In this document: piece after piece, positions 1 to 46,217 of the stretch
How positions within the stretch are numbered: position 1 is the first letter of the stretch
Layout of the letters: each line of letters starts with the position of its first letter
Source of the DNA: an uncultured Pelagibacteraceae bacterium
GTDB taxonomy: Bacteria > Pseudomonadota > Alphaproteobacteria > Pelagibacterales > Pelagibacteraceae
Length of the DNA stretch: 46,217 nucleotides
Direction of reading: 5' to 3'
NCBI GenBank assembly: GCA_902515205.1
Contig: CABXTU010000008.1
Location: 1 to 46,217, forward strand
Translations under genes and position numbers: made by a program
The notes under the pieces: generated by a model
Seen by the model: only the letters and a program-made list of their open reading frames with translations
What the model was told of the DNA's origin: nothing
The model's database searches: none

Positions 1-1
1 T

Positions 2-1513
2 CTAGATAATGTCGACTCTATTGCAGACAAAAAGAATATAGGCTTATTTATTAAACCATATGTTTCAGATTTGAATATAAAAAAACTAAATTTTAATTCT
101 AAAAGTAAATTTTCCTTCAATATATCTAAAAAATACAAAATTAATAACTTTAAATTATCTTCTGAAATAAAACTCAATGAACTTAAAATTGAAAATAATT
201 ATGAATTAGAAAAATTTTTACCAGAAATAAAAACTGATATAAATCTTTTAAATCATCAAATTAATTTTGATTTTAATAAAAAAAATTTAGTCATAAATGG
301 GAAGGGAAGTATTTTATCACAAAAAAATAAAGATAAAATAAAGTACGATATTAAAAAAGAAAGAGAAAAATTTGTATTTTCATCTTCTTTGGAAATTAAT
401 GATAATGACTTTTTAATTGATATTTTAAATTATAAGAAAAAAGCAGAATCTCAATTAAAAATTAATTTTGATGGATCTTATATTAAAAATGAAAGAGCTA
501 TATTTAATTCTATTATTTTGAAAGAAAATAAAAATATTATAAAATTACACTCATTATTATTAGATAAAAATTTTAAAATTGATAGCATTAAAAGAATTGA
601 TTTTAATTACCTTGATAGCGAAAATAGAAAAAATGAATTTTTTATATCAAAAAGAAAAAAAGATTATATCATTACTGGATCTAGTTTAAATGTTAATAGT
701 TTAATTGATGATTTAATTAAAAATGATAACGAAAAAAAGTTAAATATTTTTAAAAAAGATTTTAATATTGAATTAAAAATTGATGAAGTTTTTCTTGACA
801 AAGAGTATGAGGTCAAGAATTTAAGGGGAAATTTTTTTATAGAAAAAAATAATGTTATAAATGCTTTTTTAAACGCATCTTTTTCTGAGGGTAAAATTAT
901 TAAACTTACAATAGATACAAATCAAGAGGGTAAGATTACGACATTATTTTTAGATAAGGCAGACCCTATTGTAAAAAGATATAAATTTATTAAGGGATAT
1001 GAAAATGGTTCTCTAGATTTTTATTCATTAAAAAAAGGAGACAAAACTATGTCTACACTAAAAATTTATGATTTTAAGTTGAAAGAACTCCCTGTTTTAA
1101 CAAAATTATTAACTTTAGCATCTCTTCAGGGTATAGCCGACATACTTTCAGGAGAAGGAATTAGATTCAATGAATTTGAAATGATTTTTGAAAATCAGAA
1201 AAAACTAATGACAATTAAAGAAATTTACGCAATCGGTCCTGCTATATCAGTATTAATGGATGGTTACGTAGAAAAAGACAAAGTAATAAGTTTAAGAGGA
1301 ACTTTGGTGCCAGCTACAACTTTAAATAAAGTTATTGGATCGATTCCTTTTTTAGGAAAAATTCTTGTTGGATCTAAATCTGGAGAAGGTGTTTTTGGTG
1401 TAAGTTTTAAGATTAAAGGGCCTCCTAAAAAACTTGAAACTTCAGTAAATCCTATTAAAACTTTAACACCTAGATTCATTACAAGAACATTAGAAAAAGT
1501 GAAAAAAAATTAA
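2..1513 (+). CDS. AsmA-like / DUF3971-type envelope protein, C-terminal part (5' truncated by window edge)
   Basis: The reading frame is open from base 2 with no stop, so the TTG at 71 is only an internal codon and the true start lies left of the window. What remains is a Lys/Asn/Ile-rich region of beta-strand character, then a C-terminal block (about nt 1050-1500) that resembles the AsmA-like C-terminal domain of YhdP/TamB-type proteins: a GEGIRF segment, then SIPFLGKILVG, a G-E-G-V-F segment and a closing SVNP-x-L-x-P motif. Members of this superfamily are long inner-membrane-anchored proteins of the periplasm implicated in phospholipid transport to the outer membrane; that role is from the family. 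Its TAA shares the tetranucleotide TTAA (1510-1513) with the stop of convergent tyrS. Confidence 0.75.
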   Translation, partial: LDNVDSIADKKNIGLFIKPYVSDLNIKKLNFNSKSKFSFNISKKYKINNFKLSSEIKLNELKIENNYELEKFLPEIKTDINLLNHQINFDFNKKNLVINGKGSILSQKNKDKIKYDIKKEREKFVFSSSLEINDNDFLIDILNYKKKAESQLKINFDGSYIKNERAIFNSIILKENKNIIKLHSLLLDKNFKIDSIKRIDFNYLDSENRKNEFFISKRKKDYIITGSSLNVNSLIDDLIKNDNEKKLNIFKKDFNIELKIDEVFLDKEYEVKNLRGNFFIEKNNVINAFLNASFSEGKIIKLTIDTNQEGKITTLFLDKADPIVKRYKFIKGYENGSLDFYSLKKGDKTMSTLKIYDFKLKELPVLTKLLTLASLQGIADILSGEGIRFNEFEMIFENQKKLMTIKEIYAIGPAISVLMDGYVEKDKVISLRGTLVPATTLNKVIGSIPFLGKILVGSKSGEGVFGVSFKIKGPPKKLETSVNPIKTLTPRFITRTLEKVKKN

Positions 1514-2739
1514 TTTATTTCAATTTTTAAATGTCTTTTTTTCCCAATTGAAAGTTTCAGAAAATTTTCCTTAAATAATTTCCTCTTTATTATCATTTTT
1601 TCATCAGTAATACTCAAATTATTTATTTTGATTGCATGCCCCTTGATGAGTCTACGAATTTCACTTTTTGAAGTCTCAAACTTTGATATAATAACTAAAT
1701 CTACAATATTTAAATTTTTATTTAATATTTTTCCATCAATTTTTACTGAGGGTAAATTTGAACCTGAGGAATTATCTGAGAAAGTTTCTTTAGCAATTTT
1801 TTCTGAAGACAAAGCAGCTTTTCTACCGTGAAGCATAGAAGTAGTTTCATTTGCTAATTTAATTTTAAGTTGATTAATGTTTCTATCTTTAATTTTATTA
1901 ATTTCCTCGATATTTAAATCAGTAAACATTTTTAAAAATTTAATTACATCTTTATCATCAACATTTCTCCAAAATTGCCAAAAATCATAAGATGATAATA
2001 ATTTTTTATCTAACCAGACTGCTCCTGTTTCAGTTTTTCCCATCTTAGCTCCTGATGCTAATGTGATAAGTGGAGTTGTGAGACCATAAGCTTGTTTATT
2101 CGAATATCTTTTTATGAGTTCTGTGCCGTTAATTATATTTCCCCATTGGTCAGAGCCACCAATTTGAAGAGAGCAATTTTTTTTTTTATTTAATTCTAAA
2201 AAATCATAAGCTTGTAAAATCATATAATTAAATTCCATATAACTAAGTGATTGTTCTCTATCTAATCTTGTTTTAACACTTTCATAAGTAAGCATTTTAT
2301 TTATTGTAAAATGTTTTCCAATATCTCTTAAAAAAGAAATATAATTTAAATTTTTAAGCCAAGAATAATTGTTTACAAAAATAGGTCTAGTATTTGGATC
2401 ATCATTATTTAAATAATTTTTTAGAATTTTTTCAATATTTTTGATGTTTTTTTCTATTTCTTTCTCATTTAGAATTTTTCTTGTTTTGTCTTTTCCTGAT
2501 GGATCACCTATTCTAGTTGTACCACCTCCAATTAGTACTATTGGTCTATGCCCATGTTTTTGTAATAATCTTAAACACATTATTTGAAGCAAGCTTCCAA
2601 CATGTAAACTTTCAGCAGTACAATCAAAACCTATATATGCATTTATTTTTTTTTTATCCAATAAAGTTGAAAGTTCACTTTCATCAGTACATTGATAAAA
2701 GAAACCTCTATCTTTAAATTCTTTTAAAAATTTATTCAT
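1510..2739 (-). CDS. tyrS: Tyrosyl-tRNA synthetase
   Basis: Class I aminoacyl-tRNA synthetase that charges tRNA-Tyr in the cytoplasm. Counting from the longest possible start at 2757, the HIGH-type signature appears as HVGS (residues 52-55), followed by a GGGTTRIGDPSG block, the tyrosine-specific GGSDQWGNI segment, and KMGKT (238-242) in place of KMSKS. The last 70 residues or so look like an S4 RNA-binding domain (SKSEIRRLIKGHAIKIN). About 410 residues is normal for bacterial TyrS. I prefer the ATG at 2739: a TATAAT-like -10 box sits at 2754-2749 on this strand, so the ATG at 2757 would be upstream of transcription. The mRNA would then be almost leaderless. It diverges from anmK across under 50 bp. 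An in-frame A11 tract encodes KKKN near 2170. Confidence 0.97.
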   Translation of the reverse strand: MNKFLKEFKDRGFFYQCTDESELSTLLDKKKINAYIGFDCTAESLHVGSLLQIMCLRLLQKHGHRPIVLIGGGTTRIGDPSGKDKTRKILNEKEIEKNIKNIEKILKNYLNNDDPNTRPIFVNNYSWLKNLNYISFLRDIGKHFTINKMLTYESVKTRLDREQSLSYMEFNYMILQAYDFLELNKKKNCSLQIGGSDQWGNIINGTELIKRYSNKQAYGLTTPLITLASGAKMGKTETGAVWLDKKLLSSYDFWQFWRNVDDKDVIKFLKMFTDLNIEEINKIKDRNINQLKIKLANETTSMLHGRKAALSSEKIAKETFSDNSSGSNLPSVKIDGKILNKNLNIVDLVIISKFETSKSEIRRLIKGHAIKINNLSITDEKMIIKRKLFKENFLKLSIGKKRHLKIEIN

Positions 2740-2786
2740 AAGCATATAATTATACAATATACAAATTTTATTAAAAAAAAATAATA

Positions 2787-3914
2787 ATGGATAGGATATT
2801 TACAGCTTTAGGTTTAATGAGTGGTACTTCTGGGGATGGGGTTGACGCCTCTATAATTAGTTCCAATGGAAATGATAAATATCATCAGATTATAAATAAA
2901 TATTTCAAATATGACGAAAAAATTTACAACAATCTGCAAAAATTAAGAGATCAAATATCAAATTTAGAGGATCTGAAAAATAATGAAAATGACATTAACT
3001 TTTTAGAGAAAGATATAACTTTATTTCATGCAAAAGTTTCAAATGAAATTTTAGCATCATTTAATAAGAAAGTTGATTTTATAGGTTTTCATGGACAAAC
3101 AATTTACCACAACCCTTTAAAAAAAATTTCTAAACAAATTGGAAATGGTAAATTATTATCCCAGCTTACGAAAAAAATTGTTGTCTATAATTTTAGACAA
3201 AATGATATAAAAAATGGTGGAGAAGGGGCACCATTAACACCTATCTTTCATAAACTACTAGTAAAACAGAAAAAAATTGAGCTACCGGTTTGTATCTTAA
3301 ATATTGGTGGTATTGCAAATATTACTTTAATAAATGAATTTAATGAGGAAAATTTTTTTAGTAAAGATTTAGGCCCTGGAAATTGTTTGATAGATGAATG
3401 GGTGAGAAAAAACACAAATCAAAAGTTTGACAATAACGGAGAAATCGCAAAAAAAGGAAAAATTAATGAATTAATTTTAAATCAAGCTTTAGATAATTTT
3501 GATAACAGACCAAATCGACAAGTCTCATCTTTTGATATAAAGGATTTTAGTTTAAATTTTGTTAGAGGTCTAAATTTAGAAGATGGATTAGCAACATTAA
3601 CTGATTTTACTGCAAAGATAATAGTGGAAGAACTTTATAACTTTTTATCTAAAGAGAAAGATAAATTATGCAACGTTTTAGTATGTGGTGGTGGACGAAA
3701 AAATTCACATTTATTGAATAGAATTAAAAATTGTGTGCCAAATAATTTAAGTTTTAAACTTATTGACGAATATGGAATAGATGGTGATTTTGTAGAGTCG
3801 CAAGCTTTTGGTTATCTTGCTATAAGATCTTTTTTAAAATTACCAATCTCTTTTCCTAAAACGACTGGGTGTTTATTACCATCTACTGGTGGGGTAGTAA
3901 TTAAAAATTTTTAA
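2787..3914 (+). CDS. anmK: Anhydro-N-acetylmuramic acid kinase
   Basis: Converts 1,6-anhydro-MurNAc released during peptidoglycan turnover to MurNAc-6-phosphate, a cell-wall recycling step. The N-terminal ATP-binding signature GLMSGTSGDGVD is at residues 9-20, GFHGQT at 100-105, an NGGEGAPLTP segment follows, and later the DLGPGNCLIDEW and VCGGGRKNS blocks; all are characteristic of AnmK. At 375 residues it has the usual length. It starts 29-47 bp from divergent tyrS and its stop overlaps that of the next, convergent gene through a shared TTAA (3911-3914). No downstream murQ or nag gene is visible, so the rest of the recycling route must lie elsewhere or be absent. Confidence 0.96.
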   Translation: MDRIFTALGLMSGTSGDGVDASIISSNGNDKYHQIINKYFKYDEKIYNNLQKLRDQISNLEDLKNNENDINFLEKDITLFHAKVSNEILASFNKKVDFIGFHGQTIYHNPLKKISKQIGNGKLLSQLTKKIVVYNFRQNDIKNGGEGAPLTPIFHKLLVKQKKIELPVCILNIGGIANITLINEFNEENFFSKDLGPGNCLIDEWVRKNTNQKFDNNGEIAKKGKINELILNQALDNFDNRPNRQVSSFDIKDFSLNFVRGLNLEDGLATLTDFTAKIIVEELYNFLSKEKDKLCNVLVCGGGRKNSHLLNRIKNCVPNNLSFKLIDEYGIDGDFVESQAFGYLAIRSFLKLPISFPKTTGCLLPSTGGVVIKNF

Positions 3915-4567
3915 TAAAGTGCAGTTTCCTTTTTAATATATTCGTTTAAAATTTTATTTAAATTATCCTCATTATTTGAAAAAAAATGGTTAGCGGTGTT
4001 AACTGATTGAAATTCGACTTTAATTCCTTTTTGTGCGCTTAATCTTTTGTCTAACTCAGTGATATATTCTATAGGAACAAGTTCATCCTTTTTTCCATAG
4101 ATCATTAATCCTGAAGTAGGACAAGGAGACAAGAAAGAAAAATCATAAACATTTGGTTGAGGTGAAATGGCAATAAATCTATTTATTTCAGGTCTTCGCA
4201 TTAATAATTGCATAGCAATAAGTGATCCAAATGAAAAACCTGATACCCAGCACTGTGAATTATCAAAATTTTCTCTTTCAAGCCAATCAAGAGCTGCGGC
4301 GGCATCAGCAAGTTCTCCTTGACCATTATCAAATTCTCCATCACTTTTTCCAACCCCTCTAAAATTTACTCGACAAACAGAAAAATTATTTTCCATAAAT
4401 TGGTGAAAAGTTTCGACTACTATTTTATTGTTCATAGTTCCACCATATTGAGGATGAGGTTGTAAAACCAAAGCAACAGGTGAAGTGTTTTTTTTGCTTT
4501 TATAATATTTTGCCTCTAATCTTCCTGCAGGGCCGGGGATAAAAATTTCAGAAATTTTATTGTCCAT
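3911..4567 (-). CDS. Alpha/beta hydrolase (COG2945-like), probable esterase
   Basis: A single-domain 218-residue alpha/beta hydrolase without signal peptide, hence cytoplasmic. The nucleophile elbow is GFSFG with Ser112, the acid is probably Asp161 in the GKKDELVP segment, and the base is His194 in TANHFF, giving a complete catalytic triad. An HPHP-type oxyanion region (QPHPQYGG, 36-43) and NFRGVGKS (68-75) match the small-hydrolase group typified by COG2945. The substrate cannot be read from the sequence. It is transcribed away from iscR, so 4568-4710 must contain promoters for both directions. Confidence 0.88.
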   Translation of the reverse strand: MDNKISEIFIPGPAGRLEAKYYKSKKNTSPVALVLQPHPQYGGTMNNKIVVETFHQFMENNFSVCRVNFRGVGKSDGEFDNGQGELADAAAALDWLERENFDNSQCWVSGFSFGSLIAMQLLMRRPEINRFIAISPQPNVYDFSFLSPCPTSGLMIYGKKDELVPIEYITELDKRLSAQKGIKVEFQSVNTANHFFSNNEDNLNKILNEYIKKETALY

Positions 4568-4660
4568 AAATGTTATTGATTACTATTCTCAAAAAAAATT
4601 ACATCTATCATAACTCTGAGACAAAATGTTAGCTTTTTTTTAAATATTTTTATATGGAAT

Positions 4661-4690
4661 ACTTGACTATTTTAGTCAAGTTTATATATA
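4661..4690 (+). promoter_or_regulatory. iscR-suf promoter with palindromic operator
   Basis: A perfect inverted repeat with 9-bp arms ACTTGACTA and TAGTCAAGT separated by TTT covers 4661-4681. Its left arm contains TTGACT (4663-4668), a good -35 element; 16 bp later TATATA (4685-4690) can serve as -10. The operator thus overlies the -35 box, the geometry of a repressor. The first gene downstream is an IscR/Rrf2 regulator, so autoregulation by Fe-S status is the likely reading. The repeat and promoter spacing are seen; binding by IscR is inferred. Confidence 0.7.
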
Positions 4691-4710
4691 CCCCCATAAA
4701 ATAAGGGTTT

Positions 4711-5136
4711 ATGAAACTTACATCTAAAGGAAGATATGCAGTAATGGCTTTAGCAGATCTTGCGCGATTTGATAATATTAGTCCAGTTTCTCTGAGAGAT
4801 ATTTCTCTTAGACAAGGTATTTCTCTAGATTATCTAGAGCAAATTTTTTCAAAATTACGAAAAAAAGAAATCGTTCAAAGTGTTCGAGGAACTCAGGGTG
4901 GTTATATTTTAAATAGAAAAGCCAGAGAGATTAAACTTACAAATATTTTTGATGCCGTAGATGAGAAGGTAAAAACTTTACAATGCAAGAAAGAATCTAA
5001 AAAAGGATGTAACGGTAAATCAACAAAATGTCTTACTCACAATCTATGGGATGAGCTTGAAAATCATATTAATAATTTTTTTGATAAAAAAAGTTTGGAT
5101 GATTTAGTTAAAAGTAATTTTGAAAGAAAATTTTGA
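4711..5136 (+). CDS. iscR: Rrf2-family Fe-S regulator, IscR-like
   Basis: A 141-residue Rrf2 regulator. The N-terminal winged helix begins [10 protein letters not shown] and includes a recognition-helix region ending in VRGTQGGY (58-65). Three cysteines, C92, C100 and C107, plus H110 in a CLTH-x-LW context match the Cys3-His [2Fe-2S] ligand set of IscR, although spacing between the cysteines is two and one residues longer than in E. coli IscR. It is the first gene of the SUF operon and follows a palindromic operator. Inferred role: sensing Fe-S sufficiency and repressing the operon when the cluster is bound. RirA is an alternative name for alphaproteobacterial relatives, but the ligand pattern favours IscR. 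Confidence 0.9.
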
Positions 5137-5138
5137 AG

Positions 5139-6581
5139 ATGGATACAAGAGAAAAAAATATAGAGCAGTTAAAAGATTATAAATACGGGTTTTCAACTGA
5201 GATTGAAAATATTAGAGCTCCAAAAGGTTTAAATGAAGATGTAATTAAATTTATTTCAAATATTAAAAAAGAACCAAAATGGATGTTGGATTTTAGGCTA
5301 AATGCTTTTGAAAGATTTAAAAAATTAAAAGAGCCCGATTGGCAAAAACCAAAATATCCAAAAATTAATTACCAAGACTTATACTACTATTCAGCTCCTA
5401 AGAGTGTCAGTGATAAACCAAAAAACCTTGATGAGCTTGATCCTAAACTTTTGGAGACATATAAAAAACTTGGTATACCTTTACAAGAACAAGCAAGATT
5501 AAATGGTATTGCTGTTGATGCTGTATTTGACTCTGTTTCAGTTGCAACAACATTTAAAGATGAATTGACTAAACATGGAATAATTTTTTGTTCGATGTCT
5601 GAAGCTATTCAAAAATATCCTGACTTAGTCAAGAAATATTTGGGAACAGTTATACCAACTACAGACCATTTTTTTGCGACTTTAAATTCCGCAGTATTTA
5701 CCGATGGATCTTTTGTTTATATTCCCGAAGGAATTAAGTGCCCCATGGAACTATCAACCTATTTTAGAATAAACGCGTCAGAAACAGGACAATTTGAAAG
5801 AACTTTAATAATAGCCGATAAGGGAAGTTATGTGAGCTATCTCGAAGGCTGTACTGCACCAATGAGAGATGAAAATCAATTACATGCAGCTAATGTAGAA
5901 TTAATTGCTCTTGATGATGCTGAAATTAAATATTCTACAGTACAGAATTGGTATCCAGGTGATGAAAATGGCAAAGGTGGAATTTATAATTTTGTGACTA
6001 AAAGAGGTCTATGTAAAGGTAAGAATTCAAAAATTTCTTGGACTCAAGTAGAAACTGGTTCAGCCATAACTTGGAAATATCCAAGTTGTATTTTGAAAGG
6101 TGATAATTCTATAGGGGAATTTTATTCTATAGCTATTACTAATAATCATCAAAAAGCCGATACGGGAACTAAAATGATTCATTTAGGCAAAAATACAAAA
6201 AGTAAAATAATTTCAAAAGGAATAAGTGCAGGATTTTCTGATATGACCTACAGAGGTCTAGTTGATATTAACTCAAAAGCAAAAAATTCTAGCAATTATA
6301 CTCAATGTGATTCCTTGTTGATGGGAAATAAATGTGGAGCCCATACTGTTCCTTATATTAAAAATAAAAACTATGATTCAAATATTGCTCATGAGGCTAC
6401 AACTTCAAAAATAAGTGAAGAACAACTGCACTATTGCCAACAAAGAGGATTAAATCCAGAAGAAGCAGTTGGACTAATCGTAAATGGATTTTGTAAAGAA
6501 GTACTTCAACAATTACCGATGGAATTTGCTGTTGAAGCTCAAAAGTTAGTAGGTATTAGCTTAGAAGGAAGTGTGGGCTAA
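5139..6581 (+). CDS. sufB: Fe-S cluster assembly scaffold SufB
   Basis: Core subunit of the SufBC2D complex that builds Fe-S clusters on a scaffold. The protein of about 480 residues carries the typical SufB sequence: [48 protein letters not shown], and a C-terminal [12 protein letters not shown] with the family's conserved Cys. The ATG at 5139 lies 2 nt after the iscR stop; a TTG at 5133 that overlaps that stop is an alternative but adds only two residues. It ends in TAATG, overlapping sufC by one base, so translation is likely coupled. Confidence 0.97.
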
Positions 6582-7315
6582 TGTTAAAAATAAATAACTT
6601 AAATGCAAACATTGATAATAAATCAATTTTAAAAGATTTTTCATTAAATATTAATCCTGGTGAAGTGCATGCCATTATGGGTCCTAACGGTTCTGGTAAA
6701 AGTACATTATCTAACATTTTATCAGGTAAAAAAGGATATGAAATTTCTGGTGAAGTGTTATTCGAAAACAAAAATTTGTTTGAATTAGAAACTCAGGAGA
6801 GAGCACATAAAGGGATATTTTTAGCTTTTCAGTATCCATTAGAAATCCCTGGTGTAAATACAAATATTTTTTTAAAAACTTCTTTAAATGCAATAAGAAA
6901 AGCAAATGGAGAAAAGGAACTTGACGCAATTGAATTTTTAAAACTTGTAAAAGAGAAATCCAAAGAATTGAAATTTGATGAAGAAAAATTAAATAGACAA
7001 TTAAATGTTGGTTTTTCTGGTGGAGAAAAAAAGAAAAATGAAATTTTACAAATGTCAATGTTATCACCTAAACTATCTATTCTAGATGAAACTGACTCAG
7101 GGTTAGATATTGATGCACTAAAAGTTGTGTCAGAAGGAGTAAATTCTTTAAGAAATAAAAATAATTCCTTTTTAATTATTACTCACTATCAAAGATTGCT
7201 GGATTATATTAAACCAGATTTTGTTCATGTTTTAATGAATGGAAAAATAATCAAATCTGGAGGACCAGAGTTAGCGTTAGAACTGGAAAAAAAGGGATAC
7301 GAAAACTTCAATTAA
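6581..7315 (+). CDS. sufC: Fe-S cluster assembly ATPase SufC
   Basis: The ABC-type ATPase of the SUF scaffold complex. The Walker A motif GPNGSGKST spans residues 34-42, the ABC signature is the SufC variant FSGGEKKKNEI, and Walker B plus D-loop is ILDETDSGLDIDAL; the switch His sits in LIITHYQR. Length 244 is standard. It is not a transporter ATPase, since the FSGGEKKR-type signature and neighbours are SUF-specific. It shares one base with sufB and abuts sufD with no gap. Confidence 0.97.
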   Translation: MLKINNLNANIDNKSILKDFSLNINPGEVHAIMGPNGSGKSTLSNILSGKKGYEISGEVLFENKNLFELETQERAHKGIFLAFQYPLEIPGVNTNIFLKTSLNAIRKANGEKELDAIEFLKLVKEKSKELKFDEEKLNRQLNVGFSGGEKKKNEILQMSMLSPKLSILDETDSGLDIDALKVVSEGVNSLRNKNNSFLIITHYQRLLDYIKPDFVHVLMNGKIIKSGGPELALELEKKGYENFN

Positions 7316-8563
7316 ATGACAGAAAAAATTAAAATAGATTTTGAAAAAACGCTTAAAAATTCAGCCTTTTCTGAAAAGGATATTGAGTTCAAAATGAAAT
7401 ATTTAAATAAATTTATTGAAAGTGGTTTACCAAATAGAAAACTTGAAAACTGGAAATTTTCAGATTTAAGTCAAATTATTCAAAAAAATATCGGTGAATT
7501 AAGTTTTTACAATGATTACTCAATTCAAAATAAGGTTGATACCTCTATTTTTGTAGATGGTTTAGAACATAATAAAATTATTTTTATTAATGGGAGAGTG
7601 GAGAAGATTGATTTTAGTTATGAGGATCATAATAAAGTAAAAATTGATGATCATTTCGAATTTAGAGCTGAGTCTGATAATAACAATTCTCTATTATCTT
7701 TAAACAATGCTTTCACAAATAAATGTTTTAGAATTACAATTAAAAAAGATTATTCTTTAAAAAAACCTCTTGTCATTTATCACACTACAAATAACAAAAT
7801 AAAATCCAAAAATATTAATTTAAAATTAGAATTTGAATTAGAACAAAATAGTTCTTTAAGAATAATTGATTTGTTAAAAGATGAGTCAGTAAATAACTTT
7901 ATTAATATTTTTTATAATTTTAATTTAAAAGAAAATGCTATTTTGAAAAATTACAAGATTGACAAAATATTAAACAAAAATATCCGGTATTTATTTAATA
8001 ATATTGAGCAACAATCTAACAGTGTCTCCGAAACTTTTATTTTATCTTCAGGGTCTAATTTTTCAAAAAATGAGGTTAATTGTAATTTGAATGGTGAATA
8101 CTCTTCTGCATTCGTGAATGGCATTTTTTCATTAGATAACGAACAACAACATGAAATAAGAACGATAATTAATCATTTAGTCGAAAATACAAAAAGTTAT
8201 CAACTAATTAAAAGTGTGTTGGGAAAAAATGCAAAGTCTGCTTACCAAGGCAAGATATTTGTAGACTCAAAAGCACAAAAAACAGACGGATATCAACTTA
8301 GTAAAGCAATTTTACTTGATGAAACTTCTGAATTTAATGCTAAACCCGAGTTAGAAATTTATGCTGATGATGTAAAATGTTCTCATGGATCTGCTTCAGG
8401 AAGTCTAGATGAAAATACTATATTCTATTTAATGTCGAGAGGATTGAATTATAAACAATCTAAAGAACTATTGATTAATGGTTTTTTATTAGATGTGATT
8501 GAGAAAATTACAGACCCAGAAATTAAAAACTTAGTAAAAAATATGATTGGATTTAAAGAATGA
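7316..8563 (+). CDS. sufD: Fe-S cluster assembly protein SufD
   Basis: SufB paralogue that completes the SufBC2D scaffold and is needed for iron entry. Only the C-terminal third is well conserved: YQGKIFVDSKAQKTDGYQ, FNAKPELEIYADDVKCSHG, then SRGL and LLINGFLLDVI. The N-terminal half is a divergent, Lys/Asn-rich beta-helix region with the family's LENWKFSDL motif near residue 42. The conserved His of the functional CSHGS motif is present. The TGA overlaps the sufS ATG by 4 nt (ATGA), a sign of translational coupling. Confidence 0.95.
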   Translation: MTEKIKIDFEKTLKNSAFSEKDIEFKMKYLNKFIESGLPNRKLENWKFSDLSQIIQKNIGELSFYNDYSIQNKVDTSIFVDGLEHNKIIFINGRVEKIDFSYEDHNKVKIDDHFEFRAESDNNNSLLSLNNAFTNKCFRITIKKDYSLKKPLVIYHTTNNKIKSKNINLKLEFELEQNSSLRIIDLLKDESVNNFINIFYNFNLKENAILKNYKIDKILNKNIRYLFNNIEQQSNSVSETFILSSGSNFSKNEVNCNLNGEYSSAFVNGIFSLDNEQQHEIRTIINHLVENTKSYQLIKSVLGKNAKSAYQGKIFVDSKAQKTDGYQLSKAILLDETSEFNAKPELEIYADDVKCSHGSASGSLDENTIFYLMSRGLNYKQSKELLINGFLLDVIEKITDPEIKNLVKNMIGFKE

Positions 8564-9780
8564 ATATAGATAACATTAAAAAAGACTTTCCTATCTTTGA
8601 TGAAAAAATTCAAAATAACGATTTAGTTTATTTAGATAGTGCTAATTCTTCTCAAAAACCAAAAGTTGTTATTGATAGAATAAATGAGTTTTATACAAAG
8701 CAATTCTCTAATGTAGGAAGAAGTATTCATTACCTTGCGGTTGCAGCAACTAATTTATATGAAAATACAAGAGTTTCAGTTCAAAAATATATAAATGCTA
8801 AAGATAAAAATGAGATTGTTTTTACTAAAGGGGCCACAGAAGCACTAAATTTGGTAGCTAACACACTTGGTCAAAAATATTTAGAGGAAGGGGATGAAAT
8901 ATTGTTAACAGAACTAGAACATCATTCTAATTATGTGCCTTGGCACTATTTAAGAAAGTCAAAGAATATTAAAATTAATTTTGCTGAAATTAATGATGAA
9001 GGTGAAATACCAATAGAAAATATTGAAAAAAAAATTACTCCAAAAACAAAGATTATAGCTATTAATCATTTGTCTAATGTAACAGGAGCAATATTACCAA
9101 TTAAAGAAATTACTAGTTTAGCTCACTCCAAAGGAATAATTGTTGTTGTAGATGGTTGTCAGGGAGCCCCTCATTTAAAAATTGATGTGCAAGACCTTGA
9201 CTGTGATTTTTATGCAATTTCATGTCATAAAATGTATGGACCTACTGGATTAGGTATTTTGTACGGTAAAAAAAAATGGCTTGAAGAGCTGCCCCCATAT
9301 CAAGGCGGAGGTGGAATGATTAAAGAGGTAAAGAAAGACAGAATAACTTACGGAGATTTACCAAATAAATATGAGGCTGGGACTATGGCTACAGCTCAAG
9401 TTATAGCATTTGATCAATCTATTAAATTTTTAGAAAGTATTGGTATTGAAAATATTGTTAAACATGAGAAAGATTTAATTGAGTATGGTCAAGAGATTTT
9501 AAGAAAAAATAATTCTGTAAAATTAATTGGTAACCCAAAAAATAAAGGTGGTGTTTTATCGTTTACTATAGAAGGTGTGCACCCACATGATATTGCGACA
9601 ATTTTAGATGAGGATGGTGTAGCAATTAGAGCAGGTCACCACTGTTGTCAAATATTACATGATAAACTTGAAATACCTGCAAGTGCGAGAGCCTCAGTTG
9701 GAGTGTACAATACAAAAGAAGATTTTGACCAATTAAATGAGTCAATTAATAAATGTAAAAAAATTTTTGATTTAAAATGA
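8560..9780 (+). CDS. sufS: Cysteine desulfurase SufS
   Basis: PLP-dependent class V aminotransferase-fold enzyme that takes sulfur from cysteine as a persulfide and feeds it to the SUF scaffold. The PLP-binding lysine is K224 in ISCHKMYGPTG, the cofactor-stacking region is ELEHHSN (118-124), and the active-site cysteine is C362 in RAGHHCC, the motif typical of group II desulfurases. Length 406 is normal. It sits directly before sufU, the partner that relays sulfur in systems lacking sufE; no sufE is seen here. Confidence 0.97.
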   Translation: MNIDNIKKDFPIFDEKIQNNDLVYLDSANSSQKPKVVIDRINEFYTKQFSNVGRSIHYLAVAATNLYENTRVSVQKYINAKDKNEIVFTKGATEALNLVANTLGQKYLEEGDEILLTELEHHSNYVPWHYLRKSKNIKINFAEINDEGEIPIENIEKKITPKTKIIAINHLSNVTGAILPIKEITSLAHSKGIIVVVDGCQGAPHLKIDVQDLDCDFYAISCHKMYGPTGLGILYGKKKWLEELPPYQGGGGMIKEVKKDRITYGDLPNKYEAGTMATAQVIAFDQSIKFLESIGIENIVKHEKDLIEYGQEILRKNNSVKLIGNPKNKGGVLSFTIEGVHPHDIATILDEDGVAIRAGHHCCQILHDKLEIPASARASVGVYNTKEDFDQLNESINKCKKIFDLK

Positions 9781-10241
9781 ACCTAAAAGAACTTTATCAA
9801 GAAATAATCTTAGAACACGGAAAAAATCCCAGAAATTTAGGAAAAACAGAAAATTTTAACAAAGATGCTAAAGGAAATAACCCTTTATGTGGAGACAACG
9901 TGCATGTTTATTTAAAGTTAAATGATCAAAGAAAAGTAGAGGACATTTCTTTTGAAGGCAGTGGTTGTGCTATTTCAATGGCATCAGCTTCAATTATGAC
10001 AGATTTAATGAAGGGAAAGAGTGACAATGAGGCTAAAGAAATTATAGAAGACTTTTTGGGAATGATAAAAGAAAACCCTGAGCTTAGATCTAATATATTA
10101 AAAGAAGATGATAAAACAAAGTTGATGTGCTTATCAGGTGTAAAACAATATCCAATGAGAGTAAAATGTGCTACTTTATCTTGGCATACATTAGTTTCAG
10201 CAATGGATAATAATGGAAAAGAAATTAGTACTGAAAAATGA
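9777..10241 (+). CDS. sufU: SUF sulfur relay / scaffold protein SufU
   Basis: IscU-fold protein of 154 residues. Conserved ligands are C38 and D40 (NPLCGD), C64 (GSGCAIS) and C131 (KCATLSW). An insertion of about 20 residues between C64 and C131 is typical of SufU and absent from IscU. In Gram-positive bacteria SufU is a zinc-dependent sulfurtransferase accepting persulfide from SufS; the same partnership is inferred here from its position immediately after sufS with a 4-nt overlap. A classical scaffold role cannot be excluded from sequence alone. Confidence 0.93.
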   Translation: MNLKELYQEIILEHGKNPRNLGKTENFNKDAKGNNPLCGDNVHVYLKLNDQRKVEDISFEGSGCAISMASASIMTDLMKGKSDNEAKEIIEDFLGMIKENPELRSNILKEDDKTKLMCLSGVKQYPMRVKCATLSWHTLVSAMDNNGKEISTEK

Positions 10242-10247
10242 AATTTT

Positions 10248-10544
10248 ATGGAAACAAAAGATAAAATAATCGAAGAAATAAAAAAAATTTATGATCCTGA
10301 ACTTCCAGTAAATATTTATGATCTTGGTCTAATTTACGATGTTCAGGTAAATGAAAAAAAAGCAAAAATTAAAATGACTCTTACTACTCCAAATTGTCCT
10401 GTAGCGGAGAGTTTACCTAAAGAAGTAAAGGAAGGTGCTATGCAGGTAAAGGAAATAGAGGATGTTGATTTAGAATTGGTCTGGGATCCACCTTGGTCAA
10501 AAGATATGATGTCTGATGCTGCAAAATTGGAATTAAATCTATAA
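10248..10544 (+). CDS. sufT: SUF-associated DUF59/MIP18-family protein, SufT-like
   Basis: A 98-residue MIP18/DUF59 domain with the diagnostic IYDPELPVNIYDLGLIY stretch (14-30), TTPNCP with C50, and a WDPPWSKDMM C-terminal motif. Proteins of this family help mature Fe-S proteins or deliver clusters; within alphaproteobacterial SUF operons one such gene is standard between sufSU or sufSE and sufA. It starts 6 nt after sufU and its stop shares one base with sufA (TAATG). The symbol is by context; the sequence alone supports only DUF59. Confidence 0.88.
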   Translation: METKDKIIEEIKKIYDPELPVNIYDLGLIYDVQVNEKKAKIKMTLTTPNCPVAESLPKEVKEGAMQVKEIEDVDLELVWDPPWSKDMMSDAAKLELNL

Positions 10545-10879
10545 TGGAGCCTATAATAAAATTAAGTGATAATGCTGCTAGTAGAATTAAAGAAATTATG
10601 GCAAGTGCAGAAAAAGAAGCTCTAGGAGTAAGAGTCACTGTTAAATCAGGTGGTTGTGCTGGCATGTCTTATGTTATGGAATATCTAAAAGAGGTTAATC
10701 CAAATGATGAAGTTATTGAGGATAAAGGAGTAAAAGTATTTATAGACTCAGCAGCTGTAATGTATTTATTGGGTACTGAAATGGATTATAAAAAAGAGGA
10801 TTTTTCGTCAACTTTTGTATTTAATAATCCTAATGAAACAGAACGATGTGGTTGTGGCGAGTCTTTCAAGGTTAATTAA
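10544..10879 (+). CDS. sufA: A-type Fe-S carrier protein (HesB/IscA/SufA)
   Basis: A-type carrier of 111 residues with the invariant three cysteines: C38 in SGGCAGMSY and C102/C104 in the CGCGESF tail. Such proteins accept assembled clusters from the scaffold and pass them to apo-targets. It is the last gene of the eight-gene operon and overlaps sufT by one base. After it comes 71 bp of AT-only-like sequence before the next gene; a weak TTAATTA/TAATTAA repeat there is too AT-rich to call as terminator. The protein could equally be named ErpA; operon position favours SufA. Confidence 0.92.
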   Translation: MEPIIKLSDNAASRIKEIMASAEKEALGVRVTVKSGGCAGMSYVMEYLKEVNPNDEVIEDKGVKVFIDSAAVMYLLGTEMDYKKEDFSSTFVFNNPNETERCGCGESFKVN

Positions 10880-10950
10880 TTCTTAATTAATAATAATATT
10901 TACACTCATATTAAAATTTTCTAAAATAAATTAATTTTAAATTTGTTAAT

Positions 10951-12960
10951 ATGACTAAAGAAAAAATTTCACAATTAGAATCATTGAGAGCTAAATCGAA
11001 AAGAGAAGCAGACTTGTTCTTTTCTTTGTGTGAAAATGGTCAAAATTTTGTAGAAAGTAAAAAATTAAAAGAAGCTTTAGATCACTCTGGTCTAAAGCCA
11101 AATGATAATAGACTTCAAAGCCTCTTTAAAAGACTTGAAGCTCATGGTGATAAAATTGTTTTTGAGGACTTTATTAGTATTATAAGAACATCTGGTCTAT
11201 TAGTAGAAAAGGCTTTGAGAGGGCAGTTAGTATTGCCTGATTTTATTGATTTTTCAAAAAATATAGATAAAATTTTTGATGAAGTTAAAAAAATCAGATC
11301 TGGTGAATTGGCATCGTATATTCCACCGCTTGCAGAAGTTGATCCAGATCAATTTGGTATTGCTATAGTTACAATTGATGGTCAAATTTACCAAAGAGGT
11401 GATTCACAGACAGATTTTTCTTTTCAATCAATGTGTAAGCCATTTAATTATTGTTTTGCACTCGAAGCATTAGGTTTGGAAGAGGTTTCAAAACATGTAG
11501 GGAAGGAACCCTCAGGAAGACAATTTGATGATTTAACTTTATTGGCGAGATCAGCTTCAAGTAATGGTTTTTCACGTGTCCCTTTTAATCCAATGGTAAA
11601 TGCTGGTGCAATTATGACAGCTGGTTTAATTGATCCTGATGACTCTTTTACTCAAAGACTAAGACACATTAGACAACAATTTGGTCGCCTTATAGGTTGG
11701 ACTGCAGATGATAGCCCTAGTGCTGAGATGCCAAGATTTAATAAAAATATGGCACGTCAAGAAAATTTCAAAGGCTATAATAACATCGCCATGGGATATT
11801 TATTGATGGCAACTGGTAGTTTGCCTCATACTAAAACTGATCTACATAGGGATATACATCCAGATGAAGATGAATTTGATTTTTATATTGAACCAGCTGT
11901 TACCGAGGCACTAAAACTTTATTTTAGCATTTGTTCCTTAGAAATGACTGCTATCGATGTTGCGATGGCAGCAGCCACACTTGCAAATAGTGGTGTTTGT
12001 CCTATTTCTCAAGATCGTGTTCTTAGTCAAAAAACTGTTCGTAATTGTTTACCAGTGCTACAATCTAGCGGAATGTATAATGCCAGCGGTACTTTTTTCC
12101 AACAAGTTGGTTTACCTGCAAAAAGTGGAGTTGGCGGAGGTGTGCTACTGATTGTTCCACAACTTATGGGAATTTGTATTTTTTCTCCACGTTTGGATGC
12201 TCAGGGTAACAGTGTGAGAGGAATAGAGATGTCTAAAAGACTTACATCAAAATATCTTGTTCATACTTTTGATGGCACAATGACAGATACTGATCGACTG
12301 GACCCCAAATTACCTATTGCTAGATGGGAGGCAAACAGTTGTGGGGAGGCAATTTGGGCCGCAAGCAACGGTAATATAAGGACTTTAGAAAGTTTAGTTA
12401 GTCAACAGCGAGATCTCCAAACAGGAGATTATGACATTAGAACACCTTTGCATCTTGCCTCAGCAGAGGGCCAATTTGAAGTTGTAAAATTTTTATTAGA
12501 TCATGGTGTTAAACCCATACCTGATCGTTGGGGAGGTTATCCTATCTCTGATGCGAAAAATAATAATCATAAAAAGATTGTAGATTTATTTGAAAAATTA
12601 GACATTAAATATACCGAGCCTTTCCATTTAGTTGAAAATCCAAAAGGTAAAACCGATAAAATTGCTAAATTTGATGATGAACTTATGGTTGTCGAATTAC
12701 TCTTTGCAGCAACAGAAAATAATGTAGATAATATTCGTCATTTAGTTGCCAAAGGTGTGCCAGTGAATGCAGGAGATTATGATTTAAGAACTGCTTTACA
12801 TTTAGCATCAGCCGAAGGTAATTTAGAGGCAGTAGAATATTTAGTAACCCACGGTCATCCTCTGAATGTTCGTGACCGTTGGGGCGCTACACCATTAGAC
12901 GAAGCTAAAAGAGAAAAAAGAAAATCGGTAGTTGACTTTCTAAATAAGTATAAATCTTAG
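10951..12960 (+). CDS. glsA: Glutaminase with EF-hand-like N-terminus and duplicated ankyrin modules
   Basis: Hydrolyses glutamine to glutamate and ammonia. The serine-dependent beta-lactamase-like domain (about 100-430) carries the catalytic S-x-x-K as S160-M-C-K163, followed by the GREPSG-like GKEPSGRQF, NPMVNAGAI and a KSGVGGG motif near 395. It is 669 residues, about twice the length of the short bacterial GlsA. The extra N-terminal 100 residues read like the EF-hand-like helical domain of animal kidney-type glutaminase, and the C-terminus has two ankyrin-type modules, each beginning GDYD-x-RT (from residues 493 and 609), 116 residues apart and clearly duplicated. No signal peptide. It faces glnA across 28 bp. 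Activity is strongly supported; the regulatory role of the extra domains is inferred from the animal enzymes. Confidence 0.93.
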   Translation: MTKEKISQLESLRAKSKREADLFFSLCENGQNFVESKKLKEALDHSGLKPNDNRLQSLFKRLEAHGDKIVFEDFISIIRTSGLLVEKALRGQLVLPDFIDFSKNIDKIFDEVKKIRSGELASYIPPLAEVDPDQFGIAIVTIDGQIYQRGDSQTDFSFQSMCKPFNYCFALEALGLEEVSKHVGKEPSGRQFDDLTLLARSASSNGFSRVPFNPMVNAGAIMTAGLIDPDDSFTQRLRHIRQQFGRLIGWTADDSPSAEMPRFNKNMARQENFKGYNNIAMGYLLMATGSLPHTKTDLHRDIHPDEDEFDFYIEPAVTEALKLYFSICSLEMTAIDVAMAAATLANSGVCPISQDRVLSQKTVRNCLPVLQSSGMYNASGTFFQQVGLPAKSGVGGGVLLIVPQLMGICIFSPRLDAQGNSVRGIEMSKRLTSKYLVHTFDGTMTDTDRLDPKLPIARWEANSCGEAIWAASNGNIRTLESLVSQQRDLQTGDYDIRTPLHLASAEGQFEVVKFLLDHGVKPIPDRWGGYPISDAKNNNHKKIVDLFEKLDIKYTEPFHLVENPKGKTDKIAKFDDELMVVELLFAATENNVDNIRHLVAKGVPVNAGDYDLRTALHLASAEGNLEAVEYLVTHGHPLNVRDRWGATPLDEAKREKRKSVVDFLNKYKS

Positions 12961-12988
12961 TTTAATATCTAAATAATTATTCCTAAAA

Positions 12989-14395
12989 CTAGCAGCTATA
13001 GTACATTTGAAATTCAATTGGATGAGGGGTATCTCTAAATTGTTGTACCTCTTCCATTTTTAATTCAATGTAAGCATCTATTTGATCATCAGTAAACACT
13101 CCACCTTGTTTTAAAAAAGCTCTATCACCATCTAATGCGGTACAAGCTCCTTTTAAAGATGTGCAAACTGTTGGTATACCTTTTAGTTCATCTCCAGACA
13201 AAGCGTATAAATCTTCATCCATTGGTTTACCAGGTTTAATCTTATTTTTAATCCCATCCAAACCAGCCATCAACAAAGCGGCAAAAGTTAAGTATGGATT
13301 ACCTGAGGCGTCTGGAAATCTTACCTCAACTCTCTTACCATTTTTACTAGTAGAGAAAGGAATTCTACAACTTGCTGATCTATTTCTTGAAGAGTAAGCT
13401 AAAAGAACAGGTGCCTCAAAACCTGGGATTAATCTTTTATAACTGTTTGTAGATGCATTAGTAAATGCATTCAATGCTCTTGCATGCTTTATAATACCAC
13501 CAATATAATGCAAACACGTATCTGATAATCCCGCGTACTTATCACCAGCAAATAGAGGTTTTTTATTTTTCCAAATAGATTGGTGAACATGCATTCCTGA
13601 ACCGTTGTCGCCTTTTACTGGCTTAGGCATAAATGTTGCTGTCTTTCCAAATGAGTGAGCAACTTGATGAACTGCATACTTGTAAATTTGCATGTTATCT
13701 CCTTGAGTGACCAAAGTGTTGAACTTGGTACCTAGTTCATGTTGACTTGGGGCAACTTCATGGTGGTGTTTTTCAACTTCTACACCCATGTCTTTCATAG
13801 CTTTTAAACACTCAGATCTTAAATCTTGGCCACCGTCTACGGGAGGAACGGGAAAGTACCCACCCTTAACTCCTGGTCTATGACCCATATTGCCATTATC
13901 GTATTTTTTACCAGTATTGTAAGGACCTTCAGTGCTATCAATTACAAAACCAGTATCATTCATGTCATTTTTAAATCGTACGTCGTCAAATACAAAAAAT
14001 TCAGCTTCTGGACCAAAAAAAGCAGTATCACCAATACCGGAGTCTTTTAGATATTTTTCTGCCTTCTTTGCTGTTGATCGTGGATCCCTCTCGTAAAATT
14101 TTTTAGTTATTGGATCCATTACATCACAAAAGATTACAAGAGAATTATGGGAAAAAAATGGATCAACAAATGTCCTTGATAAGTCAGGTTTTAAAATCAT
14201 GTCAGACTCATTAATTGCCTTCCAACCTGCAATAGAAGAACCATCAAAAAATATTCCGTCATTTAGCATATCTTCATCAACTGTTTTTAAGTCCTGTGTC
14301 ACATGCTGAAGTTTACCTCTTGGATCAGTAAATCTTAAATCAACATATTCGATTTCTTTATCCTTAATTATCTTTAAAATATTTTTCGCACTCAT
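12989..14395 (-). CDS. glnA: Glutamine synthetase type I
   Basis: ATP-dependent synthesis of glutamine from glutamate and ammonia, the central ammonium-assimilation enzyme, acting as a dodecamer. The 468-residue length, the DGSSIAGW motif, the [16 protein letters not shown] active-site block and NRSASCRIP are typical of GSI-beta. Tyr397 in MDEDLYAL is at exactly the position adenylylated by GlnE in enterobacteria, so covalent control is possible. The start is set by an SD-like GGGAGA seven bases or so before the ATG. I looked for a sigma-54 -24/-12 element in the 158 bp upstream and saw none. It is convergent with the glutaminase that reverses its reaction. Confidence 0.98.
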
Positions 14396-14553
14396 TGTTT
14401 CTCCCTGTGTAAATTCTTAATAGTATGTTAGATTTGACATGTGATAACAGAAAATACCAATAAAATCTTTTTTATTACATAATAACACATATGCATTTTT
14501 CACATAGATATATTGAAAGATATGTATATTAGGTGTCCATTTCTAGTTGAATT

Positions 14554-15033
14554 ATGAATTTATTAAAAAAAGAGCCCGTAAAAAGAGTTGAGCAAATCTT
14601 AAAAACATTTGATCCTAAACAAAGTTTACTTGTCTTAGAGACCTCAGCTAGAACAGCTAAAGATGCAGCTTCATCTTTAGGTTGTGAAGTTGGAGCAATA
14701 GTTAAAAGTTTACTTTTTAAAACGGGTGATACCTATACCTTATGTCTTGTTGCTGGTGATAAAAAAGTTTCTCTCAACAAAACAAAAAAAATATTAAATA
14801 TCAAAGATGTTTCTATGGCCTCAGCTGAAAATGTAAAAAATATTACTGGTTTTACTATAGGAGGAGTATCACCGATAGGCCATTTAAATGATTTATCTGT
14901 TATCATAGATAATTCTTTAGAAAGATTTGAAAATTTATATGCAGCGGCTGGCCACCCCAATTGTGTTTTTAAAATTAATTACATAAATTTACAAAAAATT
15001 ACCAGTGGAATGATTAAAGATATAGTTGAATGA
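14554..15033 (+). CDS. YbaK/EbsC-family aminoacyl-tRNA deacylase
   Basis: A 159-residue YbaK domain, the fold that removes mischarged amino acids from tRNA in trans (for example Cys or Ala from tRNA-Pro). Visible hallmarks are the KSLLFKTGD strand with the conserved Lys, CLVAGDKKVSLNKTKK, and GFTIGGVSPIGH, the glycine/proline loop that shapes the binding pocket. Specificity (YbaK, ProX or other) cannot be decided here. The stop overlaps the start of the next gene by 4 nt, so the deacylase and transporter are likely co-translated. Confidence 0.88.
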   Translation: MNLLKKEPVKRVEQILKTFDPKQSLLVLETSARTAKDAASSLGCEVGAIVKSLLFKTGDTYTLCLVAGDKKVSLNKTKKILNIKDVSMASAENVKNITGFTIGGVSPIGHLNDLSVIIDNSLERFENLYAAAGHPNCVFKINYINLQKITSGMIKDIVE

Positions 15034-15902
15034 AACAACCCAGTTTATTAGATTATTTTTTACTTACTTTCCTAGCATTGATTTGGGCTTCAGCCTTTTT
15101 TAATATAAAGATTGCGACTTATTCTTTTGCTCCAGTTACAATAGCATTTTTAAGAGTTTTTTTTGGTGCGATACCTGTTTTATTACTCTGTTATTTTAAG
15201 AATATTAAGATAGAAGCATTTTCAAAAGATTGGTATTGGTTTGCATTAATTGGTTTTATAAATTTAGTTGCTCCATTTTTTTTAATTGCATATGGAATAA
15301 AATCAGTTCAAAGTAATTTAGCTGCTATACTGATGTCGACAACTCCTCTTAGTTCTACAGTCCTTGGACATTTTTATACAAAAAATGAAAGATTTAATTT
15401 AATTAAAACTATTGGAATTTTAATTGGATTTTCTGGCATTGTTTTTTTATTTTCAGATAACTTGTTAATAGATAGTAATAATTTTTCTTCAGCTCTAATT
15501 ATTTTACTAGGATCAACTTGTTATGTAATAGGTGGAGTTTTAACTTTAAAAATTAGCAAAAAAAAAAATGAAAACGTCACTGGTTCTATACTAATCTGGG
15601 CTACTATTATCTTAATTCCAATTGTCTGTTTTATAGATAAACCTTGGAATTTAGAACCAAGATTAGACTCTACAATTTCTGTAATCTATCTTGGTTTAGT
15701 TTCAACAGGTTTAGCTTGGCTTTTAAGATTTAAAATTTTAGTAAAAAATGGGTTAATTTTTCAATCCCAGGTATCTTACTTGATACCTATATTTGGAACA
15801 ATCTTAAGTTATATATTTTTAAAAGAGTTAATAACTTTTAAAGTATTAATATCATTAATTGCTGTAGTTGCTGGTATTTATATTGTTCAAAAGGGAAAAT
15901 AG
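15030..15902 (+). CDS. EamA/DMT-family transporter
   Basis: An inner-membrane protein of 290 residues with about ten hydrophobic segments arranged as two EamA repeats. The first repeat opens with LALIWASAFFNIKIA and has FLRVFFGAIPVLL; the second closes with SYLIPIFGTILSYIFLKE and a C-terminal Lys-rich end. This pattern is that of drug/metabolite exporters such as RhaT/YdcZ/RarD relatives. Substrate unknown. It ends 2 nt before the stop of the convergent glycosyltransferase. Confidence 0.88.
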   Translation: MKQPSLLDYFLLTFLALIWASAFFNIKIATYSFAPVTIAFLRVFFGAIPVLLLCYFKNIKIEAFSKDWYWFALIGFINLVAPFFLIAYGIKSVQSNLAAILMSTTPLSSTVLGHFYTKNERFNLIKTIGILIGFSGIVFLFSDNLLIDSNNFSSALIILLGSTCYVIGGVLTLKISKKKNENVTGSILIWATIILIPIVCFIDKPWNLEPRLDSTISVIYLGLVSTGLAWLLRFKILVKNGLIFQSQVSYLIPIFGTILSYIFLKELITFKVLISLIAVVAGIYIVQKGK

Positions 15903-15904
15903 TC

Positions 15905-16813
15905 TTATTTTTTATCAATTCTAAAATTAGATTTTTTTCCAATAATTGAATTATAACTCCCTAACAATCTATAAAGGTATTTTTCTTTTTTGGTTTTATT
16001 TAAGGTAATTGAAAAATATATCAATTTTACAAAAGATTTAAATAATTTACCCAAGGTCTTTCTTAAGGCAAAAAAATAACCGTAATTTTTATTGTAAAAA
16101 TAGAAAGAAGACCACATCCAATGCCATTCCCTTAATTTATTTAAAGATTTTATTTTTTCAATATCATCTCCATAAGAACTCTTTAATCCAAGATGATGAA
16201 TTTTCAGTTTTTTTGAAGTATAAATATTGCCTCCGTTATTAATCACTGATTTACACAAGTCAAATTCCTCAAAAAATAAAAAAAAATTTTCATCAAATAT
16301 CCTTCTATTTATAAAATTTTTGAGGTTGAATAACATTGAACAACCTACAACCCAATCAACTTTTTCTAATAAATCCATATTATTATTTTTAAACTTATCT
16401 TTAAATTTATCATTTTCTCTCTCATCAAAAAAACCTGCAGGCATAAAAACTTTATCATGTAAATATTGACATCCAATTATTGTAAAATCTTTCGCAATAT
16501 CTATTGTTTCTGAAATGTTATCAAAAAAACCTTTCTCACAAGTTAAATCTGGATTTAGTATAAGAGCATAATCAGTTTTTACATGCTTCAATCCATAATT
16601 ATTACCTGATCCCATACCTAAATTTGAACCAGTATTTAAAATTTCAACATTTTGAAATTCAGAAAGGATTTTGTTTTTGTGTTCAAAATTATTTGAATTT
16701 TCAATTATTAGAGTTTTTACATCTTTATCTATTGAATTAAGGCAGTCTAAAATAATTTTTTCTGAAGTATTGTATGTGACTATTATAACTGTTAAATTTT
16801 TTAATTTTTCCAT
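15905..16813 (-). CDS. Family 2 glycosyltransferase (GT-A, rhamnosyltransferase-like)
   Basis: A 302-residue GT2-type enzyme. It begins with a LTVIIVTYNTSEKI strand and has the nucleotide-sugar-binding stretch GSNLGMGSGNN followed by YALILNPD, in which N-P-D takes the place of the usual D-x-D. A VDWVVGCSMLF acceptor-side region and an FFLFFEEFDLC motif follow, as in rhamnosyl transferases of the WbbL type. Probably acts on a cell-surface glycan at the cytoplasmic face of the membrane; no glycan cluster surrounds it. A Lys-rich C-terminus may contact the membrane. Confidence 0.85.
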   Translation of the reverse strand: MEKLKNLTVIIVTYNTSEKIILDCLNSIDKDVKTLIIENSNNFEHKNKILSEFQNVEILNTGSNLGMGSGNNYGLKHVKTDYALILNPDLTCEKGFFDNISETIDIAKDFTIIGCQYLHDKVFMPAGFFDERENDKFKDKFKNNNMDLLEKVDWVVGCSMLFNLKNFINRRIFDENFFLFFEEFDLCKSVINNGGNIYTSKKLKIHHLGLKSSYGDDIEKIKSLNKLREWHWMWSSFYFYNKNYGYFFALRKTLGKLFKSFVKLIYFSITLNKTKKEKYLYRLLGSYNSIIGKKSNFRIDKK

Positions 16814-16972
16814 AAGAGAATTTTATATAAAGAATTAGTCTAAACTAAACACAGAAAAAAAATATTAATTAACTAAATTGTAACCACAATATATGGTATC
16901 GAGTTCAATCATAGGTAGAAAATAAAATTTAATAGAAATAGAAACAAACACTGTTTTCTAGTTAAATATATT

Positions 16973-18712
16973 ATGGCTATTAAGAAAAAAAAAATAGCAA
17001 AAAATAAGACCAAAAAAAAAAAATATAAGTTGGTCAAATCTTCTAGAAATAAAATTAAACGAAAAAAAAAAGTTGTAAGAAAAAAATCTGCGACTAAGAA
17101 GCGTTCTAAAAAATCTAGAAAAGATAATAAAGTTAAATCAACTAACAAAAAAAGAAGAGGAGTGAATATGAGTGCAGAAGCAATGAAAGTGTCATCTGTA
17201 TTAGATACTTCTCATTTGAAGGTTAAATTTCCATTCAAAGCAAAATATGGAAACTACATTAATGGAAAATTTGTAGAACCTAAATCAGGCAAATACTTTG
17301 ACAATGTTAGCCCGATTTCGAATGAGAAAATCTGTTCAGTAGCACGATCAGACGATAAAGACGTGGAAGCAGCCCTAGACGCGGCTCACGCAGCTTTTCC
17401 AGAATGGGGAAAGACTGATATCACAACAAGATCTAATATCTTAAACAAAATAGCTGACGTTTTAGAAAAAAATCTAAATTTGTTAGCTACAGCTGAATGT
17501 TTGGATAATGGAAAACCTATAAGAGAATGTATGGCAGCAGACTTACCTTTGGTTATTGACCATTGGAGATATTTTGCTGGAGTAATTAGAGCAGAAGAGG
17601 GATCTATTGCTGAAATTGCTAATAACCAATATTCTTACAATTTTCACGAACCATTAGGCGTTGTTGGTCAGATAGTACCATGGAATTTCCCACTATTGAT
17701 GGCAACATGGAAATTAGCACCAGCCCTTGCAGCGGGAAATTGTTCAGTTTTAAAACCAGCTGAGCAAACACCAGCTTCTATTATGGTAATGATGGAACTT
17801 ATTGGAGACTTATTGCCTCCAGGAGTTGTAAACATTGTAAGTGGTTTTGGATTAGAAGCAGGTAAACCTTTAGCATCCTCAAAAAGAGTCGCTAAAGTTG
17901 CTTTTACAGGTGAAACAACAACTGGAAGATTGATTATGCAGTATGCTGCACAAAACATCATTCCAATTACATTAGAGTTAGGTGGAAAATCTCCAAACAT
18001 TTTCTTTGAAGACATTATGGAAAAAGATGATGATTTCTTTGATAAATGTATTGAAGGTTTTGTAATGTTTAACCTAAACCAAGGTGAAGTTTGTACTTGT
18101 CCAAGTAGAGCTTTAGTTCAAGAGTCCATTTATGATAAATTCATGGAAAGAGCTATAGCTAGAACAAAAGCTGTCGTACAAGATAATCCTTTAAAAATGG
18201 AAACCATGATTGGTGCTCAAGCCTCAGTAGAACAGATGGAAAAAATTAAATCTTATCTTGAACTAGGTAAAAAAGAGGGCGCTAAAGTTCTAACTGGAGG
18301 AAGTGTTGGTAAGCTTAATAGTGGATTGGAAAAGGGTAATTATATCCAACCAACTATTTTCGAGGCTAACAATCAGATGAGAATCTCTCAGGAAGAGATT
18401 TTTGGACCAGTTGTATCAGTAATTAAATTTAAAGACGAAGCAGAGGCATTAAAAATTGCCAATGATACTCTTTATGGTTTAGGCGCTGCAGTATGGACTA
18501 GAAATGGTAATATAGCTCATAGAATGGGAAGAGCTATACAAGCAGGAATAGTATGGACTAATTGTTATCATGCTTATCCAGCTCACTCTCCATTTGGTGG
18601 ATACAAACAATCTGGAGTTGGAAGAGAAACTCACAAAATGATGCTTAATCATTATAGACAGAATAAGAACTTACATGTCTCTTATGCTGAGAAAAAATTA
18701 GGCTTCTTTTAA
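16973..18712 (+). CDS. NAD-dependent aldehyde dehydrogenase (AldB/ExaC-like), with possible Lys/Arg-rich N-terminal leader
   Basis: Oxidises an aldehyde, probably acetaldehyde or a related short aldehyde, to the acid. Numbered from the internal ATG at 17168, the general base is E270 (ELGGKSP) and the nucleophile C309 in [11 protein letters not shown], the version found in AldB/ExaC enzymes. The frame also extends 65 codons upstream to an ATG at 16973; this part has about 28 Lys and 7 Arg with one acidic residue. An SD-like AGAGGAG lies just before the ATG at 17168, so the normal 514-residue enzyme probably starts there and the leader may be untranslated, separately translated, or a true extension. 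The adjacent DUF779 gene is a known companion of this dehydrogenase type. Confidence 0.9.
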
Positions 18713-18727
18713 TCAAATAATATATAC

Positions 18728-18754
18728 TGGTCCATGATTCGATATCATGGGCCA
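18728..18754 (+). other. Intercistronic hairpin between aldehyde dehydrogenase and DUF779 gene
   Basis: Arms TGGTCCATGAT (18728-18738) and ATCATGGGCCA (18744-18754) can pair over 11 bp, with one G-U pair and a 5-nt loop TCGAT. No T-run follows, so it does not look like an intrinsic terminator. It covers a possible ATG at 18747, which makes the ATG at 18765 the better start for the next gene. Possible roles are mRNA stabilization, attenuation or a protein-binding site; none can be decided from sequence. Confidence 0.6.
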
Positions 18755-18764
18755 GAGAAAACAA

Positions 18765-19118
18765 ATGAAAGTATCTGCAACACATTCGGCTTTGAATTTA
18801 TTATCTGAGTTAAAACAAAAATATGGTGAAAAGTTAATGTTTCACCAGTCTGGGGGATGTTGCGATGGAAGTGCTCCCATGTGCTTTCAAGAAGGTGAAT
18901 TTCCATTGGGTGATAATGATATAAAACTTGGCGAAATTGGGGGTGTACCTTTTTATATGAATGGAGACCAATATGAAAAATGGAAACATACTGATTTAAC
19001 CATAGATGCTGTAAAAGGTATTGGGGGTATGTTTTCTCTTGATAATGGTACAGGAAGAAGATTTTTAACTAAATCTGAGATATGTCTAGTTGTAGATAAC
19101 GAAAACCCAAATCATTAA
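18765..19118 (+). CDS. DUF779 protein associated with aldehyde dehydrogenase
   Basis: A 117-residue DUF779 protein with the hallmark FHQSGGCCDGSAPMC stretch, rich in cysteines that could bind a metal, followed by GGVPFYMNGDQYEKW. The biochemical role is not established to my knowledge, but the gene is repeatedly found beside AldB/ExaC-type aldehyde dehydrogenases, as here. I chose the ATG at 18765 because family members begin close to this point and because the upstream ATG (18747) is buried in a hairpin. Confidence 0.85.
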   Translation: MKVSATHSALNLLSELKQKYGEKLMFHQSGGCCDGSAPMCFQEGEFPLGDNDIKLGEIGGVPFYMNGDQYEKWKHTDLTIDAVKGIGGMFSLDNGTGRRFLTKSEICLVVDNENPNH

Positions 19119-19143
19119 TTTAAAATCAAAGATTTCAGTTTAA

Positions 19144-19614
19144 ATGTCAGTAAAACTAAGCTCACAAAAAATTATTAAAGATTGGATTGATTATAATAAT
19201 CATATGAATGTTTCATATTACCTTTTAATATTTGATAAATATGGTGCTGATATTTTAAATGACGTTTTTAAAATGGGGGAGCATTCTGCAAAAACAACTG
19301 GAAAAAGTACAATGATAGTAGAGTCTTATATTACGTATAATCAAGAACTTAAAGTTGATGACGAAGTTGAAGTCAATTTATTATATTTTGATCATGATAA
19401 GAAAAGACTTCAATATAAAATGGAAATGATACACAAGGAAAAAAAATATTTATCTTCAACAATAGAAGTTCTTGCTTTATATGTTGATCTTAATTCTAGA
19501 AAAGTTTCTGAGTTTGAATCTGAAAAAATTCAAATCATGGATGACTATATAAAAAGTAACCAGCAAAAATTTGATGATACTAACTTGAAATTTTCTTCAA
19601 AACTAAAAAAGTGA
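19144..19614 (+). CDS. Hotdog-fold thioesterase (4HBT type, betainyl/carnitinyl-CoA thioesterase-like)
   Basis: A 156-residue hotdog-fold protein with the opening DWIDYNNHMNVSYYLLIFD, in which the D-x-N-x-H-M-N pattern is the 4HBT active-site signature. A later strand block (TYNQELKVDDEVEV, then MIHKEKKYLSSTIE) fits the same fold. This N-D-x-N-H-M-N version is found in thioesterases linked to carnitine or betaine CoA-ester metabolism, but the acyl group cannot be fixed here. It ends before a strong inverted repeat that separates it from a convergent gene. Confidence 0.8.
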   Translation: MSVKLSSQKIIKDWIDYNNHMNVSYYLLIFDKYGADILNDVFKMGEHSAKTTGKSTMIVESYITYNQELKVDDEVEVNLLYFDHDKKRLQYKMEMIHKEKKYLSSTIEVLALYVDLNSRKVSEFESEKIQIMDDYIKSNQQKFDDTNLKFSSKLKK

Positions 19615-19628
19615 GTAATATATTTTAA

Positions 19629-19653
19629 ACTTCCAGCCCGCAAAACTGGAAGT
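19629..19653. terminator. Inverted repeat between convergent genes, probable bidirectional terminator
   Basis: Perfect 8-bp arms ACTTCCAG and CTGGAAGT flank a 9-nt loop between two gene ends (19614 on plus, 19665 on minus). T-rich sequence follows only weakly on either side (CGTATTCTTG on plus, TTAAAATA on minus), so it is a modest but well-placed terminator. In this window most convergent genes have no room for such an element. Confidence 0.6.
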
Positions 19654-19664
19654 CGTATTCTTGA

Positions 19665-19991
19665 TTATTGACCTGGTGCTTTATAAGAACCTGAAGCAAC
19701 TTCACTTGCTTTAACAGTAGCCTTATTAAAGTCTATTGCCTCTAACATAGTTAAGTTTTTAACTGCACCAGATGCCTCTACTACAAGCTTGACAGCTGCA
19801 AAGTCTTCAAAACTAGTAAGTTCATTTACAACTACAAAATCATAAGAACCTCTAACTATATCCATACTATGCATTGTTCCACCCATAGCTTTAGTTAATT
19901 TTTCTACAACTGCTTTTCTATCAGTTTTAGGATCTTTCAAAAAACCCTGAAAAGCTTTTTCAGTGTAGTTTCCCATTATGTATGCTTTCAT
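19665..19991 (-). CDS. GYD-domain protein
   Basis: A 108-residue single-domain protein of the GYD family, a dimeric alpha/beta-barrel (ferredoxin-like) fold: an initial YIMGNYTEKAFQGFL strand-helix, then DIVRGSYDFVVVNE where GSYDFVV replaces the namesake GxYD, and a final LEAID strand. Function unknown; related barrels bind small hydrophobic or aromatic ligands or heme. Its start follows an AAGGAG-like SD. It is not linked to an operon; its fold resembles several unknown genes at 30.9-33 kb. Confidence 0.75.
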   Translation of the reverse strand: MKAYIMGNYTEKAFQGFLKDPKTDRKAVVEKLTKAMGGTMHSMDIVRGSYDFVVVNELTSFEDFAAVKLVVEASGAVKNLTMLEAIDFNKATVKASEVASGSYKAPGQ

Positions 19992-20095
19992 ATTAATCTC
20001 CTTTTTTAATTTTTTAAAATATTATTGTATCAAATTTTTATTAAGTGTAAAAATTACATAGTGGACACAACCTGTAGTAATGTTAAGTTAAGATT

Positions 20096-21538
20096 ATGTA
20101 CGAAAAATTTGGACAATTCATTGATGGTAAATGGCTCCAATCTTCTGATAAAGGAACTTATGAGGTTATTAATCCAGCTACTGAAGAAGTTATAGGTCAA
20201 GCATCTAAAGCAACTTCTCAGGATGTCGATAGAGCATTGGTATCTGCAAAAAAAGGATTAGAAGTTTGGAGAAAAACTCCTCCTTGGCAACGATCATATA
20301 TCATTAGGCGTATCGCAGATAAGATTAGAGAAAAACAGGATGTGTTAGCTAAGTGGATGACCTTAGAAGTTGGAAAACCTTTTGTTGAAGCTAAAGGAGA
20401 AATTAATGGTGCAGCAGATATTTTTGAGTGGAATGCTGAGGAGACAAAAAGAATTTTTGGTCAAACAATAGAAAGTAGATTTGAAGACACTAGGGTTCAT
20501 GTATATTATCAGCCCGTAGGTGTTGTAGCAGCTTTATCTCCTTGGAATTTTCCTGCAGTATTATCTGCAAGAAAAATTTCAACCGCTTTAGCTGCTGGCT
20601 GTTCAGTTATAATTAAACCAGATGTTATCACCCCAGGTGTAGTGATGGAAATGGTTGATATTTGTAGTAAATGTGGAGTTCCTCCAGGAGTAGTAAATCT
20701 TTTATCAGGAGATCCTCCTAGTATTGCTCAACAATTAATTGCTTCTGACATAGTAAAAAAAATATCTATTACTGGTTCATCTAGAGTAGGAAAATTAATC
20801 TTAAAACAAGCAGCTGATAAAGTTCAAAGAGTAACAATGGAGTTGAGCGGCCACTCACCATTTATTGTTTTTAAAGATGCGGATATTAAAAAAGCAACTG
20901 ATATAGCAATTGCAGCAAAATTCAGAAATAACGGTCAAGTATGTATATCACCTAACAGATTTTATATTCAGGAGGATAAAAAAGATGAATTTGTAAATTT
21001 ATTTGTAGAAAAAACAAAACAATTAAAAATTGGGAATGGAATGGATCCAGATACAAATTTAGGTCCATTAACAACTCAAAAAAGGTTAAATGAAGTAGAG
21101 ACTTTAGTTGAGAAGACAAAAAAAGAAGGTGCCAAAGTTTTACTTGGAGGAAAAAGACCAGCCGGCTTTAATAAGGGATTCTTTTATGAACCAACTATAT
21201 TTGATGATGTTCAAGATGATTTTACAATAATGAAAGAAGAGCCGTTTGGACCATTAGTACCAATGCTTTCATTTAAATCTTTTAATGAAGTTATAGAAAG
21301 AGCAAACAATCATGAACTTGGGTTAAGCAGCTATGTTTGTACAAATTCTATGGAAACTGCACATTTAGCATCAGAACAATTAGAGACTGGCACAGTAGGA
21401 GTTAATACAGGTTTTATTGCTATTGCTGAGGCACCATTTGGTGGAATTAAACAAAGTGGATATGGAAGAGAGGGTGGAACAATGGCGATTAAAGATTATC
21501 TCAATGTAAAATATACCCACCTAGGCATCAAAGGTTAA
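20096..21538 (+). CDS. NAD(P)-dependent aldehyde dehydrogenase (succinate-semialdehyde dehydrogenase-like)
   Basis: A 480-residue ALDH superfamily enzyme. The cofactor-binding SPWNFP segment, SITGSSRVGK, general base E249 and nucleophile C283 (NGQVCISPNR) are all present; a C-terminal FGGIKQSGYGREGG closes the fold. The usual ELGGKSP block is ELSGHSP here, a departure close to the active site. Length and the NGQVC context place it near the GabD/succinate-semialdehyde branch, but lactaldehyde, glycolaldehyde or other substrates are possible. The next gene, an FAH-fold hydrolase 4 nt downstream, suggests a shared catabolic route for an organic acid. Confidence 0.9.
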   Translation: MYEKFGQFIDGKWLQSSDKGTYEVINPATEEVIGQASKATSQDVDRALVSAKKGLEVWRKTPPWQRSYIIRRIADKIREKQDVLAKWMTLEVGKPFVEAKGEINGAADIFEWNAEETKRIFGQTIESRFEDTRVHVYYQPVGVVAALSPWNFPAVLSARKISTALAAGCSVIIKPDVITPGVVMEMVDICSKCGVPPGVVNLLSGDPPSIAQQLIASDIVKKISITGSSRVGKLILKQAADKVQRVTMELSGHSPFIVFKDADIKKATDIAIAAKFRNNGQVCISPNRFYIQEDKKDEFVNLFVEKTKQLKIGNGMDPDTNLGPLTTQKRLNEVETLVEKTKKEGAKVLLGGKRPAGFNKGFFYEPTIFDDVQDDFTIMKEEPFGPLVPMLSFKSFNEVIERANNHELGLSSYVCTNSMETAHLASEQLETGTVGVNTGFIAIAEAPFGGIKQSGYGREGGTMAIKDYLNVKYTHLGIKG

Positions 21539-21542
21539 CTAA

Positions 21543-22385
21543 ATGAAATTATTGAGAGTTGGTGAATTAGGTAAAGAAGTACCAGCTGTAATTGATGATG
21601 AGAATAAAATAAGAGATCTATCCAAGGTAGTAGAAGATTTTAATTCAGCAAATTTAAATTTTGAAACTTTAGAAAATATTAAAAGAATTAATTTAAAGTC
21701 TTTACCTCAGATAAAAGGTAATCAGCGAATAGGATCATGTATAACAAATCCAGCTAATTTTCTGGCCATTGGTTTAAACTATAAAGCTCATGCCAAAGAA
21801 ACAAATTCTGATGCGCCAAAAGAACCGATAGTATTTAACAAATCACCAAACTGTATAGTTGGCCCAAATGATAATGTGATATTGCCAAAAAATTCAAGTT
21901 CTCTAGACCATGAGATAGAGGTGGCTATAGTTATTGGTAGTAAAGCTAAATATGTTCAAGAAAATGACGCATCAAAATATATTTTAGGCTATTGTATTTG
22001 TAACGATATAAGTGAGAGAGATTGGCAAAAAAAAAGAGGAGGTCAATGGGTTAAAGGTAAATCAGGAGATACTTTTGGACCCTTAGGTCCTTATCTGGTA
22101 TCAAAAGATGAAATTAAAGATCCATTTGATTTAAATTTATCTTTAGACCTTAATAAAAAGAGGAGACAGACAGGAAATACAAGCTTAATGATTTTCAATT
22201 TCAATTTTTTAATTGCCCATATTACTCAATTTATAACATTGATGCCTGGAGATGTAATCACAACAGGTACACCTTCAGGAGTTGGAATGGGAATGAAACC
22301 ACCACAGTATTTAAAAGATGGAGACGAAATGTTACTAAAAATTGATCAACTGGGTGAACAGAAATCAAAAGTAGTTTTAGAATAA
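21543..22385 (+). CDS. Fumarylacetoacetate hydrolase (FAH)-family enzyme
   Basis: A 280-residue FAH-fold protein that cleaves or isomerises a beta-diketo or 2-keto acid with a divalent metal. The metal-binding E-x-E-V set is in LDHEIEVAIVIG, followed by GYCICNDISERDWQ and TGTPSGVGMG, which are family hallmarks. An N-terminal 60-residue region precedes the FAH domain as in 2-hydroxyhepta-2,4-diene-1,7-dioate isomerase and ureidoglycolate lyase-like proteins. Substrate uncertain. It follows the aldehyde dehydrogenase by 4 nt and precedes ppc by 10 nt, so the three may be one transcript. Confidence 0.87.
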   Translation: MKLLRVGELGKEVPAVIDDENKIRDLSKVVEDFNSANLNFETLENIKRINLKSLPQIKGNQRIGSCITNPANFLAIGLNYKAHAKETNSDAPKEPIVFNKSPNCIVGPNDNVILPKNSSSLDHEIEVAIVIGSKAKYVQENDASKYILGYCICNDISERDWQKKRGGQWVKGKSGDTFGPLGPYLVSKDEIKDPFDLNLSLDLNKKRRQTGNTSLMIFNFNFLIAHITQFITLMPGDVITTGTPSGVGMGMKPPQYLKDGDEMLLKIDQLGEQKSKVVLE

Positions 22386-22395
22386 TATTTTACTG

Positions 22396-25083
22396 ATGAA
22401 AAAAAGAGATTTATATTACGATAGAATTCCTACTAAACTTTTAAGAGAAAACGTAAGATATTTAGGAAATATTTTAGGAAGAGTGATTAAAATTCAAGAG
22501 GGTCAAAAATTTTTTGAATTAGTTGAGAAAGTGCGAAAACTTTCTAAAGCGAATCAAAATAACAAAAGTAATTATCACACAAATAGAAAAGTAATTAAAA
22601 TAATTAAAAGTTTAAATTCCAAAAATACTTTTAAATTAACTAGAGCATTTACACATTTTATGAATCTTTTTAATTTAGCAGAACTAATTGATGCATCCAG
22701 AAGTCTGGATGACTATGAAAATAATAAAAAAAAAATTACAAATAATAATTTATTTATAGAGGAAATATTTGAAGATCTGTTTGATAATAAAGATATTTCA
22801 GAAAATAAAATTTACAATACTGCAAAAAATTTAGATATTGGAATAGTTTTGACAGCTCATCCAACTGAAGTAAAAAGAAGAACTTTAATTCAAAAGTATC
22901 ATAGGATAATAGAAATTCTTGAACAAAGAGATCTATTAGAGAATTTTCCATCAAAACTAAGAATATTAGATAAAAAACTTTTTGATGAATTAACAATAAT
23001 TTGGAATACAGATGATTTAAAAAGATCGAAACCATCTCCTTTTGACGAGGCTAGATGGGGTCTTGCAATTATAGAGGATAGTCTTTGGGATACAATTCCA
23101 AAAGTATATCGAAGATTAAATTCAATTTTTCTAAAAAATATGAACAAAGGATTACCTAAAAATTTTAATCCAATAGAATTTGGATCGTGGATGGGTGGTG
23201 ATAGAGATGGAAATCCTAATGTTACTGCTGAGGTCACAAGAAAAGTAATATTATTATCAAGATGGGAGGCTGCTAAATTATATGAAAAAGCTTTAACAAA
23301 AATAATTAGATCTTATTCAATGAAAAAATGTTCAAAAAAAATTCTTTATAAAGTTGGTAATTCTTACGAACCTTACAGGGTATTTTTGAGACCTTTGAGA
23401 AATAAAATGAGAACAACTCACAGATTAATAGAACAACATTTGGTTAATGGGAAGTTCTTGAATCATAACGAATTACTCAATACCAAAGAGGAAATACTAA
23501 AACCGTTAAGAGTAGTTAGAGAGTCTTTAGAACAAAACCAAAATGAAAATTTGGCTAGTGGAGAACTATTAGATTTAATGAGAAGAGCAAAATGTTTTGG
23601 TATCAATCTTGCTAAACTGGATATTAGGCAGGAATCTTTTAGACACAGTAAATTAATATCTGAATTTATCAAAAGAAAATATCACAAAAATTATTTGAGA
23701 ATGAATGAAGATGAAAAAATTAAATTTTTAAAGTCTAAATTACTTTCCAAAAAAAATTATATAAATAAATTTCAATTTAAAGATAAAGAAAATATGGAAG
23801 TCTGGTCAACTTTCAAAATATTAGCTAATGAGCCTTCTGAGTGTCTAGGAGCTTATGTTATTTCAATGACAAATTCAGCATCTGATATATTAACTGTTTC
23901 TTTTTTACAAAAAGAAGCAAATATTAAAAATAAATTAAGAGTTGTTCCATTATTTGAAACATTAGATGACTTGATAAACGCTAAAGAAATAATGAAAAGT
24001 TTATTTTCTCAAGGATGGTATAGAAAATTAATTAAAAACAATCAAGAAGTCATGATAGGATATTCAGACTCCAGTAAAGATGCCGGTAAAATCTGTGCTA
24101 GCTGGCATCAATATAAAGCGCAGGAAGAAATAATTAAATTAGGTAAGAAATTCAAAATTAATATCTCATTTTTTCATGGGAGAGGTGGATCCCCAGGAAG
24201 AGGTGGTGGACCAATCCAATCAACTTTAAGATCTCAACCCCCAAACTCAGTTAATGGTAAAATTAGAATTACAGATCAAGGAGAAGTAATACAACAAAAA
24301 TATGGATACGAGCCTTTAGCTAAATATAATTTATGTAGTTATATTGGAGCTGTAACTGAGGCATCATTAAATCCACCTCCAAAACCAAAACCTGATTGGA
24401 GATCACTTATAGAAAAAATGTCTGAAATATCCAAAAGTTCTTACAGAAAAAATATAACTCAGAATTCTGACTTTATAAGATATTTCAAAACTGTAACTCC
24501 ACATAGGGCATTAGGAAAACTGTCGATTGGATCCAGACCATCAAAAAGAAAAAATGTTGATAATATTAAGAGTTTAAGAGCTATTCCTTGGGTATTTGCA
24601 TGGACACAAATTAGATTAATGTTACCAGCATGGTTAGGAAGTGCTGAGGCACTAAGATACTCGTATATTAAAGAATTTAGACAAACATTGTATAACATGG
24701 AGAGAAATTGGCCATTTTTTAATTCTATGCTTGATATGTTAGATATGGTTATTTCTAAAGCTGACCCAGAAATTTCCAAAATATATGAAGAATATTTAGC
24801 TGATGAAAGTTTAAAAAGAGTTGGAAAAAAATTAAGATTTCAATTTAGTATAATTAAAGATTTAAATAAAAAGATTACACCTAAAGAGATATTAAATTCA
24901 AGAAAACAGTTTAGAACATCTCTAGTTGTGAGAAATATATATACAGAAGTTTTAAATATTATTCAGCCAATAGTGATTAAGAAATTAAAATATGATAAAA
25001 AAATTCAAAATAAAAAATTTTTGGAAGATGCTTTATTAACTTCAATAGCTGGAATTTCTGCAGCAATGAAAAATACAGGTTAA
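22396..25083 (+). CDS. ppc: Phosphoenolpyruvate carboxylase
   Basis: Adds bicarbonate to PEP to give oxaloacetate, refilling the TCA cycle. The catalytic His155 lies in VLTAHPTEVKRRT and the PEP-binding glycine loop is HGRGGSPGRGGGP starting at H594; FGSWMGGDRDGNPN supplies the bicarbonate site. The protein ends in AAMKNTG, the near-invariant C-terminal NTG. Length 895 is typical. In organisms with small carbon budgets this anaplerotic step also fixes CO2. The stop is followed directly by the ccdA ATG. Confidence 0.98.
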   Translation: MKKRDLYYDRIPTKLLRENVRYLGNILGRVIKIQEGQKFFELVEKVRKLSKANQNNKSNYHTNRKVIKIIKSLNSKNTFKLTRAFTHFMNLFNLAELIDASRSLDDYENNKKKITNNNLFIEEIFEDLFDNKDISENKIYNTAKNLDIGIVLTAHPTEVKRRTLIQKYHRIIEILEQRDLLENFPSKLRILDKKLFDELTIIWNTDDLKRSKPSPFDEARWGLAIIEDSLWDTIPKVYRRLNSIFLKNMNKGLPKNFNPIEFGSWMGGDRDGNPNVTAEVTRKVILLSRWEAAKLYEKALTKIIRSYSMKKCSKKILYKVGNSYEPYRVFLRPLRNKMRTTHRLIEQHLVNGKFLNHNELLNTKEEILKPLRVVRESLEQNQNENLASGELLDLMRRAKCFGINLAKLDIRQESFRHSKLISEFIKRKYHKNYLRMNEDEKIKFLKSKLLSKKNYINKFQFKDKENMEVWSTFKILANEPSECLGAYVISMTNSASDILTVSFLQKEANIKNKLRVVPLFETLDDLINAKEIMKSLFSQGWYRKLIKNNQEVMIGYSDSSKDAGKICASWHQYKAQEEIIKLGKKFKINISFFHGRGGSPGRGGGPIQSTLRSQPPNSVNGKIRITDQGEVIQQKYGYEPLAKYNLCSYIGAVTEASLNPPPKPKPDWRSLIEKMSEISKSSYRKNITQNSDFIRYFKTVTPHRALGKLSIGSRPSKRKNVDNIKSLRAIPWVFAWTQIRLMLPAWLGSAEALRYSYIKEFRQTLYNMERNWPFFNSMLDMLDMVISKADPEISKIYEEYLADESLKRVGKKLRFQFSIIKDLNKKITPKEILNSRKQFRTSLVVRNIYTEVLNIIQPIVIKKLKYDKKIQNKKFLEDALLTSIAGISAAMKNTG

Positions 25084-25791
25084 ATGTTAGAATTTACAAT
25101 TGCTTTTGGAGCTGGATTAATAAGTTTTTTATCTCCATGTGTTTTACCACTAATACCTGGTTATATTTCCTATATTACAGGAAATTCTATAAATGAATTA
25201 ATTGAAAAAAAAAATGTTAATTTAATTCCAATTATTTTATTTTCTTTTGGTTTTTCAATTGTATTTATAATCTTTGGAGCTGCATCGACCTTTCTTGGTC
25301 AGGTTTTACTTCAAAATTCTCAAGAAATTAGGATTATCGCTGGGTTATTAATAATTGTACTTTCTTTACAAATTATAGGAATAATTAATTTAAATTTTTT
25401 GAATTATGAAAAAAGAATTCAAACAAAAACAAATACTAATTTTTATAGTCCAATTATAATTGGTATGGCCTTTGCTTTCGGCTGGACTCCATGCATTGGT
25501 CCAATTTTAGGATCAATTTTAGCTCTTGCGGCAACTGAAGAGAGTATAAATAAAGGAGTATTTCTTTTAATTTTTTACTCCTTGGGATTAGCTATACCGT
25601 TTGTTTTATCAGGGTATTTGATACAAAAGTTTTTAATATTTTCAAAAAATTTTAAAAAAAATATAAGTTTAGTATCAAAAATAGGAGGAATTATTCTTTT
25701 AATTACTGGAATTTTAATATTAACTAATCAATTACAAGCTTTGGGATATTACTTACTAAATATCTTTCCATTCTTGCAAAAATTTGGGTAA
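25084..25791 (+). CDS. ccdA: CcdA/DsbD-type thiol-disulfide transporter for cytochrome c biogenesis
   Basis: A 235-residue membrane protein with six hydrophobic helices. The two redox cysteines are C19 in SFLSPCVLPLIPGY and C137 in FGWTPCIGPILG, each in the proline-flanked context of CcdA and the DsbD beta domain. It carries reducing equivalents from cytoplasmic thioredoxin to periplasmic partners for cytochrome c maturation. There are no periplasmic DsbD-like domains, so it is the short CcdA type. It starts directly after the ppc stop. Confidence 0.92.
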   Translation: MLEFTIAFGAGLISFLSPCVLPLIPGYISYITGNSINELIEKKNVNLIPIILFSFGFSIVFIIFGAASTFLGQVLLQNSQEIRIIAGLLIIVLSLQIIGIINLNFLNYEKRIQTKTNTNFYSPIIIGMAFAFGWTPCIGPILGSILALAATEESINKGVFLLIFYSLGLAIPFVLSGYLIQKFLIFSKNFKKNISLVSKIGGIILLITGILILTNQLQALGYYLLNIFPFLQKFG

Positions 25792-25794
25792 ATT

Positions 25795-26376
25795 ATGAAA
25801 ATCTATCAAATAGATTCAAGTGCTAGAAAAGAAGGATCTACTTCAAGAGCATTAGCTAAAAAATTATTGGAGAAGATTAAAAAATCTGATGATGAGGTAA
25901 TTTATAGAGATTTAGATGATGAAATGGTTTTTGTATCAGGTTTAACAGAATCAGGTATGAAAATAAAAAAAGAGGATCAAACTGAGCATCATAAAAAAAT
26001 GTTTGAATTGTCTGATAAACTTGTAAAAGAACTTAAAGAAAGCGATGTAATTATTATCTCTGCTCCAATTTATAATTATGGACCTCCCGCAACTCTTAAG
26101 GCATGGTCAGACCTAGCTGCTAGAGTAGATGAAACTTTTAAATTTAAAGCAGATGGAAGAAGAGAAGGTCTTTTAAAAAATAAAAGAGCTTATTTGGTGA
26201 TTACCTCAGGAGGAACAAAATTAAATAGCAAAGAAGATTTTTTAACACCTTGGCTAAAATTTATTTTAAATTTCTTTGGTATTAGCCAAATAGATATTAT
26301 TTGTGCTGACCAAATGGCCTTAGATTATGAAAAATCAATTAAAGAGGCAGAAAGACAAATTGAAAATATTTCTTAA
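25795..26376 (+). CDS. FMN-dependent NADH:quinone reductase / azoreductase (AzoR-like)
   Basis: A 193-residue flavodoxin-fold protein. The FMN phosphate-binding loop is SSARKEGSTSRAL near the N-terminus, and a SAPIYNYGPPATLKAWSD segment carries the isoalloxazine-contact P-x-Y-N-x-G motif of AzoR/AcpD. A third flavin loop is TSGGTKL. Family members reduce quinones and azo compounds two electrons at a time, limiting quinone toxicity. The TAA shares TTAA (26373-26376) with the convergent dioxygenase gene. Confidence 0.88.
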   Translation: MKIYQIDSSARKEGSTSRALAKKLLEKIKKSDDEVIYRDLDDEMVFVSGLTESGMKIKKEDQTEHHKKMFELSDKLVKELKESDVIIISAPIYNYGPPATLKAWSDLAARVDETFKFKADGRREGLLKNKRAYLVITSGGTKLNSKEDFLTPWLKFILNFFGISQIDIICADQMALDYEKSIKEAERQIENIS

Positions 26377-27473
26377 AGATTAAATTTTCTTCTTAGATGA
26401 TTTAGTTTTCCTTCAGTACTATCATAATCTATATAACATCCTTGTAAAAATCTTTCACCCTCATTTGCATTATAAGAAGTTCTTCCATGGAGTAGTCTAT
26501 AATTATCTATCATTAGTAAATCTCCAGGTTCTAATTTAAATTGAAGTTTATAATTTTCAGAACTGTAAAGTTCAGAGATTTTTTCTCTTGCAGTATAGTA
26601 AATTTCCAATTTATCTATCTCCATTCCAGGAACAAAATCAAGTCTAGGACTGAATCTTACTTGTTTAAATTTGCCTTTCTCATTTAGTTTTATAATTTCC
26701 GACCAGTCTTCTAATACAACTGTTTGATCTATAAATTGAAATCTTACTTTAACTTCAGTCAATATTTTATAGTAATTAGGAAAATCTTTTTTAAGTTTTT
26801 CAGTTACGGTAAAACCATCAACAAGAGTAGATAAACCTCCATTAACTTTATTTTCAATACAATGCAACATCTGAATACAAGGAACTGGTTTTCTGTAAGG
26901 ATTATCGGTATGTGGTGCTAATGCTAACGATGTATAGGCAAGATCGTTAGGATTTGGTTTTGATTTTACATTAAAAAATTCACCAAAATTTGTTCGTCTT
27001 ATACTACCTATAGAGTTAGCAAAATTAATAATATAATTATTTTGGGTTGGTACATTGTTGAATATAACAAATCCATATTTATAAAAATTTATCAAAGCTT
27101 TGTACATTTCTTCTTTTTCTGAAAAATTTTCCGTAAATCTAAAGTTATTAGATTTATTGAACGATGAGTCCCACTGAACTTTCTCTATATACTCTAGGTC
27201 ATCTATATTTTGAAATTCTTTTAAGATATTTTGTATTGCAAGTTTAGTGTATGCACCATCATCAAAGGTAACCTCTAAGAAATCCTTAGATAAATTTAAA
27301 AAATCTATTTTTATGTTTCTTTCCAGTTTTGTAGGATCAAATAGCCTCTGTTGGGTAGTTTTATCTATATAATCGTTTCCATTAACCCTTTCTCTAAACC
27401 AAAATGGATGAATTTCTTTTTTTAATCCTTGATTTTTAATAAATACTTTTTTGTTTTGAAGTTCTATTTTCAT
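26373..27473 (-). CDS. Fe(II)/2-oxoglutarate dioxygenase, gamma-butyrobetaine hydroxylase-like (TauD/TfdA superfamily)
   Basis: A 366-residue 2OG oxygenase. The iron triad is H188-x-D190 (APHTDNPYR) and H329 (LLHGRTSY), with R341 likely binding 2-oxoglutarate; KLEPGDLLMIDN leads into the distal His. The N-terminal 90 residues form the DUF971-like domain (HPFWFRERVN) of gamma-butyrobetaine and trimethyllysine hydroxylases, but the zinc-binding cysteines of the animal enzymes are missing. Bacterial relatives hydroxylate carnitine precursors or trimethylaminoethylphosphonate. A betaine- or quaternary-ammonium-type substrate is plausible but unproven. Confidence 0.88.
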   Translation of the reverse strand: MKIELQNKKVFIKNQGLKKEIHPFWFRERVNGNDYIDKTTQQRLFDPTKLERNIKIDFLNLSKDFLEVTFDDGAYTKLAIQNILKEFQNIDDLEYIEKVQWDSSFNKSNNFRFTENFSEKEEMYKALINFYKYGFVIFNNVPTQNNYIINFANSIGSIRRTNFGEFFNVKSKPNPNDLAYTSLALAPHTDNPYRKPVPCIQMLHCIENKVNGGLSTLVDGFTVTEKLKKDFPNYYKILTEVKVRFQFIDQTVVLEDWSEIIKLNEKGKFKQVRFSPRLDFVPGMEIDKLEIYYTAREKISELYSSENYKLQFKLEPGDLLMIDNYRLLHGRTSYNANEGERFLQGCYIDYDSTEGKLNHLRRKFNL

Positions 27474-27538
27474 ACAATTTTAAATCATTATTTAAATTTA
27501 AGCTTTAATCAATAGTAATAAAATAGTATTAGTCCAGT

Positions 27539-28345
27539 GTGTTAAAATTAAAACCTAAAGATTATAAGATTTACTCAAAATTTATTGAAAATTTAGCCAA
27601 AAAATTAACTAAATTTTATTACGCTAAACTGAATAAACCTTTTAAAGTTTCCAATAAAATAAAAGGGAAGGGTTATGATCCAGTAACTAGTGCAGATAAA
27701 TCATTTGAAAAATTTATTAGAAATGAAATTAAAAAAAAATTTCCGAATCACCAAGTAATAGGGGAAGAATTTGGTCACAAAAAAACTATAAGTGATTATT
27801 CATGGATAATTGACCCTATTGATGGAACTAGATCTTTTGTAATAGGTAATCCTACTTGGAGCAATTTAATATCTCTAAATTACAAGGGTAAACCAATTGT
27901 AGGTTTGGCAAATTTTCCAATATTAAAAAAATATTATTTTAATATTTCAGAAAAAATTGCCTATGTTTTTGAAAATGGAAGAAAAAAAAAATTAAGAGTA
28001 AATTCTGATGCGAAATTTTCTAATATGAAATTATCAGCAGCATTTCATGGAAGTTTATCATTAAAAAAACAAAAAAAGATTCCTCAAATCTTAAAGAGAA
28101 TGCAGTTTCCTTGTGCAGATGCTTTAAGTTATTCTCATTTTGCCGAAGGAAAAATTGATGTTGTTTTACAATGTTCAAATAAAATCTGGGATATACATCC
28201 TCTTATTCCTATAATCAAAGCTGCTGGAGGTCTTATTAATACTTGGAGAAACGAAGAGGCAATAAAAGGTGGTAATATAATTTGTTCATCAAATAAAAAT
28301 ATTCACAATAAAGTTTTGAAAATTTTACGTCCGGTTTCTAGTTAG
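27539..28345 (+). CDS. hisN: Inositol monophosphatase-family phosphatase, histidinol-phosphatase-like
   Basis: A Mg-dependent phosphatase of 268 residues with the full IMPase metal site: D53 (VTSADKS), E76-E77 (GEEFG), D92 and D95 (IDPIDGTRSF), and a late DIHPLIPIIKAAGG carrying the last Asp. Alphaproteobacteria commonly use this family (HisN) for histidinol phosphate; inositol-1-phosphate or 3'-phosphoadenosine phosphate remain options. The start is GTG (27539), the only one consistent with family length. It runs 8 bp into the convergent SMR gene. Confidence 0.82.
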   Translation: MLKLKPKDYKIYSKFIENLAKKLTKFYYAKLNKPFKVSNKIKGKGYDPVTSADKSFEKFIRNEIKKKFPNHQVIGEEFGHKKTISDYSWIIDPIDGTRSFVIGNPTWSNLISLNYKGKPIVGLANFPILKKYYFNISEKIAYVFENGRKKKLRVNSDAKFSNMKLSAAFHGSLSLKKQKKIPQILKRMQFPCADALSYSHFAEGKIDVVLQCSNKIWDIHPLIPIIKAAGGLINTWRNEEAIKGGNIICSSNKNIHNKVLKILRPVSS

Positions 28346-28673
28346 TTTTTCCAAGAGTATTTAAAAGAACAACACCAATTATAATTAAAGCTATTCCAAT
28401 GACACCGTAGATGTTTGGCATTTGATTATATTTAATTACACCAAATATCGCTATGGCAGTAATTGTTAAACCTCCGTAGGTAGCATAGGTAAAGCCAACT
28501 GGAATTACTGTCATTGCTTTCGAAAGAGAAAACAAACAAATAAACATAAAAAAAATACAAGCAAGAGCAGGATAAAACACACTAAAACCTTCAGATATTT
28601 TTGCAAAACTATTTGCACTTACGCCTGCTATAATTCCTATAAATAAAAAAACATATCCAGAAAAGATACTCAT
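28338..28673 (-). CDS. Small multidrug resistance (SMR)-fold membrane protein lacking the essential Glu
   Basis: A 111-residue protein with four hydrophobic helices and the SMR sequence frame of EmrE/SugE: a first helix ending in AKISEGF, then VIPVGFTYATYGGLT in helix 3 and a helix-4 GVVLLN segment. Aligned by eye on the SEGF motif, the position of EmrE Glu14, needed for proton and drug binding, is Gly17 here, and Trp63 of EmrE is Tyr. It is therefore unlikely to be a classical proton/drug antiporter. Heterodimer partner, non-drug carrier or a lipid-flip role (as with other SMR-fold proteins) are options. Its gene lies last in the minus-strand run. Confidence 0.8.
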   Translation of the reverse strand: MSIFSGYVFLFIGIIAGVSANSFAKISEGFSVFYPALACIFFMFICLFSLSKAMTVIPVGFTYATYGGLTITAIAIFGVIKYNQMPNIYGVIGIALIIIGVVLLNTLGKTN

Positions 28674-28687
28674 AATTAAAGTTATAA

Positions 28688-28921
28688 TTATTTAGTAATT
28701 TTATCTACAAACTTTTTTGCTGCTGGACCTACTAAAAAAGCAGCACCAATAGCAATTGGTAATCCAACCACCCATGCTTTAAAGAATCTATTTAAGTATC
28801 CACTATCCATTCCTGTATTTATATAGGTGATTATTAATGTCATAATTAAGCTCATACTAAAGCCCATAACCAATATAAATAAAAAATTAGAATATTTTTT
28901 TGGGAACATTAATTTGACCAT
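28688..28921 (-). CDS. DUF2798 small membrane protein
   Basis: A 77-residue protein with two hydrophobic helices. It begins with the family's MFPKKYSNFLF-type phrase after a short leader and continues with a helix (LVMGFSMSLIMTLIITY), then a Trp/Gly-rich second helix (FKAWVVGLPIAIGAAFLVGP) ending in the basic PAAKKFVDKI tail. DUF2798 proteins are of unknown function and usually come as small membrane proteins. The gene overlaps the end of the upstream isomerase by 13 nt and lies 14 nt before the SMR-fold gene, so the three are probably one transcript. Confidence 0.8.
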   Translation of the reverse strand: MVKLMFPKKYSNFLFILVMGFSMSLIMTLIITYINTGMDSGYLNRFFKAWVVGLPIAIGAAFLVGPAAKKFVDKITK

Positions 28922-29496
28922 TTAATAGCATCTTCCATTCTATCATCACCCCAAAAGATCTCATTATTAACTATGAATGATGGACTACCAAATATTTTAT
29001 TTAGACGAGCAGAGTCCGTATTTGATTTATATTTATTAATAATTCTTTCAGAATTAGCTTCAGAAATAATTTCATCTTTATCTAAATTTAGTTCTTTACA
29101 GATTTCATAAATACTGGGATCGATAGCTGGTTCTTTTCCTTCTTGAAACCATTTTTTATAAGTTAATCTTACGTAATCTATGCCCCAACTCTTATCTAAC
29201 CCTAGTATTGCAACTTGATTAGCTAAATCAAATTCAGATAATGGGTAGGGGACAGGTGTTTTAGCAAAAAAGCCATAACCCTCAGCACGTCTTTCTATAT
29301 CTCGCCACATATAATTAACTTTATTTATTTTATCTTTTGGAAATGGAATGTTATTCATTTCTTTCATTATTGCTCTAACACTAAAAGGTTTCCAATTAAA
29401 TTTAACCCCATATTGTTTTTCAACATCATTAATTCTTGTAACTGATAAATAAGTATAGGTGCTACCTATTGAGAAATAAAAATCTATATTTTTCAT
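28909..29496 (-). CDS. DsbA-fold 2-hydroxychromene-2-carboxylate isomerase-like protein
   Basis: A 195-residue thioredoxin-fold protein of the HCCA isomerase/GST-kappa group. The opening DFYFSIGSTYTYLS has a Ser where oxidoreductases have the CxxC, as in the glutathione-dependent isomerases. The FNWKPFSVRAIMKEMN block and the cis-Pro region GSPSFIVNNEIFWGDDR are characteristic. It probably uses glutathione on an aromatic or other hydrophobic substrate, but the aromatic degradation genes expected for a true naphthalene pathway are absent. The 4-nt overlap with the TPR gene suggests co-translation. Confidence 0.83.
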   Translation of the reverse strand: MKNIDFYFSIGSTYTYLSVTRINDVEKQYGVKFNWKPFSVRAIMKEMNNIPFPKDKINKVNYMWRDIERRAEGYGFFAKTPVPYPLSEFDLANQVAILGLDKSWGIDYVRLTYKKWFQEGKEPAIDPSIYEICKELNLDKDEIISEANSERIINKYKSNTDSARLNKIFGSPSFIVNNEIFWGDDRMEDAIKWSN

Positions 29497-30044
29497 ATAC
29501 TTTCTTTTTTGATTTGTAGCTTTAATTTTTCAATCATGATTAGTGGTGACTTCATATTAGGATGAACCTTATGAGCCTTAATATAACTATCAATTGCTTT
29601 TTGATAATTCTTTAATGCAGTTTGAACTAAACCTTGACCTGATAAAGCACCAAAATGTCTATTTTCAATTTCAAGGACTTTATTTATATCAGCTTGAGAT
29701 AATTCATATTTTCCCATTAAATACAAAACTGTAGCTCTCTTATTCCATGCTTCAGCCCAATTAGGGTCTAATGTTATAGTTCTTGAAAAAGTTTCATATG
29801 CAGATTCTAGATCATTCTGAGACATATAAAATGATCCATCAGATAAAAGATTAGTCAAGCTATCATTAGTTGGATGAGTTATCCAAAGACTCCAAATTTC
29901 AGACTCAATTTTTTTTGACTCCTCATAATTTGTTGTATTTTTTAATTGATTAAACAATTTATTTATTTGTTTTTTTTCATTATCACTTGCTAAAGAAAAG
30001 TTAGATAGAAATAAGATTAAGACTGTATAAATTAGTTTCTTCAT
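29493..30044 (-). CDS. Secreted or periplasmic TPR-repeat protein
   Basis: A 183-residue protein with an N-terminal signal (MKKLIYTVLILFLSNFSLAS, cleavage probably after FSLA), followed by at least three tetratricopeptide repeats: helices around DLESAYETFSRTITLDPNWAEAW, GKYELSQADINKVLEIE and NYQKAIDSYIKAHKVHPN. TPRs bind other proteins; no catalytic motif is visible. The only nearby partners with signals are the frameshifted genes upstream. The start (ATG-AAG-AAA) has no long homopolymer, in contrast to those neighbours. Confidence 0.82.
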   Translation of the reverse strand: MKKLIYTVLILFLSNFSLASDNEKKQINKLFNQLKNTTNYEESKKIESEIWSLWITHPTNDSLTNLLSDGSFYMSQNDLESAYETFSRTITLDPNWAEAWNKRATVLYLMGKYELSQADINKVLEIENRHFGALSGQGLVQTALKNYQKAIDSYIKAHKVHPNMKSPLIMIEKLKLQIKKESI

Positions 30045-30050
30045 TATTAT

Positions 30051-30645
30051 TTAATCTTTCTGATTGTTAAACTGGTCATAGCTCTTTTTTTTGCAAAATT
30101 TGTAATCATTATCTCCATATTTTTGTCCTGTTGCAGTATCAAATAATTTCCAATTAAATTTCACGCAACTTGATGGTTTTTTACCCAAATTTAATATTGT
30201 AAGTTCTACTGTCCTCGATCTCCCACCATCTGTAACTGAAAAAGTTCGGGACTCGTCTTTTTTCCAAAAACCTAAAGGAAATTTACAGCCATTTTTAATG
30301 TATTTAGTTCCAGATCTTCTTTGATCGTATACTCTTCCCATACATTGCCCATCATTTGTTATAGTGAAGAGTTGTGTTTTTCTAACTTTACCTTCTCTAT
30401 TTTTTTGGGTTCTTTTATAGACTTTAATAATTTCATCAGAACCTGGAGCTCTCCAATCCATAGGGCCAACAATTTTTTTTCTTTTTTTTTCGCCAAAAGT
30501 TGTATCCGCACTAGTAAATCTAATTTCCGTATCATCTCTTATTTCTCCACCTGTAAATAATTCTAAGGGAATAAACCTTTCATTTGCTGAAGAATTAGAA
30601 GTGCTAACAAATATAAAAAGTATTAGTGCTAATATTTTTTTTCAC
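30051..30645 (-). CDS. Secreted protein of unknown function; start codon one base out of frame at an A8 tract
   Basis: From ATG 30461 a 136-residue product is encoded, but the same frame stays open upstream for about 60 codons that read as a clean signal peptide (KKILALILFIFVSTSNSSAN) and mature N-terminus. The only start, GTG at 30645 in a TAGTG overlap with the upstream gene, is followed by eight A residues (30642-30635) and lies one base out of frame; seven would give a 197-residue secreted protein. No in-frame ATG, GTG or TTG occurs before 30461. The mature part has four cysteines and basic patches; I recognise no domain. Confidence 0.7.
30635..30642 (-). other. A8 slippage tract after GTG start
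   Basis: Eight A residues on the minus strand directly follow GTG at 30645-30643. Seven would join the start to the open signal-peptide frame. Candidate site of transcriptional slippage, phase variation or a sequence indel. Confidence 0.6.
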
Positions 30646-30965
30646 TATTTTGAAAGTTTGGTTGCTCCAGTCTCCTGGTGTAATACTTTTCCATCTTTAA
30701 ATTTATAATAAGTCATAACGGCTTCTTTGTTACCATCATTAAAAGTCACCATGGCATGTTCAAAACCAACTTCATTATTTTCAAAAAGTATTCTTACATT
30801 ATTTTTTTTGACATCTTTCATGCCAACCCAACTAACTACATCTTTCTTAGTTAAGCTTTTACCGGATGAATGCATTAAAAATTTAAAATCATCATGTATT
30901 AATTGTTCAGCTCCAGAGGTGTCACCCTCATTTACAATTTTTGTCATTTTTTCTATAATAGACAT
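30645..30965 (-). CDS. NTF2/SnoaL-like small protein
   Basis: A 106-residue protein fitting the NTF2-like cone fold: an N-terminal helix (MSIIEKMTKIVNEGDTSG), a DDFKFLMHSSGKSLTKKDVVSWV segment typical of SnoaL-like or DUF4440-type proteins, and three closing strands (AMVTFNDGNKEAVMTYYKFKDGKVLHQE). Such proteins are enzymes (isomerases, cyclases) or ligand binders; this one shows no clear catalytic pair. The ATG at 30965 is chosen because an SD-like AAAGGAGC precedes it closely; an ATG at 30998 would overlap the previous gene. Its TAG shares one base with the GTG of the next gene (TAGTG). Confidence 0.72.
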   Translation of the reverse strand: MSIIEKMTKIVNEGDTSGAEQLIHDDFKFLMHSSGKSLTKKDVVSWVGMKDVKKNNVRILFENNEVGFEHAMVTFNDGNKEAVMTYYKFKDGKVLHQETGATKLSK

Positions 30966-30966
30966 T

Positions 30967-31254
30967 TTATGCTCCTTTAATGATAATTCCGTTAGCAACT
31001 GAGTTATCTAATCGGATTTGTTTTATTGGTTTATATTCTTCTGAGTTATACCATTCCAAAGCCTTTTCGTAGCTTGGAAATTTAATAACCACCGTTCTGG
31101 GGTAAGTCCATTCTCCCTCCACTACTTTAGTTTCACCACCTCGAATTATATAATCTCCTCCAAATTTTTCAGCTACTGGTTTTACTTTTTCGATATATTC
31201 TTTGTATTCCTCTGGTTTTTTTACCTCTATATTGAAAATTGCAAACCCTGACAT
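30967..31254 (-). CDS. DUF1330 dimeric alpha/beta-barrel protein
   Basis: A 95-residue DUF1330 protein: FAIFNIEVKKPEEYKEYIEKV, FGGDYIIRGGETKVVEGEWTYPRTVVIKFPS with the family's RGG and R-x-V-V-I-x-F-P-S, then ALEWYNSEEYKPIKQIR. The fold is a ferredoxin-like dimeric barrel related to ABM/EthD proteins. Function unknown. The start lies in the tail of the cupin gene, whose last codons supply a GGGGAGAG SD. It is one of four or more barrel-type genes in this run. Confidence 0.85.
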   Translation of the reverse strand: MSGFAIFNIEVKKPEEYKEYIEKVKPVAEKFGGDYIIRGGETKVVEGEWTYPRTVVIKFPSYEKALEWYNSEEYKPIKQIRLDNSVANGIIIKGA

Positions 31255-31260
31255 GAAGGA

Positions 31261-31611
31261 TTACTCTCCCCACATGCCATTAAATTCGTAAACAATTGCA
31301 GGCTCGTCCCCAACAACCCATCCATCATGACCTGGTTCTATTGAATAAGCATTTCCTGCTCTATAAGTAAGTTCTGTACCGTCGTTATGTTTTGCACAAA
31401 CAGCTCCAGAAATAATTACACCAAGGTGTTTTGCTTGACAGCTGTCACCTCCAACTTTTGGTTTTACATCTTTCGACCATCGCCAACCTGGTTGTAATGT
31501 AAGTTTCATTACTCTTTGATCACCAACCTTAACAGCTTCAATTTTTGCATTATTAAAATTATTATTAACTTCGTCAGCATTATCGAAGCTTTTTACAACT
31601 ACTCCAGCCAT
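31261..31611 (-). CDS. Cupin-domain protein
   Basis: A 116-residue cupin-fold protein. Strands around KLTLQPGWRWSKDVKP, CQAKHLGVIISGAVCAKHNDG and a final YSIEPGHDGWVVGDEPAIVYEF follow the two cupin motifs; the first His/Glu ligand set is only partly kept (H in AKHLGV and PGHDGW), so a metal site is uncertain. Three cysteines are present. The start has a strong AAAGGAGGG SD, one of the best in the window. Substrate and role unknown. Confidence 0.78.
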   Translation of the reverse strand: MAGVVVKSFDNADEVNNNFNNAKIEAVKVGDQRVMKLTLQPGWRWSKDVKPKVGGDSCQAKHLGVIISGAVCAKHNDGTELTYRAGNAYSIEPGHDGWVVGDEPAIVYEFNGMWGE

Positions 31612-31627
31612 TATCCCTCCTTTAAAA

Positions 31628-32044
31628 TTAAATATAGATTTTATCAGCTAAACCATAACAAAGTATAGCACTAAGAATAGTTAAAAATAAGGGCGCATAG
31701 ATTGCTTCATCTGAAGTTTTGTCCGTATGTCCAAGTTTATTTATTTTTGTACTATAAAAACCAACTATAAACGCTGATAAGTTTTGTAAAAATATTAGAT
31801 TAAAAAAGGCCCATGTTGCTTCTAAGCCATTAGGTCTAATAAATCCTACATAAATTGCCATTAAAGTGGAGCCAATAAATATCGAGCCAAAAAATCTGAC
31901 TATACCAGCACCAGTATCATGCATTCCATATTGATTTAAAAAAGACTGAGTTTGAAACACACATCTAAATCCATAGTAAGCAAATCCTATAAAGTGAATT
32001 AAAAATATTACTAAGTAAATTACTCCATTAAATTTTTCTAACAT
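31628..32044 (-). CDS. Four-helix membrane protein of unknown function
   Basis: A 138-residue integral membrane protein with four predicted helices: VIYLVIFLIHFIGFAYYGF, IVRFFGSIFIGSTLMAIYVGFI, TWAFFNLIFLQNLSAFIVGFY and PLFLTILSAILCYGLA. Loops contain a conserved-looking GMHDTGAG between the first two helices. I recognise no family. In contrast to neighbours it has no SD before its ATG. It sits inside the run of small soluble proteins, perhaps as their membrane partner. Confidence 0.68.
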   Translation of the reverse strand: MLEKFNGVIYLVIFLIHFIGFAYYGFRCVFQTQSFLNQYGMHDTGAGIVRFFGSIFIGSTLMAIYVGFIRPNGLEATWAFFNLIFLQNLSAFIVGFYSTKINKLGHTDKTSDEAIYAPLFLTILSAILCYGLADKIYI

Positions 32045-32056
32045 AATTTAATTTTT

Positions 32057-32365
32057 TTAGCTAAATATTGGTCTAATTTCATCTTCAATGGTACCTTCTA
32101 TTGCAACTTCTTTTAATTGCTCCAAAAGTTTTTTAAATTCTGGGTCTGCGGACATATTCGCATCAGCCTCATTATCACCCTCAAACATTGGTCCAATTAC
32201 AGTTTCTCTTATTGTCCTTGGATCTCCACCCATTTGAAAAGAAAAATAAACATCATGATTAGGATAATGTTTTTTTCTGACTGCAGCCAAACCTTTTCCA
32301 ATTTCCATAGCTTTTCCTAAACCATCATCTTTTACCCTCATGGTTCTAGTATAAATTACCTTCAT
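32057..32365 (-). CDS. Small alpha/beta-barrel-like protein of unknown function
   Basis: A 102-residue protein with the strand-helix-strand pattern of ferredoxin-like dimeric barrels: VIYTRTMRVKDDGLGKAMEIGKGL, a central DVYFSFQMGGDPRTIRETVIGPMF, then acidic helices (ADPEFKKLLEQLKEVA). No known signature motif is visible. It starts after an AAGGAGAAACA SD. Grouping with the neighbouring barrel-type genes is by fold-like pattern only. Confidence 0.65.
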   Translation of the reverse strand: MKVIYTRTMRVKDDGLGKAMEIGKGLAAVRKKHYPNHDVYFSFQMGGDPRTIRETVIGPMFEGDNEADANMSADPEFKKLLEQLKEVAIEGTIEDEIRPIFS

Positions 32366-32399
32366 TGTTTCTCCTTATTTAATAAAAGTTTAGAAATTT

Positions 32400-32690
32400 T
32401 TATTTAGCATTAAAATCTATAACATCATCTGTACACTCAACAAATTTATGAGGTTCATAGAAATCATTCATAGACTCTAATTGTTTATTTATTGCATCTG
32501 GATCTTTACCTTTCCACCAACAATACATTGTTAAATTATCACCTGGTGTGTTCCAGCTCATTTGACATTTTGCATTTTCACTTGTCATTGCTTTAGTCAT
32601 ATCTTGCATAGACATCGAACCAGTAACTTCTATCATTTTAGCTTTTGCTTCTTTTGATTTAAAAGTGTGTGTTACTATATAGTTTTTCAT
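32400..32690 (-). CDS. Small protein of unknown function, probable alpha/beta-barrel fold
   Basis: A 96-residue protein: a first strand (YIVTHTFKSKEAKAKMIEV), a helical Met-rich stretch (MSMQDMTKAMTSE), a strand with CWWKGKDPDAINKQLES and a final FVECTDDVIDF. The W-W-K-G and helix-strand order recall DUF4242/ABM-like small barrels. Three cysteines. Function not recognised. It starts after AGGAGAAAT and ends 34 nt before the next gene of the run. Confidence 0.65.
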   Translation of the reverse strand: MKNYIVTHTFKSKEAKAKMIEVTGSMSMQDMTKAMTSENAKCQMSWNTPGDNLTMYCWWKGKDPDAINKQLESMNDFYEPHKFVECTDDVIDFNAK

Positions 32691-32697
32691 ATTTCTC

Positions 32698-32982
32698 CTA
32701 TTTTACTTTTGTTAAATCATAGATTGAATAGCTATCTAAAACAGCATCCATGATTGGTTTTGATACTTCAGTACCTTCAATGAATTTATGCAACGCAGGT
32801 TCATCAATGCAAAATATCTTAAACATTACAGTACTTTTATCTGGGGCTACCGTTCCTATAGTTTTTTCTACTACTGCAACTTTAGCTCTTTCTGCTAAAC
32901 CCTCTGGTGATTGCATAAATCCCATAAACTTTTCTAACATACCTTCTTTTAATTTAGCCACTACTAACATTTCTTTTTCCAT
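32698..32982 (-). CDS. Small ABM-like alpha/beta-barrel protein of unknown function
   Basis: A 94-residue protein with a barrel-like layout: LVVAKLKEGMLEKFMGFMQSP, a central TIGTVAPDKSTVMFKIFCIDEPALHKFIEGTE and a C-terminal LDSYSIYDLTKV. The pattern of strand, long helix, two strands and helix is like antibiotic-biosynthesis-monooxygenase barrels, but no catalytic residue is identifiable. It starts after AAAGGAG. It is 7 nt upstream of the next small gene, so one transcript is likely. Confidence 0.68.
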   Translation of the reverse strand: MEKEMLVVAKLKEGMLEKFMGFMQSPEGLAERAKVAVVEKTIGTVAPDKSTVMFKIFCIDEPALHKFIEGTEVSKPIMDAVLDSYSIYDLTKVK

Positions 32983-32998
32983 TTTATCTCCTTTTTAT

Positions 32999-33475
32999 TT
33001 AATATGTATATTCGCCACTCATTTGATTCATTGAATGAGCAAATCCAGTTTTTCCTTTTAGGTTTTGTCTGCTAGAAAAACCAGAACCTGTTATTTTTTC
33101 ATATTTTCCGGTACCCCCAACAATTGTAAAAGTTCCTGATCCACCTTGGCCACCAGTTCCCTTGCCTTTATAATTTATAAAAACTTTTTCACCATCAGAT
33201 AAGTAAAAAGTGCACATTCCAGTTTCATCTTCAAACTTTCCACCTACTAATGTAAGTCCACCCACACAATTCATTGTAGACTTATCAAATATACTATTTG
33301 GGTCTTTATCAGCGAGACCAGCATTCCCATCATAAGTAATTGCCATGTTACCATTGCCAGCATTCATGATATTCATTTCCCAAGATCCCATACCGCTTGC
33401 ATTAAATTTCCCCGAATTAGCATAAGCTATTGTGGAAATAATTGTTAAAACTAATGTCAATATTATTTTTTTCAT
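32999..33475 (-). CDS. Secreted allene-oxide-cyclase/dirigent-barrel-like protein
   Basis: A 158-residue protein with a signal peptide (MKKIILTLVLTIISTIAYA) and a glycine-rich beta-structured mature part. The SGTFTIVGGTGKYEKITGSG segment has the G-G-T-G-x-Y spacing of allene oxide cyclase and dirigent beta-barrels; two cysteines (CVGG and GMCTFYL) could form a disulfide. These plant-type folds shape or bind oxylipins and phenolics; here the role is unknown. ATG is followed by A7, in frame, unlike the A8 of the next gene upstream. A good AAAGGAG SD precedes it. Confidence 0.68.
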   Translation of the reverse strand: MKKIILTLVLTIISTIAYANSGKFNASGMGSWEMNIMNAGNGNMAITYDGNAGLADKDPNSIFDKSTMNCVGGLTLVGGKFEDETGMCTFYLSDGEKVFINYKGKGTGGQGGSGTFTIVGGTGKYEKITGSGFSSRQNLKGKTGFAHSMNQMSGEYTY

Positions 33476-33488
33476 TTTTTCTCCTTTT

Positions 33489-33867
33489 TTATTTTAAAGT
33501 TCCTCTTAGTTTTTCTATTTGTTCTTCTGAACCTGGTATTAAATTGTAAATAAACGAGTTACACTCATCGTTTCTTTCATCATTAAATGATTGCCCAATT
33601 AATTTATCTGATTCCTCAATAGTCCCTTTATTTATCTCATCCTCCTTCACTTTTTCATTTAACAAATAAGCTTTTACTATTTTGTATGAGGCTAAAGCAT
33701 ATTCAATTTGAATGGCTTCAACTTCGTTAGCTGCAATAAACGTTATTGCTGTATAGTGGCCCAAACATTTAATTGCTTTTTCTTTATCCTCTTTGCTTAT
33801 GTGACCTCCGGCGAATGATGAGGTCGTAAAGAATAAGATTACAAGAGTTAAGATTATTTTTTTTCAT
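33489..33867 (-). CDS. Secreted Cys protein, paralogue of the next gene; start out of frame at an A8 tract
   Basis: Open frame from ATG 33764 gives 91 residues beginning GHYTAITFIAANE. The same frame continues upstream into a perfect signal peptide, joined to ATG 33867 only if the eight A residues at 33864-33857 are read as seven; the product would then be 125 residues. The mature part resembles that of the following upstream gene (33883-34254): a KCLGHY / DCVGIY pair and an ECNSFIYNLIPGS / KCHSFVEALVPNG pair of cysteines, with similar spacing. Function unknown. Confidence 0.7.
33857..33864 (-). other. A8 slippage tract after ATG start
   Basis: Eight A residues on the minus strand directly follow ATG at 33867-33865. 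With seven the downstream frame reads MKKIILTLVILLFFTTSSFA, a textbook signal peptide. Candidate slippage, phase-variation or error site. Confidence 0.6.
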
Positions 33868-33882
33868 ATTAAAAGATTCATT

Positions 33883-34254
33883 TTAATATAAAGTTTGAAC
33901 AACTTTTTTTACTCTTTCAGCTCCATTTGGAACTAAAGCTTCGACAAATGAATGACATTTTTCAGTTTTAGCTTGGTCGTATTTAGATCCATAATGCTTA
34001 TCTACTGCTTTATTTACTCCTTCATCCCATTCTTGTTCTGGTATTCCTATCTCTAGGGCATATGTTTTTAAAACTTTTACAGTTGAAATAGACTTTTCTT
34101 TCATACCGTACTCAAATTTTTCACCTGATGGCAGAAAATAGTTTGCCATATAAATTCCCACACAATCCAAAGCTTGCGTTTTATCTTTGTTATTCATTTC
34201 TGCACTAGCAGTGGTGAAAAAAAAACAGGACAAAACAAAGATCAATTTTTTCAT
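33883..34254 (-). CDS. Secreted small Cys protein of unknown function (intact paralogue)
   Basis: A 123-residue protein with a signal peptide (MKKLIFVLSCFFFTTASA) and a helical mature part. Two cysteines, in LDCVGIYM near residue 32 and EKCHSFVEALVP near 104, match positions in the paralogue 33489-33867, pointing to a disulfide or metal site. Start codon followed by A6, in frame. It begins just after the cysEK terminator, so it may have its own promoter and lead the small-gene run. No domain recognised. Confidence 0.72.
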   Translation of the reverse strand: MKKLIFVLSCFFFTTASAEMNNKDKTQALDCVGIYMANYFLPSGEKFEYGMKEKSISTVKVLKTYALEIGIPEQEWDEGVNKAVDKHYGSKYDQAKTEKCHSFVEALVPNGAERVKKVVQTLY

Positions 34255-34280
34255 ATTTAAAAGGTTATTTAAAATTATAT

Positions 34281-34305
34281 AAAAAATGTAACCCTTTTGT
34301 TACAT
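34281..34305 (-). terminator. Rho-independent terminator after cysK
   Basis: On the minus strand, arms ATGTAAC and GTTACAT pair perfectly over 7 bp around the loop AAAAGG and are followed by T6 and further AT-rich bases. It lies 16 nt after the cysK stop, before the first small secreted gene, so it separates cysEK from that run. Confidence 0.75.
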
Positions 34306-34320
34306 GTCTGGTATGCGATA

Positions 34321-35322
34321 TTATATCCAACTAGGAATAGGAAGGTTTTTTTCTTTTAAAAAAGATTTATTAAACATCTTTGAGTTGTATTTATCTGATT
34401 TATCACAAAGTATTGTTACAATAGTTTTTCCTGGACCTAATTCTTTTCCAAGTCTAATTGCTCCAGCAACATTAATACCGCAACTAGTACCCAAACTTAA
34501 ACCTTCATTTTGAATTAAGTCGTAAAGAACTGGTAATGCTTCGTGATCATCTATTGAGAAAGCATCATCAATTATAGCATTTTCAAAATTTTTAGTAACT
34601 CTACTAGAGCCAATTCCTTCAGTGATTGAGTCACCTTCAGATTTTAACTCACCATTTTTTATATAATTATAAAGAGAAGAGCCCTTGGGATCTGATAAAT
34701 AAATCTTAATATTCTTATTTTTTTCTTTTAATGCGTTACTAACTCCAGAAATTGTTCCGCCTGTTCCTGAAGAACAGACAAAGCCATCAATTTTACCCTC
34801 TGTTTGCTCCCATATTTCTTTTCCAGTTCCTTCATAATGCCCATTAGCATTAGCAGTATTATCAAATTGATTAGCCCAAATTACTCCATTATTATTTGTA
34901 GGTCTTAACTCATCAGCAAGTCTTGCAGCTACTTTTACAAAATTATTATCATCTTTGTATGGTTTAGGAGTTACTAATCTTAGTTCTGCTCCCAAATTTT
35001 TTAAAATATCCATCTTTTCTTGAGTTTGATTATCATTCATTACAATAATAGTTTTATAACCAAGTGAGTTACCTAATAGTCCTAAGCCGATACCAGTATT
35101 TCCAGCAGTACCCTCAACTATAGTACCACCCTTAGAAATTAATTTTTTATTTTGAGCATCTTTAATAAGAGCTAATGCTGCCCTATCTTTAACAGAACCA
35201 CCAGGATTTAAAAATTCTGCTTTACCATAAATATTACATCCTGTAATTTCTGAAGCAGCTCTTAATTTAATTAATGGAGTATTCCCTATTGCGGAAATAA
35301 AATCTTCATGATTATTTTTCAT
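34321..35322 (-). CDS. cysK: Cysteine synthase (O-acetylserine sulfhydrylase)
   Basis: PLP enzyme that makes cysteine from O-acetylserine and sulfide. The PLP lysine is K45 in [22 protein letters not shown] and [10 protein letters not shown] supply phosphate and substrate binding. Length 333 is normal. Its start overlaps the end of cysE by 11 nt, giving the classic CysE-CysK pair. The marker SVKDR plus EGTAGNTG is shared with cystathionine beta-synthase, but no CBS domain is present. Ends in a well-formed terminator. Confidence 0.95.
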
Positions 35323-35896
35323 TATTACTCTCTTTAGAGTCTTCTGTTACAGCATAAGGTTTAAACTCTCCAGAAGTAGTACCAACGTTCTTTGCTGGTA
35401 TGCCAATCATTACGGCATTGTCTGGAACATCTTTCGTAACTACTGCGTTTGCCCCGATTTTTGAATTTTTTCCTATGGTAACTGGACCTAATATTTGAGC
35501 ACCAGAGCCAACAACAACATTATCCATTAGCGTTGGATGTCTTTTAATTTCTCTTTGACTATCAGAATTAATACTGGGAGAAATTCCTCCTAAAGTTACC
35601 ATATGATAAATTGTTACGTTATCTCCAATCTCAGATGTCTCTCCAATTACAACTCCCATACCATGATCAATAAATAAGTTTTTTCCAATTTTAGCTTTTG
35701 GATGAATTTCTATTCCTGTTAAAAATCTTGAAAATTGAGAAATGACTCTTGCCATTATGTCAAATTTTGCTACAGCAAAAAAATTAGAAATTTTGTGAAA
35801 AAATATTGCTTTAACTCCTGGGTAAGTTAAAATTAAGCTTACTTTTGATTTTGCTGCAGGATCTCTATCTATTATAGATTGCAAATATTCATTCAT
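35312..35896 (-). CDS. cysE: Serine O-acetyltransferase
   Basis: Acetylates serine to O-acetylserine for cysteine synthesis. The 194-residue protein is the short EpsC/SrpH-like type, with an N-terminal helical part ([29 protein letters not shown]) and a left-handed beta-helix of hexapeptide repeats, including [26 protein letters not shown]. Catalytic His residues lie in IDHG and MVTLGG-type motifs. It is divergent from the peroxiredoxin gene over 146 bp and overlaps cysK by 11 nt. Confidence 0.94.
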
Positions 35897-35970
35897 AATG
35901 AGGCTATATAGTAGTTTTTTATAAAATTTAAACCTAATTTAACTAGTCTAATGCCAACCTTTTTAAGGTT

Positions 35971-36018
35971 TTAGTGATATCACAAAAGTTTGCATAGCAA
36001 ATCAATCTTGCATATAAT
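35971..36018 (+). promoter_or_regulatory. Peroxiredoxin promoter with two palindromes
   Basis: A -35 box TTGCAT (35990-35995), 17-bp spacer and a perfect -10 TATAAT (36013-36018) form a strong promoter 25 bp before the peroxiredoxin ATG, which has an AGGAGG SD. A palindrome GTGATATCAC (35974-35983, with flanking TT/AA) lies just upstream, and TTTGC-ATA-GCAAA (35989-36001) overlies the -35 box. Both suggest regulator binding in the divergent cysE/prx region. The regulator is not identified. Confidence 0.65.
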
Positions 36019-36042
36019 TTTTATATTAAAATAGGAGGAGAA

Positions 36043-36705
36043 ATGAGTTTAAAAATAAATAGTGTGGCTCCAGATTTTAAAGCAAAAACTCAACAAGGAG
36101 ATATCTCTTTTCATGAGTGGCTTGGTGATAGCTGGGGAGTGTTATTTTCACATCCAAAAGACTTTACACCTGTTTGTACAACTGAACTTGGTGCTTTAGC
36201 TAAAATGAAACCTGAGTTTGATAAAAGAAATGTAAAAGTTATCGGTTTAAGTGTAGATCCAGTAGAGGATCATGTTAAATGGTTAGATGACATTACAGAT
36301 GTTTGTGGAATGAAACCAGAATATCCAATTGTAGCCGATGAAGATTTGTCTGTTGCAAAGCTATATAATATGCTTGAAGCTGATGCTGGTGTTTCTTCTG
36401 GAGGAAGAACTGCTGTGGACAATGAAACAGTCAGAACTGTTTATGTAATAAGACCAGATAAAAGAATTGGTCTATTTTTGACATATCCTATGACAACTGG
36501 CAGGAATTTTAATGAAATTTTAAGAGCGATAGACTCAATGCAAAGAACTATCAAACATAAAATTGCTACACCAGCTGATTGGATGCCAGGAGAAAAAGTG
36601 ATAATTGTACCCAAAGTTACTAACGAGGAAGCAAAAAAAATATATCCAGATGGATGGGAAACAGTTAAGCCTTATCTAAGAAAAGTTCCTGATCCGTCAA
36701 GTTAA
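36043..36705 (+). CDS. 1-Cys peroxiredoxin (Prx6 type)
   Basis: A 220-residue peroxiredoxin of the Prx6 subfamily. The peroxidatic Cys45 lies in HPKDFTPVCTTELG with upstream Pro/Thr, and Arg is present in the family's GRTAVDNETVRTVYVIRP block; the extended C-terminal TPADWMPGEKVI and DGWETVKPYLR is typical of Prx6. Reduces H2O2 and organic peroxides in the cytoplasm. Cys88 could act as an extra thiol but is not the usual resolving position. Own strong promoter and SD; first gene of a redox-flavoured plus-strand run. Confidence 0.95.
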   Translation: MSLKINSVAPDFKAKTQQGDISFHEWLGDSWGVLFSHPKDFTPVCTTELGALAKMKPEFDKRNVKVIGLSVDPVEDHVKWLDDITDVCGMKPEYPIVADEDLSVAKLYNMLEADAGVSSGGRTAVDNETVRTVYVIRPDKRIGLFLTYPMTTGRNFNEILRAIDSMQRTIKHKIATPADWMPGEKVIIVPKVTNEEAKKIYPDGWETVKPYLRKVPDPSS

Positions 36706-36706
36706 A

Positions 36707-37378
36707 TTGATTAAAAAATATCTAGATCAACAATCTCAGTATTGGGATAAAAGCTTCAGAAACAATACTGGGATGTTTGGTCATGAGCCAAGTGAAGGAG
36801 CTAAATATACTCTAGAGTATTTAAAAAAAAAAAAAGAAATATTTTCTAATGAAAATAAAATTAATTTACTTGAATTGGGAGCTGGATTAGGAAGAGATAC
36901 AAGATATTTTATAACAGAATCAAATATAATTAATATTACTGCTGTAGATTATAGTGTTGAAGCAATTAAAAATATCAACAAAAAAAAATTAGATTCAAAG
37001 AGAGTTGACACTAAAGTTTGGGATGTTCGAAATGGATTGCCATTTAAAGAAAACTCATTTGATGGATGTTTTTCTCATATGCTTTATTGTATGGCTCTTA
37101 CTACCAAAGAAATTATTAATTTAAATAAAGAAGTAAAAAGAATTCTAAGACCTGGGGGTATTAATATTTTTACTGTTAGGCATGTTGGGGATGAAGATTA
37201 TAAAAATGGAAAATATATTGGAGAAGATATGTACCAAAATGATGGATTTATAGTTCATTTTTTTTCTAAAGAAAAAATAAAAGAAGTATCAAAGGGTTTT
37301 AAAATTGAAACTATAAATGAATTTCACGAAGGTAAATTTCCAAGAAAGTTATTTATTGTTACTTTGAAAAAAGAATAA
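36707..37378 (+). CDS. Class I SAM-dependent methyltransferase
   Basis: A 223-residue methyltransferase; the SAM-binding motif I is LLELGAGLGRDTRYF and motif II/IV regions are ITAVDYSVEAI and FDGCFSHMLYCM, with a C-terminal VHFFSKEKIKEVSK region. The layout resembles TehB/thiopurine-type small-molecule methyltransferases. The start is TTG at 36707, two bases after the peroxiredoxin stop, in frame with the expected family N-terminus (QQSQYWDKSF). Ends TAATG, coupling to the LysE-like gene. Substrate unknown. Confidence 0.85.
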   Translation: MIKKYLDQQSQYWDKSFRNNTGMFGHEPSEGAKYTLEYLKKKKEIFSNENKINLLELGAGLGRDTRYFITESNIINITAVDYSVEAIKNINKKKLDSKRVDTKVWDVRNGLPFKENSFDGCFSHMLYCMALTTKEIINLNKEVKRILRPGGINIFTVRHVGDEDYKNGKYIGEDMYQNDGFIVHFFSKEKIKEVSKGFKIETINEFHEGKFPRKLFIVTLKKE

Positions 37379-37996
37379 TGGAATTTTTAATTTTGGGTTT
37401 TCTTACGGGGCTGAGTTTAATTTTAGCCATTGGAGCGCAAAATATATTTGTCATTGAGCAGGGTTTAAAAAAACAGTTTATCTTATTAGTTTGTTTGATT
37501 TGCTCATTTTCAGACTTGGTATTAATTTTTTTTGGAATTTTTGTTTTCCATTTTTTTTAATCAATTTTTTAATTTATATATAGAGCTCACCTTAAATATT
37601 TTATTAATTTTTTTTCTAATTTATTTTATATATACAAAGATAAAGTTTTTAAAAACTAATTTAAGTTTTGATAGCAGGATAACAGATACGTCGAAAACAA
37701 AAATTATTTTAAAAACGCTTGGTTTTACTTATCTTAATCCTCATGTTTATTCAGACACAGTTTTTTTCTTGGGTAATTTTACAAAAAATTTTTTATTAGA
37801 GGAAAAAGTGTATTTTGGAATAGGGGCGTCTATAGCATCTTTTATTTTTTTCCTTTTGTTGGGTTATCTATCTAATTATTTATCAATATACGCCCAACAT
37901 AAAAATACATGGAAGTATATCAATATATTTATAATTATTTTTATGTCTTTGCTTACAATCTATATCATTAGAGAAACTCTATATTTACTTAGATAA
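37378..37996 (+). pseudogene. LysE/ArgO-family amino acid exporter, interrupted by +1 shift at a T8 tract
   Basis: The first 60 codons read as a LysE/ArgO N-terminus: MEFLILGFLTGLSLILAIGAQNIF, then a CSFSDLVLIFFGIF segment that is diagnostic. The frame then hits TAA right after eight T residues (37551-37558). Reading seven T's continues as HFFNQFF into a second open frame to 37996, restoring a 205-residue, five- to six-helix protein with a GFTYLNPHVYSDT segment typical of the family. So it is either a recent frameshift, a slippage-rescued gene or a sequence error. The family exports lysine, arginine or other amino acids. Confidence 0.78.
37551..37558 (+). other. T8 slippage tract inside lysE-like gene
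   Basis: Eight T residues within the coding region. Reading seven restores the LysE frame, reading eight stops two codons later. An earlier T8 tract at 37526-37533 in the same gene is in frame, since the family motif is intact after it. Confidence 0.6.
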
Positions 37997-38018
37997 ATCA
38001 TACATTTTAGGGACAATT

Positions 38019-38735
38019 ATGGCACATGTTAAAATTATCATAAGTAATTATTTTAATTGTATGAGTGACTTGGAAAAACATTTTAAACCAAAAAATTTTA
38101 GTGACAGAATTGCTTTAAATTTTACAAAATTTTTAAGATTGTTAGCAGATACTTTTTTTAAAAAAAGATATGGTCACAGGGCTGTTGTACTTGAAACAAT
38201 TGCTGCAGTACCAGGTATGGTAGCAGGAATGTTACTACACTTAAAATCTCTTAGAAAAATTGAAGATGATAAAGGCTGGATAAAAACTCTTTTGGATGAA
38301 GCTGAAAACGAAAGAATGCATCTAATGACTTTCATTCATGTAGCTAAACCTACCGCAGTTGAAAGATTTATAATAATGGTTGCTCAATTTATCTTCATTC
38401 TAACTTATGCAATCATTTATTTGGTTTCTCAACGAACTGCTCATAGAATTGTTGGTTATTTTGAGGAAGAAGCAGTAATTAGTTATAGTGAATATTTAAA
38501 TGAACTTGAAGCTGGGACTATTCCAGATCAACCAGCTCCTCTTATTGCTATTAATTATTGGAATTTACCTCTTCATGCAACTTTAAAAGATGTAGTAAGA
38601 GTTATAAGAGATGATGAGGCAGGACATAGAGATGTTAATCATAAATTTGCAGATTTGATTAATTTAAAAAAATCGAAAATTGCTTATAAGAAAAATAAGA
38701 TTAAAGAAAAAAAAACTGAGAAAATTTTAAACTAG
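38019..38735 (+). CDS. aox: Alternative oxidase (cyanide-insensitive ubiquinol oxidase)
   Basis: A 238-residue diiron ubiquinol oxidase that reduces O2 to water without pumping protons. All iron ligands can be placed: E59 (LET), E98 and H101 (ENERMH), E150 (FEEEA), E200 and H203 (DDEAGH). Two hydrophobic stretches (VPGMVAGMLLHL and VAQFIFILTYAIIYLV) anchor it to the membrane monotopically. The ATG at 38019 has an AGGGA SD; another at 38061 would remove 14 poorly conserved residues. The Lys-rich C-terminal tail is longer than usual. The gene lies among peroxide- and oxidation-repair genes. Confidence 0.95.
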   Translation: MAHVKIIISNYFNCMSDLEKHFKPKNFSDRIALNFTKFLRLLADTFFKKRYGHRAVVLETIAAVPGMVAGMLLHLKSLRKIEDDKGWIKTLLDEAENERMHLMTFIHVAKPTAVERFIIMVAQFIFILTYAIIYLVSQRTAHRIVGYFEEEAVISYSEYLNELEAGTIPDQPAPLIAINYWNLPLHATLKDVVRVIRDDEAGHRDVNHKFADLINLKKSKIAYKKNKIKEKKTEKILN

Positions 38736-38744
38736 TTTTATAAT

Positions 38745-39206
38745 ATGCATTTGAGAAGAAACTTTTTAAAATTATTGAGTTTTTCTTATCTTTTATTTAT
38801 ATCTATGCCGTACAAATTTCTAAATTCTGCCAGTAAAAAAATAATTAACCCGGATCTCTCTAAAGCTCAAAAAGATATAATGTTTAATGAAGGTACCGAA
38901 AGACCTTTCACTAGTGACTTGCTCAAAGAAGATAGAGAGGGATTTTACCATTGTGCAAATTGTGGAGCAAAATTATTCTCTTCAACTGCAAAATTTGATA
39001 GTGGCACAGGCTGGCCTTCATTTTCTGAGGCTCTTCCCGGAGCATTTAAAACAAAAATAGACTATTCTTTTGGAATGAAAAGAGTTGAATATCATTGCTC
39101 GAATTGTGGTGCTCATCACGGTCATGTTTTCTTAGACGGTCCTACTACGACTGGAAAAAGATTTTGTAATAATGGATTATGTTTAATTTTTATTCCAGAT
39201 AATTAA
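38745..39206 (+). CDS. msrB: Peptide methionine (R)-S-oxide reductase with twin-Arg-like signal
   Basis: Repairs oxidised methionine in proteins. The core MsrB motifs are present: zinc ligands C70/C73 (CANCG) and C118/C121 (CSNCG), SGTGWPSF, and the catalytic C141 in RFCNNG. An N-terminal MHLRRNFLKLLSFSYLLF, with RRNFLK, looks like a twin-arginine or at least secretory signal, so the enzyme probably acts in the periplasm. A resolving Cys is less clear; C146 (GLCLIF) is a candidate. Its TAA shares TTAA (39203-39206) with the convergent hpsN-like gene. Confidence 0.93.
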   Translation: MHLRRNFLKLLSFSYLLFISMPYKFLNSASKKIINPDLSKAQKDIMFNEGTERPFTSDLLKEDREGFYHCANCGAKLFSSTAKFDSGTGWPSFSEALPGAFKTKIDYSFGMKRVEYHCSNCGAHHGHVFLDGPTTTGKRFCNNGLCLIFIPDN

Positions 39207-40489
39207 TTAGAAAACCCATATTTTCTAAGTCTTGCATCGCCTGTTCTCGCATGTGCTTCCATACCTTCATACCTAGATATTCTTGCGCAAGCAGCACCAA
39301 CAGATTTAGTAGATTCTTTAGTCATTCTTTGAAAGCTTAAAGTTTTTATAAATTTACCCACAAATAAACCACCAGTGTACCGGCCAGCACCTTTTGTAGG
39401 TAAAATGTGATTTGTGCCAGAACACTTGTCCCCATAAGCTACTGTTGTTTCTTCTCCAATAAAAAGAGAACCATAGTTTTTTAATCTATTATGAAACCAT
39501 TCAACATTTTGAGTTTGAACCTCCAAATGTTCAGGAGCATATTCGTCACTTATAGTTGCCATCTCTTCATCAGTATTACATAAAATAACTTCTCCATAAT
39601 CTCTCCATGCCGCCTCAGCACTTTTTCTTGGAATCTCAGGTAACTCAGAGATTAATTCAGGAACTCTTTTCATTACTTTCTCTGCAAGTCTCTTGCTAGT
39701 CGTGTATAACCAAGCTGGAGAATTATAACCGTGTTCTGCTTGTCCAACCAAATCTACAGCTACCATTTCTTCATCAGCTTTATCATCGGCAATAATACCA
39801 ATCTCTGTTGGGCCAGCAAATAAATCAATTCCTACTTTCCCAAATAAAATTCTTTTTGCTTCGGCAACATATTGATTTCCTGGACCTACTAAAATATCTG
39901 CCGGAGGATTTTTAAACAATCCATTGGTCATTGCAGCAATACCGGGTACTCCTCCAAGATTCATTATTACATTAGCACCGCATAGATTAGCGGTATATAT
40001 AACAGCTGGATTTATACCCACTCCTTCTTTAGGAGGGCTACAGGCTATAATATTTTTTACTCCAGCGACTTTGGCAGTTGTTACACTCATAACGGCAGAC
40101 GCAATATGGGCATATCTACCACCGGGTATATAACATCCAGCTGTATTCACAGGAATTAACTTTTGTCCAGCAAATAATCCTGGCGAAAGTTCAACCTCAA
40201 AATCTTGGCCGTAGTTTTTTAATTGCGCTTCAGCAAATTTTCTTACTCGTTCGTGTGAAAATTGAATATCATCTTTTGTTTTTTGATCTAACTCTTTGTT
40301 AATCTTTTCAATTTTTTCTTTTGAAACAATAATTTCACCTTCATATTTATCAAATTTTTTAGTTAAATTAATACAGGCTTCTTCTTTAGAGTTTTCAATC
40401 TCTTTTAATAAATTTTTAACTATCTCAGTGGTTTTATTATCATCAGTAGATGATGTTTTAGGGGATTTTTTTAAATATGTAATTGTCAT
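39203..40489 (-). CDS. hpsN: Sulfopropanediol 3-dehydrogenase HpsN-like (histidinol dehydrogenase family)
   Basis: A 428-residue HisD-family NAD enzyme. Zinc and catalytic segments (QAEHGYNSPAWL, EYAPEHLEVQ, SGTNHILPT) are kept, but several features point to the sulfonate branch HpsN rather than HisD: AAWRDYGEVILC, RYTGGLFVGKFIKTLSFQR in place of the HisD substrate loop, and the closing GMEAHARTGDARLRKYGF. HpsN oxidises (R)-2,3-dihydroxypropane-1-sulfonate (DHPS) to (R)-sulfolactate. Last in a minus-strand group with a phosphotransacetylase, a sulfolactate-type dehydrogenase and a TauC-like permease. No other his gene is nearby, which also argues against HisD. Confidence 0.78.
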   Translation of the reverse strand: MTITYLKKSPKTSSTDDNKTTEIVKNLLKEIENSKEEACINLTKKFDKYEGEIIVSKEKIEKINKELDQKTKDDIQFSHERVRKFAEAQLKNYGQDFEVELSPGLFAGQKLIPVNTAGCYIPGGRYAHIASAVMSVTTAKVAGVKNIIACSPPKEGVGINPAVIYTANLCGANVIMNLGGVPGIAAMTNGLFKNPPADILVGPGNQYVAEAKRILFGKVGIDLFAGPTEIGIIADDKADEEMVAVDLVGQAEHGYNSPAWLYTTSKRLAEKVMKRVPELISELPEIPRKSAEAAWRDYGEVILCNTDEEMATISDEYAPEHLEVQTQNVEWFHNRLKNYGSLFIGEETTVAYGDKCSGTNHILPTKGAGRYTGGLFVGKFIKTLSFQRMTKESTKSVGAACARISRYEGMEAHARTGDARLRKYGFSN

Positions 40490-40553
40490 TATTTTTTTAT
40501 ATGAGTTAATAAAACAATTTATTGCAAATTAGTTTTTTTTTTCAATTAAACAA

Positions 40554-41465
40554 TCAATCTAAAGCTACAACTGCTGCTGCAATTGAGGCTAATCTAGCTG
40601 GTGCTTCATCCGAACGACTTGTAATTACTACGGGTACCTTACCACCTATAACAACTCCAGCAGCACACGCTCCGCAAAAATAAATTAACATTTTAACTAA
40701 GGCATTTCCTGTTTCAACACTTGGAACTAATAAAATGTCAGCATCACCAGCAACTATATTTTTTATTCCTTTAATATTTGCAGATTTTTTTGAAACACTG
40801 TTATCAAAAGCTAATGGACCAAATACGTCAGCATTAAGATTTTCCTCTTTAGCCAGTTTTGTTATTTCAGCTGCCTCTTTAGAACTTGGAACACTATCAA
40901 GTACTTCTTCAGTAGCAGATAGAATCGCGATTTTTGGTCTATTGATTCCAATTCTATTTGAAAAGTTAATAACATTTTTTAAAATATGTATTTTTGTTTT
41001 AATATTTGGCAAAACATTTAATGCTCCGTCAGTAATTATTAATGGTTTACTTTCTTTATCAATGGTCATATGCCAAATATGACTTAATCTAGTTTTACCT
41101 AATAAGTTATATTCTCTTTTCAAAACCTCTTTCATTAAAATATCAGTATGAATATGACCTTTAACGATAATTTTAACTTTTTTTTCTTTTGCTAATTTTG
41201 TAGCTATTTTTGCTGTATTATTTTCTACTGGTTCGTTGATAATTTCATATTGTGAAATATCCCACTTTAAATCTTCAGCACATTTTAAAATTTCTTTTTT
41301 ATCTCCAATAAAGATTGGTTCAACTAAGTTTTCATTAACTGCATCTTGAACTGAGATCATTGGCAAAGGTTTGCCTGCATTAACTATTGCTACCTTCACA
41401 CCCTTTTTATTATGAGCAATATTTAATAGATTATTTGGACAGACAATTTCTTTACTAGATAGCAT
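40554..41465 (-). CDS. pta: Phosphate acetyl/butyryltransferase
   Basis: A 303-residue PTA/PTB-family enzyme: GKPLPMISVQDAVNENLVEPIFIGDK, the VKGHIHTDILMKEVL helix, and a C-terminal GGKVPVVITSRSDEAPARLASIA that carries the phosphate site. In sulfonate degradation Pta converts the acetyl phosphate made by Xsc (sulfoacetaldehyde acetyltransferase) to acetyl-CoA; Xsc is not in the window. It could also serve butyryl or general acetate metabolism. It overlaps the upstream dehydrogenase gene by 11 nt and precedes hpsN by 64 nt, so co-transcription is probable. Confidence 0.88.
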   Translation of the reverse strand: MLSSKEIVCPNNLLNIAHNKKGVKVAIVNAGKPLPMISVQDAVNENLVEPIFIGDKKEILKCAEDLKWDISQYEIINEPVENNTAKIATKLAKEKKVKIIVKGHIHTDILMKEVLKREYNLLGKTRLSHIWHMTIDKESKPLIITDGALNVLPNIKTKIHILKNVINFSNRIGINRPKIAILSATEEVLDSVPSSKEAAEITKLAKEENLNADVFGPLAFDNSVSKKSANIKGIKNIVAGDADILLVPSVETGNALVKMLIYFCGACAAGVVIGGKVPVVITSRSDEAPARLASIAAAVVALD

Positions 41466-42468
41466 AATTTTTAAGAGCTTCTAAATCTCTTTTAATTATC
41501 TTTGAGATTTTAATATTTTTTTTTGAATTCATTTTAAATCTTTTGTATTTATTTTGTCCTGGATACATAATCTCTTTTACACCTTTAATTTTTGGTAGTC
41601 CTTTAATTATTCTAATATTATCCTTAATTCTATGTTTATAGTTATTGACGAATAAATTTGTTTTAAATGTGATAAATAAATGACCAACATTTTGTGGTCT
41701 TGAAAAATCCTCAAATGGATCCTTTACCTTACCCGCATGACTGCTTCCAGTAAATACTCCACTTAATATATCAACCATCCATGCTAAACCAGAACCTCTA
41801 AAACCGGCAATTGGCAATTGAACTCCTTTTAAAGCCTTTTTAGCATCAGTTGTCGGTTTGCCAAATTTATCTAAAGCTACGCCAGGGGGTATTTTTTTAT
41901 TATTCTTTTCCGCAAATCTTACTTTACCTCTATTGATCATAGATATAGAGGTATCTAAAATAAATGGTATTTTTGAGCCAGTTGGGGATCCAAAACATAT
42001 TGGGTTAGTTCCAAATAAACTTTTTATTGATCCATGAGGGGCTATTGCTGGAGGAGCATTAGTATATATCATTGCAATTAAATTTTTTTTTACAGCTTGC
42101 TCAGCGTAATAACCTGAAAGACCATAATGACCACTGTTACTAATTGCTACCATACCAATGCCAGTACGTTTTGCATTTTTAATTGCTTTTTTAATTCCTA
42201 AGTCTGCAGCAACAAATCCAATGCTGTCATTAGCATCAATATGTGTAATAGATTGGGAAATATTTTTTATTTTTATTTTAGGTTTTGGGTTGATTAATCT
42301 TTTTTCAATACGATTACAGTACATTCGTAGTCTCGATAGTCCATGTCCATAAGCCCCAACTAATTCTGCATTTATCAAAGCATCACTAGAGATATTAGCA
42401 GCAGTTTTTGATAAACCATATTTTAAAAAAATTGATGTTACTAATTTTTTAATTTTAGATTGTTTCAT
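41455..42468 (-). CDS. Malate/L-lactate dehydrogenase (Ldh2)-family protein, sulfolactate dehydrogenase-like
   Basis: A 337-residue member of the Ldh2/ComC family (malate, L-lactate, ureidoglycolate or (R)-sulfolactate dehydrogenase). Visible are the GAYGHGLSRL motif near residue 55, GMVAISNSGHYGLSGYYAE, IAPHGSIKSLFGTNPICFG and the LAWMVDILSGVFTG block near residue 235. Given an HpsN-like neighbour whose product would be (R)-sulfolactate, ComC-type oxidation to sulfopyruvate is an attractive role, but other family substrates are not excluded. It overlaps pta by 11 nt and the Gfo/Idh gene by 14 nt. Confidence 0.84.
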   Translation of the reverse strand: MKQSKIKKLVTSIFLKYGLSKTAANISSDALINAELVGAYGHGLSRLRMYCNRIEKRLINPKPKIKIKNISQSITHIDANDSIGFVAADLGIKKAIKNAKRTGIGMVAISNSGHYGLSGYYAEQAVKKNLIAMIYTNAPPAIAPHGSIKSLFGTNPICFGSPTGSKIPFILDTSISMINRGKVRFAEKNNKKIPPGVALDKFGKPTTDAKKALKGVQLPIAGFRGSGLAWMVDILSGVFTGSSHAGKVKDPFEDFSRPQNVGHLFITFKTNLFVNNYKHRIKDNIRIIKGLPKIKGVKEIMYPGQNKYKRFKMNSKKNIKISKIIKRDLEALKNYAI

Positions 42469-43402
42469 TATCTAACCAATTATCAATTAACCTCATATTC
42501 ACTAATGATTTTTCAACATCAAATAAATTCAATTTTATATTTGGATTAATAAAACTCTCCGAAACATTTTTAATTTGATTACCATAAATAGAAAACTTTG
42601 AATTAATTGATTTTATATAAAAATGTTTGTTGCTTGAAACTTCAATAGTTGTTTTTTTATTTGGCAACCAAGGTTCATTAATCTTTATAAAACCTTTTTT
42701 TCCATAAATTTTACAAGTATTCTCAAGATTAACCTTAAAGCTTACATGAATTTTACTTTGAATTTTGTTTTTATAGTCAAGGATCACTGTTGCATCATTA
42801 TCCACACCAGATTCTGAGTAACTTAAAGTTTTTGATTTAATATAAATCTTATTTGGTTCTTCAGTTAGTAACATAAAAAAACTTATTGGATAGCATCCTA
42901 AATCAAAAACAGATCCTCCTCCTAAAGATTTATTAAATAATCTAGATTTAGGATTAAATTTTGCCTTAAATCCGAAATTGCACTCAACACTTTCAATTTC
43001 TCCTATTTCATCATTATTAATTAAGTTTATAACTTCCAAGGTTTGTGGATGTGAATAATATGCAATTGCTTCATAAAATAAAATCTTTTCCTTATCAATT
43101 ATTTTTTTTACTTCTAAGAAATCATTTAAAGATGTAGATACTGGTTTTTCACATAAGATTTTCTTTTTTTCATTCAAGATTTTTTTTATCAGATCAACAT
43201 GGGTATTATTTAAAGTGGCTATATAAATTGCATCGATATTTTTATTCTTTATTAAACTTTCGTAGTTTTCATTTTTAAAATTTTTAAAAGTTTTTCCTGA
43301 CTCACTAGCTATGCTTAATAATTTTGAGTTTGAGGTTTCATCTATAGCGTTTGCAAATGCTAAACCCATACGGCCCAATCCTAAAATACCCCAATTAATC
43401 AT
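42455..43402 (-). CDS. Gfo/Idh/MocA-family oxidoreductase
   Basis: A 315-residue Rossmann-fold dehydrogenase: GILGLGRMGLAFA at the N-terminus, AIYIATLNNTHV, and the family signature CEKPVSTS; GGGSVFDLGCYPISF is the second conserved block with a likely substrate-binding His/Asp set. Typically oxidises or epimerises sugars, inositols or related polyols. Its stop overlaps the sulfolactate-dehydrogenase-like gene by 14 nt. It may belong to a sugar or glycan side route shared with the GT17 gene, or to the sulfonate route; the evidence does not decide. Confidence 0.87.
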   Translation of the reverse strand: MINWGILGLGRMGLAFANAIDETSNSKLLSIASESGKTFKNFKNENYESLIKNKNIDAIYIATLNNTHVDLIKKILNEKKKILCEKPVSTSLNDFLEVKKIIDKEKILFYEAIAYYSHPQTLEVINLINNDEIGEIESVECNFGFKAKFNPKSRLFNKSLGGGSVFDLGCYPISFFMLLTEEPNKIYIKSKTLSYSESGVDNDATVILDYKNKIQSKIHVSFKVNLENTCKIYGKKGFIKINEPWLPNKKTTIEVSSNKHFYIKSINSKFSIYGNQIKNVSESFINPNIKLNLFDVEKSLVNMRLIDNWLDNETI

Positions 43403-44283
43403 TAAGAATAATCAAACCAATCTTTATACTTTTCTTTATGTTTAAGAAGATAATCTGGTAATTTTTTGTCATCTACTAAATTAAGTTTATAATTTGCATT
43501 ATATTTATTTTTTTCAGTCATATCAGCTTGATGATTATAATTAACTATCCTGTTGTCTATGCAGGCTTGGATATCTTTGATTGTCACTCCTGAGTCATCA
43601 AATTCATTATGATGGCCGAAATTAGATAATTTTATAAAAATCTCCTCAGCAGTTTTTAAATTTGTAAAATGCCAACCACCATCCTCAATAATTTCTAAGT
43701 TAGTATATTTAGCTTTTGAAAAGAATGTATCAAACCGCCAAAAAGGATATTTCCTATTTTTTAGATTACGTAACCAAGAAAAAGACAATAATTTCTTTTT
43801 TTTGCATGCTTTAGTTCCATACCATGGCATAAGATCATACAATAGATTAAATTTGTAATAGAAAAATAACTGTTTAAAAATATAGATGTCACTTTTTGAT
43901 TGTTTGAAATATTTAGAATTAAAGTTAGGAATTTCATCGTTATCACTTAGACAAATTAAATCATCATCGGAAGCATCCTCTATTGCACCCATCATAAAAT
44001 TATAAGATTGTTCTATTCTTAGTAAACTATTCAATCTTTTTGTAGAGCTGGTATTATCTGAAGAGTTTATCCCATCTGGTTCATTTTCGATTACCAGATA
44101 TTCAATTTTATCTTTAAATTTTGGAAAATCGTTAATATTAAAGTTTAATGTTTTTTTTTCCCCACTGTGAGAAAATTTTGACTCTGTAATTATAAACTTG
44201 TCCACATATTCATTTAAAATATTAAACCTTACATCAAGCATCAAATCTTCAGAGTAATAAGTAGTACAATCAATAATTTTCAT
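43402..44283 (-). CDS. Family GT17 glycosyltransferase (beta-1,4-N-acetylglucosaminyltransferase-like)
   Basis: A 293-residue protein of glycosyltransferase family 17, the MGAT3-like family known best from animals. It opens with MKIIDCTTYYSEDLMLDVRFNIL and KFIITESKFSHSGEKK, then a LICLSDNDEIPN metal-binding D-x-D region and a GGWHFTNLKTAEEI motif. The start is ATG at 44283; an in-frame extension to 44322 would overlap the permease gene. Probably modifies a surface glycan. It is overlapped by 1 nt with the Gfo/Idh gene and 21 nt downstream of the permease. Confidence 0.85.
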   Translation of the reverse strand: MKIIDCTTYYSEDLMLDVRFNILNEYVDKFIITESKFSHSGEKKTLNFNINDFPKFKDKIEYLVIENEPDGINSSDNTSSTKRLNSLLRIEQSYNFMMGAIEDASDDDLICLSDNDEIPNFNSKYFKQSKSDIYIFKQLFFYYKFNLLYDLMPWYGTKACKKKKLLSFSWLRNLKNRKYPFWRFDTFFSKAKYTNLEIIEDGGWHFTNLKTAEEIFIKLSNFGHHNEFDDSGVTIKDIQACIDNRIVNYNHQADMTEKNKYNANYKLNLVDDKKLPDYLLKHKEKYKDWFDYS

Positions 44284-44303
44284 CAATAAACTGATTTTTT
44301 GAT

Positions 44304-46217
44304 TTAACCTTTTCCACGCCAAGGAATTGTTTTGTCAATTATTTTTCTTAAAGTAACATCAAACAGCAAACCAAGCAGACCCATTATAAATATAGTTATC
44401 CAAATTACTTCGTATTGAAAATATTTTTTAGCAACATTTTCAACAAATCCTATACCTGTTGTTCCAGCTAAAAATTCTGCGGCTACTAATGTGCCCCAAC
44501 ACATACCCACTGCTACTCGGATTCCTGTAAGAATTTCAGGTAAAGAATTTGGAAAAATTACGTATCTTAATATCTGTTTTTTTGAAGCTCCTAAAGAATG
44601 GGCAGCATGGATTTTCGATAATTGTGTTCCAGAAGCACCAGCCCTTGCAGAAATTATCATAATTGATAATGAGACCATAAACAAAAGAAAAACTTTTCCA
44701 GTGTTATCAATTCCTAGAACTGAAATTATTAGTGGAGCCCATGCAAGAGGAGGAACTGGCCTGTAAAGTTCAATTAAAGGGTCAAAAAACCCTTTAGCAA
44801 ATCTGTTCAAGCCCATAAACAATCCTAAAGGAACCCCAATTAAAATACCAAAGATTAATCCTAAAAAAACTCTTAAAAATGAATCCCAAATATGTCCATA
44901 AGGGACAGGTATTTTAAATAAGTTAAAGTCACCAGTGACAATTTTAAGAACTTTACCCTTAAAGTTTTGTTTTACTAATCCATCTTTTGTGTGAACAGGA
45001 TATTCACCAGGTAAAATATCTGCAATCCAATCTGGTAAAATAAAACCAATCATTTTACTTACATCAACCATATCTATCCAAAGAAGGGGAATATCCTTAT
45101 ACCCCACACTAGGTTTTGACATAAGAATAAATTTATTGAAAGTATCTGATGGTTTTGGCAGCCATCTACCTGAACCTTGTTCAGAACAGCTTGGACCACT
45201 TGCAATAATTGTTCCTGCTGGAAATAATAAAATATCTATGAATCTTAAACCACCTTGTGCATTTTTTTGCGCATTATCAAATTTGATAATAGCATTTTGC
45301 ATTTGGTTTAAAGCACTAGGGGGGTAAATACTTGCGAATTCTATTCTTCTTGCAATTTTAACAATATTTTTTGCGTAAGTAGACGCTATTTCTTCGCTAT
45401 CATTTAATTCTTTTCTATATGATTTAATATCATCTTTTAGTTTTTTTATATCATTCTTAAATTGTGGATTATGATTTCTTAATTTAAAAAATTCATCACT
45501 TATTAAATTTAATTCTTTAGCTGCAGCATGAAATTTTAATCCTCTATCTGTAGCCGGTATTAAAGGAACTTCCATAGTATTTTCTATAGATCCAGTGCCT
45601 GATTGCACTTTAACTATACCCCATCCACCTTCCTCGCTTACTGCTCTTAGTCTTTCATTTAATTCCTGCTCGCTTTCAAATGGATAATCTGGTTTTTGAA
45701 AATTTTCAGTTAAAAGATTAATTTTACCAGTAATATCATTTATTTTTTGTTTAGTTTCATTTTCAATCAAATCATCATTTGTTAATAAAGGAATTAATTG
45801 ATTTGTTCTATTTACAAATCTCTCAAGAACCATTTTTTGCTCATTGTTAATTTCTTGAGAAACTTTTATTTCATTAAGTATTTCTTTTAGATTTTTATTT
45901 TCTTTCTTAATTTGAGCAGTACTTTTAAATTCTCTCTCTTCTATTGGGAATTGATATTTTAACCCAAGTAATGAATCATTTACCTTCGCTACCTGACAAA
46001 GTTCATTAGCAGATTTTGGATAAAATCCTTTCGCAATATCCCATGAATAATAAAGCCAAACTAAAAGAAGAAAACTACTACCAACAATTATCCAATGTGT
46101 GCCTCCTAATGCCCTTTCTGGATTACCAAATACTGCATCAACTTTCTCAGTTTTAATTAATCTTCTGCCATAAAGAATACAACCCACAACCGCTACAAAG
46201 ATTAAAAATGTTATTAT
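44304..46217 (-). CDS. TauC/SsuC-like ABC transporter permease with long coiled-coil N-terminal region (5' truncated by window edge)
   Basis: The frame remains open through the right edge, so the first residues are missing. The last 200 residues are a BPD permease domain of the taurine/sulfonate/nitrate type: starting around 430 (numbering from GTG 46187), with RPVPPLAWAPLIIS and the EAA-loop HSLGASKKQIL at about 530. Before it come a first membrane helix (LIFVAVVGCILYG), a second (WIIVGSSFLLLVWLYYSW) and about 300 residues rich in Lys/Glu/Asn that look coiled-coil and periplasmic. Such an extension is unusual for a TauC. A sulfonate role fits the HpsN/Pta/Ldh2 neighbours downstream, inferred. 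Confidence 0.85.
   Translation of the reverse strand: MITFLIFVAVVGCILYGRRLIKTEKVDAVFGNPERALGGTHWIIVGSSFLLLVWLYYSWDIAKGFYPKSANELCQVAKVNDSLLGLKYQFPIEEREFKSTAQIKKENKNLKEILNEIKVSQEINNEQKMVLERFVNRTNQLIPLLTNDDLIENETKQKINDITGKINLLTENFQKPDYPFESEQELNERLRAVSEEGGWGIVKVQSGTGSIENTMEVPLIPATDRGLKFHAAAKELNLISDEFFKLRNHNPQFKNDIKKLKDDIKSYRKELNDSEEIASTYAKNIVKIARRIEFASIYPPSALNQMQNAIIKFDNAQKNAQGGLRFIDILLFPAGTIIASGPSCSEQGSGRWLPKPSDTFNKFILMSKPSVGYKDIPLLWIDMVDVSKMIGFILPDWIADILPGEYPVHTKDGLVKQNFKGKVLKIVTGDFNLFKIPVPYGHIWDSFLRVFLGLIFGILIGVPLGLFMGLNRFAKGFFDPLIELYRPVPPLAWAPLIISVLGIDNTGKVFLLFMVSLSIMIISARAGASGTQLSKIHAAHSLGASKKQILRYVIFPNSLPEILTGIRVAVGMCWGTLVAAEFLAGTTGIGFVENVAKKYFQYEVIWITIFIMGLLGLLFDVTLRKIIDKTIPWRGKG

Follow-up and report, generated by a model that had tools for sequence, protein, structure and literature searches.

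One extra A behind the GTG start of a SAR11 secreted-protein gene, probably a homopolymer indel in the assembled sequence

Layout of the locus and its reading frames

The window analyzed here is the complete contig 8 (46,217 nucleotides) of a 0.99 Mb genome from an uncultured Pelagibacteraceae bacterium, which consists of 42 contigs, is 83% complete and has a GC content of 29%. Its relatives in the GTDB-based collection belong to the Pelagibacteraceae (SAR11); with few exceptions they are single-cell genomes from the AG- series. From the 42 contigs, the completeness and these near neighbors we infer that the source is a single-amplified genome as well. The following features of the window are relevant for the analysis:

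29493..30044, minus strand: intact gene of a TPR-repeat secreted protein, downstream of gene 1 (open reading frame and family search)
30051..30641, minus strand: gene 1, secreted-protein gene in the signal-peptide frame, no in-frame start (reading of the open frame; no family match)
30085..30092, minus strand: lesion 2, an A8 tract close to the 3' end of gene 1 (the relative has 7; the conserved C-terminus follows in the next frame)
30635..30642, minus strand: A8 tract, lesion 1 (A7 in the relative; alignment to the relative)
30643..30645, minus strand: GTG start, overlapping by one base with the TAG stop of the upstream gene (GTG and A7 kept in the syntenic relative, L062)
30645..30998, minus strand: intact SnoaL-like gene upstream of gene 1 (weak match below the cut-off)
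33857..33864, minus strand: lesion 3, an A8 tract that immediately follows the ATG (33867-33865) of the second gene for a secreted protein (33863-33489); the relative has 7 (frame-aware comparison)
37551..37558, plus strand: lesion 4, a T8 tract within the gene of a LysE-type exporter (37378-37996); the relative has 7 (whole-window alignment)

At the start of gene 1 the minus strand reads ...TTTCAAAATAGTGAAAAAAAATATTAGC. The TAG stop codon of the SnoaL-like gene occupies positions 30647-30645, and its final G is common to the GTG start codon of gene 1, which is followed by the A8 tract, as the first-pass annotation had described. From the GTG the reading frame reaches a TAG after 13 codons. 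The signal peptide (KKILALILFIFVSTSNSSANERFIPLELFTGG...) is spelled by the frame that is open from 30641 to 30051 and that is directly preceded by a TGA (30644-30642, within GTGA). This frame contains no ATG, GTG or TTG until the ATG at 30461, and inspection thereby bears out the earlier statement that it is open for 60 codons and offers no alternative start.

The same annotation had taken this frame for the conserved one, which holds for its upstream part, conserved in every readable homologue, but not for its 3' end. There the frame of the window reads KFCKKKSYDQFNNQKD and ends with KKKSYDQFNNQKD, whereas close homologues end with KFC(K/N)(K/N/G)(R/K)(A/S)MTSLxIRKIK or similar. The corresponding conserved C-terminus of gene 1, KKRAMTSLTIRKIK, sits in the next frame, beyond the second A8 tract (30092-30085).

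Searches against Pfam, NCBIfam, PHROG and PDB gave no match for the gene 1 protein, and an AlphaFold model of low confidence (pLDDT 59) predicts a signal helix plus a beta-rich part. A scan for promoters and terminators stayed at chance level. The source genome contains 3472 A/T tracts of at least 7 residues. Within 677 kb of it we counted 484 A8 tracts in open reading frames, so that a length of eight is common and not unusually long, together with 61 cases of NTG followed by A8 and 104 of NTG followed by A7. Since start codons followed by A runs are common in a genome with 29% GC, this motif alone is uninformative.

Homologues of gene 1 and the neighboring tracts

The gene 1 family is present in 78 of 399 genomes of the genus, and the collection of genome contigs contains 88 loci. 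Intact homologues are secreted proteins of about 195 residues with many invariant columns in an alignment of 23 sequences. About 80 distinct homologue 5' ends were readable, and in all of them a start codon lies in the frame of the signal peptide. This codon is ATG, GTG or rarely TTG (ahead of ATG), with the signal peptide and NERFIPLELFTGG or close variants of it downstream; after ATG and GTG, KK or RK comes next in almost every case. An out-of-frame A8, the putative OFF state of a switch, did not occur among these readable 5' ends. A scan of viral contigs revealed no relatives of gene 1.

Genomes of the same species were not found among the relatives in the collection. The nearest relative is SAR11 AG-325-L02 (G399, L062), with 93% protein identity and a synteny that extends over 5.6 kb at 91% nucleotide identity. 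At gene 1 the two sequences are about 97% identical; the TAGTG recurs in AG-325-L02, where A7 comes after it and the frame is intact. Judged against these sequences, the window carries one extra A relative to the conserved frame. The comparison of A7 and A8 among homologues, which the first-pass annotation had suggested, is hereby made, and of the three causes offered there (slippage, a phase switch or an indel) it supports the indel, because every readable homologue keeps the upstream frame and the tract of the closest one is A7; slippage and the phase switch gained no support. The normal state of gene 1 is expected to be that of a secreted protein with a GTG start, whose expression would be coupled to the upstream gene.

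Two further properties of the family were observed. The copies in the genomes G107 (L288) and G151 (L289) have single-base frame lesions in the middle of the gene. The upstream sequences beside the family members vary between genomes, with a few recurrent types of signal peptide (e.g. MKKLLGIVVLGLLWIIPVSA), which suggests mobility or recombination at the signal peptide.

Raw counts of nucleotide gaps between the two genomes were too noisy at about 84% identity, and frame-aware comparisons were used instead. These call for reading by eye, because artificial upstream extensions of open reading frames give false frame breaks, and automatic versions overlook lesions at gene ends. Among 491 orthologous open reading frames compared in this way with the sister genome, only two aligned N-termini had lost the start at a start codon plus A tract: gene 1 and the ATG followed by A8 at 33867, 3.2 kb apart. 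Apart from A8 versus A7, the second secreted-protein gene is 97% identical to its counterpart in the relative; a gene caller would place its start late, at the TTG at 33764. The LysE-type exporter gene is broken into two open reading frames by the T8 tract, which is T7 in the relative. Together with the tract at the 3' end of gene 1, four coding changes from 7 to 8 were identified, each of them +1; they affect three genes and span 30.08 to 37.56 kb. An intergenic change from T9 to T10 is located at 40533 (40.53 kb).

Most other tracts of at least 7 residues in this patch of 7.5 kb, which holds 25 tracts, have the same length as in the relative. Across about 630 orthologues in 910 kb of the source genome, the only further clear lesion of a coding frame affects a gene of the RluA family on contig 10. 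Simulations with an even spread of events gave a probability of 0.0001-0.0035 for four events within 7.5 kb, and this rarity argues for a local cause in the patch.

Comparison with the relative gave dN/dS values of 0.11 (core of gene 1), 0.20 (second secreted-protein gene) and 0.08 (exporter gene, larger part), which is the range of the intact neighbors. These values indicate purifying selection; the lesioned genes were functional until very recently, or still are. The core of gene 1 is free of stop codons, and its only added lesion is the +1 at the second A8; together with the dN/dS, this does not fit a pseudogene in decay. The region from 29.9 to 40.5 kb is about 90-98% identical to the relative, and the flanks and most of the genome about 76-85%, which suggests recent recombination or transfer of this segment.

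The same class of lesion in indispensable SAR11 genes

A scan for rpoB covered 201 genomes of the genus, 142 of which were above the family cut-off, and suspicious copies were read. Lesions of +1 in A tracts of rpoB were found in three SAR11 genomes, with A7 changed to A8 in G037 and G025 and A9 to A10 in G063 (L292, L293 and L294). The rpoB copy of G079 (L295) contains an in-frame TAA. In the first 400 kb of the one-contig genome G012, mraY has A9 where the frame needs A8, and an A-tract lesion is also present in a Kdo-transferase gene (C1, regions around 185577 and 104724; L306 and L302). In the mraY survey, 8 genomes gave two matches each; G012 is the only one of them whose DNA was read, and the others do not enter the lesion count. 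Two genes of the sister genome, accA and purH, also show frame lesions of a single base, in these cases deletions. Since genes such as rpoB and mraY cannot plausibly be inactive, lesions of this kind come about while the gene keeps its function, either by sequencing or assembly error or because they are rescued.

The rpoB data correspond to 3 lesions per about 850 tracts, or about 0.35% per tract, with a tract number per copy that was taken from five copies and is approximate. Applied to the 3472 tracts of the source genome, this rate gives about ten lesions per genome, and the five lesions in the source genome are unsurprising in number, only in their clustering. For the SCGC single-cell workflow, which is behind the AG- genomes, a benchmark reported 3.0 indels per 100 kb (PMC11247762).

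Explanations of the A8 tract and comparison with known systems

We consider the A8 at 30642-30635 to result from a homopolymer indel of +1 in the consensus sequence of the assembly, most likely of technical origin, with a probability of roughly two in three. The technical cause is what we infer from the A7 in the syntenic relative and the in-frame starts in all readable homologues, as well as from the three further +1 changes nearby and the occurrence of the same lesion class in indispensable genes, all of which favor it; the purifying selection that all three genes still show points the same way. The functional gene would then consist of the GTG followed by A7, and the extra A could have arisen when DNA of a single-cell-type genome was amplified, during library PCR or in assembly at low coverage; three more such changes lie in the same patch of 7.5 kb, which would be poorly resolved. 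In the cell, translation would begin at the GTG that overlaps the upstream stop and would yield a signal peptide and a secreted mature protein ending with ...KKRAMTSLTIRKIK. Two observations fit this explanation less well. The cluster, with 4 of the 25 tracts in the patch, is far above the rpoB average (about 3 in about 850), so that average error alone is insufficient and low coverage or the like has to be assumed. The presence of such lesions in the one-contig genome G012 may also speak against a technical origin.

A/T runs mutate fast, and the four changes could be real and very recent frameshifts, in which replication slippage inactivated dispensable accessory genes as the first step of decay. 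The restricted distribution of the gene 1 family, which marks it as accessory, and the frame lesions of the copies in G107 and G151 are in line with this explanation. However, it demands four independent events, all +1, within 7.5 kb that is free of stops and other coding indels, in genes where purifying selection continues, and the same class of lesion affects rpoB and mraY, which a cell cannot afford to lose. Thus, we regard it as unlikely, though it deserves to be kept in mind. If instead the A8 is true, slippage of RNA polymerase or of the ribosome might supply the in-frame product in sufficient amount, as in Buchnera and Blochmannia. A genome of 29% GC with thousands of A/T tracts of at least 7 residues, the precedent of the endosymbionts (PMC3017870) and the purifying selection on the gene core speak for such tolerance, although the latter is also expected of an artefact, and no error would have to be invoked for the lesions that several SAR11 genomes carry in essential genes. 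The hallmark of this mechanism, conservation across lineages, is lacking, with readable homologues in frame and A7 in the syntenic relative, and gene 1 would require two rescues per transcript. In addition, an A8 has to be corrected by a deletion, whereas in published data nearly every transcription error in an A/T run is an insertion; in Buchnera, 151 of 157 insertions and 16 of 57 deletions fell in such runs (PMC5574713). Tolerated slippage at this gene is in our view quite improbable.

The chances of a phase-variable switch at the start codon, with A7 as ON and A8 as OFF, are poorer still. It is true that two secreted-protein genes of the cluster combine a start codon with A7/A8 tracts and that a start codon plus A7 is frequent among SAR11 genes with signal peptides, but the OFF state was not seen in any readable homologue, the one relative that differs has A7, and tracts of 7-8 are ordinary in the source genome. 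Moreover, no start-codon logic unites the second lesion of gene 1 at its 3' end with the lesion in the middle of the exporter gene. Slippage specific to gene 1 and phase variation at its start codon are both disfavored by this 3' lesion and by the +1 changes of the two neighbors, one of them mid-gene. Finally, a near-cognate start after termination and reinitiation would make the difference between A7 and A8 irrelevant; ATA (30635-30633) and other near-cognate codons do precede the hydrophobic core in the signal-peptide frame, but homologues begin at ATG or GTG, and the 3' lesion and the neighboring genes are left unexplained, which makes this proposal barely credible.

Taken together, the lesion of gene 1 is most likely an ordinary indel at the sequence level and not a genetic switch. 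For gene 1 itself this finding matters little. It calls for caution, as +1 lesions in A/T tracts occur in SAR11 draft genomes, even in rpoB and mraY, and frameshifts seen in a single SAR11 genome should not be taken as switches, slippage sites or pseudogenes when reads are lacking. There is a slim chance that the +1 poly(A)/(T) frameshifts in many SAR11 genes, including rpoB and mraY, are real and rescued by slippage, as a free-living counterpart of the insect endosymbionts. If the lesions in essential genes were real, they would represent striking tolerated frameshifts in one of the most abundant bacterial groups of the ocean.

Among known phenomena, the locus resembles the consensus homopolymer indels of single-amplified and draft genomes (PMC11247762), in which single-base errors of run length break conserved and even indispensable genes; it differs in that the four changes, all within 7.5 kb, are clustered more tightly than a genome-wide average, and their cause here is presumed. 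With the poly(A) frameshifts of Blochmannia and Buchnera that are rescued by transcriptional slippage (PMC3017870) it shares the AT-rich genome and the single poly(A) indel in a conserved frame. In contrast to these, there is no conservation across lineages, one gene carries two lesions, and the tracts are shorter, with 8 residues compared to the 9 or more that are counted as long in that study. Homopolymer contingency loci of the Campylobacter type likewise have a run of one nucleotide close to where a gene for a secreted protein starts, but here no second state is seen among the homologues and the tract length is unremarkable for the genome.
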